NCBI GenBank assembly: GCA_947479455.1
Contig: CANJZE010000013.1
Coordinates: 1 to 64,000, forward strand
Direction of reading: 5' to 3'
DNA length: 64,000 nt
Source of the DNA: Bacteroidota bacterium
GTDB taxonomy: Bacteria; Bacteroidota; Bacteroidia; Chitinophagales; LD1
Part shown: piece by piece, positions 1-64,000 of the stretch
How the letters are laid out: every line of letters starts with the position of its first letter
How positions within the stretch are numbered: position 1 is the first letter of the stretch
Program-made: the position numbers and the translations under genes
The notes under the pieces: model-generated
Database searches by the model: none
Told to the model about the DNA's origin: nothing
The model's input: only the letters and a program-made list of their open reading frames with translations

Positions 1-100
1 AACGCGCTACTAAAAGCAGCGCGCTTGGACTATTCCAGTCGGTTGAGTTATCCCTTCTTGAGTTGCTTCCCAGCAGAGCTCAAGTCCGTTTCACTCAACG
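1..100. other. Structured intergenic element (nested stems) at the window edge
   Basis: CGCGCT(3-8)/AGCGCG(18-23); GACT(28-31)/AGTC(37-40); GTTGAGT(42-48)/ACTCAAC(93-99) enclosing CTTGAG(57-62)/CTCAAG(79-84). Confidence 0.4.
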
Positions 101-283
101 CAACAAAATTATATTTTTAAACCTGACACAGTTTATTGAACACTCCCAAAAAAGGAGCTCCACTACAATCACTAACCCACCTGTCCCGCTTACACGTTGC
201 GCTTAGCTAGCGGTAACAGCCGCCTTCATTCATCGTTCTGTCATTCAATACAAACAGAAAACTCCTAACACCTGCCTCACTAC

Positions 284-381
284 CCATATCCGCCTTTCCT
301 CCGTTGGCTTCACGCTCGTCTCCGTTCATATCCGTGCGTCTTCCTTCAGCATCCGTGTAATCTCCGTTGGCATCAGTCTCT
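284..381. repeat. Degenerate heptamer array (CNTCCGT / NNNNATC / CGTGNNN)
   Basis: CCTCCGT TGGCTTC at 298, TCTCCGT at 319 and TCTCCGT TGGCATC at 361; CCATATC 284, TCATATC 326, CAGCATC 347, TGGCATC 368; every offset is a multiple of 7. Confidence 0.7.
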
Positions 382-407
382 CCTCTGCTGCCTTCTGTTT
401 CAAATTT

Positions 408-1775
408 CTAAAACGAAGTTCCTAACTTCAAATAAAGTCCTGCACCGTAGTAATGGTTTGGGGCGCACAGACCAATGAGATTTGGCGTGCCAATAGAAAA
501 ATCAAAATGTTTCCAGCATTTGACTAGTTCAAAACCAAGATTGAATTTGCTGTAACCACCGGCACCCGCGCTCACACTTACCAGCAAATCTTTTTGAATA
601 AAGTAATTGGCTTTCACAAAACCATACACAAAATATTTTGGCAAGTAACGATACTGCAAACCAAAACTCAATACTAATTTATCGTGTAATAAAGGTTTTG
701 AAAAAACAACATTCACACTAAACGGCATAAACAACGAATACTCATTGGTTGATTTAACAGGCAAATAAGAACGAACAGCACTATCTAATTTGAGCGTGTC
801 AAATGTTTGACTGCTGAACGTAGTTAAGTCAGGCAAAACAAAACCTGCAAAACGTGCGCTTTTCATCGCAGAATAATTTACCGGATTTTTTCGATAGAAA
901 GTATAACCAATATCGGCTACATCAAAACTCAACTTCCATTTATTCTTATTCATAAAAGCGATATGAAAATCGCCCGAGCCACCAATACCATTGAGCTGAC
1001 CAAATTTAGTTGCTCCATCCTTCGCTGTATTGAAAGTTAAATCGTAATTAAAATCTAAATATTCGCCATCTACTGCCGTGTAAATACTCGAATGTCCTGT
1101 TCGTATTTCCTGCTGATTAAACACCTGCAAAAATGAAAGCCCTAAGCCCACATCCATTTGATAACTGCCGTAATTAAATTTCTTTTTTACCCCTGCCGAT
1201 ACTTGGTTATACAAGTAATTGTAAAAACGAATATTGCTCAGGTCGGCACTATCACCTTCAAAACGTGCGTTGCCATAAAACGCTAGTTCAAAAGCTTCTT
1301 TACCGGCACTCAACTCGCGCATCTGCCTATGATTAAAAGTGAAAAAGAAACTACAGTCCAATCTTTTTACATAATGCCTAATGTTGTAACCAGTTTTCAT
1401 CTGGTCTTCAAAACGCAGTCGATCGTTGATTCTTCCATCTATTCTATCAATTAAGCCTCTCGAAATATTTTGTTTAAACAGAAGCCCGAAAACTAAACCG
1501 GCAGGCATTTCCTTCGAGTTAGCATTGTAATCAAAACATACGGTGCTTCTCCAGGTAGCGCTGTCTCTTAAATCTTCATTAAAAAAATAGTTGATGCCCG
1601 AATTAGTGTAGTTGTAAAGCCGAGCGTTGTTTTCGTTGGTAGTAAACTTTATCTTTTTTACTTTTTCTACTACCGTTGAATCGGCAGCGGTCAGCATCAA
1701 AGTGATGCAGGTGAAAAAGAAAAAGACAACACTATTTTTTGTGTAACGATAGGTGTTTAGGCGAGGTCTATTCAT
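408..1775 (-). CDS. Outer-membrane beta-barrel-like protein (DUF5723-like)
   Basis: 455-aa ORF with N-terminal hydrophobic segment, alternating aromatic/polar beta-strand pattern and terminal Phe (KLGTSF). Confidence 0.7.
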   Translation of the reverse strand: MNRPRLNTYRYTKNSVVFFFFTCITLMLTAADSTVVEKVKKIKFTTNENNARLYNYTNSGINYFFNEDLRDSATWRSTVCFDYNANSKEMPAGLVFGLLFKQNISRGLIDRIDGRINDRLRFEDQMKTGYNIRHYVKRLDCSFFFTFNHRQMRELSAGKEAFELAFYGNARFEGDSADLSNIRFYNYLYNQVSAGVKKKFNYGSYQMDVGLGLSFLQVFNQQEIRTGHSSIYTAVDGEYLDFNYDLTFNTAKDGATKFGQLNGIGGSGDFHIAFMNKNKWKLSFDVADIGYTFYRKNPVNYSAMKSARFAGFVLPDLTTFSSQTFDTLKLDSAVRSYLPVKSTNEYSLFMPFSVNVVFSKPLLHDKLVLSFGLQYRYLPKYFVYGFVKANYFIQKDLLVSVSAGAGGYSKFNLGFELVKCWKHFDFSIGTPNLIGLCAPNHYYGAGLYLKLGTSF

Positions 1776-1803
1776 AATTCGTGCTTCGTATTTCTAATTC
1801 AAT
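1776..1803. repeat. Heptamer array AATTCGT GCTTCGT ATTTCTA ATTCAAT
   Basis: Period-7 framing, directly abutting the start codon of the 408..1775 gene. Confidence 0.6.
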
Positions 1804-1818
1804 TTAATTTTAGTGAGC

Positions 1819-3936
1819 TTAAAACTTTGCGTTTATCTTGTAATTAAATCGTGCGGTAAACGTAATGCCTAAAGTATAATCGCTGTAAATTTTAGTAGGT
1901 AAGCCATTGCAAAGTTGCGAAGTTGTGCTGGTAAAATCGGCTCTGGCCACAGCATGACGTGCCAATTTTACTTTGGCCATTCTATCTTCTGATACATATA
2001 AAGGCACCTTGCTTTTGGTAGGCGCTTGTACCTTGCAATTTGCATCGGGCACTCCACCTGCTATGTGCGCGTTCGAAGCCAGGGTATCTACCACTTGCCA
2101 ATTTTCATCATAAAGCAGAATAGAAATATCGGCATCAATTGGGTATTTGTTCTGCGTAATCAAATTCAAAACGCCATCACTAATGCCGTTGATGTTTGTG
2201 TTTGTTTCTGAGATATTAAAGTCGAAAGTATCTACCAACACTAAATGATTGGCCAAAATTGAAAGAGGTATTTCGGCATTCAACGAAATTTTTAAACCAC
2301 TTTCGAGGTAAGCAAAATCGCGGTACTGACCGTTATTGCCATTTACATTAGTTCGCACTTCCACATCGTATTTCAATTTGTTAGGCAAAATGCCCAGCAA
2401 ATCTTTGATGTTTGAATTAGTACCGTTGAATACAAACTCGTTGTGCGCGGGGGTAAGAGGAAAATCGGTGGCGCGATTGATAATTAAAGGTTGACCCACT
2501 ATTGAGCCGCTTAAATTTACCGAACCATTATTTTGGCTGGAGGCTGTTAATCCGTTTATCTTCACCTGTCCATCTACGCCTATACCATTATCAATAGTAA
2601 ACTTCATGTTTACGTCCTCTAACGTTACCGAACCGCTTTTGAAAATATCAAGAAAGGAAAAATCGGTACTGTCTTTTCCTACTAAAGTATCGCGACCGGC
2701 ATAACCTTTAATGTAATTAGGAGCTACATCAGTAATCTCATAGCGAATGTTGATACTATCGGCAGTAGTAATATGATGAGTTAGTCCATCTGAATCAATA
2801 TGCGCTACTATACGTTGTGTATACGAATTGAATTTAGATCCGTCTTTTCCGCTTAAACTTATGGCAAATCCTGTAATATCTATCAAGGTGTCGATAGTTA
2901 CATTTCCACCAACAGGGGCAGCCGGCATAATTGTATATTCATGTAATGGCATGCCATGATTATCAAAAGCTCCAACCAGCGTATAATCTAAATAAAGTTT
3001 TTGCTGAACTGAACTGGTAATAAAAATGTGCAGAAACCCTGATCGTGCATCTACGTAAGTAAACTTGCGGTCGGCAATTTCCTGAGTTAAATCTTCGGTA
3101 ATGTCCACTACATTTTGAGTAGGAAATTTTGCCCATGCTTCGGTAGCTTTAAGCGTGCGCACCGTGGCTTGCAGTTCTATATAATCAGAAGTATCAATCA
3201 GTACCGAATTTCCGGAACTGCCGGGTGAACTTAAATTGTTAATTACGAAATCGAGGTTATTGGTAATGCGCGAACCTGCAATTGGAATATGAAACACGAT
3301 AAAATCATTGGCAGGCACAGGTTGTAGTAGTGAATAAGTACCCACTATCGATTGGTCATCTGTATTAATCAAAGTAATGGTAGCTGTTGCAATAGGAATA
3401 GGCAAATGGTTAGTTGCTACAACTTCTACATCGCCCGAACTTAAATAGGCACTGTCAAAAAGGTTAGCCGCAGCATAATGAAACGGAGGCATAGCCAAGC
3501 CGCTAATTGCAGGTATAGGCAATTGGCTGCCGTTGAAGGTGATCAAAAATTGACCTAAGGCTTGTGTGCTTGGTGTGAGCAGAGCGTTTTGAGCTAGCGT
3601 ACCCAACGAAGCTCTTACAATAATAAATTGATTGGGCAATCGTAAGTCGGTCAAGTTGAATTTTTGACCAATAGAGGTGTCGGGTATATGAATGATTTGG
3701 TCAGCAAGATTGAAATTATATAACACCGAATTGTAAACCAACTTCATAGAGTTATCGGGATTTGTTTTCAAAATTCCTGTATCCTTCACCAAGTTTCGAA
3801 GCGTAAGATTAGTAGTGGCAATTGGAATGAGCAGTTCGGTATCCCAATTTGTTTTAGCATCTTTTTTGCACGAAGAAATAACTGAAGCAACAATAAAGAA
3901 GCAGACGATGGTTTTTAAAACGCTTGACAATTTCAT
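1819..3936 (-). CDS. Hypothetical lipoprotein
   Basis: 705-aa ORF; N-terminus MKLSSVLKTIVCFFIVASVISSCKK is a typical lipobox (SSCKK). Confidence 0.75.
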   Translation of the reverse strand: MKLSSVLKTIVCFFIVASVISSCKKDAKTNWDTELLIPIATTNLTLRNLVKDTGILKTNPDNSMKLVYNSVLYNFNLADQIIHIPDTSIGQKFNLTDLRLPNQFIIVRASLGTLAQNALLTPSTQALGQFLITFNGSQLPIPAISGLAMPPFHYAAANLFDSAYLSSGDVEVVATNHLPIPIATATITLINTDDQSIVGTYSLLQPVPANDFIVFHIPIAGSRITNNLDFVINNLSSPGSSGNSVLIDTSDYIELQATVRTLKATEAWAKFPTQNVVDITEDLTQEIADRKFTYVDARSGFLHIFITSSVQQKLYLDYTLVGAFDNHGMPLHEYTIMPAAPVGGNVTIDTLIDITGFAISLSGKDGSKFNSYTQRIVAHIDSDGLTHHITTADSINIRYEITDVAPNYIKGYAGRDTLVGKDSTDFSFLDIFKSGSVTLEDVNMKFTIDNGIGVDGQVKINGLTASSQNNGSVNLSGSIVGQPLIINRATDFPLTPAHNEFVFNGTNSNIKDLLGILPNKLKYDVEVRTNVNGNNGQYRDFAYLESGLKISLNAEIPLSILANHLVLVDTFDFNISETNTNINGISDGVLNLITQNKYPIDADISILLYDENWQVVDTLASNAHIAGGVPDANCKVQAPTKSKVPLYVSEDRMAKVKLARHAVARADFTSTTSQLCNGLPTKIYSDYTLGITFTARFNYKINAKF

Positions 3937-4024
3937 TCGTTATTTTTTATGAAGGTTCTAAAATAGAAAAAGGACAGGAGTTGTGAATGAAATCAACAAC
4001 TACGTTGCAACGCTATATTTTTTG

Positions 4025-4816
4025 TTACGGCACAAAATAGTTTGGTCGCAATTTGCCGAAATCATCCAGATAACCTGCGTAGGCGGTAAGACCTGTGATA
4101 AAGCTAAAATCGGTAGGTTTTTTTATTGGAACATAACCGTAACCACACAATACAATGCCGTTGTTTCGGGCAGGAAAAATAGCAGGGTCAATTTTTCTTA
4201 CGGTGGTATTTAACACCATCGTGGTGTTATTGTTTTGCAACGAGTAAGAAGGTGAAAGGAATTCCTCAAAAAATCCTTTTTCCGTGATACTGAAAAAGAA
4301 ACCCGAAGTAAAACCCGGAATGATGGTATTAGCGTAAGCCTCATCTTCAAAATAATAGAGTTGGGCTTTAACCAGCGCAATCGTTTGTTTTCCCTTTAAC
4401 TCTGTTTCTTTGTTATGTTGATAAGCTGAAATCTCATACTTGCCTTTAAAAGCAGCAGGGTCAATGATAACATTAGCTGTAATGAAATTTATAGTAGAAG
4501 AATTAGTCGAATCTACCTGGGCAGAAGCGGCAGGAATTATTTCTGAAATCCTTCCCTGTTCGTCAACCACAAAATCAATGTAGGAACCAAAATGATGGGT
4601 ACCGTCTGCAATAATTCCTGTTCCGGTATTAATGTAATGCGGACCCGGACCTAACAAAATAGTTTTTACACCTTGATGGAATGTCCCTTTTCCATTACTA
4701 TCAATTTCAAATCCACCAGTATAAGCACCCGGATTAATGGTGATAGAAAACGATTGCGAAAAAATAGAAGCTGAAACAAAAAATAGTAAGCAGAAAAGCA
4801 GAAGTCTTAATTGCAT
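4025..4816 (-). CDS. Hypothetical exported protein
   Basis: ORF 4025..4879; signal peptide MQLRLLLFCLLFFVSASIFSQ supports the internal ATG at 4816, which removes the overlap with sufE. Confidence 0.6.
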   Translation of the reverse strand: MQLRLLLFCLLFFVSASIFSQSFSITINPGAYTGGFEIDSNGKGTFHQGVKTILLGPGPHYINTGTGIIADGTHHFGSYIDFVVDEQGRISEIIPAASAQVDSTNSSTINFITANVIIDPAAFKGKYEISAYQHNKETELKGKQTIALVKAQLYYFEDEAYANTIIPGFTSGFFFSITEKGFFEEFLSPSYSLQNNNTTMVLNTTVRKIDPAIFPARNNGIVLCGYGYVPIKKPTDFSFITGLTAYAGYLDDFGKLRPNYFVP

Positions 4817-4859
4817 GAAGCGAATATAATACTGTCTGTGTTTTTGAAATAGGAAGCTA

Positions 4860-5276
4860 TCAGGCAAATGCGGTTGCATAGGCTTTCATTTTTACAATCA
4901 TTGAACTTAAACCATTTGAACGTTTAGAAGTGAGGAACGATTGCAATTCAATTCTGGTTATAAATTCAAGATGACTGTTAATAATTGCGGTAGGCGATTG
5001 TCCTGATAGAACCTTTACAAGCAAGGCAATTATTCCTTTTGTCATTACAGAGTCTGAATCTGCTTCAAAAAATATTTCCCCATCTTTTTCGTAAGCATGA
5101 AGCCAAACTTTGCTTTGGCAACCTTTCACTAAAAAATCGTCAATCCTATATTTTGAATCTATGAGCGGAAGTTTTTTTCCAAGATCAATCAGGTATTCAA
5201 TCTTGTCTTCTCTTTCATCGAACAGATTGAAGTCGTCAACAATCTCGTTCTCAATTTCTGCGATTGATTTCTGCAT
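4860..5276 (-). CDS. sufE: SufE-family Fe-S metabolism protein
   Basis: 138 aa with SufE motif VKGCQSKVWL and context downstream of sufBCDS. Confidence 0.9.
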   Translation of the reverse strand: MQKSIAEIENEIVDDFNLFDEREDKIEYLIDLGKKLPLIDSKYRIDDFLVKGCQSKVWLHAYEKDGEIFFEADSDSVMTKGIIALLVKVLSGQSPTAIINSHLEFITRIELQSFLTSKRSNGLSSMIVKMKAYATAFA

Positions 5277-5318
5277 GGCTCAAAAATAGTAATGGAAGAC
5301 AGAACATGAAGTTCCCTA

Positions 5319-5918
5319 CTAGTATAAAAAGGGAATTACCTTTTTTACTTTCAATTTATATTTACGGTAGCTATCGCCAAATTCGTTTTCGAGTTTTTTC
5401 TCTTCCAACCTGATACCCACTTCTAAATACACAATAGAAATAAAAACTCCGGCTAAAGTCATTTGGGTTGGAATAATAAGAACCAAACCCAGTAGTGCAA
5501 GTATAATTCCTGAGTAAATGGGATGGCGCACAAAAGCATTCATTCCACTTATATTTAGGATAGGTGTTGTGTTGTCAACGCTTTCTGTTTTTGTAAAAAT
5601 ATTGAGGCCTGTAAAATCGGCAAATCCATATTTTAAAATACTCAAAGCAATAATCATTAACCCTGTTAAAGCGAACGCACTACCCAAATAGTTAAGTTCT
5701 AATTGAGGAGGAAAGATGTAGTTGTGTTCGTGTTTATAAATAAACAGCCACGTAATACTACTCCAAAGCAATACAGAGATGAGTGTGAAGAATAATCTGT
5801 AGAAGCGAAAAAATGAGGCACTGTGTTTCTGAACAAAATCTTTTACGCCTTTGCTTGCCAGCCAGCTATGTGAAGCATAAAAGAAAATGAGTAAAAGAAT
5901 AAAATAAAGCATGTTCAA
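5319..5918 (-). CDS. Isoprenylcysteine carboxyl methyltransferase-like / NnrU-like membrane methyltransferase
   Basis: 199 aa, multiple TM segments; C-terminal FVRHPIYSGIILALLG...EEKKLENEFGDSYRKYKLKVKKVIPF matches the ICMT/PEMT pattern. Confidence 0.8.
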   Translation of the reverse strand: MNMLYFILLLIFFYASHSWLASKGVKDFVQKHSASFFRFYRLFFTLISVLLWSSITWLFIYKHEHNYIFPPQLELNYLGSAFALTGLMIIALSILKYGFADFTGLNIFTKTESVDNTTPILNISGMNAFVRHPIYSGIILALLGLVLIIPTQMTLAGVFISIVYLEVGIRLEEKKLENEFGDSYRKYKLKVKKVIPFLY

Positions 5919-5941
5919 ACTTAGCAGCTTTATTAAACGAA

Positions 5942-7150
5942 TCAGGAAAGTATTTTCACCGCACGTTTCAGTGCATTAACGGTAGCATCAATTTCTTCTT
6001 TCGTATTATAGAAAGCAAATGATGCACGGCAGGTTCCATCAATTTTCAATCTATCCATTAAAGGTTGACAGCAATGGTGGCCTGTGCGAATTGCAATTCC
6101 TTGTTCGTTTAGTAGAACTCCTAAATCGTAAGGATGAATATTGTTCACAAGGAAAGAAATAACAGAGGCTTTGGTTTTAGCAGTTCCTACAATTCTCAAT
6201 CCATCTACTTCTAAAAACTTTTCCGTTCCGTAAGCCAACAGTTCATTTTCGTAAGCTGAAATTTTATCTAAACCAATTTCGTTCATGTAAATCAATGCAG
6301 CACCAAGAGAAATTCCACCTTCAATATGCGGAGTGCCAGCTTCAAACTTATAAGGTAAATCGTTGTAAGTAGTTCCCGCAAACGAAACGCTCTTTATCAT
6401 TTCGCCACCACCCATGTATGGGTTCATTTTCTCTAACAGTTCTTCTTTGCCGTAAAGAATTCCGATTCCTGTTCCGGCAAAAACTTTATGGCCGCTAAAG
6501 CCAAGAAAATCGCAATCCAAATCTTTTACATCTACTTTTTTATGAGGCAATGCTTGCGCTCCATCAATAAAGACTACGGCATCCACTTTATGTGCTTCGT
6601 GAATAATTTCTTTTACCGGATGAATCGTACCAAGTGCATTCGAGATATAAGCAATGGAAACAATCTTTGTTTTTTCTGAAAGTAGTTTCAGAAAATCTTC
6701 AAAAATAATTTCACCTGAATCAGTAATTGGAATGACGCGAAGTATTGCGCCTTTTTCTTCACACAGCATTTGCCAGGGAACAATGTTGCTATGATGTTCC
6801 ATTTCGCTCACTATAATTTCATCGCCTGCTTTAATAAATTTTCTTCCGTAAGAAGTTGCAACCAAATTCACAGCTTCGGTTGTACCCCGAACAAAATTTA
6901 TTTCATGCTCACTCGCGTTGATGTGTTGTGCAACAGTCCTTCTTGCATTCTCATACTTCTCTGTAGCCAATTGCGCCAGATGATGCGCTCCCCGATGTAT
7001 ATTACTGTTGTATTGCTCGTAATAATCTTTAATAGCATTGATAACAGCGAGTGGCTTTTGGGAAGTAGCTGCATTGTCAAAATAAATTAGCGGCTTGCCA
7101 TTTACGGTTTGATGCAGAATAGGAAACTGCGCGCGAATAGATTCATTCAT
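5942..7150 (-). CDS. sufS: SufS-type cysteine desulfurase
   Basis: 402 aa; IYFDNAATSQKP, FSGHKVFAGTGIGILYG, RTGHHCCQPLM. Confidence 0.95.
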   Translation of the reverse strand: MNESIRAQFPILHQTVNGKPLIYFDNAATSQKPLAVINAIKDYYEQYNSNIHRGAHHLAQLATEKYENARRTVAQHINASEHEINFVRGTTEAVNLVATSYGRKFIKAGDEIIVSEMEHHSNIVPWQMLCEEKGAILRVIPITDSGEIIFEDFLKLLSEKTKIVSIAYISNALGTIHPVKEIIHEAHKVDAVVFIDGAQALPHKKVDVKDLDCDFLGFSGHKVFAGTGIGILYGKEELLEKMNPYMGGGEMIKSVSFAGTTYNDLPYKFEAGTPHIEGGISLGAALIYMNEIGLDKISAYENELLAYGTEKFLEVDGLRIVGTAKTKASVISFLVNNIHPYDLGVLLNEQGIAIRTGHHCCQPLMDRLKIDGTCRASFAFYNTKEEIDATVNALKRAVKILS

Positions 7151-8457
7151 CAGAAATTCACTTTTAATTCATCTTTCAACTTGTCGCACAAAAACTGGCG
7201 AATTGGTTTGCTGTGAACGTGGTCAATAACCTCGTGTGCAAAAGCATAAGTGAGAATTTGAGTAGCTTCTTCTTTGGTAATTCCACGAGCTCGTAAATAG
7301 AAAAGAGCATTCTCATCTAATTGCCCTACAGCCGCACCGTGGCTGCACTTTACATCATCTGCAAAAATTTCTAATTGCGGTTTGCTGTTTATGCTAGCAT
7401 CATTCGAAAGCAACAATGCTTTGCTCGATTGAAAAGCGTTTGTCTTTTGTGCATCTTGTCTTACAAAAATCTTTCCGTTGAACACTCCGGTTGATTCATC
7501 GTTCAACACACCTTTGTATAGTTGATTACTTGTGCAATTAGGAGCCACATGGTCTACCAGAATATGATTGTCGATGTGCGCGTTTTCTTTTCCGAAATAC
7601 AAACCGTTTAAATCAGCATGAGCATTCTCTCCGATTAAACGTGCTGTTGCATTATTTCTTATCACCGCATTACTCGTTCCTGTGTTAGGAGAGGAGAAAG
7701 TAATTGTTGAAGCGCTGAATCTTCCATCGCGCTCAACTTGTGATTCCAAAGTGTGAATGCCGATAGAGTTGCTCACTTCTAACTGAAGTTTCACAATATC
7801 AATAGATGCATTTTTGCCAACGTAAACCTCCGACACATGATTGTATTGAACATTGATGTTGCTGGCATTACGGAAATCTTCGGCAATTTGAATCGAAGAA
7901 CCTTCTTCTACAATGGCTAAACTTCTGGTTTGTGTAAACGCATTTACATCCGATGCGGTGAAGAAATACTGAATGTAAATTGGTTCGTTAACAGCTACGT
8001 TTCTTTGAACATGAATAAAAGCACCATCATTTACAAAAGCCGTATTCAGGGCTGCAAAATGTTCTTCGTTGTAATTAACCAGTTTGCCGAAATGTTTCTC
8101 CACTAAAGTGGTATGCGAACTGAAAGCTTCTTTCAAACTACAAACAGTCAAACCTTTTGTATCGGGAACAATACTTAACTCCGGATGAAAAACTCCGTTC
8201 AGGAAAATAATGCGGAATGCATAAGGAGGTAAACTAGCTATGTAATTCTTCACCGCTGCGTTTACTTGTGAGTCAGCTGGGGTGAGCGAAAGCCGCTCGT
8301 TCAGTTTTGTTTTAATGTTGGTATATTTCCATTCTTCGTGACGCGAAGACGGTATACCTAGTTTTTCGAATGCAGTAAACGCACTCTTCCTCAGTTCTAC
8401 CACATTGGCATTACTCACGTTTGCGAACTGCTTCTCTATATTTTCAATCAAACTCAT
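7150..8457 (-). CDS. sufD: Fe-S cluster assembly protein SufD
   Basis: 435 aa; SRHEEWKYTNIK, C-terminal SufB/D core, operon context. Confidence 0.93.
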   Translation of the reverse strand: MSLIENIEKQFANVSNANVVELRKSAFTAFEKLGIPSSRHEEWKYTNIKTKLNERLSLTPADSQVNAAVKNYIASLPPYAFRIIFLNGVFHPELSIVPDTKGLTVCSLKEAFSSHTTLVEKHFGKLVNYNEEHFAALNTAFVNDGAFIHVQRNVAVNEPIYIQYFFTASDVNAFTQTRSLAIVEEGSSIQIAEDFRNASNINVQYNHVSEVYVGKNASIDIVKLQLEVSNSIGIHTLESQVERDGRFSASTITFSSPNTGTSNAVIRNNATARLIGENAHADLNGLYFGKENAHIDNHILVDHVAPNCTSNQLYKGVLNDESTGVFNGKIFVRQDAQKTNAFQSSKALLLSNDASINSKPQLEIFADDVKCSHGAAVGQLDENALFYLRARGITKEEATQILTYAFAHEVIDHVHSKPIRQFLCDKLKDELKVNF

Positions 8458-8459
8458 TT

Positions 8460-9218
8460 TTAAACTAACTCGCTGTTTTCTTCTTTAATCCAATCGTATC
8501 CCTGTTCTTCTAACTTCAGTGCAAGTTCTTTTCCTCCGCTCTTAACAATTTTTCCTCCATACATTACATGCACATAATCAGGAACTATGTAGTTGAGCAA
8601 ACGCTGATAATGTGTAATAATCAAAAAACTTCTGTCCTTATTTTTTAATTGGTTCACTCCGTTTGCTACAATGCGAAGCGCATCAATATCTAAACCAGAA
8701 TCAGTTTCATCAAGTAAACAAAGAGTGGGTTCAAGCATTGCCATTTGGAAAATTTCATTTCGTTTTTTTTCTCCGCCACTAAAACCTTCATTGATAGAGC
8801 GGCTGGTGAACTCTTTATTCATTTCTACTAACGCCAATTTCTCCTTCATCAATTTCAAAAAATCTTTTGCATCCATTGGCTCTAAGCCGTTGTGTTTGCG
8901 TTTTGCATTCACTGCGGCTTTCATAAAGTTAGTGGTGCTCACTCCGGGAATCTCTACGGGATATTGAAACGCCAAAAACACACCTTCACGAGCGCGCTCA
9001 TCGGCACTCATTTCTAACAAATTTTTTCCGTTAAAGCTTACTTCGCCCGAAAGTACTTCATAATCTTCTTTGCCTGCAAGTGTTGATGCTAGAGTAGATT
9101 TGCCGGTTCCGTTAGGTCCCATGATGGCATGGATTTCTCCAGGCTTAATTTCGAGATTGAAATCTCTAAGGATTTGCTTTTCGGCTATTCCTACGTTTAG
9201 GTTTTTGATTGATAACAT
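8460..9218 (-). CDS. sufC: Fe-S cluster assembly ATPase SufC
   Basis: 252 aa; Walker [10 protein letters not shown], signature [21 protein letters not shown]. Confidence 0.95.
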
Positions 9219-9372
9219 TCGTCCTCTTTTTTCTTTTTATTGGTTCTGTATTTTCTGATGCGTAAGCATCTTTTCTTAACTCTTCGTAAATTGGTTTTAA
9301 AATTTTAGTGTAAACTGTTTTTACGGTTCCGAAGGTTCTGAATAATTTGAAAATCACTTCTGTTGTATTTAA

Positions 9373-9406
9373 TTTTCAAATTTCCGAATTCTCGAATTTT
9401 CTAATT
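9373..9406. repeat. Octamer array TTTTCAAA TTTCCGAA TTCTCGAA TTTTCTAA
   Basis: Period-8 framing; near-identical inverted copy at 41631..41662. Confidence 0.8.
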
Positions 9407-10850
9407 ATCCCACGCTTCCTTCCAAACTTATACTCAACAATTTCTGCGCTTCTACCATAAACTCCATGGGCAATTGTTTGAAAACTTCTTTGCAATAACC
9501 GTTAATAATCATGCTTACTGCTTCTTCGTTGGTTAACCCACGCTGATTGCAATAGAACAACAAGTCCTCACCAATTTTTGAAGTAGTTGCTTCATGCTCT
9601 ACCTTGCCGGTCATGTTTTTTATTTCCAGATATGGGAAAGTATGCGCTCCGCATTTATCGCCAATCAATAAACTATCGCACTGCGATGAGTTGTAAGCGT
9701 TATCGGCAGTTTTATGTACCTGCACTTGTCCGCGATAAGAGTTTTGTGATTTACCCGCACTGATTCCTTTACTTACAATACGACTCTTGGTGTTCTTTCC
9801 AATGTGAATCATCTTAGTACCGGTATCGGCTTGCTGATAATTATTAGTAACGGCAACAGAATAAAATTCACCGATTGAGTTATCGCCTTTCAAAATACAA
9901 GAAGGATATTTCCATGTAATGGCACTTCCGGTTTCTACTTGAGTCCAGGAAATTTTTGAATTTTTCCCTTTGCACATTCCTCGCTTCGTCACGAAATTGT
10001 AGATGCCTCCTTTGCCTTCTTTGTCACCTGGATACCAATTCTGAACGGTAGAATATTTTATCTCTGCATTATCAAGCGTTACTAATTCAACCACCGCAGC
10101 ATGCAATTGATTTTCATCGCGCATAGGAGCTGTGCAACCTTCCAGATACGAAACATAACTTCCTTCTTCTGCAATAATTAAAGTGCGCTCAAACTGACCT
10201 GTGTTTTCAGCGTTAATTCTGAAATAAGTAGAAAGCTCCATCGGGCAACGAACGCCTTTCGGAATAAAAACAAAACTTCCATCGCTAAAAACTGCGCTAT
10301 TCAAAGCTGCATAATAGTTATCGCGTTGTGGAACTACACTGCCTAGATATTGTTTTACTAATTCCGGTTGTTCACGAATGGCTTCTGAAATAGAGCAAAA
10401 AATAATTCCTTTCTCTTTCAATGATTCACGAAAAGTGGTAATCACACTTTCGCTATCCATTACATAATCAACGGCAACACCTGCCAGCAATTTCTGCTCT
10501 TGAATTGGAATGCCAAGCTTATCATAAGTCGCACGAATTTCGGGGTCCACATCATCTAAAGAGTTGATGACTTTCTTTTTCTTCTGTGCTGCGTAATAAA
10601 TAATGCTTTGGAAGTCAATGTTAGGAAAGTGAACGTTCTGCCATTTAGGTTGTTCCATCTTCAGCCAGGCCTTGTAGGCTTTTAAACGCCATTCGAGCAT
10701 CCATTCGGGTTCGTTCTTTTTTGCAGAAATAAAACGCACGGTGTCTTCACTCAAACCTACGGCCGCAAACTCTTGCTCAATGTTGGTGGTGAACCCATAT
10801 TTGTAGTCGTTAGCTACTACTTCATCTATAATTTTGTCGTTCTCTGCCAT
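9405..10850 (-). CDS. sufB: Fe-S cluster assembly protein SufB
   Basis: 481 aa; [41 protein letters not shown]. Confidence 0.95.
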
Positions 10851-10864
10851 AAAAATTGTGGGTG

Positions 10865-10872
10865 CAAATCTA
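10865..10872 (-). promoter_or_regulatory. Bacteroidota -7 element TAGATTTG upstream of sufB
   Basis: Matches TAnnTTTG on the minus strand, ~15 bp from the ATG; no clear -33 box. Confidence 0.4.
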
Positions 10873-10961
10873 ATCGGATTTTACACAGTTTAGACAGGTT
10901 CTAAACAAAATAAACGAAGATAAAGTTCACGAAACTAGAGATTGTTCTTCCGTAACGGCAG

Positions 10962-12203
10962 TTAGGAGAGGAGTTTCTTCAGGTTTGAAGGCAAAGAAAA
11001 AACTAAACCTGCTAGTAAGGTCATTAACGCAGCTACTACCATGGGTAAGCGGGCATCGAAATTTAGAAGAAACCCTGCAATGATGGGCGGAATAGTAAAA
11101 GCAAAAGATTGAAGTGATTGTTGAATGCCCAGCATTTCGCCTTGACTTTCTTTTGCAGCCAAAGAGGAAACAATACTTGTTTGGTTAGGCTGTGTGAGCC
11201 CCTGAAAAATAGCGATGAAAGGATTGCAGAAATAAAGAAGATAAGGCTGGTCAGGCAGGAGCACAATTAAAATAGCTAGAGCTAATCCGAATAAAGAAAA
11301 ACGCAACACCTTTGAAGGTGCTAAACGCTTAGCCACTTGTCGTGTAATTCCTCCTTGTGTGATGGCTATCCAAATGCCTATGTAGCCAAACAGCATTCCT
11401 ATTTGAGCATTCGTGAAATGAAATTTATGAATGAGATAAACCTGATTGAACTGCATAAAAAAACTCCAACCGAATGCCTGAAAAAAAATAGTGAGCAATA
11501 TCACGCGCATGTTTTCCATACGAATTGCCCTTCGTAAATTATGAATGCCTGCAAAAATGGTAAGCTCTTTTGTTTCAATAGGAATAAAAGTTTCAGGAAA
11601 CTGTTTGTAAACGTAAATCATATTCACTACCGTGAGAAAAGCGGTGAACACCAACGGAGTGGAAGGATTGAACCACGAAACAATTGTTGGGCTTGAGAGA
11701 ATTCCTCCTAGGGTAGGGCCAAGAATAAATCCTAAACCAAAAGCCATGCCTACAATACCGAAATTTTTCGCTTTCTCTTCGGGTTTGCTTACATCGGCTA
11801 AAGCTGCTAAGGCTATAGAAATATTTCCACCCATAAAACCTGGGATTGCGCGCGACACAAAAAGCAACCACAACAATTTAGTGTGAATGGCATAAGCAAA
11901 AAGCGCATAGCCTATAAAAGTTCCGATGAGCGAAATCTGAAGAATTTTTTTTCTGCCAAACCGGTCTGCTAAAGTTCCCAATATGGGCGCACCAAAAAAT
12001 TGAAAGAACGGAAACGTAGCAGCGAAGAAACCATACATTATATTTCTGGCATGTTCTGCCATTTCGGGCGGCAGAATGCTTTGTGCAGGATTCAGAAATA
12101 AATTAGGAGTGATTGGAATGATGATTCCAATGCCAAGCATATCAATAAACACAGTAATAAAAACAGCGAGAAGAGGACTAATTTGCTTTTTACTGTTAGC
12201 CAT
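10962..12203 (-). CDS. MFS transporter (TCR/Tet family)
   Basis: 413 aa, ~12 TM; motif GTLADRFGRKKIL. Confidence 0.88.
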   Translation of the reverse strand: MANSKKQISPLLAVFITVFIDMLGIGIIIPITPNLFLNPAQSILPPEMAEHARNIMYGFFAATFPFFQFFGAPILGTLADRFGRKKILQISLIGTFIGYALFAYAIHTKLLWLLFVSRAIPGFMGGNISIALAALADVSKPEEKAKNFGIVGMAFGLGFILGPTLGGILSSPTIVSWFNPSTPLVFTAFLTVVNMIYVYKQFPETFIPIETKELTIFAGIHNLRRAIRMENMRVILLTIFFQAFGWSFFMQFNQVYLIHKFHFTNAQIGMLFGYIGIWIAITQGGITRQVAKRLAPSKVLRFSLFGLALAILIVLLPDQPYLLYFCNPFIAIFQGLTQPNQTSIVSSLAAKESQGEMLGIQQSLQSFAFTIPPIIAGFLLNFDARLPMVVAALMTLLAGLVFSLPSNLKKLLS

Positions 12204-12238
12204 TAGGGATTTAAAATTGGGAGATTGAGGTACAGAAA

Positions 12239-13300
12239 TTATTCTTTCACTCCCAGTGCTTTCAAAGTTTCGAGATTCAAATTGCCTACCGGCAATCCTT
12301 TGTCCTGTTGAAATTTGATAAGTGCCTCTTTTGTTTTTCCACCCATTTGGTTGTCAATAACACCCGGGTCGTACCCTTCGCGTTTCAAGGCGGTTTGAAT
12401 TTCTGAAACTTTATTGTCGGTAACTAATGGTTCACACAAAACCTCTTTCCATTCCTGATAGCCACCTTTTTTAACCAATACTTTTTTCATAATGGTTTTG
12501 TAAGTAGCAGGAACATCAATTTTGTTTTCGCGAGCAGCTTCAACTAATTTTTTTCGAGGCACTACTTTTGTTATAGCAGGCACATCTATTTCATTGGTAA
12601 TTGCTCGATTTTTCTCTACTTTTTTTGTCACTTTTTCATAAACTGCAGGAACTTCTTTTAAACACCACACTTCACAATCTTTCGGATTTGCGGATAAGCA
12701 ATTTTTATCTGCTTTTCCTCTAACCCACATTTTTGTGGCTTCTGTTACTAATTTATTTTCTGTAACTATTTCGTATTGTGCCGGTGTAGTAACCGATTTT
12801 TTAGAAGCAGCTTTTACAATAACGGTATCGTAAACTGTTTCATACTTAGCAGGTATTTTTTCAATCTTAACCGAAGCCGGTTTATCCACCACCTGCTCCT
12901 CTTTAATTTCATATTGGTCGGGTACTAAACAATGAGCGTAACATTTTCCGGGAACACCATCGGCAGGAAAATCAGGGGCACCATTCGTGTTCACAGGTTT
13001 TGTTGTAGCAACGGGCTCAACGTTTTTCACAGGTTCAACAACTTTGGTTTGTTCTTTTTTTACAACCGATGTTTCCTTTTCGGGTTCCTGCTTCACAGTT
13101 TTTTTAGGTTGCTCTTTTTGTTCAGCAGGCGTACTTGCCGGCACAGGAACTGTTTTCCCTCCTTCCCAAATTACTGCATTCGGGTTTTCGTTCTTGTACT
13201 TATCAATGTTGGGGTTGCCGGTGTTTATGAAGATTTGCGCTTGTAACGAAATGCAAAAGAAAACAGATAATGCTGCGAGTAAAATTTTTGATGGCTTCAT
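12239..13300 (-). CDS. Exported protein with C-terminal peptidoglycan-binding domain
   Basis: 353 aa; C-terminal EIQTALKREGYDPGVIDNQMGGKTKEALIKFQQDKGLPVGNLNLETLKALGV; repeated PAxY motifs. Confidence 0.8.
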   Translation of the reverse strand: MKPSKILLAALSVFFCISLQAQIFINTGNPNIDKYKNENPNAVIWEGGKTVPVPASTPAEQKEQPKKTVKQEPEKETSVVKKEQTKVVEPVKNVEPVATTKPVNTNGAPDFPADGVPGKCYAHCLVPDQYEIKEEQVVDKPASVKIEKIPAKYETVYDTVIVKAASKKSVTTPAQYEIVTENKLVTEATKMWVRGKADKNCLSANPKDCEVWCLKEVPAVYEKVTKKVEKNRAITNEIDVPAITKVVPRKKLVEAARENKIDVPATYKTIMKKVLVKKGGYQEWKEVLCEPLVTDNKVSEIQTALKREGYDPGVIDNQMGGKTKEALIKFQQDKGLPVGNLNLETLKALGVKE

Positions 13301-13409
13301 AACAAGAGTTTATGTATTGCTCAAATGTAGATTTTAATCAAATGTAGCCACAAAAATTTCGGTTGCAATTACAAACAGTTTATTCTTGCGTGTTTCAAAA
13401 AATATTCAA

Positions 13410-14234
13410 ATGGAAAATATAGCGCAGTTAAGAGAACAAATAGAGCAGGCTTGGGACGACCGTAAACTTTTGCAATACGACAAAACACAGGATGCCATAA
13501 AGGAAGCAATAGAACTGCTCGACAAAGGCAAAATAAGAATGGCAGAGCACAATCTTGCGGGCTGGACCGTGAACGAATGGCTGAAGAAAGCCGTCATTCT
13601 CTATTTCCCGATTATGCAAATGGAAACAATTGAAGTTGGTCCGTTTGAGTTTCACGATAAAATTCCGTTGAAGAAAAATTATAAGGAACTTGGTGTACGC
13701 GTAGTGCCTCACGCCATTGCACGTTATGGAAGTTATGTAGCTAAAGGAGTTATCATGATGCCCAGCTATGTAAACATTGGTGCCTATGTAGATGAAGGCA
13801 CAATGGTAGATACTTGGGCTACAGTTGGCTCATGTGCCCAAATTGGAAAGAATGTTCACTTGAGTGGTGGCGTTGGAATTGGTGGTGTGTTGGAACCAAT
13901 ACAAGCAGCACCTGTTATTATAGAGGACAACTGTTTTATCGGTTCCCGCTGTATAGTTGTAGAAGGTGTGCGGGTTGAAAAGGAAGCGGTGTTAGGTGCA
14001 AACGTGGTGTTAACCATGAGTACAAAAATTATTGATGTTACACAGAAAGAACCAATCGAATATAAAGGAGTTGTTCCTGCGCGTTCAGTAGTTATTCCCG
14101 GAAGTTACACCAAGGAATTTCCTGCTGGAAAGTACCAAGTGCCTTGTGCGCTAATCATAGGCACAAGAAAAGAATCAACTGATAAAAAGACTTCGTTAAA
14201 CGATGCGCTGCGTGAACATAGCGTGGCCGTGTAG
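13410..14234 (+). CDS. dapD: 2,3,4,5-tetrahydropyridine-2,6-dicarboxylate N-succinyltransferase
   Basis: ORF 13386..14234, MENIAQLREQIEQAWDDR start chosen; left-handed beta-helix hexapeptide repeats and DapD motifs GAYVDEGTMVDTWATVGSCAQIG. Confidence 0.93.
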   Translation: MENIAQLREQIEQAWDDRKLLQYDKTQDAIKEAIELLDKGKIRMAEHNLAGWTVNEWLKKAVILYFPIMQMETIEVGPFEFHDKIPLKKNYKELGVRVVPHAIARYGSYVAKGVIMMPSYVNIGAYVDEGTMVDTWATVGSCAQIGKNVHLSGGVGIGGVLEPIQAAPVIIEDNCFIGSRCIVVEGVRVEKEAVLGANVVLTMSTKIIDVTQKEPIEYKGVVPARSVVIPGSYTKEFPAGKYQVPCALIIGTRKESTDKKTSLNDALREHSVAV

Positions 14235-14705
14235 TTAGTTGGATAAGGCAGTACGATAATCGTGTTGCAAATCTTCATGAAAGGTGAGAATAGTTTTATT
14301 TATTTTTTTCAATTGCGCTTGATACAAATTGGTAAGAGCGGTGCTTTTATCAATAGGAATTCCTGATTGCTTTAGGATGAGAACAAAATGAATCAACAAC
14401 TCTGCTTCAGCAGTTTTAGAACCAGTGTAACGAATATATTTATTGGTGCTGCGCAAAATTTTGCGAACAGTTTTCTTTATCAAGTACAAACTATTTCCTT
14501 TTGGTATTTCACTGAAGCCAAAATCAATTTCGCTCTTAACGCCTTTTATGTAGGCGGCTTCATCGTGCGCTTCAAAAAGTAAATAGGTGAGTAGTTCTTT
14601 ATTCTCTTTTTTGAATCGAGCTAAACGATTGCATAATTCCACCAAGTCTTTTGCAGAAAGATGGCTCAGTTCCTTTTTCAATTCATTTACAGTAGCAGCT
14701 TTCAT
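14235..14705 (-). CDS. Hypothetical protein
   Basis: 156-aa ORF, convergent with dapD, helical. Confidence 0.65.
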   Translation of the reverse strand: MKAATVNELKKELSHLSAKDLVELCNRLARFKKENKELLTYLLFEAHDEAAYIKGVKSEIDFGFSEIPKGNSLYLIKKTVRKILRSTNKYIRYTGSKTAEAELLIHFVLILKQSGIPIDKSTALTNLYQAQLKKINKTILTFHEDLQHDYRTALSN

Positions 14706-14798
14706 GCGCCCAAAATAATACTCTCACACAAATTATTCTTGACGCTGATAAAACAGAGTTGATACTGGTATCTTTTTTACTTCGCATCTTTATAAAAT

Positions 14799-15353
14799 AT
14801 GTACCCAACGTTTTTAAATCCTGCGTATGCCGAAGTATTTCAATTGCCTGAAAGCAAAATTGAAATACCTAAATGCGTGGTTCAGTTTCAACATTGGAAG
14901 GGCGCGCGTTTGAAAGAAAGTTTTGGTGGCAAAGCAATTGTTTCGGTAGATAATCAACCTTTTTTTGTTGAAGTAGCCATGATTCAAAAATTTTTGAATG
15001 ATGGTTGGAACGCGCGATGGATACTACACTACAACAGAAAAAACAGCGCACCACTTTTACTTGCAGAATGGAAAGATGAGAAACTTGAAAACCAAAACCA
15101 CGAACCTATACGAGAGGCAACTATTTCGCAAAGGCTGAAAAGTATAGCTAAGTCCAATAAAAATTCCTACGAAGGTTGTTGGAACGTAGTAGCTTGGAAA
15201 GGTGATTGGATTTTATTTGCCGAAGCAAAACGCAACAACAAAGATTTATACAGCGAAGCAAAAAATAAATGGTTGGCTGCGGCACTTATTGCAGGTCTAC
15301 AACCCGAAAATTTTCTAGTGATGCAGTGGGATTATAACCCCAGATGTGCTTAA
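14799..15353 (+). CDS. Hypothetical protein
   Basis: 184-aa ORF without strong overlap; no family recognised. Confidence 0.65.
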   Translation: MYPTFLNPAYAEVFQLPESKIEIPKCVVQFQHWKGARLKESFGGKAIVSVDNQPFFVEVAMIQKFLNDGWNARWILHYNRKNSAPLLLAEWKDEKLENQNHEPIREATISQRLKSIAKSNKNSYEGCWNVVAWKGDWILFAEAKRNNKDLYSEAKNKWLAAALIAGLQPENFLVMQWDYNPRCA

Positions 15354-15373
15354 TTAATAAAAGGATACATTTT

Positions 15374-16681
15374 TCAATCCACCAATAATTTTTTCACCAC
15401 TTTTTTATTCTCTGTAAGCAATTGCACAAAATAAATTCCTGCTTCAAAAGAAAAGGGCACATTGATTTCGCATTCAATAAAATTATGTTCTTGAACCAAC
15501 CGCCCCGCGCTATCAAATATTTTGCAATTAAAATTCGCAACTCCTTCAACTGAAATGTGAAAACTGTTTCCACTACAAATAATAGTTGGATAAATGGTTG
15601 CGTTAAACGGAGCCAAATTTTTTTCTGTTTTCACCGAACTAAAAACAGTATCGCCATACAAATGCAGCGCATGAGCAAAGCAAGGAATTACACTATCGGC
15701 AGAAACTACATGCGAATTGAACAAACTAAAATCCCAACGCCAATCCCAATAAAACCACGAGGTGTTGGTAGAATCTAATTGGTGCCCCATATATTCCAAC
15801 CAATTGCAGCGGCTCGCCTCATCGGCAAATTCACCCACACCAAATTCTCCCAAAAACACAGGCCTGTTAAATGTATCGCGCCAATGATTTAGGCGTGTAA
15901 TGCCTTCGTATAAAATTGATTCATAAAAACTGGTAGGAATAATTGGGAAAGGAGTGCCCGTAGGGAAAACCGGATTTGTCCAGGTAAAACCTTGATGCGT
16001 AAAATCAACAGGGTCGTAGCAATGCCAGGTGTAAATTAAATTAGTGTCGGGCAGTGGAACATAATTAGTGTTGAAAGCAATACCTAGACTTGATGCGTTT
16101 GGTGAAACGATGATGCTGTGCGTTGTGGTATGTTGCCGAATAGAATCAACGGCATCGTTCAAAACAATATTGAGCGAATCAAGCGCGAAAAATAAAGGTG
16201 GTTCATTCAACAATTCGAAGGTGTAACGATTAGGGTCGAGGTACTTATACCTATTACTAATCACCGACCACAAATGTGCGAAGCGTTCACGATTTACGCG
16301 CCAACGCTCGTTGGTGAAAGACCATTCGTGATGGTTGTCAATAATCACATTCATTTGCAATTCATCGGCCCATTGTATAACAGAATCAATTCGTGCGAAG
16401 AGCACATGATTGGTATCTACATAATAAGGAGCAATTGAATCTGAAACGCGCGCAAAGCAAATAGGAAGTCGCAATGATTTTATGCCTGCATCTTTCATTT
16501 TTTGCAAATCGGCTTTTGAATAGCCGTTAGCAGTTGGCCAGTTTGGTTGCCATCCGGCTTCGAGCCAATTAGAAATATTCATTCCTTTTTCAAAAGCTGT
16601 ACAACGATCAGCAGCCAGCGATTGCGAAAAAGTTTCGTGAACAAAAAAAGAAAGTAAAATGAAGAGCAACTCTTTTTTCAT
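15374..16681 (-). CDS. Secreted glycoside hydrolase family 5 (cellulase-like) with T9SS type A C-terminal domain
   Basis: 435 aa; GMNISNWLEAGW, LLNEPP, FLGEFGVG; signal peptide; C-terminal AGIYFVQLLTENKKVVKKLLVD. Confidence 0.85.
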   Translation of the reverse strand: MKKELLFILLSFFVHETFSQSLAADRCTAFEKGMNISNWLEAGWQPNWPTANGYSKADLQKMKDAGIKSLRLPICFARVSDSIAPYYVDTNHVLFARIDSVIQWADELQMNVIIDNHHEWSFTNERWRVNRERFAHLWSVISNRYKYLDPNRYTFELLNEPPLFFALDSLNIVLNDAVDSIRQHTTTHSIIVSPNASSLGIAFNTNYVPLPDTNLIYTWHCYDPVDFTHQGFTWTNPVFPTGTPFPIIPTSFYESILYEGITRLNHWRDTFNRPVFLGEFGVGEFADEASRCNWLEYMGHQLDSTNTSWFYWDWRWDFSLFNSHVVSADSVIPCFAHALHLYGDTVFSSVKTEKNLAPFNATIYPTIICSGNSFHISVEGVANFNCKIFDSAGRLVQEHNFIECEINVPFSFEAGIYFVQLLTENKKVVKKLLVD

Positions 16682-16773
16682 AAGTGAAAATGTATTGAGG
16701 GTAAAAGTAACTGCATTGATTTGGTAAACTGAATCGTACGCACTATTCGTTTATGCACCATTCTAAAAACTTT

Positions 16774-19700
16774 TTACCGCATCAACGTAACTGAGCCTTT
16801 ACGTAATTCTTCGCGATGTCCGTCAAGGAATGTGAGTTTCATTTGCCAGATAAATACCGAAGGATTTTGCAGCACACCTTTGTAAGTTCCATCCCAACCA
16901 AAATTATGGTCTTGCGACTCAAAAACTTTTTCACCAATGCGATTGAAAATTTGAATATCGAGATAAGCGATGGTTTTAATGTTTCCAAACAAGCGGAACA
17001 CATCGTTGTTGCCATCGTTGTTTGGTGTAAACGCGTTAGGTACAAAAATGGAATAATCAGGAATTACTAAAACGGTTACGGTGTCAATAGCGATACAGCC
17101 TACATCATTTCTAATTTCAATTTGATAAAGCGTAGTTACATTAGGTGCCGAAACCGGATACACACAATCAATGCAGCTCAGCGTAGATGCAGGCGACCAA
17201 ATGCTCGTATAATTTCCAGCGTTACCCGTAAGTGTAAACCCAAGCGTGGTGCTTTCCCCAATATTAATGGTTGTCATTGGAGTGGCTTGCACACTAAAAT
17301 CATAGAGGTATGCCAACGAAAATGTTGAGCCAACGGTGCAATTATTTGCATCGCTAACGGTAACAGAATAATTTCCAGGAGCCACATTCAGCAAATTACT
17401 TTGCACCGAGCCATTCGACCAATCGAAGTGATATGGCAGCGAGCCACCCGTTACATTTAATAAAATGTTTCCATCAAAATTATTGGTTTCACAAGTTGGA
17501 TTACTGAACGAAGAACTCAATGCCATGCCGGCTGGTTCTGTAACCAATGCTACTGTAGAAACAGTGCACGAATTATTATCGGTTACTGTTATAGAGTATG
17601 CACCAGCACCCAAATTATTTCGGTTGAGGTTAGCGTTTCCGTCATCCCACAAATAACTATACGGTGATGTTCCGCCCGTAACGGTAATAAGAATTACACC
17701 ATCAGTATATCCCAAGCAACTTGCATTCGAATGCATTTCCACAGCGGTAAGCACAGCTGGTTCTGAGATAACAACCGATAATGTAGCCGTGCAACTATTC
17801 AAATCATTCACTACTACCGAATAATTTCCCGCTGCAATATTTGTGCGGTCTTCGGTGGTAATTGCATCGTTCCATAAATAAAAATAGCCAGGTGTTCCAC
17901 CGTTGCTTGTAATATTAATTGAACCATCACTAGCTCCGTTGCAAAGAGCATTGGTGTGCGTTTCATTCACAGTAACTAGAGTAGGTTGCGAAACGAAAAT
18001 TGAAATAGAAGCTGTGCAAGAATTCAAATCATTCACCACCACGGAATAGTTTCCTGCGGCAATATTGTTTCTGTCTTCTGTAACTGCGGCATCGTTCCAC
18101 AAATAAGTATAAGGTGGGGTAGCAGCCGAAGCAGTAATATCGATTGAACCACTGGCAGCACCAAAGCACAAAGCAGCTAAATGTGTTTCAGTAACTACAA
18201 GTGCAGTTGGCTCCGAAATATTTAGAGTAATAGAAGCCGAACACAAATTCAAATCGCGTACCGTTACCGAATAATTTCCTGCTGCAATATTATTTCTGTC
18301 TTCGGTTGTTATACCATCGTTCCATAAATAAGTATAAGGCGGTGTAGCAGCCGTAGCTGTAACATCTATGGTGCCACTGCTTCCGCCATTGCATAAAGCA
18401 TTGGTATGGGTTTCGGTTACCACTAATGCCGAAGGCTGGTTGATGGTGACCGATAAAGTAATGATACACGTGTTCACATCTGTTGCAGTAACCGAATAAA
18501 CACCGGCTAAAAGATTTGTTCTATCCTGCGTTGCAATACCATCGTTCCATAGATAGGTAAACGGTGGTGCATTGCCCACGAGTGTAACATCAATAGTTCC
18601 GCTATTGCCCGCATTGCATGTTGCATCAGCATGTGTTTCAGAAATTACTAAGCCCGCCAAACTTGAAACTGTAGCAGAAAGAGAAATAGAGCAAGCATTG
18701 TTGTCGGTTGCGGTTATCGAATAATTTCCTACCGGAATATTTGTTCTGTCCTGAGTAATTACGCCATCGTTCCATAAATAAGTGTAAGGCAAAGTAGCTC
18801 CACTCACAGTTATGTCAATGCTTCCTGCATTCACCAATCCGCATGGCACATCCACATGTGTTTCAGAAATTGCAAGTGCGGTTGGTTCAGAAATATTTAC
18901 AGCGATTGCTGCAGTACACAATTGATTATCTGAAATAGTAACCGAATAATTTCCCGTGGGAATATTATTTCTGTCTTCAGAAACTACAGCATCGCTCCAT
19001 AAATAAGTATAAGGCGAAGTTCCTCCGTTTGCTGTTACATCAATAGAACCACTGCTTCCGCCATTGCACAAAACATTTGTATGTGTTTCTGTAAAAATTA
19101 AAACTGTAGGTTCTGAAATAATAGCTGCTGTTGTAGCAGTGCATCCTGCGTTATCAGTTACCGTAACCAAATAATTAGCAGCAGGAATATTGTTTCTGTC
19201 TTCGGTAAGTACCGCATCGTTCCATAAAAAAGTATATGGCGATTGTCCGCTGTTCGCAGTTAAATCTATGGCCCCAGTGTTCCCTCCATTGCAAGCAACA
19301 TCGGTCACAGCGGTAACAAGTATCATAGTAGGTATAACAGTTACTGTTCTGCTTGCTGTAGCGGTACAGTTATTTACATCGGTTACCGTAACACTATAAC
19401 TGAAAGTTCCTATTGGCGAAACAGTGATAGCTGCCGTTAAAGAAGCATCGCTCCATAAATAAGTAGTTCCTCCGCTTGCAGTTAAAGTAGCACTTGTTCC
19501 ATTGCAAATAGTGGATGTTGAAGGGTTAATTATCGCAGTTGGTAATTGGTTTACCGTTACAGTGCTACTGGTAGTTGCCGTACATAAATTTGCATCGGTC
19601 ACCGTAACATCATAAGTGGTGGTAGTGATTGGAGAAACAGAAATGGCTGCAGTAATTGCAGCATTACTCCACAAATAATTTGTTCCGCCACCAGCAGTTA

Positions 19701-22700
19701 TAGTTACGCTTGCACCGTTGCAAATGGCAATGGCCGCTGGATTAATAATTGGAATTGGAAGTGGATTTACAGTAACTGTTCTGCTGGTTGTACCTATGCA
19801 AGCATTGGCATCAGTCACTGTAACATCATAGGTAGTAGTTGCGATTGGCGAAACGGTAATTGTCGCAGTAATCGAAGCATCGCTCCACAAGTAAGAAGTT
19901 CCTCCGCTTGCTGTAAGTGTTGTACTTGCTCCATTACAAATGGCCACTACTGCAGGATTAATAACTGCTGTTGGAAGTGTATTTACAGTTACCGTTCTGA
20001 TAGCTGTGGCTGTGCAAGTATTTGCATCTGTTACGGTAACAGTATAAGAAGTTGTAATAACAGGTGAAACAGTAATTGCAGCAGTGTTACCCGCATTGCT
20101 CCATAAATAATTTGTGCCTCCACTTGCAGTGAGTGTAGCACTTGCTCCATTGCAAATGGCTACAACCGCAGGGTTTATTATGGCTGTTGGAAGTGAATTT
20201 ACTGTTACTGTTCTTGTAGCTGTAGCGGTACATGTATTAGCATCGGTTACTGTTACAGTATATGAACTTGTAGTAACTGGCGAAACCGAAATTGCTGCTG
20301 TGTTAGCCGCATTACTCCACAAATAACTTGTTCCACCACTTGCAGTTAATGTTGCACTAGCACCATTGCAAATGGCAACAACTGCAGGATTTATTATTGC
20401 TGTTGGAAGGGTATTTACGGTAACTGTTCTGCTCGTGTTTCCTGTGCATGCATTTGCATCTGTCACTGTTACATCATACGTGGTGGTAATAATTGGCGAA
20501 ACAGTAATTGCTGCTGTGTTTGCCGCGTTACTCCATAAATAAGAAGTGCCTCCGCTTGCTGTTAATGTTGTGCTTGCTCCATTGCAAATTGCAACTACAG
20601 CAGGATTTATAATTGCTGTTGGAAGTGTATTTACCGTTACTGTTCTTGTGGCCGTGGCAGTACATGTATTTACATCTGTAACAGTTACGGTGTATGAAGT
20701 TGTAATTGCAGGAGAAACAGTAATTGCCGCAGTGTTACCCGCATTGCTCCACAAATAACTAGTTCCTCCACTCGCTGTAAGCGTTGCACTTGCACCATTG
20801 CAAATAGCAACAACAGCAGGATTTATTACTGGTATTGGAAGTGGATTTACCGTTACTGTTCGTGTGGCTGTTGCAGTGCAAGTATTAGCATCTGTAACAG
20901 TAACCGTATAAGAAGTTGTAATAATTGGCGAAACAGAAATTGCTGCAGTGTTACCCGCATTGCTCCACAAATAAGAAGTGCCTCCACTTGCGGTGAGGGT
21001 GGCACTAGCTCCATTACAAATAGCTACTACAGCAGGATTAATAATTGCCGTTGGAAGTGAATTAACTGTAACTGTTCGCGACATACTTGCGGTACAAAAA
21101 TTAGCATCGGTTACTGTAACCGAATAGCTTGTTGTAAGAACAGGCGAAACCGTTACAGCCGCTGTATTAGCCAAATTACTCCAGGCATAAGTATTTCCTC
21201 CACTAGCAGTAAGCGTTGCACTTGCGCCATTGCAAATAGAAACTGTAACAGGCGCAATGGCAGGCACAGGCACTGCATTTACTACCACATTAGTTACATC
21301 TGTTGCTGTACAACCCGGACCGTAAGTAACGGTTACAGAATAATTTCCTGCCATAACTCCGGTAGCACCGGCAAGCGTAGGGTTTTGTGCGGTTGATGTA
21401 TAACCACCGGGGCCATTCCAACTATAACCTGTTCCACCATTCGAAGAAGTTAGCGCAATAGTTTGCCCCGCACAAAATGGTCCTGAATTAGCGGCTACCG
21501 CAGTGGCTGTAGCTACTCCGTTTACAGTAATTGAAACAGCAACCGAGCAACCGAGATTATCAGTAACCGTCAATGAATAATTTCCTGCTGCTAAACTTCC
21601 AATTGAATCTGTCCCATTCACATTGTTATGTGTAGCAATAACGGTTCCTACTGAATTTGCCCAAACATAATCCCACGGAGCCGAGCCTTGACCGGTGGCT
21701 GCTATTTCTCCATCATTTAAACCACACGAAGCATTAGTGGTAGTAATGATTGGTTGCGCGCAACAAGCAAGTGCTGCTAAAAAATTTACAACAGGGTCGG
21801 TACCGCAGCCATTGCTACTCCAAATACCCGATTCAGAATCTCCGAGTGTATTAATGCCAACTTGTAAACTAGCTCCCGGTGTGCAAGCACCTGGAGGTTG
21901 AGTAGTTATTTGCCAGCAAAAAGTTCTTGGACAGGTTAAGCCTACGCCTTGGTCACCAAAATTATTCCCCGGATTTCCGTCTATTACAGCAGGTACAGAT
22001 GGATTACCTGAACTTGTTTCAAAGAAAAATCCCGGACCATAAGTACCAAAAGGAGTGTGCGAACTGGTTACGCTATTATAAAATCCCCAAAATCCTCCCG
22101 GGGGCGTAGTTGCGCAGGCTGCGGGAATTGAAGTTGGTGCAAGGGTTGCCACATTCCAACCTGCGCCAAAATTTAAATCAATACCATGTAACCAGTTAAC
22201 TGATGTTTGATTGTAATTTGAAACCGTGAAGCAAAAATTTACGGTTTGGCCCGCAGCATAAGTTCCGTTTACCGGTGGTGGAGTTACTTGCAAATCTTGT
22301 GCAAGCAAACAAGTAGCACAATCAAGATTATTGCGAATGTTCAAAATAAAATCACCTACATCGGCAGCATTACCTCCCGAAATTTGCAGGTAATAAAAAT
22401 CTCCGGGTGTAGTGGGCGAAAAAGTAGCAGCTAAACTACCACCTGCACCGGTAAAACAACCTAATGGAAGTAAAGCGTTGCAATTATTTCCATTGTATAA
22501 ACTTATGTTTGGATTGTTAAGCGCATTAGCCAAACTGGTAATAGACATTGCCAACTGCGTTCCTGTAGCTTGAAAGCGATACCAAACATCGGTAGCGGGG
22601 ATAGCGCATCCAACTACCGCGTTATAGGGATTTTCGGCAATGGCTCCTACATTACTCATTCCAAATGAAGTTAGTGCTCCGGTGGAAATAGTAGCTCCTG

Positions 22701-23706
22701 CGGTACATGGAGCGGGAGTGGGTAGCGCTCCTAAGTTACATGCAGCGAAACATATATCGGGAATAGGAGAGAGGCATGCGTTGTTTGGAGGTGGAGGAGG
22801 TAGGGAGCTATCGAAAATGCATAATGAAAAGGTTCCGTTATTATCGTTGCCGTATTCCCAAAAACGTACATACATTGTAGCTCCCGGGGCCAATCCTGTC
22901 AAATTTAAACTAGGCATTAATCCATTAGCACTATTATCATCATCACATTGTATAAGCGTAAAAGTTCCATTACAAGCGGTAGCAGAGTATACCGCCATTC
23001 CACCATCGGTAATTACTCCAGTGTTACCATCAAGTGTAACATTGCCTGATGCCGGAACAACAAAACTAAACCACACATCGCCTCCTGAATAACTGGCACA
23101 GCCTGGTGCCGGTACACCTGCGGTTGCTGTAGCATTGGCATTGGTATATTGAGTGTATGCGCAAGAATTAGTCACCGTAACCGGTATAGCTGCACAAGGA
23201 TTATCGTTTGCAGGAGGAGTTGGGGGAGTAAAAGCCGTAAGGCAAATTCCAAAAGTTCCGTTTCCGTTATTTCCGTATTCCCAAAAACGAATGTAAAGTG
23301 TAGCCCCCGGTGTTTGCCCTGCAATGTTTATTAATGGCATCAAACCATTCGGGCTATTATCATCATTACAACTAATCAAACTAAAAGTTCCATTGCAGGC
23401 AGTTGCAGAATAAACAGCCATACCACCATCTGTAATTACTCCTTGTATAGCATCAATAGTTACTGCGCCCGAAGCCGGCACGGTGAACGTGAACCATACA
23501 TCACCTCCTGAATAACTGGCACAACCCGGTGCAGGAACACCTGCTGTAGCTGTGGCATTGGCATTGGTATAAGTAGCGTAGGTACAAGTAGCGCTAACAG
23601 GTAATGGAATAGCTGCACAAGGGTCATCATTTGCCGGAGCTTGAGCAAATGTTCCTATAGTGCCAAGCAGCATAGCTGTTGCTAATAATAAAATTCGAAT
23701 GTTCAT
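16774..23706 (-). CDS. Giant secreted repeat protein (Ig/PKD-like and SprB-like repeats) with gliding-motility-associated type B C-terminal domain
   Basis: 2310 aa; signal peptide; two ~135-aa N-terminal repeats; nine ~72-aa ICNGAS units; about nine ~79-aa SprB-like units; C-terminal [17 protein letters not shown]...[10 protein letters not shown]...GWDGTYKG. Confidence 0.93.
   Translation of the reverse strand: [2310 protein letters not shown]
17290..19330 (-). repeat. Tandem SprB-like repeats (~79 aa each, about nine units) inside the giant adhesin CDS
   Basis: Repeated [52 protein letters not shown] pattern. Confidence 0.9.
19330..21274 (-). repeat. Nine tandem ~216-bp (72-aa) Ig/PKD-like units inside the giant adhesin CDS
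   Basis: Unit boundaries (ggaagtg..ttta) recur near 19757, 19974, 20190, 20406, 20623, 20836 and 21052. Confidence 0.9.
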
Positions 23707-23849
23707 GCCGTGAATGTGTGTGTTACAAAATAGAAGGTCAAATGTACAAAACTATGAATGGAATTAGCATTGGTATTTCAGGTAAAATCATACCACGCTT
23801 AATTTGATTTTTTTATGCATCCAATTAAATTCATGCTTTAAAATATGCT

Positions 23850-24872
23850 ATGCCAAACACTACCATTGAAACCGATGTTTTTTCCATTGAGCACTTAAAA
23901 AGCTGTAAAGGTTACGATCCTAAATTTATAGACGGTATTACAGCCATTACGTTGGATGTACTCAATCAAAAGCAGCAAAAAAATTTACCAAAAGTTTCGG
24001 GCGATATAAAAGGAATACTGAAGTACTCACGATTTAGTGTGTTATATAGCAAGCCTCGTAAACTTCCTTTTGTTTCTGCTGCCAACATTGATGGAAATTT
24101 GAAAGTGCAGTTAGAACGAAAAGGAAATTTCCAAACCGACCCACGAATAGAATCTTCAATTCAGCTAGACGATAAATTTTACGACCTCATTAAAGGTGGG
24201 GAAACAGAATTTGACATTGGGCACATGACTTCGAATAATGAAATGTGCTGGAGTGATGAGGCACGGACATTTGCCTCTGAAACTTTTCATTTTCCAAATA
24301 GCGTACCGCAAGCACCAAAGCTAAACAGAGGATTGTGGAGCAGTTTGGAGAGCTACATTTTAGATGAAGCAAAAGCAAAAAAGCGCAATCAAAAAATTTG
24401 TGTTTTCACCGGTCCCGTGTTGGATATTAACGACCCGCTCTATGTAAAAAATGAAACGTTTCAGGTGCCGCTTATGTTTTGGAAAGTTGTGGTGTTTAAA
24501 AAGAAGGATGGCATTTACACAACTGCTTTTGTCATGAGCCACGAAAAACGTTTACGCGAAATGAATTTGGTGAAAGACAAAAAGAAAAAACTGATTCGTG
24601 ATGTTACTGCACCCGATGATGAAGAAGCATTTCTGGATTTCCCATACAAAAAAGTATTTCAGGTTAATCTTGAGTTGGTTGAGAAACTTACAGGGCATAA
24701 ATTTAAATGGAGCAAAGTAAAACGAGTTGCGGTGCCTGATGATAAACTACAATTGAAAACAATTACCGCCACTGCCACCAGCGATGAAGCCAAAGCTGTT
24801 TCGCGCGATGCGCGCAGAAGAGGAGTGAAGGCGGTAAAGAGGACGGTGGCGAAAATGAACATGGTGTTATAA
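23850..24872 (+). CDS. DNA/RNA non-specific endonuclease (NUC family)
   Basis: 340 aa; FDIGHMTSNNEMCW resembles the DRGH-type active site; KICVFTGPVLDINDPLY, VPLMFWKVVVF. Confidence 0.85.
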   Translation: MPNTTIETDVFSIEHLKSCKGYDPKFIDGITAITLDVLNQKQQKNLPKVSGDIKGILKYSRFSVLYSKPRKLPFVSAANIDGNLKVQLERKGNFQTDPRIESSIQLDDKFYDLIKGGETEFDIGHMTSNNEMCWSDEARTFASETFHFPNSVPQAPKLNRGLWSSLESYILDEAKAKKRNQKICVFTGPVLDINDPLYVKNETFQVPLMFWKVVVFKKKDGIYTTAFVMSHEKRLREMNLVKDKKKKLIRDVTAPDDEEAFLDFPYKKVFQVNLELVEKLTGHKFKWSKVKRVAVPDDKLQLKTITATATSDEAKAVSRDARRRGVKAVKRTVAKMNMVL

Positions 24873-24908
24873 AGATAAACAGCAGTATTTTTAGCAGTAC
24901 TAGGCAGC

Positions 24909-24957
24909 AGCTCCCGCTGAAACAGACGGGATGAAACAAGTAAGCAGCCAATACAAA
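24909..24957. repeat. REP-like element, left copy: AGCTCCCGCTGAAACAGACGGGATGAAACAAGTAAGCAGCCAATACAAAA
   Basis: Inverted relative to 25404..25464. Confidence 0.8.
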
Positions 24958-24978
24958 ATACAGTAAGCAGAACAGTTG

Positions 24979-25019
24979 TATTCAATATTAAATCTTCAAT
25001 CTTAATTTTTAAATCACTC
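24979..25019. repeat. Heptamer array TATTCAA TATTAAA TCTTCAA TCTTAAT TTTTAAA TCACTC
   Basis: Period-7 framing ending at the ATG of yraN. Confidence 0.7.
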
Positions 25020-25388
25020 ATGGCTTCTCATAACGAACTTGGTAAAAAAGGCGAAGATGCTGCGGTTGAATTTCTTCAAAACAAAGGACACGAAATTCTG
25101 ACAAGAAATTATCGGTATAGCCGCGCTGAGATAGATATTATTTCAAAAGAAAACGGCATCATAATTTTTTCGGAAGTTAAAACCAGAAGCAGTAATCAAT
25201 TTGGTTTTCCTGAAGAGTTTGTGAGCGATAAACAGATTCGTTTAATCAAAGAAGCGGCTGAAGAATTTCTTTATGAGCACCACTTAGAAACCGAAGTGCG
25301 GTTCGATATTATTTCCATCACCATCAATCACAAAGGCGAAATAAAGATTAAGCATATTGAAGATGCTTTCTTCCACACGAACGACTAA
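25020..25388 (+). CDS. YraN / UPF0102 family endonuclease-like protein
   Basis: 122 aa; LGKKGEDAAVEFLQNKGHEILTRNYRYSRAEIDIISKE...IIFSEVKTRS. Confidence 0.92.
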   Translation: MASHNELGKKGEDAAVEFLQNKGHEILTRNYRYSRAEIDIISKENGIIIFSEVKTRSSNQFGFPEEFVSDKQIRLIKEAAEEFLYEHHLETEVRFDIISITINHKGEIKIKHIEDAFFHTND

Positions 25389-25403
25389 TTGTGATTTTAG
25401 GGA

Positions 25404-25464
25404 TTTTGTATTGACTGCAACTGCCGCTGCTTACTTGTTTCATCCCGCTTTCCTTAACGGGAGC
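25404..25464. repeat. REP-like element, right copy (inverted)
   Basis: Reverse complement AGCTCCCGTTAAGGAAAGCGGGATGAAACAAGTAAGCAGC..CAATACAAAA matches 24909..24957 apart from a short insertion. Confidence 0.8.
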
Positions 25465-25474
25465 TACTGGCTAC

Positions 25475-26719
25475 CTACTTCACTTTCTTCAACAGATAGT
25501 TCTCTACCATAAACACGGAAACATTTCGATTTTCATAGTAGTTCACCAGCTTGCCGTCTTTCGAATTTTTGCTAATGTCGAATTTATAACCGGTGCCGTT
25601 GAAGTGTTGAGTGGCTACATTGTTGATGAAATCTTTTCCATAATAGTTTAAGTTTTCAAGAATGAAGTTGAGCACATCAAAGCCAAGAAAGGAAAACTTC
25701 GAGGGCTCCTGACTGAAATTTGTTTTGAAGTTATTTTTGAAACTCAAGGTTTCGTTACGGGCAGAATCAAGATAGAATGCATCGGAAATTCGAGTAGAGA
25801 AATCGTTAACGTAATCTAATCGAAGAATATCGCCATTTAACCACGTTGGCATGCCGTAAACAATAATTCTCTTTGTTTTCAAATCGTCATGTAGCACGCG
25901 CAAGTTTCCATTCACGAAAGATTCTTCGAAAGAAGTGATGATCAAAATATTCGGCTTGTCGGTTTTTAGTTGTTCTACCGCAGATGTTTTCTTTCCATTC
26001 ACCAACATGGTTTTTGTGTTGAGCAAAGCAACGGTAAATTTTTGTGAAGCAGTTTTATTGAAAGCACGAAACAGCGAATCAAATCGCTGCGCTACACTCC
26101 AGCTTTTTTCTGCATCAGGAGTGTAAATAATAATGTTGCCACCGGCAAACGAATCAATAATAGAATTGAACAGAGCATCAACATGCGCATCAATGGTGGG
26201 CGAAAGTTTAAGGTGATAAGGATTATCGGCCGTTAAACTTTTAGAAGGAGAAAAGGGCTGAACGTTTATGATTTTATTCTGCTTACAATAGTCTGCAACC
26301 AACTTAGAACCAGAAACTGACATGGCTCCAATAATCACATCCGATTTTTTCAGTTCCTCTTTTTTCAAAAGTTCGGTGGTAACAGAATCGCTGTTATAGC
26401 AATCGTAAACTTTCAATTCAATTTTAAAACTATCGGTTGTTTCTCTTAATGCTTCAAGCGCGCCTTCATAAAAATCTAAAGCTATTACGGCATCTTCATT
26501 TAAGTGAATTCGGCTAGCGGTAAAAAAATCACGTGCGTTAGTAAAGCCATCTAATTTCTCAACAGTACTTTCTGTTTGAAAAGGAAGAATTAAACTAATG
26601 CGGTAAACGGAATCGGCTTGAGCAGAACAGATGAGAGACAATAGACAACAGACAACAGACAATGCAAGTTGACGGTTCGCGGTTCCCAGATAACAGTAAA
26701 AAAAAAACGTTTTTTTCAT
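25475..26719 (-). CDS. Exported periplasmic-binding / ABC-substrate-binding-like protein
   Basis: 414 aa; type 1 PBP-like fold features (YRISLILPF, VIIGAMSVSGSKLVADYCKQNKIINVQPFSPS); N-terminal signal peptide encoded by a heptamer array. Confidence 0.7.
   Translation of the reverse strand: MKKTFFFYCYLGTANRQLALSVVCCLLSLICSAQADSVYRISLILPFQTESTVEKLDGFTNARDFFTASRIHLNEDAVIALDFYEGALEALRETTDSFKIELKVYDCYNSDSVTTELLKKEELKKSDVIIGAMSVSGSKLVADYCKQNKIINVQPFSPSKSLTADNPYHLKLSPTIDAHVDALFNSIIDSFAGGNIIIYTPDAEKSWSVAQRFDSLFRAFNKTASQKFTVALLNTKTMLVNGKKTSAVEQLKTDKPNILIITSFEESFVNGNLRVLHDDLKTKRIIVYGMPTWLNGDILRLDYVNDFSTRISDAFYLDSARNETLSFKNNFKTNFSQEPSKFSFLGFDVLNFILENLNYYGKDFINNVATQHFNGTGYKFDISKNSKDGKLVNYYENRNVSVFMVENYLLKKVK
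26634..26696. repeat. Nine-unit heptamer array AGAGACA ATAGACA ACAGACA ACAGACA ATGCAAG TTGACGG TTCGCGG TTCCCAG ATAACAG
   Basis: Uninterrupted period-7 framing over 63 bp, within the 5' coding end of ORF 25475..26719. Confidence 0.85.
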
Positions 26720-26738
26720 TTTGTATTTGCCTTTAAAG

Positions 26739-26780
26739 TCCCCTTTAGGGATTTTGTTTCATCCCGCTTTTTTAGCGGGA
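26739..26780. repeat. Palindrome pair TCCCCTTTAGGGA and TCCCGCTttttTAGCGGGA, REP-like
   Basis: Contains GGGATTTTGTTTCATCCCGC, also present in split form at 25400..25447. Confidence 0.7.
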
Positions 26781-26786
26781 AGGGGT

Positions 26787-28328
26787 TTATTCCCATTCAA
26801 TAGTTGCCGGTGGTTTACTAGAAATATCATACACCACACGGTTCACGCCTTTTACATGGTTGATAATGTCGTTCGAAGTTTTTGCAAGAAACTCATAAGG
26901 CAAATGACTCCAGTCGGCTGTCATGCCATCGGTTGAATTTACTGCGCGTAAAGCTACCACGTGCTCATACGTTCTTTCATCGCCCATTACGCCAACGGTT
27001 TTAATAGGAGTAAGAATTGCACCCGCCTGCCACACATCATTATACAAATTGAATTTCTTTAAATTCTCAATGTAAATGTGGTCGGCTTCCTGCAATATTT
27101 TCACTTTCTCTTCGGTAATATCTCCAAGTATTCTCACCGCTAAACCGGGCCCTGGGAAAGGATGACGGTAAAGAATTTCGGGAACAAGCCCTAATTCTTT
27201 TCCAGCTTTGCGCACTTCATCTTTAAAAAGATTGCGCAGCGGCTCTACAATTTTCAATTTCAAAATATCGGGCAAGCCACCAACGTTGTGGTGCGACTTA
27301 ATAGTTTGTGACGGACCATTCACCGAAACACTTTCAATTACATCGGGATAAATAGTTCCCTGCGCCAACCATTTTACTTCGGGATGTTTGTTGGCTTCGT
27401 GTTCAAATACTTCAATAAATACACGACCAATTATTTTGCGTTTCTTTTCGGGGTCACTTTCACCTGCTAATTCTTTTAAGAATTTATGACCGGCTTTCAC
27501 CCCCTGCACATTCAATCCCATTTCTACATACTTACTCATTACGGTTTCAAATTCATCTTTGCGCAGCAAGCCGTTGTCAACAAAAATGCAAAGCAGATTG
27601 TCGCCAACTGCTTCTTCCAACAACAATGCTGCTACCGATGAATCAACACCACCGCTCAAACCAAGAATTACTTTTTCATTTCCTATTTGCGCTTTCAAAC
27701 TCTTCACGCTTTCTTCTACAAAACTTGCAGCGGTCCATTTGTGGGAGCAACCGCACACATCAAACAGAAAATTCGAAAGAATTTTTTGCCCTTCGGTGCT
27801 GTGATAAACTTCAGGGTGAAACTGTAAGGCATAAACAGGATTAGGAAAAACATTTTTCACTCCGCGAAAGGCAGCTACGTCAATAGAATCGCTTCCTGCA
27901 ATTAATTCAAATTTATCGCCAATGCTCTTAATGGAATCACCATGACTCATCCAAACCTGACAGTTGTCGGTAACGTTTTTAAGCAATGCATCGTCAGTGT
28001 TTTTTACTTGCAAATGTGCACGACCGTATTCGCGGGTATTGCTTTTTTCTACACTTCCGCCAAGTGTTTGAGCCATGAGTTGAGCGCCATAACAAACTCC
28101 GAGCAGGGGTTTAAAGGCAATCAGTTTTTCTACATCAACACGTGGAGCATCTATATCACGAACACTTGCCGGTGAGCCTGAAAGAATAATGCCTTTGATA
28201 TCGTTGGTTAACTCAGGAATTTTATTGTACGGATGAATTTCGCAATACACTTCGCACTCTCTTACTCTGCGTGCAATTAGTTGCGTGTACTGTGAACCAA
28301 AATCGAGGATGAGAATTTTTTCGGTCAT
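26787..28328 (-). CDS. guaA: GMP synthase (glutamine-hydrolysing)
   Basis: ORF 26787..28370, [24 protein letters not shown] start chosen; [24 protein letters not shown]-terminal PPATIEWE. Confidence 0.97.
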
Positions 28329-28426
28329 GGCGCGAATATAAAAATACCACATCATGCGTGGGTGTGGCATCTTTCCTGTATCGTAAATTCGTGTAGGTTT
28401 GCGCCCAATTTTAAAATAAGATTTAC

Positions 28427-29785
28427 ATGCTCATTAAAACGGTTCAGTTACTACTTTCGCTTTCTATATTGGTTATCATTCACGAGTTAGGGCATTTTTT
28501 GGCCGCTCGTGCTTTTAAAACAAGAGTCGAAAAATTCTATCTCTTTTTCGATTTCCTCTTTCCAATTCCAACGCTTCTGAATTTTGCATTGTTTAAGAAA
28601 AAAATTGGCGATACGGAATATGGTATTGGCTGGTTTCCACTTGGAGGTTATGTGAAAATAGCGGGTATGATTGATGAGAGTATGGATGAAACTTTTTTAG
28701 CCAGCGAGCCACAACCCGATGAATATCGCTCGAAGAAAAATTATCAGAAACTCATCATCATGCTCGGTGGTATTATCATGAATTTGATTTTGGGATGGTT
28801 GATTTATTCTCAGCTTTCGTTTTGGCAAGGCGAAGCATACCTTCCTGCTGAAAATGCAAAATATGGAATCAGTTGCGATTCAGTGGCGATGTATGGAGGG
28901 TTTAGAGATGGTGATGTTATTCTTTCACACGATGGAGGAAAGAAATTTGAAAGCTTTAAATCAGTGCCAAAAGAAATTTTGTTGGATGGAGTTAAACAGG
29001 TGGAGGTGCTTCGCGATGGTGTTCCTTATACTATTAATATTCCTACCGATTTTTTGAAAGTGGTTATTTCTTCAAGAGCAAAAAATTTTATTGACTTCCG
29101 CATACCGTGTATGGTGGGCGATTTTAGTGAAGAAAGTGTGATAAAGGACAAACTGCAAAAAGGCGATTTGATTTTGAGCATCAACGATTCAACGGTTCAT
29201 TATTTTCAGGAGGCAAAAGGCATACTCGCCAATTTTATTGGTAAAGAAGCAAGTATAAAATACCTGCGTGGTCAGGATACACTCACAACTACCGTAACAG
29301 TTCCTCAAACCGGCTTGCTTGGTTTTCGTTCGCCAAGCGATATGCACGACTTTAAAGGTTACATGGATATTGTAGAAAAGGATTACGGCTTCTTTGCTTC
29401 GTTTGCGCAGGGTGGAAAAATGGCTTACAAAACTTTGCGCGATTACCTCAAGCAATTGAAACTGATGTTTGACCCCGATATTAAAGCTTACAAACAGATT
29501 GGTGGAATGGGAACTATCGGTTCATTGTTTCCTGCCACTTGGGACTGGATTGCTTTTTGGCAACTGACAGCTTTCATTTCTATTATGCTTGCTGTGGCTA
29601 ATCTTCTTCCTATTCCAATGCTCGATGGCGGTTATGTTTTGCTGCTGTTGTTCGAAATGATTACCGGTATTAAAGTAAGCGACCGCGCTTTGGAATACAT
29701 TAACCGCGTTGGATTTATCATTGTTATATTTTTGATAGTTTACGCCAACGGCATGGATATTTATCGCGCGTTTTTGGGCAAGTAA
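28427..29785 (+). CDS. rseP: Site-2 protease RseP family
   Basis: 452 aa; [24 protein letters not shown]. Confidence 0.93.
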
Positions 29786-29818
29786 ATTTTTTTTGAGAAA
29801 CAGTTTTATGTTTGAAGT

Positions 29819-29953
29819 ATGAAAACTTTGACAATTCAAATTCTAAAAAAATCTGCAATGGATTATTTGTGAGTTATGGAAAAGCAAGGTCTTATTCGCA
29901 TTATAGAGAATTCGTCAAAAGCAAAGCCTAAACAAAAAAGCAAAAATGATTGA
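29819..29953 (+). pseudogene. Decayed small ORF resembling a short antitoxin-type protein
   Basis: In-frame reading MKTLTIQILKKSAMDYL*VMEKQGLIRIIENSSKAKPKQKSKND* with a single internal TGA at 29870-29872. Confidence 0.45.
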
Positions 29954-29974
29954 TTGAATACGTAACAACTCTTG

Positions 29975-30016
29975 TATTCAATCTTCAATCTAAAATCTTC
30001 AATCTAAAATCTTCTT
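29975..30016. repeat. Heptamer array TATTCAA TCTTCAA TCTAAAA TCTTCAA TCTAAAA TCTTCTT
   Basis: Six consecutive heptamers ending one nt before the pruA ATG. Confidence 0.85.
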
Positions 30017-30017
30017 T

Positions 30018-31649
30018 ATGGCTACAGGTTTTTTTAAAGTTCCCGCACCGCACAACGAACCGATTAAGCAATACGCACCAGGAAGCAAAGAAAGAGATGA
30101 ACTGAAAAAGAAAATTGCCGCAATGCGCAAAGAAGTGCGCGACATTCCGGTGTTTATTGGTGGCAAGGAAATTCGTGATGGCAAAAAGATTTCGCTGCAT
30201 CCGCCACACGACCATAAACATTTACTGGGGCATTATTATAAGAGCGAAAAGAAACACGTGCAACAGGCGGTTACCGCTGCTTTGGCTGCGCGTAAAAAAT
30301 GGGTGGCTTTAAGTTGGGAGCACCGCGCTTCTATATTTTTGAAAGCTGCAGAATTAATTGCAGGTCCTTATCGTGCTGAATTGAATGCGGCAACTATGTT
30401 GGGGCAATCGAAAAATGCTTATCAGGCAGAGATAGATTCGGCTTGCGAAATCATAGATTTTTTGCGCTTCAATGTGCAGTTTATGACCGAAATTTATTCG
30501 ATGCAGCCGCAAAGCAGCGCAGGTATCTGGAACCGCAGTGAGTGGAGACCGCTCGAAGGTTTTTTGTATGCGCTTACGCCTTTCAACTTTACGGCTATTG
30601 CAGGAAATCTTCCTTCAAGTTGCGCCATGATGGGCAATGTGGTGGTGTGGAAACCTTCGAACACCCAGGTGTATTCGGCTTATGTGTTGATGAAAATTTT
30701 TCGCGAAGCGGGAGTGCCCGATGGCGTAATTAATTTGATTTACCCGAGCGGACCCGATGCGGCTGATGTAATTTTTTCGCATCGCGATTTTGCGGGTATT
30801 CATTTCACGGGTTCAACCGAAGTGTTTCAAAACATCTGGAAAAATATTGGCGACCATATTCATCTCTATAAAACATATCCTCGTATTGTGGGCGAAACAG
30901 GAGGTAAGGATTTCATCCTCGCTCACAAGAGTGCCGATGCCAAAGCGGTGGCTACGGCTATTTCAAGGGGAGCGTTTGAATATCAGGGGCAGAAATGTTC
31001 GGCTGCATCGCGCGCTTATGTGCCTGCTAATATCTGGAACGCAGTGAAGAAACAAGTGCTCGAAGATTTGGCAAGCATGAAGATGGGCGGCACCGAAGAC
31101 TTCGGTAATTTTATAAATGCGGTGATTGACGAAAAGAGTTTCGATAAACTGGCGGCATACATAGCGCAGGCAAAGAAAGATAAGGATGCAAAAATTATTG
31201 CGGGCGGCAAATGCGATAAAACCAAGGGCTATTTTATTGAGCCGACTATTATTCAAACTACGAACCCTAACTACGCAACCATGTGTGAGGAGTTGTTTGG
31301 ACCGGTGCTTACAGTTTATGTGTATGAAGAGGATAAGTTTGAAGAGATTTTGAAAACGGTGGACAGCACTTCTATTTATGCGCTTACGGGTTCTATTTTG
31401 GCGCAGGACAGATATGCCATTGAAAAAGCCACTCAAACTTTACAGAACGCTGCGGGTAATTTTTACATTAACGATAAACCGACCGGTGCGGTGGTGGGGC
31501 AGCAGCCGTTTGGCGGCAGCCGCGGCTCGGGCACTAACGACAAGGCGGGAAGTATGATTAACCTGCTGCGCTGGGTTTCGCCACGCACTATTAAAGAAAC
31601 GTTTGTTTCACCGGTTGATTACCGCTATCCTTTTTTAGCGAAGGATTAA
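30018..31649 (+). CDS. pruA: L-glutamate gamma-semialdehyde dehydrogenase
   Basis: 543 aa; ALDH motifs IVGETGGKDFILAH, FEYQGQKCSAASRAYVP, PFGGSRGSGTNDKAG. Confidence 0.95.
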   Translation: MATGFFKVPAPHNEPIKQYAPGSKERDELKKKIAAMRKEVRDIPVFIGGKEIRDGKKISLHPPHDHKHLLGHYYKSEKKHVQQAVTAALAARKKWVALSWEHRASIFLKAAELIAGPYRAELNAATMLGQSKNAYQAEIDSACEIIDFLRFNVQFMTEIYSMQPQSSAGIWNRSEWRPLEGFLYALTPFNFTAIAGNLPSSCAMMGNVVVWKPSNTQVYSAYVLMKIFREAGVPDGVINLIYPSGPDAADVIFSHRDFAGIHFTGSTEVFQNIWKNIGDHIHLYKTYPRIVGETGGKDFILAHKSADAKAVATAISRGAFEYQGQKCSAASRAYVPANIWNAVKKQVLEDLASMKMGGTEDFGNFINAVIDEKSFDKLAAYIAQAKKDKDAKIIAGGKCDKTKGYFIEPTIIQTTNPNYATMCEELFGPVLTVYVYEEDKFEEILKTVDSTSIYALTGSILAQDRYAIEKATQTLQNAAGNFYINDKPTGAVVGQQPFGGSRGSGTNDKAGSMINLLRWVSPRTIKETFVSPVDYRYPFLAKD

Positions 31650-32733
31650 GATACTCAATCATCAACTCTGCCGCGCGTTTAGATGCACCTGCGTTACCTA
31701 ATTTTTGGCGAAGCAATTCATAGTCGTTTAAAATGCGCTGGCGCTCTTCGCCTTCGGTAATTTTTTTGAGTTCAGCCACTAAGCGGTTTTTGTTTACCTC
31801 GGTTTGAATCAATTCTTCCACCACGCGTTTGCCGCAAATGAGGTTGACAATGCAAATAAAACCAATGCTTTTATCAATAAGCGCGTTGATGATAAAGTAA
31901 GAGATAGGGCTGCCTTTGTAGCAAACAACTTCGGGTATATTATGCAAAGCCGTTTCGAGGGTAGCGGTGCCTGAGGTTACTATTGCTGCTTTCGATTTCC
32001 TGAGCACGCCATAGGTATCATCCATTATCAGTTCCACATTTTTATTGCCAGTGATGTTGCGATAAAACGCTTCACCAATACCGCTCATGCCCGTAACTAT
32101 GAATTTGTATTGCGGAAATTCATCCACCACTTTTAAATATTCGGGAAGCAGATAGGAGATTTCCTGTTTGCGGCTGCCGGGAACTAATGCAATGATGTTC
32201 GGCTGTTCATTTCGTATTTCGTAATTCGTATTTCGTAATTCATCAAGCAAGGGGTGTCCCACATAATCCACCTGCACTCCGTTCTTTTCATAAAAATCTT
32301 TTTCGAAAGGAAAGATGACAAACATGCGGTCAACATACTGTTTCACTTTTTTCACTCTTCCTTTTTTCCATGCCCAAAGTTGTGGCGAGATGAAGTAGAA
32401 GATTTTGAGGTTATGCTTTTTCAAAAACTCGAACAGGCGGAAATTAAAGCCGGGGTAGTCAATCAATATAACCACATCGGGTTGGTAAGCCAGTATATCT
32501 TTTTTGCAAAACGAAATGTTTCCGAGAATAGTGGGAAGGTGTTTTACCACTTCAAAAAATCCCATGAAAGCCAGGTCGTTGATATGCTTCACCACCACGC
32601 CACCGGCAGCCTGCATTTTATCTCCGCCCCAGCAGCGCACATCGGCATCGGCATCCTGCGCTTTCAACTCCTTGATAAGGTTAGCACCGTGTAAATCTCC
32701 GCTTGCTTCGCCTGCTATGATGTAATATTTCAT
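31591..32733 (-). CDS. lpxB: Lipid-A-disaccharide synthase
   Basis: 380 aa; YIIAGEASGDLHGANLI, VILIDYPGFNFRL, YVGHPLLDEL, PGSRKQEI. Confidence 0.95.
   Translation of the reverse strand: MKYYIIAGEASGDLHGANLIKELKAQDADADVRCWGGDKMQAAGGVVVKHINDLAFMGFFEVVKHLPTILGNISFCKKDILAYQPDVVILIDYPGFNFRLFEFLKKHNLKIFYFISPQLWAWKKGRVKKVKQYVDRMFVIFPFEKDFYEKNGVQVDYVGHPLLDELRNTNYEIRNEQPNIIALVPGSRKQEISYLLPEYLKVVDEFPQYKFIVTGMSGIGEAFYRNITGNKNVELIMDDTYGVLRKSKAAIVTSGTATLETALHNIPEVVCYKGSPISYFIINALIDKSIGFICIVNLICGKRVVEELIQTEVNKNRLVAELKKITEGEERQRILNDYELLRQKLGNAGASKRAAELMIEYLNPSLKKDSGNQPVKQTFL
32206..32243. repeat. Heptamer array TTCAT TTCGTAT TTCGTAA TTCGTAT TTCGTAA TTCAT inside lpxB
   Basis: Period-7 framing, translated as LRNTNYEIRNE. 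Confidence 0.88.
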
Positions 32734-32770
32734 TTCGTTCTATAGTTGTTTGTCGTGCTCTTTGCGAAAT

Positions 32771-32830
32771 GTCATGCTGAGCCTGTCGAAGCACTTTTCA
32801 TTACGCACCCTTCGACAAGCTCAGGGTGAC
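32771..32830. repeat. BIME-like paired palindrome GTCATGCTGAGCCTGTCGAAGC..CCTTCGACAAGCTCAGGGTGAC
   Basis: Same two-arm structure as 37853..37914 in opposite orientation. Confidence 0.88.
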
Positions 32831-32840
32831 AAACCTTCTA

Positions 32841-33164
32841 CTACATGCAAATTTTAATATAGATAATAGGAATGCCCCACAAAATTGTAGCACCAATAAC
32901 TCCGCGTGCGGCATTGTAATAGTTGCGAGTAATAAAAATGAAAAACACACCTAGATTAATGATACATCCGAAGCTCAGAATTTTTGAAAATGTATCGGGC
33001 ACCATAGAGTGATGAACGAAAGCCTGCAAACTCATGTCCTTCATTTGCAGCAAATAGAAAAACACAAAAGCAAGCAGTGGGCAAACTAAGCCGGGTACTA
33101 TGCCCGTAAAAAAATTATCCCATTTATAGATAGTGGGCGCGGGGTTCAGAATTCTGTCGAGCAT
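32841..33164 (-). CDS. Hypothetical small membrane protein
   Basis: 107 aa with about three hydrophobic segments between lpxB and surE. Confidence 0.65.
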   Translation of the reverse strand: MLDRILNPAPTIYKWDNFFTGIVPGLVCPLLAFVFFYLLQMKDMSLQAFVHHSMVPDTFSKILSFGCIINLGVFFIFITRNYYNAARGVIGATILWGIPIIYIKICM

Positions 33165-33185
33165 GGTTTTGTTTTGTTTGGTAAC

Positions 33186-34010
33186 TCAGATATTAAAACG
33201 CTTGTTATCGTTTTGTGGTATCTCCTCGGCATTCGCTAGTTTGTCGAAGTTCCAGTTTTCATTGATGAAAGGAATAACATGATGAGCCGTTAAATCGTGT
33301 TGCACTGGCACCACACTTACAAATCCATTGGCAAGTGCCCATTCATCGGTGTCTTGTCCGTGGTCATAGTTTACAAACTTACCAGTGAGCCAGTAATATG
33401 GGCGACCGAAAGGGTCGGTGCGCTCCAGATATTCCTCTTCCCATTTTGCAATAGCCTGCCTGCAAATTTTCATTCCTTTAATTTCGGCCAACGGAAGCTT
33501 AGGAATGTTTACGTTTAGCAAACTGTGTTTTGGAATTCCGAATTTCAATAACGATTCGGAAATGATTTTTGCAAAATGTGCCGCTGCGGTAAAATCGGCT
33601 TCCATTCCATAATCGCAATACGAAAAGCCTACTGATGCAATGCCCTCTAAACTGGCTTCCACAGCCGCACTCATGGTTCCCGAATAAATAACGTTGATAC
33701 TCGAATTGCTGCCGTGGTTAATACCGCTCACACATAAATCGGGTTTGCGGTGCAGCACTTTATTTACCGCTAATTTTACACAATCAACAGGCGTACCCGA
33801 ACAATGAAAGGCTTTTATATCGCCAAAGTAATTTACCTGTTTAAGGCGCAAAGGCTTGTTGATAGTGATGGCATGCCCCATAGCACTTTGAGGAGAGTCG
33901 GGAGCCACTATCACAACTTCGCCCAAATCTTTTACTGCGTTCACCAGGGCTTTAATACCAGGTGCGGTTATGCCGTCATCGTTGACTACTAAAATTAAAG
34001 GTTTACTCAT
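33186..34010 (-). CDS. surE: 5'/3'-nucleotidase SurE
   Basis: 274 aa; LILVVNDDGITAPGI, VAPDSPQSAMGHAIT, SGINHGSNSS. Confidence 0.95.
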   Translation of the reverse strand: MSKPLILVVNDDGITAPGIKALVNAVKDLGEVVIVAPDSPQSAMGHAITINKPLRLKQVNYFGDIKAFHCSGTPVDCVKLAVNKVLHRKPDLCVSGINHGSNSSINVIYSGTMSAAVEASLEGIASVGFSYCDYGMEADFTAAAHFAKIISESLLKFGIPKHSLLNVNIPKLPLAEIKGMKICRQAIAKWEEEYLERTDPFGRPYYWLTGKFVNYDHGQDTDEWALANGFVSVVPVQHDLTAHHVIPFINENWNFDKLANAEEIPQNDNKRFNI

Positions 34011-34103
34011 GGGGCGAAAGTAAAAACAGTTTTGAAAGCAAATGTGGTTGACACACGAAAGGAACTATTTCCAAGCGCATTCCCTTTATTTTATTTTCGC
34101 TTT

Positions 34104-35267
34104 ATGGAAAAATATTTACAACGTGGAGTAAGTGCTGGCAAAGAGGAAGTTCACGCGGCAGTGAAGGATTTATATCACGGGCTTTATCCAAAAGCTTTCT
34201 GCAAAATTTATCCCGATTATTTAGGCAACGATGATGCGTTTTGCAATGTAATGAGTAGCGATGGCAGCGGCACTAAATCTATTTTAGCGTATTTGTATTG
34301 GAAAGAAACTGGAGATGTTTCAGTATGGCGCGGTATAGCACAAGATGCTATTGTTATGAATTTGGATGACTTGCTTTGTGTGGGTGCCACCGATAATTTT
34401 CTTTATACAAGTATCATCAATCGAAATAAAAATTTAATTCCGGGTGAAGTAATAGCGGAGATAATTAAAGGCAGTAAGGAATTTATTGAGCGAATGAATG
34501 ATTTTGGTGTTCGCATTCATGCCATGGGTGGCGAAACTGCCGACTTAGGCGATTGTGTTCGCACTACTACAGTAGATGCTACTATGACTGTGCGCATGAA
34601 AAAAGAAAATTTGGTGCTTACACAAAACATAAAACCCGGTGATGTAATTGTGGGTTTGGCGAGTGATGGCAAAGCGAGTTACGAGGAGGAATACAATAGC
34701 GGCATCAGTAGCAATGGGCTTACTTCTGCCCGCCACGATTTACTTGCAAAGTTGTATGCCGAAAAATATCCTGAAAGTTTTGACGCTGCAATAAATGGTA
34801 AACTCGTTTACAGCGGCACAAAAAAACTGACTGATGTTTTAGAAGGAACCACACTCAACATTGGCAAAGCTGTTCTTTCGCCTACAAGAACTTATGCGCC
34901 TATCATAAAGAAATTGCTGCAAGAAATTCCCGGGCAGGTGCATGGTTTGGTCAACTGTACAGGAGGTGCGCATACTAAGGTTTTGCATTACATCCAGAAT
35001 CTGAGCATCGTTAAAAATAATTTGTTGCCGGTGCCGCCACTTTTTAAATTGATTCAACAAGAATCGAAAACCGATTGGAAAGAAATGTTCAAAGTGCTCA
35101 ATTGCGGAACTCGTTTGGATGTTTATGTAGAAGAGAAATACGCTTCGGTGGTTATTGAAACGGCAAAATTATTTGAGGTAGATGCGCAAATCATTGGCTA
35201 TGTTGAAGCCGCTGAGAAAAGCGAAGTGATTGTTAAGAGTGCGTATGGAGAGTTTGTGTATTTGTAG
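34104..35267 (+). CDS. purM: Phosphoribosylformylglycinamidine cyclo-ligase (AIR synthase) family
   Basis: ORF 34032..35267, MEKYLQRGVSAGKEEV start chosen; GGETADLGDCVRT, VGLASDGKASYEEEYNSGISSNG. Confidence 0.8.
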   Translation: MEKYLQRGVSAGKEEVHAAVKDLYHGLYPKAFCKIYPDYLGNDDAFCNVMSSDGSGTKSILAYLYWKETGDVSVWRGIAQDAIVMNLDDLLCVGATDNFLYTSIINRNKNLIPGEVIAEIIKGSKEFIERMNDFGVRIHAMGGETADLGDCVRTTTVDATMTVRMKKENLVLTQNIKPGDVIVGLASDGKASYEEEYNSGISSNGLTSARHDLLAKLYAEKYPESFDAAINGKLVYSGTKKLTDVLEGTTLNIGKAVLSPTRTYAPIIKKLLQEIPGQVHGLVNCTGGAHTKVLHYIQNLSIVKNNLLPVPPLFKLIQQESKTDWKEMFKVLNCGTRLDVYVEEKYASVVIETAKLFEVDAQIIGYVEAAEKSEVIVKSAYGEFVYL

Positions 35268-35348
35268 ATTTAAAAACAGGCGAGGTACGGTTTACCTCAC
35301 AACAACGTTCGGTATAGTTAAGCATCTTCATCAAGAACTCATAAATGA

Positions 35349-35356
35349 TATTTTTG
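35349..35356 (+). promoter_or_regulatory. Bacteroidota -7 element TATTTTTG upstream of ctpA
   Basis: Matches TAnnTTTG, 15 bp from the ATG. Confidence 0.4.
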
Positions 35357-35370
35357 CCGCCTCAAATTGA

Positions 35371-37002
35371 ATGATGAACCAAACTGACGAACAACTTCCG
35401 CCTAATTCTTTCCGCAAACAAGTTTCTTCAAGCCCTTTTACTCCTTTTATTTATGCATTCATTTTAGCTTTTGGGGTTATGTTAGGCTTTGTAGTTAACT
35501 CCATTACTACTGGCAAGCAAACCATTGCCCGCGGCAGCTACGATAAAATTTTGGACATACTCAATTACATAGATGTAAAGTATGTTGACACTACTAACCG
35601 CACCCAGTTAATGGATAAAACCATTGACAAAATGCTTTCGAATCTCGATCCGCATTCAGTTTATATTCCTGCTATTGATTTGAGCGAAACCAACGAATCG
35701 CTAGAAGGAAATTTTGAAGGTGTAGGCATCGAATTCTTTATTGTGCAGGATACAATTACAGTAGTTACTGCCATATCTGGCGGTCCTTCAGAAAGCGTGG
35801 GTATTAAAGCCGGTGACCGCATCGTTAAAATTAACGACAGCATTGTTGCAGGAGTAAAGATTAGGGATACCGAAGTAAAACATCGCTTGCGTGGACCCAA
35901 AGCTACCAAAGTGAAAGTTGGTATTCTTAGAAGCGGCATGAGTAAGTTGCTTGACTTTGAAATTACTCGTGCACAAATTCCGCTTTACAGTATTGAAGCT
36001 GCATTTATGTTGAATACAGAAGTGGGATATATACGCATTAACACGTTCAGCTCTACCACACATAAAGAATTTGTTCAGAAATTTTCGGCCCTTAAAGAAA
36101 AAGGTTTGAAAAAACTAGTGCTCGACCTTCGCGATAACCCGGGTGGCTATTTACAAGCAGCAACTACACTTGCCGATGAATTTATATCAGGTGAAAGATT
36201 ATTGGTTTACACCCAAGGCAAAGCCTACGAGCGTCAGGATTATTTAGCTGGCAAAGAAGGTTTGTTCGAAAAAGGCGATTTAGTAGTGCTCATCAATCAA
36301 GGCTCGGCAAGTGCCAGTGAAATTCTTTCAGGTGCGGTGCAGGATTGGGACAGAGGAACGATAATTGGCAGAACATCTTTCGGTAAAGGGTTGGTGCAAG
36401 AGCAATATGAGTTACGCGATGGCTCGGCTATTCGATTAACCATTGCTCGTTATTACACGCCATCGGGCCGCAGCATTCAACGCGCTTATGACAAAGGAAA
36501 TGCAGAATACTATAACGATATTTATGAGCGTTATATGCGGGGCGAATTTGTGCATGAAGATTCCATCAAATCAAAAGATACCATCGTATATAAAACTGTA
36601 AAAGGAAGAAGAGTTTATAGCGGTGGAGGAATTCGTCCCGATATTTTTGTGCCCATTGATACATCGGCCGAAAACGAAGGATTCTACACCCTTCTTTCTT
36701 CTGCCCGCGAATTTGTTTACAAATATTTTTCACTGAATGCCGAAAAACTAAGTGGCTATAAAACCAAAGAAACGTTCAGCAAACAGTTTGATGTAACCAG
36801 CGAAATGCTGAATGACTTCTATGTTTTTGCCGATGCGAAAGGGTTGAAACGCGATGCTGCTAAAGAGAAGATTTATGAAGCCAAACTGAAGTTGAGCCTC
36901 AAAGCTTTTATTGCCAAGCAACTCTGGAAAATGGATGGTTACTACTATATAGCTAACACAGATGATAAAGTGTTGAAAGTGGCGTTAGATAAACTGAAGT
37001 AA
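35371..37002 (+). CDS. ctpA: S41 family C-terminal processing peptidase
   Basis: 543 aa; PDZ (GPSESVGIKAGDRIVKIND), LDLRDNPGGYLQAA, GSASASEI, GRTSFGKGLVQ. Confidence 0.9.
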   Translation: MMNQTDEQLPPNSFRKQVSSSPFTPFIYAFILAFGVMLGFVVNSITTGKQTIARGSYDKILDILNYIDVKYVDTTNRTQLMDKTIDKMLSNLDPHSVYIPAIDLSETNESLEGNFEGVGIEFFIVQDTITVVTAISGGPSESVGIKAGDRIVKINDSIVAGVKIRDTEVKHRLRGPKATKVKVGILRSGMSKLLDFEITRAQIPLYSIEAAFMLNTEVGYIRINTFSSTTHKEFVQKFSALKEKGLKKLVLDLRDNPGGYLQAATTLADEFISGERLLVYTQGKAYERQDYLAGKEGLFEKGDLVVLINQGSASASEILSGAVQDWDRGTIIGRTSFGKGLVQEQYELRDGSAIRLTIARYYTPSGRSIQRAYDKGNAEYYNDIYERYMRGEFVHEDSIKSKDTIVYKTVKGRRVYSGGGIRPDIFVPIDTSAENEGFYTLLSSAREFVYKYFSLNAEKLSGYKTKETFSKQFDVTSEMLNDFYVFADAKGLKRDAAKEKIYEAKLKLSLKAFIAKQLWKMDGYYYIANTDDKVLKVALDKLK

Positions 37003-37022
37003 AAAGGGTGTTCCCTATCTTG

Positions 37023-37141
37023 CACCGCCCTTCAGGGCGGTGTTGTAATTAGCTATAAACAAGAGGCTTTAGCCCAAATCATTATTTGGCTAAAGCCTGT
37101 TCTTTATTGCGTCTGTTTTTATACATCCCATAAATGGGATG
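37023..37141. repeat. Three consecutive perfect or near-perfect hairpins between convergent ctpA and coaE
   Basis: CACCGCCCTTCAGGGCGGTG; AGGCTTTAGCC..GGCTAAAGCCT; CATCCCATAAATGGGATG. Confidence 0.85.
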
Positions 37142-37145
37142 GCAA

Positions 37146-37772
37146 TTAATCAACTGATTCTAGCAGGTTCTTATGAATCTTCTCCACCTGTTTTTGTAAA
37201 TGCGTGGTGTCTTTATCATTACGAATCACAAAATCGGCAAGCTTAACTTTTTCTTTCTCCGAAATTTGATTGCGCACACGCGCCATCACGTCCTCAATAG
37301 AAGCATGATCGCGTTCACTTACGCGCTTCATGCGCACGTCTAAGGGAGCAGTAACCACAATCAGTTTATCCAGTTTTTTATTCGAGCCGCTTTCAATCAA
37401 AAGGGCTGCTTCTTTTAAAATATACGGAACTAATTTCACTCGCTGCTCTTCGGCCCAGCGTTCGTTATCGTGAAACACTGCTGGGTGTACCAAAGAGTTT
37501 AGCACTACGAGCAACTTTTTATTATTAAAAACTTTATCGGCTAAAACCTTACGGTTCAGTTTTCCGTTTTCATAAACTTCTTCTCCAAAATTTTTCTTGA
37601 TTTCATCAATCAGATAATGCTCGTGCTGCATTAAAAATTTTGCGCGTTCATCGGCATAATAAACCGGAATGCCCAACTGCTCAAACATTTTACAGGCAGT
37701 CGTTTTGCCGCTGCCTATTCCTCCGGTTATTCCAACTTTAAGCACTTGATGGTGTATTATTTTTCGTTTCAA
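37146..37772 (-). CDS. coaE: Dephospho-CoA kinase
   Basis: 208 aa; VGITGGIGSGKTTACKMFEQLGIPVYYAD. Confidence 0.93.
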   Translation of the reverse strand: MKRKIIHHQVLKVGITGGIGSGKTTACKMFEQLGIPVYYADERAKFLMQHEHYLIDEIKKNFGEEVYENGKLNRKVLADKVFNNKKLLVVLNSLVHPAVFHDNERWAEEQRVKLVPYILKEAALLIESGSNKKLDKLIVVTAPLDVRMKRVSERDHASIEDVMARVRNQISEKEKVKLADFVIRNDKDTTHLQKQVEKIHKNLLESVD

Positions 37773-37852
37773 AGGAAGGTGGTTTTTCTTTAAACGAAAA
37801 ACACTCCTTTAAAATTGTGCGAAACAGAATGATAATGAGAAAAAACGGTGTT

Positions 37853-37914
37853 GTCACCCTGAGCTTGTCGAAGGGTTTCAAAAGAGAACGATGCTTCGAC
37901 AAGCTCAGCATGAC
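37853..37914. repeat. BIME-like paired palindrome GTCACCCTGAGCTTGTCGAAGGG..GCTTCGACAAGCTCAGCATGAC
   Basis: Conserved arms, spacer differs from 32771..32830. Confidence 0.88.
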
Positions 37915-37937
37915 ATTTCTCTTACTGCGAATAAAAT

Positions 37938-38237
37938 TTACGCCTTCACCTCTTCCTTCTTCTCAACAGGATATGCTTGCAAAGACATTTCCATGCTTAT
38001 ACCCGATTTTTCGATGCGGATTTTTACGTTGGTATCCACTTCAAGCAATACGCTGCCATTGTCTTCTACTTTAATGATTTTGCCGTGAATGCCGCCTGTG
38101 GTAACCACACGTGCACCTTTTTCAATAGCCACTACAAAAGCAGCCTGCTCCTTGGCTTTTTTCGCTTGTGGGCGAATGAAGAAAAACCAGATAACGACTA
38201 ATAGTGCTCCGTAAAATACAATGATAATTGGGTCCAT
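37938..38237 (-). CDS. yajC: Preprotein translocase subunit YajC
   Basis: 99 aa; FFIRPQAKKAKEQ, VVTTGGIHGKIIKVEDN. Confidence 0.93.
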   Translation of the reverse strand: MDPIIIVFYGALLVVIWFFFIRPQAKKAKEQAAFVVAIEKGARVVTTGGIHGKIIKVEDNGSVLLEVDTNVKIRIEKSGISMEMSLQAYPVEKKEEVKA

Positions 38238-38270
38238 TTCTTTAGTATTAATGAATGATTGAGGTAAATA

Positions 38271-38708
38271 TTATTCTTTGGCTTTTACAAAACCTACTAT
38301 ATACAACATCTCATTTCGCTTAACCGTGTTGCAAACGAGCGTAACTGTTTTGTGTTGTTCATCATGTTTACCTGTAGAGTTAAACGTAACCTTTATAGTA
38401 GCAGTATCTCCCGGTTTAACGGGGTCTTTAGGAAACTCAGGAACAGTGCACCCGCAAGAACCGAACGCATTTGCGATAAGGAGGTTTTTGGTTCCGGTAT
38501 TTTTCAAAAGAAAAGCGTGATGAATTTTATCGCCTTCTTTTATAGTATCAAAACTAAACGTGGTAGAATCTATAAAAGTAACTTCGGTAGTGTCCTTAAG
38601 CAATTCGGCTTCCAACTTTGCGGTAGGAGGAAGTTCTCCTTTTTTGCGGCACGAAAAAATGCCAAAAACCAAAATGAAAGATAAAGCGAGAACAAATATT
38701 TTTTTCAT
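38271..38708 (-). CDS. DUF1573 domain lipoprotein
   Basis: 145 aa; lipobox GIFSCRKK; HHAFLLKNTGTKNLLIANAFGSCGCTVPEFPKDPVKPGDTATIKVTFNSTGK. Confidence 0.9.
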   Translation of the reverse strand: MKKIFVLALSFILVFGIFSCRKKGELPPTAKLEAELLKDTTEVTFIDSTTFSFDTIKEGDKIHHAFLLKNTGTKNLLIANAFGSCGCTVPEFPKDPVKPGDTATIKVTFNSTGKHDEQHKTVTLVCNTVKRNEMLYIVGFVKAKE

Positions 38709-38715
38709 AGCGGGG

Positions 38716-38745
38716 CAAAAGTAATTTCAATCTCCAAACTACAAA
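38716..38745 (-). promoter_or_regulatory. Bacteroidota promoter upstream of the DUF1573 gene
   Basis: Minus strand TTTG-N18-TACTTTTG (TTTG at 38742-38745, TAnnTTTG at 38716-38723). Confidence 0.55.
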
Positions 38746-38831
38746 CTTTTGTTCGCGCCTATGCAGTTAGTTTTAACGTTGATTTTATTTTCTGTTTTAC
38801 TTCCGCCATATTCATTTCCCTTTTCCGTATT

Positions 38832-41627
38832 TTGCCCCCGATGAATTTCTCCTTAAAATATTTTTTCTTTTTCTTTTTCGTCTTACTCGCTTTCGGCAAA
38901 TCTGCTTATGCTACGCACTACCGCGCAGGCGAAGTTATCTACAAACTCATTGGCACTTTTCAATATGAAGTAACCGTTATTACTTACACTAAAAATGACG
39001 GACAAAGTATTTTAGCAGACCGCGACACAGTGAAAGTAACTTGGGGTGATGGCACGTTTCAAGTATTACCTAGAACCAATGGTTTTGATGCTGACGGAAA
39101 CGGGTTCTTAGATGGTGTAATTGTTACTACCAGCCCGGTTACTATCAAAAAGAGTGAGTATAAAGGAACACATACTTACCCGGGAGTTCCTCCACCACCA
39201 AATCGTTTTTACATCATTGAATTCTACGACCAAAATAGAATAGACGGCATTAATAATATTGACAACGGCAACTCTGTTGACATTACTTTTTTTGTGGAAG
39301 ACACCTTAAAGTTCCCAACGGATTTAGCCAATATTGGATTCAATGCTTCACCTATCCTTTTATATCCGCCAATAGACTACGCCAATCTCAACGATACTTT
39401 TTATCATAATCCTCTCGCTTACGACCCAGATGGTGATAGTTTAGATTTTAGATTGGTGGCTTGCTTACAAGACCACAATTTGCAAGTTCCGGTATATTCA
39501 ACTCCTGACCAATATTGCACCGCGCAAGGTGTTCCGAATAACACATTCACCATTGACCGCCACACTGGGCAAATTGTTTGGGCGGTGCCGTGTCGCGTGG
39601 GGATTTTCAACATCGCCATTCTCATACGCGAGTTCAGAAACGGAATTAACCTGGGCACTTTGATTCGCGATATGCAAATTATTGTAGATAACCAACCAAA
39701 TGACCCACCACAAATAACCGAGATACATGATACTTGTGTACGTGCCGGAGAAAAACTAATTATTCGTGCCATTGCTCGTGACCCTAACGTTGGTCAACAA
39801 GTAACCATGACCGCAGATGGTGCGCCCTTTCATGTTAGTTCTCCTGCAACTTATAGCGCGGGAGTAAGTGGCAATCCAACCAGCGGTACCTTTACCTGGC
39901 AAACCGATTGCAGCCATATTCAGAGCCAAAATTACGTAACTGCTTTTAGAGCTATAGATAATTACCAAGTGCCTCCATTGGTTGATTTACAAACCTGGCA
40001 AATACATGTTATTGCTCCGCCACCTTTAAATCTTACTGCTGTTGCTTCTGCGCAAAAGGTTGTGCTTAACTGGCAGAATCCTTATGTGTGTGCATCGTCA
40101 TCTAACTTCCGTGGCTTTTCTGTTTGGCGAAAGATAGGTTGCGATAGTTTTACTTCTGCATATTGCGAAACAGGTTTGGCCGGTCATGGCTACACTAAGA
40201 TCACCGGAGCAAATATTTTTACTTACACCTATACTGATTTCGCCACGCTTGTGGGTCAGCAGTACAGTTACAGAATTCTAGCACATTTTGCCACGCTTTC
40301 ACCTAATGGTTTGTTCTTGTTAGATGCCAGCGAAAGTGTAACAAGCGATGAAGTTTGTGTGTTCATGCCAATCAGCGTTCCGGTAATTATCAATGTTGAT
40401 GTAACACAAACCGATATTGCCAACGGAAAAATTTTTGTGCGTTGGATGAAACCACTCACCGGTGGAATTAATCTTGACACTCTTCAAAATCCACCTCCTT
40501 ATCGTTTTGATTTATATCGAGGTAATGGTTTTAATTTTTCGAATCCTTTGTTGGTTCATTCATCATTAGATGCTGCTTCTTATTCGGTATTGATAGATAC
40601 GGAATACACAGACTCTAACATCAACACCAAAGATTCTGCATTTACTTACAAAGTGTTTTTGTTTTCCAACAACGATACTGTAGGGCCAAGTGCTGCGGCA
40701 TCTTCTGTTTATTTGAAGGTATTACCAAGCGACCAGTCGCTTGTTTTAAACTGGCAGGAAAATGTTCCGTGGACAAACGACAGTTTTGCAATTTATCGCT
40801 TGAATAAAATCACTTCATTGTTCGAAGCCATTGATACTGCTTATGCGCATACGTATGTTGACACGGGACTCATCAACGATTCCACTTATTGCTATTACGT
40901 GCAGGCATACGGACATTACACGGTCGCTGCATTTCCAAAACCGCTTATCAATAAATCGGAAGAAGCATGCGGCATTCCTATTGACACTACCCCGCCTTGT
41001 CCGCCTGTGTTGACTGTGCATAATGATTGCGACCAGTTCAACGGTCAGCCATGGACAGCAGCAGACTTCATCAACTATTTAACGTGGTCAATTCAAAGCG
41101 ATCCATGTTCATTCGACATCAATCGCTATTATATTTATTACGGAAATGATTCTACTTCCATGACTTTAATTGACAGCGTGCTTTCAAAAGATGATGCTAC
41201 TTACAATCATGTACTGAAGGAAAGTCTTGCGGGATGTTATGCCGTTACTGCTATCGACCGTGTCGGAAACCAAAGCCGTTACAGCAATGTGTTCTGTATT
41301 GATAACTGTCCGTATTATATATTGCCAAACACCTTTACACCAAATGGCGATGGACAAAATGATTTCTTCCATCCGTTTTATCCTTATCGTTTTGTTCCAA
41401 AAATTGAAATGAAAATTTACAATCGTTGGGGCGAAGAAGTATTCAATACTGAAGACCCTGAAATTCATTGGGACGGTAAAGACCAAAAGAGCGGCAAAGA
41501 ATGCAACGAAGGCGTTTATGTTTATGGCGGCTATTATTACGAGCAACACCAAACCGGCTTGGTGCGCAAACCTTTAAGCGGTGAGAAAAAAGGCGGAGGA
41601 TTTATTCATTTGTTACGAGGGAAATAA
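38832..41627 (+). CDS. Secreted protein with gliding-motility-associated (T9SS type B) C-terminal domain
   Basis: 931 aa; signal peptide; YILPNTFTPNGDGQNDFFHPF...NRWGEEVFNTEDPEIHWDGKD. Confidence 0.92.
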   Translation: MPPMNFSLKYFFFFFFVLLAFGKSAYATHYRAGEVIYKLIGTFQYEVTVITYTKNDGQSILADRDTVKVTWGDGTFQVLPRTNGFDADGNGFLDGVIVTTSPVTIKKSEYKGTHTYPGVPPPPNRFYIIEFYDQNRIDGINNIDNGNSVDITFFVEDTLKFPTDLANIGFNASPILLYPPIDYANLNDTFYHNPLAYDPDGDSLDFRLVACLQDHNLQVPVYSTPDQYCTAQGVPNNTFTIDRHTGQIVWAVPCRVGIFNIAILIREFRNGINLGTLIRDMQIIVDNQPNDPPQITEIHDTCVRAGEKLIIRAIARDPNVGQQVTMTADGAPFHVSSPATYSAGVSGNPTSGTFTWQTDCSHIQSQNYVTAFRAIDNYQVPPLVDLQTWQIHVIAPPPLNLTAVASAQKVVLNWQNPYVCASSSNFRGFSVWRKIGCDSFTSAYCETGLAGHGYTKITGANIFTYTYTDFATLVGQQYSYRILAHFATLSPNGLFLLDASESVTSDEVCVFMPISVPVIINVDVTQTDIANGKIFVRWMKPLTGGINLDTLQNPPPYRFDLYRGNGFNFSNPLLVHSSLDAASYSVLIDTEYTDSNINTKDSAFTYKVFLFSNNDTVGPSAAASSVYLKVLPSDQSLVLNWQENVPWTNDSFAIYRLNKITSLFEAIDTAYAHTYVDTGLINDSTYCYYVQAYGHYTVAAFPKPLINKSEEACGIPIDTTPPCPPVLTVHNDCDQFNGQPWTAADFINYLTWSIQSDPCSFDINRYYIYYGNDSTSMTLIDSVLSKDDATYNHVLKESLAGCYAVTAIDRVGNQSRYSNVFCIDNCPYYILPNTFTPNGDGQNDFFHPFYPYRFVPKIEMKIYNRWGEEVFNTEDPEIHWDGKDQKSGKECNEGVYVYGGYYYEQHQTGLVRKPLSGEKKGGGFIHLLRGK

Positions 41628-41630
41628 GAA

Positions 41631-41662
41631 TTTGAAAATTCGAGAATTCGGAAATTTGAAAA
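41631..41662. repeat. Octamer array TTTGAAAA TTCGAGAA TTCGGAAA TTTGAAAA
   Basis: Reverse complement is 31/32 identical to 9373..9404. Confidence 0.85.
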
Positions 41663-41678
41663 TGAAATACATAAGCAA

Positions 41679-42263
41679 GTGTTTACAGGAATTATAGAAT
41701 GCATAGGAAAAGTAGTTGACCTGAAAAAAAATGCAGGCAATCTTGATTTAATTATCTCCTCTCCTTTTTCACACGAATTAAAAATTGATCAAAGCGTTTC
41801 GCACAATGGCGTGTGCTTAACAGTAGTTGATGTAAATGCAAATACGCATCGTGTAACCGCTATTGATGAAACCCTGAAGAAATCAAACCTTAGCACTTTA
41901 CAAATTGGTGATGAAATAAACATAGAGCGCTGCACAAAAGTTGGGGATAGATTTGATGGACATATTGTGCAAGGGCATGTTGACCAAACAGGAGAAGCTG
42001 TTTCTGTAATAGAGCAGAACGGAAGTTGGCTCTACACGTTCAAATACCTACCATCAAAACAAAATATAGTTGTTGAAAAAGGCTCCATTTGTATAAACGG
42101 AATTTCACTTACTGCTTTTAATGCAAAAGATGATTTGTTCTCCGTAGCTATTATTCCTTACACTTACGAGCACACAAATCTCAAACAAGTAAAAAAAGGT
42201 TCTTTAGTAAATCTTGAGTTTGATATTATAGGGAAGTATGTGGCAAGAATGATGGAGTTCTGA
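41679..42263 (+). CDS. ribE: Riboflavin synthase alpha subunit (GTG start)
   Basis: 194 aa; MFTGIIECIGKV, duplicated lumazine-binding domains, GHIVQGHVDQTG; start codon is GTG. Confidence 0.93.
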   Translation: MFTGIIECIGKVVDLKKNAGNLDLIISSPFSHELKIDQSVSHNGVCLTVVDVNANTHRVTAIDETLKKSNLSTLQIGDEINIERCTKVGDRFDGHIVQGHVDQTGEAVSVIEQNGSWLYTFKYLPSKQNIVVEKGSICINGISLTAFNAKDDLFSVAIIPYTYEHTNLKQVKKGSLVNLEFDIIGKYVARMMEF

Positions 42264-42270
42264 CCCCATC

Positions 42271-43227
42271 CTAGGAACTCGCACGTTTCAATCTATCGTT
42301 AATCGCCCTTCCCAATCCTTCATCAGGAAATTTCACGGCAACAATTTCTTCCACATCACTTTCATCTAAACTTCGCATAGCGGCAAAAAGATTTTTTGCT
42401 GCTTCATTCAAATCCCCTTTTGCTGAAAGCAAAATTTGGTTTTTCTTTTCAATTCCTTCTATGTATTTATCGAAACCAATCACTCCTATTTTACTCGTCT
42501 GCATTTCCATTTTCGAATTTTCGAATTCTCGAATTTTCAAATTTTTAGAAGGAGCATAATGACTCTTCAACATTCCCGGAGTTTTCGGATTCGAACTTTC
42601 GGTGAGTTCAACGTGAACTTTTCCAATTACATTTTCTATTTCTTCTATTTCTAAACCACCGAGGCGATAAATGATTGCTTCATTATTTTCAAAACCTACA
42701 ATAGTTGATTCAACTCCTACACTTGTTGCACTTCCATCCAATATGTAAGGGATTTTATTTTGCAATTGGGCAAATACATGTTGAGCAGTTGTAGGGCTTA
42801 TATAGCCAAACGGATTTGCACTTGGTGCCGCTAACGGAAAATCAAGTTGTTTCAATAACTCAAGCGTTAATGGATGATTTGGAATTCGAATCGCCACAGA
42901 ATCCAATCCTGAAGTAACTAAATCAGGAATAAGTTTTTTCTTCTTGAGTAAAACGGTTACAGGACCGGGTGAAAATTTTTCGAAAAGCAATTTCGCTTTG
43001 GCAGGAATTGCTTCCACATACTTTTCAATTTCAGCAATAGAAAACACATGTACAATCAAAGGATCAAAATGCGGGCGGTTCTTTACACTGAAAATTTTCA
43101 GCACAGCATCTTCGTTCAGCGCATTGGTTGCGAGTCCGTAAACAGTTTCAGTAGGAATACCAACAGGCTCTCCGCTTTCCAAAAACTTCTTCGCTATACT
43201 AATATCCTTTCCAATTTCCGTTTTCAT
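42271..43227 (-). CDS. L-threonylcarbamoyladenylate synthase (Sua5/TsaC family)
   Basis: 318 aa; GIPTETVYGLATNA, KNRPHFDPLIVHV, PLAAPSANPFGYISPT, TPGMLKSHYAP. Confidence 0.93.
   Translation of the reverse strand: MKTEIGKDISIAKKFLESGEPVGIPTETVYGLATNALNEDAVLKIFSVKNRPHFDPLIVHVFSIAEIEKYVEAIPAKAKLLFEKFSPGPVTVLLKKKKLIPDLVTSGLDSVAIRIPNHPLTLELLKQLDFPLAAPSANPFGYISPTTAQHVFAQLQNKIPYILDGSATSVGVESTIVGFENNEAIIYRLGGLEIEEIENVIGKVHVELTESSNPKTPGMLKSHYAPSKNLKIREFENSKMEMQTSKIGVIGFDKYIEGIEKKNQILLSAKGDLNEAAKNLFAAMRSLDESDVEEIVAVKFPDEGLGRAINDRLKRASS
42510..42545. repeat. Octamer array TTTTCGAA TTTTCGAA TTCTCGAA TTTTCAAA inside the Sua5/TsaC CDS
   Basis: Period-8 framing, translated as NLKIREFENSKME. Confidence 0.85.
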
Positions 43228-43240
43228 GCGGCACTAAAAT

Positions 43241-43279
43241 AAAAAGTCCTGTTCAGCATATAGTTGAACAGGACTTTTT
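43241..43279 (-). terminator. Rho-independent terminator
   Basis: Perfect 15-bp inverted repeat AAAAAGTCCTGTTCA-gcatatagt-TGAACAGGACTTTTT downstream of the 43297..43995 gene; T-run on both strands. Confidence 0.85.
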
Positions 43280-43296
43280 CACTTCAAAAAAATCAA

Positions 43297-43995
43297 TCAA
43301 CGCTCGGTAAAAAAATTTCTTGTTTCAATTACCACAGCACCTCCAGTGCAGTCGCCATATTTTGGTGGAAGAAACCCCGTATAACTTCTATAAGTGTCTA
43401 ACCCGCATAGCGGAATATTTGCAGTACCCATAACGCGCGCGCCATCTATATAATAGGAGAGCGCACCGGCTCTTGCACCGCGAACATAAAATTGTCCTTT
43501 GTCTTCAATAGTTCCAGGCATACTCTCCTGAAGTTGCGAAAGCTTTTGAATAGGCATGTGCTTTATATCGTCTCTCTCCAAAGTGCGTACCCCTTGTGGT
43601 TGTAAAGGATCAAGTAGTGCAACGCGGTATTCTTTTTTTACGACTTCGCCCATAGCTATAGCAGTATTGAGTTCCGCATTTGCCTCTTTAACTTCATCAT
43701 TCCCAATTTTAAAATTTTCAATAATTACACGATTGCTCATGTAGGAAACCGAGATGGTGTAAACGCCCGCAGGCATATTACTAGCATAGTAAAACCCCTT
43801 CTCGTTAGTCAAAAGTGTTTTTTGATTTCCCTGGCAATCGAGCACTACAGTGGCATCGCCAACGGGTTCTTTAGATACCGGATCAACAACCTGACCCATA
43901 ATGCTGCCCCCGATATACGAAGCAAATGAAGAATGGAAAGAAAAAATTAACAACAGCGCGACCGCCCCGCGCAACATGGTTTTGGTGGTTTTCAT
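43297..43995 (-). CDS. Carboxypeptidase-like regulatory domain plus TonB plug-like domain, no barrel
   Basis: 232 aa; GSIMGQVVDPVSKEPVGDATVVLDCQGN; plug-like GQFYVRGARAGALSYYIDGARVMG; ends before any barrel. Confidence 0.7.
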   Translation of the reverse strand: MKTTKTMLRGAVALLLIFSFHSSFASYIGGSIMGQVVDPVSKEPVGDATVVLDCQGNQKTLLTNEKGFYYASNMPAGVYTISVSYMSNRVIIENFKIGNDEVKEANAELNTAIAMGEVVKKEYRVALLDPLQPQGVRTLERDDIKHMPIQKLSQLQESMPGTIEDKGQFYVRGARAGALSYYIDGARVMGTANIPLCGLDTYRSYTGFLPPKYGDCTGGAVVIETRNFFTER

Positions 43996-44080
43996 AAAAG
44001 CCTATTTAATGGTGATGAATTGAATTCTTGAAGTAGATGCACACGCAACACTTATTCCACACCTGGAGGAGAGAAATTTG

Positions 44081-44656
44081 CTACCAGCCTTTTGAAAGAG
44101 ATACCGGTGCCATCACCTGAGTTCCGTCAACAAAGAATTTAACTTGATTACTTCCTTTCACAATTACTTTTCCCCTTTCAACATCAACACATGCTTGCAT
44201 ACTTAGTGTTTCATTCAACGAGCGTGTAATATTTCCAGGAGCATTTTCACTTAGCTTGATATTTGTTGAACTTACCGAACTCATAAGATTTTCTTTCAAT
44301 TCTAGTTCAACGGTTATTGGCAAGTTTTCGTTGTTGCTCACCATAAAATTTATCTCAGAAGTGTAGCTGTCATACACCCGTACTTTATTCATAAAGAAAG
44401 TTCGGTCGTTGTAAGTAATGCGCATTTGATAACGGCCTGTAGGAAGATGCTCGGCATAGTAATAACCATATTCATTGGCGGTAACTGTAATTCTCTCCAT
44501 GTTATTCTCGAAAATAATTTCGGCATAGGCAACCGACTTCATGTTCTCTTTTTGAAAAACTTTACCTACCACACCGCCCATCGAAATAGCTTGTGCAGTT
44601 TGGCCTGTAAACAATAGGAAGATACAAGTGATTGAGGTATGGAATGATGTTTTCAT
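44081..44656 (-). CDS. Carboxypeptidase-like regulatory domain protein, plug-like C-terminus
   Basis: 191 aa; GGVVGKVFQKENMKSVAYAEIIFENNM; C-terminal VKGSNQVKFFVDGTQVMAPVSLSKGW. Confidence 0.65.
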   Translation of the reverse strand: MKTSFHTSITCIFLLFTGQTAQAISMGGVVGKVFQKENMKSVAYAEIIFENNMERITVTANEYGYYYAEHLPTGRYQMRITYNDRTFFMNKVRVYDSYTSEINFMVSNNENLPITVELELKENLMSSVSSTNIKLSENAPGNITRSLNETLSMQACVDVERGKVIVKGSNQVKFFVDGTQVMAPVSLSKGW

Positions 44657-44950
44657 TTGGTCAGGATTTAACCCTAAATATAAACCACAAAACTCAGGTT
44701 GTCAATTTTTAGTCACTTTTTGAAACAAAATATTTTGCACCAAATTCGTATCACTAACTTTACGTTCAGAACGAATTTGGTTTATCTTCCATCAAAATTG
44801 TTGAAAACCCCCGAGGAACTGTTAGTGGAACGGTGAAGAAAAAAAAAAGACAGATTGTTTTTGATTGCGTTTTCGAAAATGAATGTTTGCATCCCTTTTA
44901 AAAATAGCACTGGCATTTTGACGATGCCGAAATAAAATAAGACAATAGTT

Positions 44951-46525
44951 ATGGCAGATGTAGAATTAGTGAAAAAATCACTACTTAGAAAATCGACTTC
45001 GGATGTTAACCTGTTGGATTACGGCAAACTACCCCCACAAGCAAAAGAGTTAGAAGAAGCTGTGCTAGGCGCAGTAATGATTGAGCAGAACGCCATCAAC
45101 GAAGTGATTGATATTCTCAAAGAAGATTCGTTTTATGTTGATGCTCACCAACGAATTTGGCGCGCTATTCTTTCTCTATATCAAAATCAAGCACCAATTG
45201 ATTTGCTAACTGTAACGGAGCAATTACGAAAGAACGGTGAGTTAGATGCGGCTGGTGGTCCTTTCTTTGTTGCACAGTTAACAAACAAAATTGGTTCTGC
45301 TGCCAATGTTGAATATCACGCACGCGTGCTAGCCGAAAAATTTATTCAGCGCAGATTAATTGCCACTTCTTCCGAGATTATCAAAGATGCTTACGAAGAC
45401 ACCACCGATGTTTTTGAACTTTTAGATAAAGCTGAGAAAAACCTTTTCAGCATTGCTGAAAACAATTTGAAACGTGATTCAGCCGATATTCAATCGCTCG
45501 TGTTTAAAGAATTGGAAGAGTTAAACATTCGAATGAATAACGACCAGGACCACATGAACGGAGTGGCATCTGGTTTCATCGATTTAGATAAAGCAACGGG
45601 TGGCTGGCAAAAATCTGATTTGATTATCGTGGCGGCTCGTCCTGCCATGGGTAAAACTGCGTTTACGTTGGCTCTTGCCCGCAACGCAGCCATTGACCAT
45701 AAAAAACCGGTAGCTATTTTCTCGCTTGAAATGAGCAGCGCGCAGTTAGTGCAACGTTTAATTTCTATGGAAACGCATATTCCATCTGACAAAATAAGAA
45801 AGGGAAATCTCGAGCCCTACGAGTATCAGATTCTCACTTCTAAAATTGACCACTTAAAAAATGCTTCCATTTTTATTGACGATACACCGGCAATCAATGT
45901 GTTTGAGTTAAGAAGCAAATGCAGAAGACTGAAACAGCAACACGATATACAGTTAGTAGTGATTGACTATTTGCAGTTGATGAGCGGAACGGTTGATGGC
46001 AAAGGTGGTGGTAACCGCGAACAAGAAATCAGTCAAATTTCTCGCTCGTTGAAAGGAATGGCGAAAGAACTGGGCATTCCAGTAATTGCACTTTCGCAGT
46101 TATCGCGTGCAGTGGAAACCAGAGGTGGTGATAAGAGACCAATACTTTCTGATTTGCGTGAATCGGGAGCCATTGAGCAGGATGCCGATATCGTTATCTT
46201 TTTGTATCGTGCCGAATACTATCAGTTAGATCAGGATGCCGAAGGCAATCCAACAAAAGATATTGCCGAAGTAATTATTGCCAAGCACAGGAACGGGCCG
46301 GTGAGGACGGTGCGCACACGATTCATTAATCGTTTTGCAAAATTTGAAAACTTAGATGAAATAGGTGCAGGGGACCAATACTTGGAAATGAACGACAGTG
46401 GTGAAAAACGCAAGTTCAAGAAATTCCAATCGAGAATAAATGAAGATGAAGCAGGTGAAAAAGACGACAACTCTTTTGAGAAACGTCACAAGCCTGAAGA
46501 TTTCAACGAGGATACTCCGTTCTAA
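44951..46525 (+). CDS. dnaB: Replicative DNA helicase
   Basis: 524 aa; PPQAKELEEAVLGAVM, AARPAMGKTAFTLALARNAA, LSQLSRAVETRGGDKRPILSDLRESGAIEQDAD. Confidence 0.97.
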   Translation: MADVELVKKSLLRKSTSDVNLLDYGKLPPQAKELEEAVLGAVMIEQNAINEVIDILKEDSFYVDAHQRIWRAILSLYQNQAPIDLLTVTEQLRKNGELDAAGGPFFVAQLTNKIGSAANVEYHARVLAEKFIQRRLIATSSEIIKDAYEDTTDVFELLDKAEKNLFSIAENNLKRDSADIQSLVFKELEELNIRMNNDQDHMNGVASGFIDLDKATGGWQKSDLIIVAARPAMGKTAFTLALARNAAIDHKKPVAIFSLEMSSAQLVQRLISMETHIPSDKIRKGNLEPYEYQILTSKIDHLKNASIFIDDTPAINVFELRSKCRRLKQQHDIQLVVIDYLQLMSGTVDGKGGGNREQEISQISRSLKGMAKELGIPVIALSQLSRAVETRGGDKRPILSDLRESGAIEQDADIVIFLYRAEYYQLDQDAEGNPTKDIAEVIIAKHRNGPVRTVRTRFINRFAKFENLDEIGAGDQYLEMNDSGEKRKFKKFQSRINEDEAGEKDDNSFEKRHKPEDFNEDTPF

Positions 46526-46532
46526 AATTTGC

Positions 46533-47600
46533 TCAAGCGAGGTCCACACCTTCGGCTGTAGCACGATATTTTGCGATATGCTCATGCATTACCTTAAACC
46601 ATAATGGAGGAAAGAGTGAAAGCACCATCATGCCCGGGTAACCGGTAGGCATTTGTGGGCTATGGTCGAAGTGCCGAAGCACTTGATATTTTCTTGATGG
46701 CAAATAATGATGGTCGCTATGACGCGTTAATTCAAACAACATAATTCTACCAATAGGATGATTCGAATTCCATGAATGTATGGGAAGAACTTTCTCATAA
46801 TATTCACCATCAACCTTCTTTCTTCTTAACCCATAATGCTCAATGTAGTTTACTGTTTCGAGCAAAAGAAAACCAATGGTAGCCGAAGCTATAAAACACA
46901 ACATCACTTTCCAATTCCACACATAACAGATAGTAGCAAGCATACCAATTTGAATGATTTGATAAATAAGCATTTCATTGTGGTAACTCCAGAAACTTTG
47001 ATTTGCTTTTTTCAAACGTTCCCCTTCAATATGCCAAGCCGATAGCCAACTATCGCGCACGGAACGAATAAAGAACGCATAAATATTCTCCCCATATCTT
47101 GAAGAAGCGGGATCTTCATCGGTAGAAACATTTTTATGGTGGCCGCGATTGTGCTCAATAAAAAAGTGCAAGTAAAGCGAAGTAGACAAGAGCATTTTGC
47201 TCATCAGTTGTTCATACCAGGTGTTGCGGTGCCCAAGTTCATGAGCCACGTTAATACCCAACACGCCACAAGCCATACCGAAAGCGAAAATCATTCCCAG
47301 CTTTACCCAAAGTGCCAACGTGCCATCATCGACTCGATTCAAAAAATAAAACATGAGCGTGAACTGAAGTGGCACAACACTCCAAACTATGAAATCATAC
47401 GTCCAATCTTTTTTCGCCATCTCTTCTTCTGCTTTTTCCATATTCCAAGTGCTGCCTTTAAAAAAAAGTTCGAGCAAAGGAATGAGTCCAAAAATGTAAA
47501 GTGGTGCTATGAAAATAAATTTGCCTCCAAATACAAGCGAGGTCATAATAATTCCAATGCTTAGATAAACCGAAGCGTATTTGAAAAATCGTAGTGACAT
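46533..47600 (-). CDS. Alkane 1-monooxygenase (AlkB-like membrane di-iron)
   Basis: 355 aa; His boxes HELGHR, EHNRGHHKN, RHSDHHYLP. Confidence 0.88.
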   Translation of the reverse strand: MSLRFFKYASVYLSIGIIMTSLVFGGKFIFIAPLYIFGLIPLLELFFKGSTWNMEKAEEEMAKKDWTYDFIVWSVVPLQFTLMFYFLNRVDDGTLALWVKLGMIFAFGMACGVLGINVAHELGHRNTWYEQLMSKMLLSTSLYLHFFIEHNRGHHKNVSTDEDPASSRYGENIYAFFIRSVRDSWLSAWHIEGERLKKANQSFWSYHNEMLIYQIIQIGMLATICYVWNWKVMLCFIASATIGFLLLETVNYIEHYGLRRKKVDGEYYEKVLPIHSWNSNHPIGRIMLFELTRHSDHHYLPSRKYQVLRHFDHSPQMPTGYPGMMVLSLFPPLWFKVMHEHIAKYRATAEGVDLA

Positions 47601-47710
47601 AGTTTTGATTTAGTAAACGCAATTTAAAAACTGTTATGTAGAAACAAAAAACCAAGGTGTTAGTGTTATCGGTGTTTTCTTTCTAAACTTAAAAATGTAC
47701 TTTCATTTTT

Positions 47711-49951
47711 ATGAAGGGTATAAGCATTGGTTGCTTTCTGTTTTTTCGTACAATTCTATATGCGCAATCGGTAGGTGAATTAAACGGTAATGTTTATTCA
47801 ACCAGTCCATTACACAAAGCCTCTATCGCACTTCTAAAAACTTCTTTTACCGCTACCTCCGATAGCAACGGAAATTTCATTTTCGAAAATATTCCTGTAG
47901 GTAAATATCAATTGCGTGTTAGTTATGTCGGCTATGAAAATTTTCAACAGTCAATTGAAATAAAGGCCGGCAGCGCCACCATTGTAAACGTTTCGCTTAC
48001 ACCCTTCAACTCGCATTTGAAAGAAATTGTAGTAACAGGAACGTTGAAGGATGTGAAGAAATCGGAGAGTGTTACACCGGTTGAAGTTTATACCGAGAAG
48101 TTTTTTCAGCACAATCCTTCTTCTAATGTTTATGACGCGTTAAAGAACGTCAACGGAGTTTTTGCTGATGTAGATAACGGAGTTTCGAATACTACTGATG
48201 TTCAACTTAACGGGCTCGAAGGAAATTACACCATGATTCTAATTGACGGTGTTCCTGCAATGAATGGACTAGCCGGTACTTATGCGCTCAATTCAATCCC
48301 CATGAGTATCATTGACAGAGTTGAAGTTTTAAAGGGTGCTTCTTCTACAATTTATGGTTCCGATGCCATTTCGGGTGTCATCAACATTAAAACGAAAAAT
48401 CCTTCAAACGCACCTCGCTTTTCGTGCAGTGTTTCACTTAACTCTATGCTTACCGCAAACGCAGATTTTACTTTGGCGTTTAAAATCAAGAAGGCGAATG
48501 GGTTGATTAGCATAAGTGGAGAAAGCAATAACTACCGCTGGGATTTAAACGGAGATAATTTTATGGATGTGCCATTGACGAACCGGGTTAACTTTTTTAA
48601 TAAATGGAGTTTTGACAGAGAGGAAAATCGTGTGGCTGATATTTATGCGCGTTATTTATTCGAGGACAGAATAGGGGGCGAAATGCGTTCGTTGAAAGAA
48701 CTTCGCACAAGCAATATTTATTATAGCGAAGCTATTCGTACACATCAATGGCAGGTAGGAACGCACTATCAGCTACCGGTTCGTGAAAAGGTGATGTTGC
48801 AATTAGATTTTAGTGAACATCGTCAACATGCCAACTATGGCACTAACATTTTTGATGGCTTACAGCGAAACGGTTTTTCGCAATTATTGTGGAGCAAAAA
48901 AATAGATGCCGTTAATGAATTGTTGCTTGGCGTTTCTTACCGTATAAGTTATTATAGCGACAATACAGGACTTTCAATTGATTCAATTTCGGGTCATGGA
49001 AAGTTATTGCATATAGCAGGAGTATTTATGGAAGATGAATTATCCCTTCCTAACAACAATCAATTGCTAATTGGTGCACGCTTCGATTATAACAATCAAA
49101 GCGGCCCCATCTTTACACCACGTGTTAATTACAAATGGCATTCGAACGATGAGCTAAATACCATTCGCGTTGGTTTGGGAACAGGGTATCGCGTTCCTAA
49201 TTTATTGAATGAAGGTTTTGCTGCACTCAATGGTTCAAGACTAATAATGGTAAAAGAAAAATTGGACGCTGAAGTTGCAGTAAACACAAACGCATCCTAC
49301 TCGCGTGTGCAAAAACTAACAGGCGGAATTTTAAATGCAGAGATTAATGGATTCTATACTTACTTCTTCAATTTTATTAATCCTGATTTTTCAGAACCAG
49401 AACTTATTATTTACAAAAACAACGAGCTAGGAGCAATGGCTGCCGGATTTAGCGTGAATGCCGATTTAACTTTTAATTACCCGCTCAAGATTGGGGTTGG
49501 GTTTACTTACTCTAATGTTTTTGCCAAGGAAAGAAATGAAGATGGTGAAATTGAAAGAGAAATTCCTACACACTCTCCTCCCTTCGTAGCTAACTTTTTT
49601 TTGAGCTATACTTTTCCTGCCCCTCAACTTTCTATTGACTGGACTGGAAACGTGGTTAGTCCGATGTTACTTTCTACTGTTCCGAATGATTTTCGTCCAT
49701 CGCATTCTCCTTGGTTCACTATACAGAATATTCAACTCACAAAAAAGTTTACTAGTGGGATTGAAATTTATGCAGGCGTAAAAAACTTCTTCAACTTCAT
49801 TCAGAAAGAACCAATTCTTCGTCCGTTTGATCCGTACAACAAAAACACTTCGGTTGGTAATCCTAACAATTATAGATTCGATACTACGTACGGTTTCACT
49901 TCTACCGAAGGCATTAAAGGATTTATTGGGTTGCGATATTCGCTACAATAA
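47711..49951 (+). CDS. TonB-dependent receptor
   Basis: 746 aa; CarboxypepD_reg segment, plug DGVPAMNGLAGTYALNSIPMSIIDRVEVLKGASSTIYGSDAISGVINI, C-terminal barrel. Confidence 0.93.
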   Translation: MKGISIGCFLFFRTILYAQSVGELNGNVYSTSPLHKASIALLKTSFTATSDSNGNFIFENIPVGKYQLRVSYVGYENFQQSIEIKAGSATIVNVSLTPFNSHLKEIVVTGTLKDVKKSESVTPVEVYTEKFFQHNPSSNVYDALKNVNGVFADVDNGVSNTTDVQLNGLEGNYTMILIDGVPAMNGLAGTYALNSIPMSIIDRVEVLKGASSTIYGSDAISGVINIKTKNPSNAPRFSCSVSLNSMLTANADFTLAFKIKKANGLISISGESNNYRWDLNGDNFMDVPLTNRVNFFNKWSFDREENRVADIYARYLFEDRIGGEMRSLKELRTSNIYYSEAIRTHQWQVGTHYQLPVREKVMLQLDFSEHRQHANYGTNIFDGLQRNGFSQLLWSKKIDAVNELLLGVSYRISYYSDNTGLSIDSISGHGKLLHIAGVFMEDELSLPNNNQLLIGARFDYNNQSGPIFTPRVNYKWHSNDELNTIRVGLGTGYRVPNLLNEGFAALNGSRLIMVKEKLDAEVAVNTNASYSRVQKLTGGILNAEINGFYTYFFNFINPDFSEPELIIYKNNELGAMAAGFSVNADLTFNYPLKIGVGFTYSNVFAKERNEDGEIEREIPTHSPPFVANFFLSYTFPAPQLSIDWTGNVVSPMLLSTVPNDFRPSHSPWFTIQNIQLTKKFTSGIEIYAGVKNFFNFIQKEPILRPFDPYNKNTSVGNPNNYRFDTTYGFTSTEGIKGFIGLRYSLQ

Positions 49952-50030
49952 AATTGAAAAAGAAGTTAAAGCGAGAAACACTTAAGTGCTTTTACTTGTT
50001 CAATTATTATCTTTGAACCAAATTAAAATC

Positions 50031-50384
50031 ATGAAAAATAATCTCAAATCATTCTTATGCTCTATAGCACTTATCATAGTTTTATCAATAGGCGTTAGCG
50101 CTGCTGAAAAACAGAAAAGCGAAACCGTAACTATTCAAACTTCTGCCGTTTGCGAGTCGTGTAAAGCACGGCTTGAAAAAAAGGTAAAGGCTGTAGATGG
50201 CGTGGAGGAAGCCCTGCTAAATTTAAACAACAAGAAAATTAAAATCAAGTTTGACCCGTCTAAAACAAATGCTGTTGCACTTCGTGAAGTTATTGCCAAC
50301 ACAGGTTATGATGCCGATGCTTTAACAAAAAATGCAGAAGCTTTTGAAAAACTTCCTATGTGCTGTCAGAAGCCAATGAAATAA
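50031..50384 (+). CDS. Exported heavy-metal-associated (HMA) domain protein
   Basis: ORF 49986..50384, MKNNLKSF start chosen; CESCKARLEKKVKAVDGVEEALLNLNNKKIKIKFDP; signal peptide. Confidence 0.85.
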   Translation: MKNNLKSFLCSIALIIVLSIGVSAAEKQKSETVTIQTSAVCESCKARLEKKVKAVDGVEEALLNLNNKKIKIKFDPSKTNAVALREVIANTGYDADALTKNAEAFEKLPMCCQKPMK

Positions 50385-50410
50385 TTTTAGTAAACCGCTT
50401 CTAGCAAAAG

Positions 50411-50442
50411 TGCCATCGTAAAACGCGATGGCATTTTTTTTT
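50411..50442 (+). terminator. Rho-independent terminator after the HMA gene
   Basis: TGCCATCG-taaaacg-CGATGGCA followed by nine T. Confidence 0.9.
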
Positions 50443-50494
50443 GTATCTCGGTTACAAAACTTATGATTGCTTATCAAAATAAACTCTTCAACCT

Positions 50495-51292
50495 ATGCGA
50501 TTTACCGGAGTACTCAATAAAATGCAAACCAGTTATATAAATCCTGTTCAGTACTTTTTGAATTTAGGAAATGAACAAATAGCTGTAAACGATTTGATTG
50601 GAAGTAAAATTCAATTGCGCTGGACAGGAAAAATATTCTGCACCATTTGCGGCAAAAAAACTTCGAAAAGTTTTGGTGAGGGCTTATGCTACAATTGTTT
50701 TGCTAACGCACCTGAAAATGCAGAATGTATTCTTCGCCCTGAATTATGTGAAGCACATTTAGGAAAAGGAAGAAATCCTGAGTGGGAAGAACGAGCACAC
50801 AATCGCCCTCACTTTGTTTACCTCGCGCTCACAAATACGGTGAAAGTTGGTGTTACACGCGAAGACCAAGTTCCAACACGATGGATTGACCAAGGTGCAC
50901 ATCAAGGAATTATTCTGGTAAAAACTCCTTACCGTCAGTTAGCCGGTTTTATTGAAGTGGTGTTGAAGGCACATTTGAGCGATAAAACCAATTGGCAAAA
51001 AATGCTAAAGAACGAACCTGCTGATGGAATTGATTTGCGTACAGAAAAGGAAAGAGTGATTCAACTTTTACCTGAACAATTTCGGCAGTACAAATCAACT
51101 GATGATGAAGTGGTAGAAATTATTTATCCGGTTCTTGAATACCCAACCAAAATAACTTCCCTTTCTTTCGAAAAAATTCCGAGCGTAGAAATGGTGCTTA
51201 AAGGAATTCGCGGTCAGTATTTCATTTTCGAAAACGGAAACGTAATGAACATACGCAGCAAAAGCGGGTACGAAGTAGAGTTGAGTGCATAA
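50495..51292 (+). CDS. DUF2797 domain protein
   Basis: 265 aa; FCTICGKKTSKSFGEGLCYNCF...ECILRPELCEAHLGKGRNPEWE...YLALTNTVKVGVTR. Confidence 0.85.
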   Translation: MRFTGVLNKMQTSYINPVQYFLNLGNEQIAVNDLIGSKIQLRWTGKIFCTICGKKTSKSFGEGLCYNCFANAPENAECILRPELCEAHLGKGRNPEWEERAHNRPHFVYLALTNTVKVGVTREDQVPTRWIDQGAHQGIILVKTPYRQLAGFIEVVLKAHLSDKTNWQKMLKNEPADGIDLRTEKERVIQLLPEQFRQYKSTDDEVVEIIYPVLEYPTKITSLSFEKIPSVEMVLKGIRGQYFIFENGNVMNIRSKSGYEVELSA

Positions 51293-51295
51293 CGA

Positions 51296-52501
51296 TTATT
51301 TCTTAAACGCGCCAAATACTTTGTTTATGATTTCGCTTCCCTGATTAATAGGATCTTTGCGAATTTTAGCTTCTTCCTGTGCCACCATATAGAACAAACC
51401 GGTGATAGCTTTACGTGTAACGTAATCGGGCAAATTTGTATTCACCGGTGACACAAAAGGTATTTTATTGTAGTAACCTGTGATATCGCTCCAGTATTTT
51501 GTAGCAAGCGTTTTATCCAAAGCTGTTTGAATGGAAGGTTTAAAAGCTGATACCAACGATTCAGTAGTTGTGCGTTGCAAGAACTGAGTAGCTGCATCGG
51601 CTTGTTTGTTGCTTACAATACTGATGGCATCATTCAACGTCATTTGTTTAATACCATTGATAAAAATTGGTCCGGCTTGAGTGGCAGCATTTTCAGCCGC
51701 GCGATTCAAAGACATCACAAGGTTATCGATCATGCTTCCCATGCCAAAACTGCGCAGCGTTGATTCCACTATTTGCACATCTTGCGGAAAAGGAATTTTT
51801 ATAAAACTATTTCCAAAATAGCCATCGGTTACTGCAACTTTTGAAACACCGGTAATTACTCCTTTCATCAAAGCTTCTTTAATAGCACTTGCCGCATCGC
51901 CTTGTGTGATGTCGGTAATTATATTTCCGCCATTTGTATTAGTGTTTGCACCATCGTTGTTTCCCCCGCGTGTATGAGGTGTTGTAGGAGTAGTAGGATT
52001 AGTGTTCGTATTGTCTGTATTATTTGCTCCGCCTCGGGTATGTGTATTTGTCGCTGGTGAATTGTTTGGTATAACGTTCGTGTTATTTTGAAGAGCCGGC
52101 ACGGGAATTACCTGAATGGTTTTTTCTAAAGAAGGCGTTGGCACAACCGGAGTAACTGGCGCGGGATTAGTTTTTGTTGTGGTGGTTAAAGAAGGTTTAG
52201 GAACAGTTTTGGAAACTGGTGCAGGTGATGCCTTAGATGTAGGAGTTTGTGTTACCGCACTAGTGGTTGTTGGCTTCTTGGTAGTAGTTTTAGAAGTTGA
52301 TTTAGTACTTTTCTTTTTAGTGGATGTTTTTGCAGTAGTAGTTGTTACTGTTTTTGCAGTAGTAGTAGCAGTTTTAGATGTGGCTGGTGCTGCAGTTTTC
52401 GAAATTGTAATTGCAGGACTTTTGGTGCTGGTTTGTGCCATTGAAAAATTTGCTGCTATAAAAAAAATAACTGCCAGTGATAAAAGCGATTTCGATTTCA
52501 T
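51296..52501 (-). CDS. DUF4197 domain protein with long T/S/P/K-rich N-terminal linker
   Basis: 401 aa; C-terminal AIKEALMKGVITGVSKVAVTDGYFGNSFIKIPFPQDVQIVESTLRSFGMG; low-complexity residues ~20-200. Confidence 0.85.
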   Translation of the reverse strand: MKSKSLLSLAVIFFIAANFSMAQTSTKSPAITISKTAAPATSKTATTTAKTVTTTTAKTSTKKKSTKSTSKTTTKKPTTTSAVTQTPTSKASPAPVSKTVPKPSLTTTTKTNPAPVTPVVPTPSLEKTIQVIPVPALQNNTNVIPNNSPATNTHTRGGANNTDNTNTNPTTPTTPHTRGGNNDGANTNTNGGNIITDITQGDAASAIKEALMKGVITGVSKVAVTDGYFGNSFIKIPFPQDVQIVESTLRSFGMGSMIDNLVMSLNRAAENAATQAGPIFINGIKQMTLNDAISIVSNKQADAATQFLQRTTTESLVSAFKPSIQTALDKTLATKYWSDITGYYNKIPFVSPVNTNLPDYVTRKAITGLFYMVAQEEAKIRKDPINQGSEIINKVFGAFKK

Positions 52502-52586
52502 GTTTAGAATATTTAGTTAGAGAGTAAACGATAGTGTTACCAATTACAATGCCAATCGAAAATAGGAAAGCCAACAACATGGCTCT

Positions 52587-53396
52587 TCACAAAATTTTAA
52601 AAGTTTCTTTCACCATAATAAATAGGGCCATCGCCATCATAAACCCTCCGAAATATTTTTTAAGGCGTGTTCCATCTATTTTATTTTGCAAGTAAAAACC
52701 ACCAAAAACACCTGTAACTGAAAACGCAGAAAACAGGAACAGAAATTTCCAATCCATATGTTGGCTTGAATGAACATCGCCTAAAAAGCCAATGAAAGAG
52801 TTTATTGCTACTAATACTAGTGAGGTGCTCACAGCGAGTTTCATTGGCAAGTTCGCAAAGTAAACGAGTGCTGGTATCATTAAAAACCCACCACCTGCAC
52901 CTACCAAACCAAGGAAACTGCCAATGAGAATTGCTAAAAATATCAACTTAATAAACTGGTTAGGATGAGCAATCGCATTTTCTTCGGATGATTCTTTTGC
53001 CGAAAACATTTTGTACCCCGCCCCAAACATGACAACAGAAAGTATGAAAAGGATGAAATGATTTTTGTCAACCCCATAATTTCCTATGTTAAAAATTACA
53101 TCGGGTAGGTTTGGCATTACAAATCTACGAATGCAGTAAACAGAAATAACAGAAGGAATGCCATAATAAAGCACTGCCTGATAATCCACCATTTTTTTGC
53201 GAATGTTTTGAACAGCACCTATTGATGCAGTAACAGCAACCAAAAAAAGTGAATAGCCGGTGGCTACGGATGCATCGAGATGAAAGAGGTAAACCAAAAC
53301 AGGAATAGAAAGAAGCGCTCCACCACCGCCAAGTAATCCGAGTACTAAGCCGGTTAACAAAGCGCCTGTGTAGCCTAAAAGCTGATAAATATCCAT
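52587..53396 (-). CDS. Sulfite exporter TauE/SafE family permease
   Basis: 269 aa; GLVLGLLGGGGALLSIPVLVY and GLVGAGGGFLMIPALVYF, ~8 TM. Confidence 0.9.
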   Translation of the reverse strand: MDIYQLLGYTGALLTGLVLGLLGGGGALLSIPVLVYLFHLDASVATGYSLFLVAVTASIGAVQNIRKKMVDYQAVLYYGIPSVISVYCIRRFVMPNLPDVIFNIGNYGVDKNHFILFILSVVMFGAGYKMFSAKESSEENAIAHPNQFIKLIFLAILIGSFLGLVGAGGGFLMIPALVYFANLPMKLAVSTSLVLVAINSFIGFLGDVHSSQHMDWKFLFLFSAFSVTGVFGGFYLQNKIDGTRLKKYFGGFMMAMALFIMVKETFKIL

Positions 53397-53469
53397 TGGT
53401 CAAATATTCGAATAGAAAGCGAAATGCTGTAAAGTATTACTAACAACTTTAACTCCACAAGTCTTTACT

Positions 53470-53477
53470 TATTTTTG
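53470..53477 (+). promoter_or_regulatory. Bacteroidota -7 element TATTTTTG upstream of the Cys/His-rich gene
   Basis: Matches TAnnTTTG immediately upstream of the ATG at 53482, so the leader would be near zero or the start is further in. Confidence 0.3.
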
Positions 53478-53481
53478 GCTC

Positions 53482-53877
53482 ATGTTTATTAAGCGGTTCG
53501 CTGTATTGTTTCTAACGTTTCTACTGCTGTTTGCCGATAGCGGACAAATGCTTTACGCGCATACTTGCCTAAAAACAAAACATACTCACTACAGTATATC
53601 TACACCAAAACATTGTTGTGCTGATACAAAAGCAGAAGCCAATTGCGGTTTTAAAAAATCGACTTGCTGTGAGGTGAGTTCAAAATATCTGAAACAGAAT
53701 TTTGTTCGTCAGGAAACCGTTACGAATGAAACTTCTGTAATGCAACAAAATTATTTTCCTGTTCATGTATTTTCTTATGCGGTTACTTCGGTAACAAAAA
53801 CTTCTTCTGTTTTTGCTGAGCCACTTGCTCTACTGGTTCAATCGAGTAATGTGTTTACTCAAAACTTCCGCATTTAA
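53482..53877 (+). CDS. Small exported Cys/His-rich protein (HYC_CC_PP-like)
   Basis: 131 aa; THYSISTPKHCCADTKAEANCGFKKSTCCE. Confidence 0.65.
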   Translation: MFIKRFAVLFLTFLLLFADSGQMLYAHTCLKTKHTHYSISTPKHCCADTKAEANCGFKKSTCCEVSSKYLKQNFVRQETVTNETSVMQQNYFPVHVFSYAVTSVTKTSSVFAEPLALLVQSSNVFTQNFRI

Positions 53878-53926
53878 AATTCATCTCTGTCTTTCTGTTT
53901 TCTTTTTAAAACAAAAAATTTAAGAG

Positions 53927-55930
53927 ATGAAATCTGGTTTTACCTTGTGCCGTTGGCTGTTGCTTATTGTCTGCTGTCTTTCGTTTGTCGTCATGCTACA
54001 GGCGCAAAGTGATTCTTTAAAGCAAGTCGAATTGAAAGACGTGGAAATTAATTCGCGTCAAACCACTAGGCTAGAAATGAGTGCGCGTGATGTAGAAGTG
54101 ATTAACAGTGGCGATTTAGTTAAAGATGCCTGCTGTAATTTGAGTGAGAGTTTTGAAAACTCCGCCACCGTAGATGTAAATTTTACGGATGCCGTTTCGG
54201 GTGCAAAAGAAATTCGAATGCTGGGACTCGATGGCGTATACACACAAATTATGATAGAGAATATTCCGAGTATTCGTGCGCTCGGAAATACTTTTGGTTT
54301 GAATTATATACCCGGCCCCTTGATGAGTTCTATACAGGTGAACAAGGGCGCGGGAAGTGTGGTGAATGGTTACGAAAGTATGACCGGCCAGATAAATGTG
54401 GAAATTAAAAAGCCGCAAACTGCCGATAGGTTTTTTGCGAACGTTTATCTCAATCAAGATTTGCGAACAGAATTGAATCTGATTTCAGCTACAAAAATTA
54501 ATGCGAAGTGGAGCACGCTTACATCGCTACAAGGACAACTTTCATTGTTGAAGATGGATTACAACCGCGACCGATATTTGGATAATCCGCTGGTGAAGAA
54601 TATCAATTTCTTCAATCGCTTTACCTATATGAGTCAAAAAATTTTCAGTTTTTGGCTTGGTGTTTCTGCCACTGTGGAAGATAGAATTGGAGGTTCTGTT
54701 CATTTTGATCCTAAGGTTGACCGAATGATGCAAAACGAATGGGGCTTGCGATTGACTACTCACCGCGCTGAGGTGTTTGCCAAGACAGCATTCAATTTGC
54801 CGAACGAAAGATTCATTGGCATTCAATACAAATACATTTATCAAAATCAATTTGGTTATGCGGGCAGAAGAGATTACAACGGGTTAGAACATTTTGGTTA
54901 CGTCAATTTTATTTATCAGAAGAATTTAAACGAACGGGATGACGCCATAAAAGTGGGCGCTTCGATTTTGGTAGATAATGTGAACGAACAGTTTGACTCT
55001 TTTGCGCGCAAGCGAACAGAAATTGTGCCCGGTGGTTTTATTGAAGGCAATTTCAGTTTCGGGAAGGAGAAGAAGGTGGTGCTGATTGGCGGCTTGCGCG
55101 TTGACCAGCACAATATCTACGGCACGTTGCTTTCTCCTCGGTTTAATTTAAAGTGGAATATTCTTTACGATTTCAGTTTGCGCATTTCAGCAGGAAGAGG
55201 ATACCGAACACCAACTTTGTTTGCCGAAAACTTTGGTCTGCTTTCGAGCAACCGTACGTTGGAAATAGATTCGAAAATAAAAATGGAAGAAGCTTGGAAT
55301 TACGGAGCGAGTTTGAATTACAAGTTCTTTCTCAACTTTAGAGAAGGAACGATTAGTGTGGATTTTTATCGCACTGATTTTATTCATCAAGTAGTAATTG
55401 ATTTGGAAAACACGCGACAACTTCAGTTGTATAATTTAACGGGAAAATCATTTGCCAATGCCGCGCAGGCAGAAGCAAGTTACGAAGTAGTAAAAGGTTT
55501 TGATGTGAAACTGGCATATAAATATGAGCAGGCGAAAACTGATTTTAAAAGCGGTAGAAAAATGATTGCACTGCGACCGCAGCACCGAGGTTTGGTTTCG
55601 TTGCAATACACTACTAAGAATAAACATTGGCGGTTTAACACGAGCTTGAACTGGTTTGGCAAAACGCGTATACCTGATACTTCTTTAAATGATGTACCGA
55701 ATCAGCGCGGTACACAGTCAAAAGATTTTTTTCAACTGAATGCGCAAATAACTTTTAAGTGGAAGAAGTGGGAAATGTATTTAGGAGGAGAAAACCTGCT
55801 CAACTTTACGCAAAAGAATCCTATCATCAATGGCGACCAACCTTTCAGCAATCAGTTTGATGCAAGTTTAATTTGGGGACCGCTGCGCGGAGCAATGGCG
55901 TTTACGGGTGTAAGGTTTAGTTTGAAATAG
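53927..55930 (+). CDS. TonB-dependent receptor
   Basis: 667 aa; signal peptide, plug IRMLGLDGVYTQIMIENIPSIRALGNTFGLNYIPGPLMSSIQVNKGAGSVVNGYESMTGQINVE, barrel. Confidence 0.92.
   Translation: MKSGFTLCRWLLLIVCCLSFVVMLQAQSDSLKQVELKDVEINSRQTTRLEMSARDVEVINSGDLVKDACCNLSESFENSATVDVNFTDAVSGAKEIRMLGLDGVYTQIMIENIPSIRALGNTFGLNYIPGPLMSSIQVNKGAGSVVNGYESMTGQINVEIKKPQTADRFFANVYLNQDLRTELNLISATKINAKWSTLTSLQGQLSLLKMDYNRDRYLDNPLVKNINFFNRFTYMSQKIFSFWLGVSATVEDRIGGSVHFDPKVDRMMQNEWGLRLTTHRAEVFAKTAFNLPNERFIGIQYKYIYQNQFGYAGRRDYNGLEHFGYVNFIYQKNLNERDDAIKVGASILVDNVNEQFDSFARKRTEIVPGGFIEGNFSFGKEKKVVLIGGLRVDQHNIYGTLLSPRFNLKWNILYDFSLRISAGRGYRTPTLFAENFGLLSSNRTLEIDSKIKMEEAWNYGASLNYKFFLNFREGTISVDFYRTDFIHQVVIDLENTRQLQLYNLTGKSFANAAQAEASYEVVKGFDVKLAYKYEQAKTDFKSGRKMIALRPQHRGLVSLQYTTKNKHWRFNTSLNWFGKTRIPDTSLNDVPNQRGTQSKDFFQLNAQITFKWKKWEMYLGGENLLNFTQKNPIINGDQPFSNQFDASLIWGPLRGAMAFTGVRFSLK
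53945..53993. repeat. Degenerate heptamer array TTGTGCC GTTGGCT GTTGCTT ATTGTCT GCTGTCT TTCGTTT GTCGTCA
   Basis: Same TTGTCTG-type family as 26634..26661 (opposite strand), within a TonB receptor signal peptide. Confidence 0.55.
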
Positions 55931-55952
55931 AAATTAGACATTAGATAATTCA
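55925..55952. repeat. Heptamer array AAATAGA AATTAGA CATTAGA TAATTCA
   Basis: Period-7; overlaps the stop codon of the TonB receptor gene. Confidence 0.55.
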
Positions 55953-55972
55953 GAAACGATTATTGCCATTTC

Positions 55973-57208
55973 TCAATTCTGTTTTTCGGTCTTAAAAGGA
56001 TTTCTAAACGTGTATTGCTGAGGAACCAGATTAGCGGTGTACGGTTTTACCAATAGAAAATTGAACAACGCATTTTTGTGTTTCAAATAGCCATACATAG
56101 GCGATGGCACTGCTCCTATAGTGCTTTTAATTTCGGGAGCGGTGCGACCAAAATGAAGTTGTGTTACACGGTTTTCAATTCCAAACTGAATCATATCATA
56201 CATCATGTGTTGGTATAAATGAATGGGCTTAGTAAGTTCATGTTCCATACCGGTATAATGTACTTCCATTCGTTTGCCAAAAACAAAAGCAGAAATAAAT
56301 CCGAGCATTTTTCCTTCCTTAAAATAACCGTAGACGTGATATTGACGAGGCAACGATTTTTTTTGCTCCGCAAAAAATTCTTTGTTGAGTTCACTCAATT
56401 TAAAATCGGCACCGCGCATAACGTGGTTGTAAAGCTCGTAGATGCGCGCACTGTGTTCTTCAATTTCTGCTACATCCAAATTTTTGCATGTAACTCCCGC
56501 ATCTTTGCATAGCGACAACACTTTTTTAGCACGCACACGATATTTGGATGACAGTGCATTCAGGTAATCTTCGAATGTTTTCCATTCAGGATTTAACTGA
56601 ATGCTCATGTCGCTTTCTACCGTAATTTGATGGTAGTTGTTTTCAAGAAACTGCGAATCGAAAGCTGTTTTGGGTTCATACAAATCGGATATCAAAACGG
56701 CTTGAATATTTCTTTCTTGTTGTTGAATTTTTGCTGCCGCCTGTCGAATCAGTTTTGCTTGAACGGTCTTTTCGCCTTCGTGCGAAAAATAAAAACCGTT
56801 TTCGCCTGTCATAAACACATTGCCGCTTACCAGCAAGCGAAGATTTATGGCGTTCAATACTTTTTCGGTTACACTTTTTAGTGGCTTCATAATAAAAGCA
56901 GGCGAAACATTATCTGGAAAATAATTGATGAGCTGGTTAGCGTGAAACATAACCACCTGAAAATACATTACACCAATGGTGTTGTTATCTTTTTGAACGA
57001 GAACATACTTGAACTGCATTTTGTCCTTATGCAATTGTTCGAGTAGTTGCAAATTTTGGTGCTGCATCAACACGTTGCGTTCCGGCACATGCTGGTTCCA
57101 TTGCATGGCATTTACTTCATCGGCTGAATGATAGATGGTGAAATGGTAATTTTTTATGCTTTCGCATTCGGTTTTATCGCTACAGGGGCAGGGCACAGAT
57201 ACTGTCAT
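55973..57208 (-). CDS. GNAT / peptidoglycan-bridge-type acyltransferase-like protein
   Basis: 411 aa; FxxYLNALSSKYRVRAKKVL and GxxLGFISAFVFGKRMEVHYTGMEHE pattern. Confidence 0.65.
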   Translation of the reverse strand: MTVSVPCPCSDKTECESIKNYHFTIYHSADEVNAMQWNQHVPERNVLMQHQNLQLLEQLHKDKMQFKYVLVQKDNNTIGVMYFQVVMFHANQLINYFPDNVSPAFIMKPLKSVTEKVLNAINLRLLVSGNVFMTGENGFYFSHEGEKTVQAKLIRQAAAKIQQQERNIQAVLISDLYEPKTAFDSQFLENNYHQITVESDMSIQLNPEWKTFEDYLNALSSKYRVRAKKVLSLCKDAGVTCKNLDVAEIEEHSARIYELYNHVMRGADFKLSELNKEFFAEQKKSLPRQYHVYGYFKEGKMLGFISAFVFGKRMEVHYTGMEHELTKPIHLYQHMMYDMIQFGIENRVTQLHFGRTAPEIKSTIGAVPSPMYGYLKHKNALFNFLLVKPYTANLVPQQYTFRNPFKTEKQN

Positions 57209-57253
57209 CGTTAATGTATGACGAACAAGATGAAAAATAATTTTAGAAAAGAA

Positions 57254-57281
57254 CTAGAGTTAAGACAATAGACATCAGACA
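57254..57281. repeat. Heptamer array CTAGAGT TAAGACA ATAGACA TCAGACA
   Basis: Shares the ATAGACA/ACAGACA unit with 26634..26661. Confidence 0.65.
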
Positions 57282-57282
57282 G

Positions 57283-57314
57283 AAAAAAAACAGCTCCGGA
57301 GATTGGAGCTGTTT
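57283..57314 (-). terminator. Rho-independent terminator after the GAPDH gene
   Basis: Minus strand AAACAGCTCC-aatctcc-GGAGCTGTTT followed by a T-run. Confidence 0.85.
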
Positions 57315-57337
57315 GAAATATTTATGGAGTATCTGAT

Positions 57338-58786
57338 TTAGAAATAAACCAGTCTTCTTACATCGGCCAAATGCTTTGCAAGGCGAATTACCTGTGCAGT
57401 GTAACCATATTCATTATCGTACCAGGCGTAAACCACTACCCGTAAACCATCTTCAGAGACGATGGTTGCTTTGCTATCAATTTCGCAAGCGTGCGAATTG
57501 CCAATTACATCGCTTGAAACAATTTCGTCAGAAATAGAGAAATCAATTTGTTCTACCAACTTGCCATACAGCGAGGCATTACGTAAAAAATTATTGACTT
57601 CTTCTACCGATGTTTTGCGCTTAACTGTTAAACTCAAAATAGCGAGTGATACATTCGGCACCGGAACACGCACAGCATTCGAAGTGAGTTTGCCTTTCAT
57701 GAACGGAAATATTTTGGTTACCGCTTTGCCTGCACCGGTTTCGGTAATTACCATATTGATTGGTGCACCGCGGCCTCTGCGCGATTTTTTGTGATAGTTG
57801 TCGAGCAAATTCTGGTCGTTCGTATAAGCATGAACTGTTTCAATGTGGCCTTGTTCAATGCCTAAAGAATTTTCAATAACATCAATTACCGGAACAATAG
57901 CATTGGTGGTGCATGAAGCCGCAGAAAAAAGTTTAGTAGAAGACGCATTATATTTTTCATGGTTCACACCATAAACAATATTCGGAATATCGCCTTTGCT
58001 TGGCGCAGTTAGAATAACCATATCGGAACCTTTTGCTTTCAAGTGTTCGCCCAGCGCAGCTTCATCGCGCCATACTCCGGTGTTATCAATAATGATTGCG
58101 TTGTCAATACCATAAGCCGTGTAATCAATTTCGGCAGGCGATTTTGCCGAAATCATTTTTACTGTATGCCCATTAATGTTAATCGCGTTGTTAGCTGCAT
58201 CTGGAACAACCACCCCGCCAAATTTTCCATGCACCGAATCTTTGCGAAGCAAACTTGCGCGTTTAGGCAAATCATCGGCCGCGCGTTCGCGGGTAACAAT
58301 TCCTTTTAACCGAAGTTGGTGACCGCTACCGGCATGGTCCATTAAAATACGTGCCGCTAGTCTTCCAATTCGACCAAAACCATAAAGCACCACATCGCGC
58401 GGAACGAGCTTGCGTTTATCTGCGCCAATAAATTCGGCCAATTTTGTTTTCACAAATTCATCAACACTTGTAAAGTTTTTGCCTTCGTTATTGTATTCGT
58501 TCGAAAGGCGACCTAAATCAATTTTAGAAGGCGCTATGTTCAATTTCGAAATAGCCAAAGCCAAATCGCGTGAGAGGGTAATAGAAAGTGTAACTCCCGC
58601 AAATTGCGAAAGGTAGTTGTGGTCGTGAATAATTTCACTCAACTTTTTATCAAAAAATTTTCTGCGGAAAAGAACCAGTTCAATATCTTTTTCGAGCAAA
58701 AGTTTACTGGCGGTGTGTTGTAATTCAAGTGTTGCTTTTTCACTTTCTACCCACTGCTTTAATTCCTTTTCGTAGTTGTCGGCCAT
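57338..58786 (-). CDS. Glyceraldehyde-3-phosphate dehydrogenase, N-terminally extended form
   Basis: 482 aa; YGFGRIGRLAARIL, SAASCTTNAIVPV, HAYTNDQNLLDNYHKKSRRGRGAPINM, WYDNEYGYTAQVIRL. Confidence 0.95.
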   Translation of the reverse strand: MADNYEKELKQWVESEKATLELQHTASKLLLEKDIELVLFRRKFFDKKLSEIIHDHNYLSQFAGVTLSITLSRDLALAISKLNIAPSKIDLGRLSNEYNNEGKNFTSVDEFVKTKLAEFIGADKRKLVPRDVVLYGFGRIGRLAARILMDHAGSGHQLRLKGIVTRERAADDLPKRASLLRKDSVHGKFGGVVVPDAANNAININGHTVKMISAKSPAEIDYTAYGIDNAIIIDNTGVWRDEAALGEHLKAKGSDMVILTAPSKGDIPNIVYGVNHEKYNASSTKLFSAASCTTNAIVPVIDVIENSLGIEQGHIETVHAYTNDQNLLDNYHKKSRRGRGAPINMVITETGAGKAVTKIFPFMKGKLTSNAVRVPVPNVSLAILSLTVKRKTSVEEVNNFLRNASLYGKLVEQIDFSISDEIVSSDVIGNSHACEIDSKATIVSEDGLRVVVYAWYDNEYGYTAQVIRLAKHLADVRRLVYF

Positions 58787-58932
58787 GGCAATAAATGTTT
58801 ATTGATGAACAATTTTTTTAGCGTGCGCGAATATGAAAAGAATTCGCAAAAGGAGAAATTGCAACGTATGGATGACAATGGCACCGTATTCAAATTCAAA
58901 TTACTGCCATAGAAATAACTATTTACCAGCGA

Positions 58933-61026
58933 TTGTATTTCCTTATTTTCACGCCACAAATTTCAATCATGAATAAATTTCTTCTCTGCTTTGTAAGTGT
59001 GTTATTTTTTAACACTGGTTCGTTTGCAAATATCGGTGATACAACCCTTTTGATTACTCACTTAAAAACAAAACTCAAAAGCCCGCCACAGAATTATGAT
59101 ATGTGGACGGTTATTCCTGATTCGGGAAAAACCTATCAGAAAATTATGATGACGTTTGTGTTGGGTTGCGATACTCCTTGTTCGCATTGGGATTATACCG
59201 TGAATGCAGATTTTGGAAAGAAGAGTGGAGCGCTTGATTCAAGTATTGCAACTATTGATACTTTGGCCCACGACACTATTTGGACTTATACCGAGCATAT
59301 TGACTACATTGAAACAGGAAGATTGATTACTCCTTATGGAACTTACATGGATGCAAACCAGCAGGGATTTAACCGCGCATGGAATCAGCCGTTCTATTAT
59401 GATGTAACAGACTATGCCGAATTTTTAAAAGACTCCGTAGCTATTCGTGTGCACTACGATGGATGGAGCGATGGATTTACAGCTACAGTTACTTTCATGT
59501 TTATAGAAGGACCACCAACACGAACCGTGCAAAGTGTGCGCGAGATTTATCATAGCTATTATGGTTATGCCAACTCAACAGATTTTGAAAATCAAGTTGC
59601 TGCAAAAACTTTTTTCATTGATACCAACGTTACTTCGGCAAAGGTAATTGTGAATATGACAGGGCACGGCTCGCAGGGAGAGTTTGACCCGCATAGTTTT
59701 TTTATAAAGGTGAATAATGCAGAAGTATACAGTCACTTGCTTTGGAAAGATGATTGCGATGTAAATCCTGTTTCGCCACAAGGTGGCACTTGGATTTTTC
59801 ACCGCGCTAACTGGTGCCCTGGTGATAAAGTTCCTATTTATGAAACAGATATTACACCTTATATAAATGCCGGGCAAAACGTTTCACTTGATTTAGATTT
59901 TGATGATTTTACGATTCAGGGCGGGCAAAGTGCCGGCTACGGAATTTCAGCACACTTAATTACCTACACTTCACAGAAAACGAATGATGTGAAGATGGAA
60001 GAAATTATTGCGCCAAATTCGGACAAGACATATCTACATTGGAATCCGATAAGCACTCTACCAAAGGTGAAAATCAAAAACATGGGAAGTAATAATCTTT
60101 CTTACGCTGAAATTTCCTATTGGGTAAAGGGCGGTAGCAAATGGTACTACGAATGGCACGGAAACCTTCCTCCTTTTGAATCAGAGCAAATTACTCTCCC
60201 CGCTTTTGATTGGGGTGGCTTAGATACGTCCGACCGTGTGTTTTATGCTGAGGCGAAATGGCCTAATCAGGTTCCCGATGAGTATGCGTTCAACAATAAG
60301 TTGCAATCTAGTTTTGACATGACACCAAAGCTTGATTCTGTTTTTTACATCTATTTTAAAACTAATAATCATCCCGAAGAAAATTGGTACATCGTGAAGA
60401 ATGAAGATGGAGATACAATTAATCTAAAAACAACATTTCCTGTAAACACCATCTTGCGTGATACCCTTCATTTAGCTCCGGGCAGTTATACCTTCGATAT
60501 GAATGACTATGACAATGTAAGTTACGGATGTGGTGATGGTTTGAAATTTTTTGGCAACCAATCACCTTATGCTACAACTTCTGATGCATGGTACGAAACA
60601 ACGGGGTTGATTAAGTTATACAAAATGAATGGCAGCGTTTCTAAAAACTTCACAAGTGAATTTGGTGCAAACATTCATTACGAATTTACCGTTGGGTATA
60701 ATTTAGGGTCAAACCCGTATAAAATCCCTCCCGTTGAGCCGGTTCACAATACAAGTCTGATTGATTTGAGTTTGTTGGATGCGGCTATGAATGTGTTCCC
60801 TAATCCCGCAAAAGAGTTAATCAATATTCAAATTGATTTGAATCAGGATGCCGATGGAGTGATTATGATGAGTGATGTTTCAGGAAGATCTATTCGTGAG
60901 TTTCATGTAAACGGTTCATCGAAATATTTTGTAACCATTCCTTCCAACGAATTGGCAAAAGGAATGTACTTCGTCAATTTTATTTCGAACGGCAAACATT
61001 TGACGAGAAAGATTGTGGTGCAGTAA
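58933..61026 (+). CDS. Secreted PNGase F-like protein with T9SS type A C-terminal domain
   Basis: 697 aa; LGCDTPCSHWDYTVNADF, VNMTGHGSQGEFDPHSFFIKVN...RANWCPGDKVP resemble the PNGase F domains; C-terminal MNVFPNPAKELINIQ...GMYFVNFISNGKHLTRKIVVQ. Confidence 0.75.
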   Translation: MYFLIFTPQISIMNKFLLCFVSVLFFNTGSFANIGDTTLLITHLKTKLKSPPQNYDMWTVIPDSGKTYQKIMMTFVLGCDTPCSHWDYTVNADFGKKSGALDSSIATIDTLAHDTIWTYTEHIDYIETGRLITPYGTYMDANQQGFNRAWNQPFYYDVTDYAEFLKDSVAIRVHYDGWSDGFTATVTFMFIEGPPTRTVQSVREIYHSYYGYANSTDFENQVAAKTFFIDTNVTSAKVIVNMTGHGSQGEFDPHSFFIKVNNAEVYSHLLWKDDCDVNPVSPQGGTWIFHRANWCPGDKVPIYETDITPYINAGQNVSLDLDFDDFTIQGGQSAGYGISAHLITYTSQKTNDVKMEEIIAPNSDKTYLHWNPISTLPKVKIKNMGSNNLSYAEISYWVKGGSKWYYEWHGNLPPFESEQITLPAFDWGGLDTSDRVFYAEAKWPNQVPDEYAFNNKLQSSFDMTPKLDSVFYIYFKTNNHPEENWYIVKNEDGDTINLKTTFPVNTILRDTLHLAPGSYTFDMNDYDNVSYGCGDGLKFFGNQSPYATTSDAWYETTGLIKLYKMNGSVSKNFTSEFGANIHYEFTVGYNLGSNPYKIPPVEPVHNTSLIDLSLLDAAMNVFPNPAKELINIQIDLNQDADGVIMMSDVSGRSIREFHVNGSSKYFVTIPSNELAKGMYFVNFISNGKHLTRKIVVQ

Positions 61027-61125
61027 CTTTTAGCTGACATGTCAAAACCTATTAGCGTATTCAATGCACAACAGTGCGTTAGTATTGAGTTACCTTTTTG
61101 AATTTATCATGCACATATTTGATGC

Positions 61126-62466
61126 ATGAATTCTTCTATCCTTATTATTGAAGACAACCCCGAGTTTCTCTCACTCATTTCACGCATCATTTCGAAAGAG
61201 GGATTTCAAACCCAACCTGCGCATGATGCAACTACCGGTTTAAAAATTTTAGACAAAGAAGAAATTGCGGCTGTGCTCTGCGATGTAAACCTGCCCGATT
61301 ATAACGGAGTAAAGTTGGTTGAAACCATTAAGTCGAAATTTCCTTTCCTTGAAATAATTGTACTCACTGGTCACGGAAGTATTGAAGACGGTGTTCAGAG
61401 CATGAAGAACGGAGCGTTTGATTACTTGGTTAAAGGAACGGATAACAAGCGATTGATTCCGCTTTTGAACAAAGCGATTGAAAAATCAGAAATGCAAAGA
61501 CGCATTTATCAATTGGAAAAAACTGTTTCAGAAAAATACAGTTTCGAAAATATAATTGGTGAATCTGCTGCTTTAGAAAAATCAAAAACGCTTGCCAACA
61601 AAGTAGCGCAAACCGATGCGAATGTTTTATTACTGGGTGAAACCGGAACCGGTAAAGAAGTTTTTGCGCAGGCAATTCATTATGCTGGCAAAAGAAAACT
61701 GAAACCGTTTGTGGCGGTTAACTGTAGTTCGTTTGGGAAAGAAATTTTAGAGAGCGAATTGTTTGGTCATAAAGCGGGTGCTTTTACCGGAGCTATAAAA
61801 GACAAGCGAGGCTTTTTAGAAGAAGCCAACGGAGGAACTATTTTCTTAGATGAGATTGGCGAAATGAATATTGACCTGCAGGCAAAATTATTGCGGGTGC
61901 TGGAGTCACAGGAGTTTTATAAAGTTGGTGATTCCAAAGCAACAAAAGTAGATGTGCGCATCATTGCCGCTACCAATCGCAATCTTGAACTCGAATCAAC
62001 TAAAGGAAATTTCCGTTCCGATTTATTTTATCGTCTATCTGTTTTTCAAATTCAATTGCCATCGCTTAACGAGCGTATGGAAGATTTAGAAGCGTTGGTG
62101 AAATACTATTTGAAGTTTCATGCCACAAAGGCGGCAATGAAAATTCCGAAGGTGAATAAAGAGTTTATGGAAACCTTGAAGAAACACCAATGGAAAGGAA
62201 ATATACGCGAGTTGAAAAATGTGATTGAGCGCGCCATGATTCTGTGTGAAGGCGAATTACTGCCTGAGCATTTACCTTTTGATTTTACTTCGCCTGTAAG
62301 CGATACACAAATTACTTTCAACTTAGCTGACATAGAAAGACAGCACATTATGAAAGTGTTGAAACATACAAGTAACAACAAAACAGAATCAGCGCGATTG
62401 ATGGGAATAGGTTTGACTACGCTTTACCGCAAATTGCAGGAGTACGGATTAGAAGTGGCTTCTTAA
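61126..62466 (+). CDS. Sigma-54-dependent response regulator (REC-AAA-Fis HTH)
   Basis: 446 aa; receiver CDVNLPDYNG, GETGTGKE, GAFTGAIKDKRGFLEEANGGTIFLDEIGE, Fis-type C-terminal HTH. Confidence 0.95.
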   Translation: MNSSILIIEDNPEFLSLISRIISKEGFQTQPAHDATTGLKILDKEEIAAVLCDVNLPDYNGVKLVETIKSKFPFLEIIVLTGHGSIEDGVQSMKNGAFDYLVKGTDNKRLIPLLNKAIEKSEMQRRIYQLEKTVSEKYSFENIIGESAALEKSKTLANKVAQTDANVLLLGETGTGKEVFAQAIHYAGKRKLKPFVAVNCSSFGKEILESELFGHKAGAFTGAIKDKRGFLEEANGGTIFLDEIGEMNIDLQAKLLRVLESQEFYKVGDSKATKVDVRIIAATNRNLELESTKGNFRSDLFYRLSVFQIQLPSLNERMEDLEALVKYYLKFHATKAAMKIPKVNKEFMETLKKHQWKGNIRELKNVIERAMILCEGELLPEHLPFDFTSPVSDTQITFNLADIERQHIMKVLKHTSNNKTESARLMGIGLTTLYRKLQEYGLEVAS

Positions 62467-62484
62467 AACAATCTCATTTACTCC

Positions 62485-64000
62485 ATGAAAAGTAATTTCA
62501 AATTTCTTCTTGCAATAATTTTCTTATTGCCATTCACTATTTCTGCGCAGCAGAATGTGGTAGTTGTTAGTCGCTGTGGTGGAACAGATACGGTAAGTAT
62601 TCCAAATATAGTTGATAACGATGCCGATGGAATGGATGATGTGCTTGAACAGCAATTGCTCAATTATTTCATGCCTACTATTATTCAGTTTGATGATGAA
62701 AGTTGTCCCGGACCTGCGTTGAACGGCACTGGTGACTCCAATTTAATTGTGAGTCATATTTATCCTTTGCCACAGCAATACAGTTTTTCAAACAGTCTTG
62801 ATTCGGTGCTTATACATCCACTTGCAATTGTTCCAAAGAAAGGTTTGTCTATAGGTATGATTTGGTATGCACCATTGATAAAAGTAAATACTGCTTTGCT
62901 TTACGGAAAAGATTGCGGTGCGGCCGGGCATACTGCCGATGTAGAAGGATTTAATTTTTCTTTGAAATATATAGGAACAGATACGGTGGCAGGATGGATG
63001 TATGATACCAACATGCAACATTGGATGGGAGGAACAATTCAAACTGTTTCACATGCTAGTACCTTATGCGAACATGTAGAAACATTGCCTTACAAAAGCG
63101 CTTTGGTTCCGAGTGGAGTTGATACGGTTTATGCTTCGCCCGATAAGCATGGAAATTATTTAACCATTGGTGGCTGCGGCAGTTCGTTCATTTGCAACCC
63201 CGGTTGCGGAGGAATTCCTTCAAAGAAAAATGTGAAGAATATAAATATAGGAGAGCCGAATGCTTCGCTTGTCTCTGACCTCGGAAACATTTATGGAGCA
63301 TACAGCGGTAACGACCCATGGGGAAATTCAAATTTTCTTTCAGCCAATAGCGGAAATGCCGGAACTATAAAAGCTAAAATGTTGTTGCCGCTTACGAGTG
63401 ATTTCGAAACAGGCAACACACTTACTTCGCAAATACAGATTTGCGATATCTACAGCGGATGTTTTTCAACAGGCTCTGCCGGTCTTGTTTATACCTGCCC
63501 TGGTGCTTCTTATATATTTTATGGCGACACATTGGATGCATCCGGCACTTATTATCACACGCTTACCACAAGTTATGGTTGCGATAGTGTGCTTGCCTTA
63601 ACGCTTCGTATTGATACTATGCCTGATGTAAATTTTTATTTTTCAAACGGCACTATTCCACTTGGTAGTGGGGCGTTATTGCTCACAGGAGGAACTCCGG
63701 CAGGTGGTATTTACTCAGGCAACGGAGTGAGCGGAAACTTTTTCTATCCCGACTCAGCTGGTGTAGGCACGCACATTGTTTCATACACGTATACTGATTC
63801 CATTGGCTGCAGCGATTGGGCTACTGCCGCGCTGCAAGTTGTTATTACTGGAATTGAAGAGCAGTTGAAGCAACATGCTGTTTTATTTTATCCGAATCCG
63901 GTAAGCCAAACTTTGCAATTGCTTTCGCCTAAAATGAATGAAACTTTTACGCTTTCATTCTTCAATGCAGAAGGAGCGTTGCTTAAAAGAGTTCAATTGC
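62485..64000 (+). CDS. Secreted protein with T9SS type A sorting domain, truncated by window end
   Basis: Open frame from ATG at 62485 with no stop before 64000; signal peptide MKSNFKFLLAIIFLLPFTISAQ; C-terminal HAVLFYPNPVSQTLQLLSP...; absent from the supplied ORF track because it is unterminated. Confidence 0.85.
   Translation, partial: MKSNFKFLLAIIFLLPFTISAQQNVVVVSRCGGTDTVSIPNIVDNDADGMDDVLEQQLLNYFMPTIIQFDDESCPGPALNGTGDSNLIVSHIYPLPQQYSFSNSLDSVLIHPLAIVPKKGLSIGMIWYAPLIKVNTALLYGKDCGAAGHTADVEGFNFSLKYIGTDTVAGWMYDTNMQHWMGGTIQTVSHASTLCEHVETLPYKSALVPSGVDTVYASPDKHGNYLTIGGCGSSFICNPGCGGIPSKKNVKNINIGEPNASLVSDLGNIYGAYSGNDPWGNSNFLSANSGNAGTIKAKMLLPLTSDFETGNTLTSQIQICDIYSGCFSTGSAGLVYTCPGASYIFYGDTLDASGTYYHTLTTSYGCDSVLALTLRIDTMPDVNFYFSNGTIPLGSGALLLTGGTPAGGIYSGNGVSGNFFYPDSAGVGTHIVSYTYTDSIGCSDWATAALQVVITGIEEQLKQHAVLFYPNPVSQTLQLLSPKMNETFTLSFFNAEGALLKRVQL

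Follow-up and report, generated by a model that had tools for sequence, protein, structure and literature searches.

The question raised by this locus is how a signal peptide can be encoded by a simple tandem repeat of seven nucleotides. The locus lies in a window of 64 kb (the whole stretch of DNA that was analyzed) from the genome designated G000; other G-numbers denote the genomes to which it was compared. ORF 25475-26719 (minus strand) encodes a protein of 414 amino acids beginning with MKKTFFFYCYLGTANRQLALSVVCCLLSLICSAQADSV, is periplasmic-binding-protein-like based on a match to Peripla_BP_6 (PF13458; E value 2.7e-8, 34.3 bits vs. a curated cut-off of 31.7) and was present in 18/18 genomes of the genus. 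By inspection and without the use of SignalP, its N-terminus fits the Sec type I pattern (MKK...NRQ / LALSVVCCLLSLI / cleavage between CSA and Q), with a positive n-region, a hydrophobic core and a small residue at each of positions -3 and -1, and it is followed by a conserved mature domain. The signal peptide was assigned to residues 1-35 (26615-26719, minus strand) from the sequence and from the orthologous signal peptides that precede a conserved mature start, with cleavage inferred to be likely between CSA and Q or between AQA and D. Its hydrophobic h-region spans residues L18-I30 (26630-26668, minus strand; best 10-mer mean Kyte-Doolittle 3.1). Export of the binding protein by the Sec pathway is inferred, as no expression, proteomic or SignalP data are at hand. 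Small palindromic repeats were noted at 25441-25466 and 26733-26785 (GTTTCATCCCGC..GCGGGA and CCCCTAAAGGGGACTTT) and recur in intergenic DNA.

The signal-peptide coding region includes an array at 26634-26696, which an earlier note had described as nine consecutive 7-mers. These were found, four of them well preserved and about five decayed. They encode both the n- and h-regions of the export signal; the note had assigned them to its N-terminal hydrophobic core. The core (26636-26662, plus strand; AGACAAT AGACAAC AGACAAC AGACAA, read as TTGTCTR on the minus strand) encodes the h-region LSVVCCLLS, was detected by TRF as 3.9 copies of AGACAAC (score 47), and had 19/20 matches at lag 7. The degenerate part (26663-26696, plus strand; GCAAGTT GACGGTT CGCGGTT CCCAGAT AACAG) encodes the n-region YLGTANRQ and matched at 17/27 positions at lag 7, with no more than 9 matches at any other lag from 4 to 15 (shuffle p < 1e-5). 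Over the entire array, identity at lag 7 was 38/56 and that at other short lags 0.21-0.33; no period other than 7 was apparent, and no 63-mer in the 64 kb window had a higher lag-7 identity. The tandem units at this position exceed chance.

The unit itself has unusual coding properties. Since 7 and 3 share no common factor, a heptamer without stops encodes one periodic peptide whatever the frame, and TTGTCTG was confirmed to give the cyclic heptapeptide LSVVCCL in all three; no specific frame is required, and an array can be entered in any of them. Frame-invariance does not protect the gene, however, as gain or loss of a unit puts the start codon and the mature domain out of phase. The complementary strand had been claimed to encode the hydrophilic QTTDNRQ without stops, which is correct for TTGTCTG but not for TTGTCTA, the complement of which (TAGACAA) carries a TAG every 21 nt; thus, TTGTCTG alone of the two is stop-free on both strands. 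A given strand is free of stops in 1608 of the 2340 cyclic heptamers, and just 47 have a mean Kyte-Doolittle value of at least 2.3. By this measure TTGTCTG ranks 13th and TTGTCTA 37th of the 1608.

Alignment of orthologues, run as a check of the idea that the mature domain is kept while the signal peptide is replaced, demonstrated such replacement. Identity to the window gene in the signal peptide and mature part, respectively, was 94 and 99% for G015, 47 and 93% for G004, 40 and 70% for G017, 35 and 66% for G010, and 42 and 67% for G001. Where the N-terminus was intact, every orthologue examined had a signal peptide preceding the same mature start, and in close species these signal peptides were mosaics of different heptamers: an ACGAAAT n-region (MKYEVRNTKYEIKN) with a TTGTCTA h-region in G004, TTCAATC/T (LLQSSIFNFQSSI) then TTGTCTG in G017, TTGTCTA/TTGCCTA/TTACCTA units in G001, and GCCAACT units in G016. 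Remote members of the genus had ordinary signal peptides (e.g., MKKIAVILLMLTGVSLQAQ), and a tree built from the mature part placed the array-bearing genomes in a single clade, to which G010 also belongs (support 93/98). The outcomes that would have refuted the proposal were not encountered, as the signal peptides of distant genus members were unrelated and those of the intact orthologues all stood ahead of the shared mature start. The named relatives are Bacteroidetes MAGs, of which one comes from Lac Pavin. As a separate observation, G000 and G015 share about 99% DNA identity in the window gene, yet another locus common to these two genomes (L005/L039) differs clearly in its signal peptide, which could reflect local recombination or transfer.

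TTGTCTR arrays were also counted genome-wide, with genes taken as the longest ORF and signal peptides called by a simple hydrophobicity rule. Two intact units were required, such that decayed arrays were missed. In G000, TTGTCTR doublets formed 18 arrays, with 13 in the sense orientation in signal peptides, 3 antisense in coding sequence and 2 intergenic. TTGTCTR thus lacks the strong non-coding bias described for the heptamers of Xanthomonas and Nostoc, although the pooled heptamers show it (see below). When grouped by orthology across the genus, sense arrays were found in about 25 independent gene families, all of them in signal peptides of either type I (CSAQ, SFAQ, CFSQ) or lipoprotein type (FSSC). 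By contrast, antisense arrays (TTDNRQ) occurred in about 21 families and in none of these in a signal-peptide h-region (Fisher p 1.4e-13 vs. sense); they were located in loops, at chain ends, in signal-peptide n-regions and in linkers, such as the one that joins the domains of an E2-like acyltransferase. The numbers of families were obtained by visual grouping of N-termini and ORF calls and include some paralogues. The recurrence and the sorting by strand are observed directly. Proteins with sense arrays included PorP/SprF, Por_Secre_tail T9SS cargo, Peptidase_M23, Lnb_N and GDSL lipase, all of which have to be exported to function, and this speaks in favour of the domesticated-array reading given below.

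Most signal peptides of the genome are ordinary, and only a few per cent are built from heptamers. Period-7 signal peptides amounted to 4.5% in the genome vs. 1.9% in control genomes at a score of at least 8 and to 2.5% vs. 1.0% at a score of at least 10, a small excess. Decayed arrays do not account for the majority of the signal peptides in the genome either, as the mean lag-7 identity in signal-peptide regions (0.288) was not above that at neighbouring lags. A phylum-wide TTGTCTR habit was likewise rejected, as any match was found in only 31/396 genomes and mostly as a single one. Two individual loci are also of note. In L006 (G000:C8:35544) a signal peptide made of heptamers (LSIVLFHPAFLRGNGLSSVAQ) contains an in-frame copy of the palindromic repeat, which the G004 orthologue L119 lacks. 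A locus in another family of the same order (L023, G047:C5:3398-3516) has a long, mixed TTGCCTA/TTGTCTA array of more than 10 units (LLPIAYCLLPIVYCL).

The heptamers are not restricted to TTGTCTR. An unbiased census of 864 kb of stretches of G000 revealed 51 arrays of period 7. Periods 8 and 9 yielded 11 and 6 arrays, respectively, and each other period within 4 to 13 gave 0-2; no such arrays were found in a Markov-3 null sequence. The genus relatives G007 and G009 had 3 period-7 arrays in 400 kb (7.5/Mb), compared to 59/Mb in the G000 census. This observed excess of period 7, which includes many unit types, is clade-specific and a broader cause behind the signal-peptide arrays. Loss of MutS was rejected as the cause, as MutS_I was detected in G000 and in 17/18 genomes of the genus.

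The census also bears on the strongest rival explanation, that of tolerance only, in which arrays arise everywhere and a hydrophobic array is harmless in the weakly constrained signal peptide without the heptamer being favoured there. Signal peptides generally evolve fast, and heptamers of all kinds were densest in intergenic DNA (477/Mb, vs. 279/Mb in signal-peptide regions, 35/Mb in other N-termini and 33/Mb in other coding sequence) and were also found in tolerant linkers. Tolerance contributes, given that the density of the pooled heptamers is higher in intergenic DNA than in signal peptides. At most equality of the two is predicted for TTGTCTR by tolerance, however, unless hydrophobic selection slows the decay of an array after it lands, and the observed distribution was different: the 13 signal-peptide arrays of G000 fell in about 125 kb and the 2 intergenic arrays in about 338 kb, a 2.7-fold larger space (p 2e-6), for a density per base about 17 times higher in signal peptides. 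Taken as a class, then, heptamers are biased towards DNA under weak constraint, and the bias of TTGTCTR in particular is towards signal peptides. We consider it rather unlikely that tolerance alone accounts for these results, though it cannot be set aside. The suggestion that the array is pre-adapted to become a signal peptide stands only in part: it is supported by the hydrophobicity rank and the excess over intergenic DNA, but selection was not separated from retention after a tolerated landing.

A second locus in the window provides information on how the units change. ORF 31591-32733, identified as LpxB (Pfam E value 2e-86), was found by array scan and orthologue comparison to have a coding heptamer array of GAAATAC/GAATTAC in a loop (32209-32241, minus strand). 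Across the array-bearing clade this loop, from GHPLLDE to ALVPGSR with the flanks included, is 29-31 residues long and holds a different heptamer array in each of G000, G015, G004, G001, G016 and G017. In G010 the heptamers are degenerate, and in other members of the genus the loop is not evidently heptameric. In addition, pure arrays of TTGTCTA vs. TTGTCTG numbered 15 vs. 2 in G000 and 0 vs. 10 in G001 (p 8e-6), and this genome-wide species bias at the R position suggests that loci are homogenised with one another or that mutation is biased differently in each species. From the loop of nearly constant length with changing units and the species-biased variant, we infer that units are converted in concert with almost no change in length, possibly through template switching. 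Elsewhere in the window, a giant secreted repeat protein of 2310 amino acids (16774-23706) was noted, which contains a tandem repeat of 216 bp (19340-21244) and ends in a C-terminus that looks to be of gliding/T9SS type.

The LpxB loop also weighs against the arrays being phase-variable contingency loci, in which gain or loss of a unit would turn the gene off. A change of seven bases does shift the frame, and N-terminal simple repeats are tied to phase variation in the literature (Lin and Kussell, as cited in PMC4692102). Copy numbers are low (2-5), however, the frame was intact in all orthologues seen (population reads were not available), and a similar array resides in lpxB, a gene that is normally essential, with loop length nearly constant; we regard phase variation as very improbable. 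Little more can be said for a function of the array at the level of DNA, which finds a parallel in Beggiatoaceae, where TAACTGA heptamers that directly precede start codons were proposed as regulator-binding sites (PMC4679880). The units at the same site are wholly different between species, and a DNA site would have no need of the strand sorting seen here, which tracks protein topology; we give this explanation scant credence. The last alternatives, that the array reflects chance in the codon usage of a signal peptide rich in leucine and valine or is an artefact of metagenome assembly, are strongly disfavoured already and can practically be dismissed: the isolated two-unit matches in unrelated genomes of the phylum (31/396), some in ordinary coding or transmembrane segments, are what such sources might offer, but the Markov null was free of arrays, the window gene and its array were found again at 99% identity in a MAG from Lac Pavin, related orthologues are present in two further MAGs, and many genomes have ortholog-specific arrays.

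Taken together, we hold with good confidence that the signal peptide of the binding protein is a domesticated heptanucleotide array, one of those made by a process of unknown nature in this clade and sorted by selection at the protein level. According to this model, the process would both generate and homogenise tandem 7-base arrays of many units in a clade of Bacteroidetes, with slippage or template switching inferred as the source, and the arrays would land or grow chiefly where constraint on the DNA is weak. Selection, which is likewise inferred, would then sort the arrays by topology, with sense TTGTCTR retained as h-regions. As TTGTCTG/A are among the most hydrophobic heptamers possible, their sense reading is predicted to yield a Sec h-region, to which a few changes may add a cleavage site or lipobox, and hydrophilic cationic heptamers, the complement of TTGTCTG/A included, may become n-regions or soluble linkers. 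Heptamer arrays would repeatedly have become export signals because TTGTCTG/A gives the same greasy peptide in each frame. Whether a length-neutral conversion of 7-base units operates genome-wide, continually seeding and homogenising arrays and so supplying new signal peptides (with TTGTCTR h-regions and cationic n-regions) and linkers, is a more tentative matter. It draws support from the LpxB loop and the species-biased unit variant, but we lean against it at present; if true, it would be an observable path from a simple repeat to a functional part of a protein. The domesticated array would explain one way for the turnover of signal peptides to outpace that of the exported proteins, and it suggests that a specific process produces period-7 arrays in a clade of freshwater Bacteroidetes. 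The clade offers a natural and replicated system in which meaningless tandem DNA could be followed as it becomes a working protein module.

The idea of coding sequence built from oligomeric repeats is reportedly that of Ohno, as a theory of primordial genes. Like his repeats, the units described here have a length that is not a multiple of three and give one periodic peptide in all frames. Unlike that theory, the arrays are present-day ones in functional export signals and can be compared between orthologues, and Ohno's frame-independent repeat is thereby made testable in living genes.

A search of the literature, restricted to open-access papers, found no direct report of heptamer arrays as signal peptides across many genes. 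Heptameric repeats are known in bacteria, including the STRR of Calothrix and GGGAATC of Xanthomonas and Nostoc (PMC4692102) and TAACTGA of Beggiatoaceae, Cyanobacteria and Bacteroidetes (PMC4679880). In the latter, MacGregor describes that reverse TAACTGA repeats encode one peptide (LSVISYQ) and persist at protein peripheries. Similarly to these, the arrays of this clade consist of tandem 7-base units in 2 to several copies and are dispersed, rich in intergenic DNA and restricted to a lineage. They differ from the Calothrix, Xanthomonas, Nostoc and Beggiatoaceae heptamers in that many units coexist. They also differ in that the hydrophobic unit is concentrated in the sense orientation in signal peptides and its hydrophilic complement in linkers, which PMC4692102 and PMC4679880, as far as they were read, do not describe. 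A repeat-derived signal peptide has been described by Delihas (2007) for RU-2 in YPO1552 of Y. pestis, among RU/ERIC-like small mobile sequences (PMC2759123). RU-2 is a 168-bp MITE-like element that provides a signal peptide in one or few cases, whereas the arrays described here are built from a 7-base tandem unit that is functional in every frame and found in about 25 gene families.
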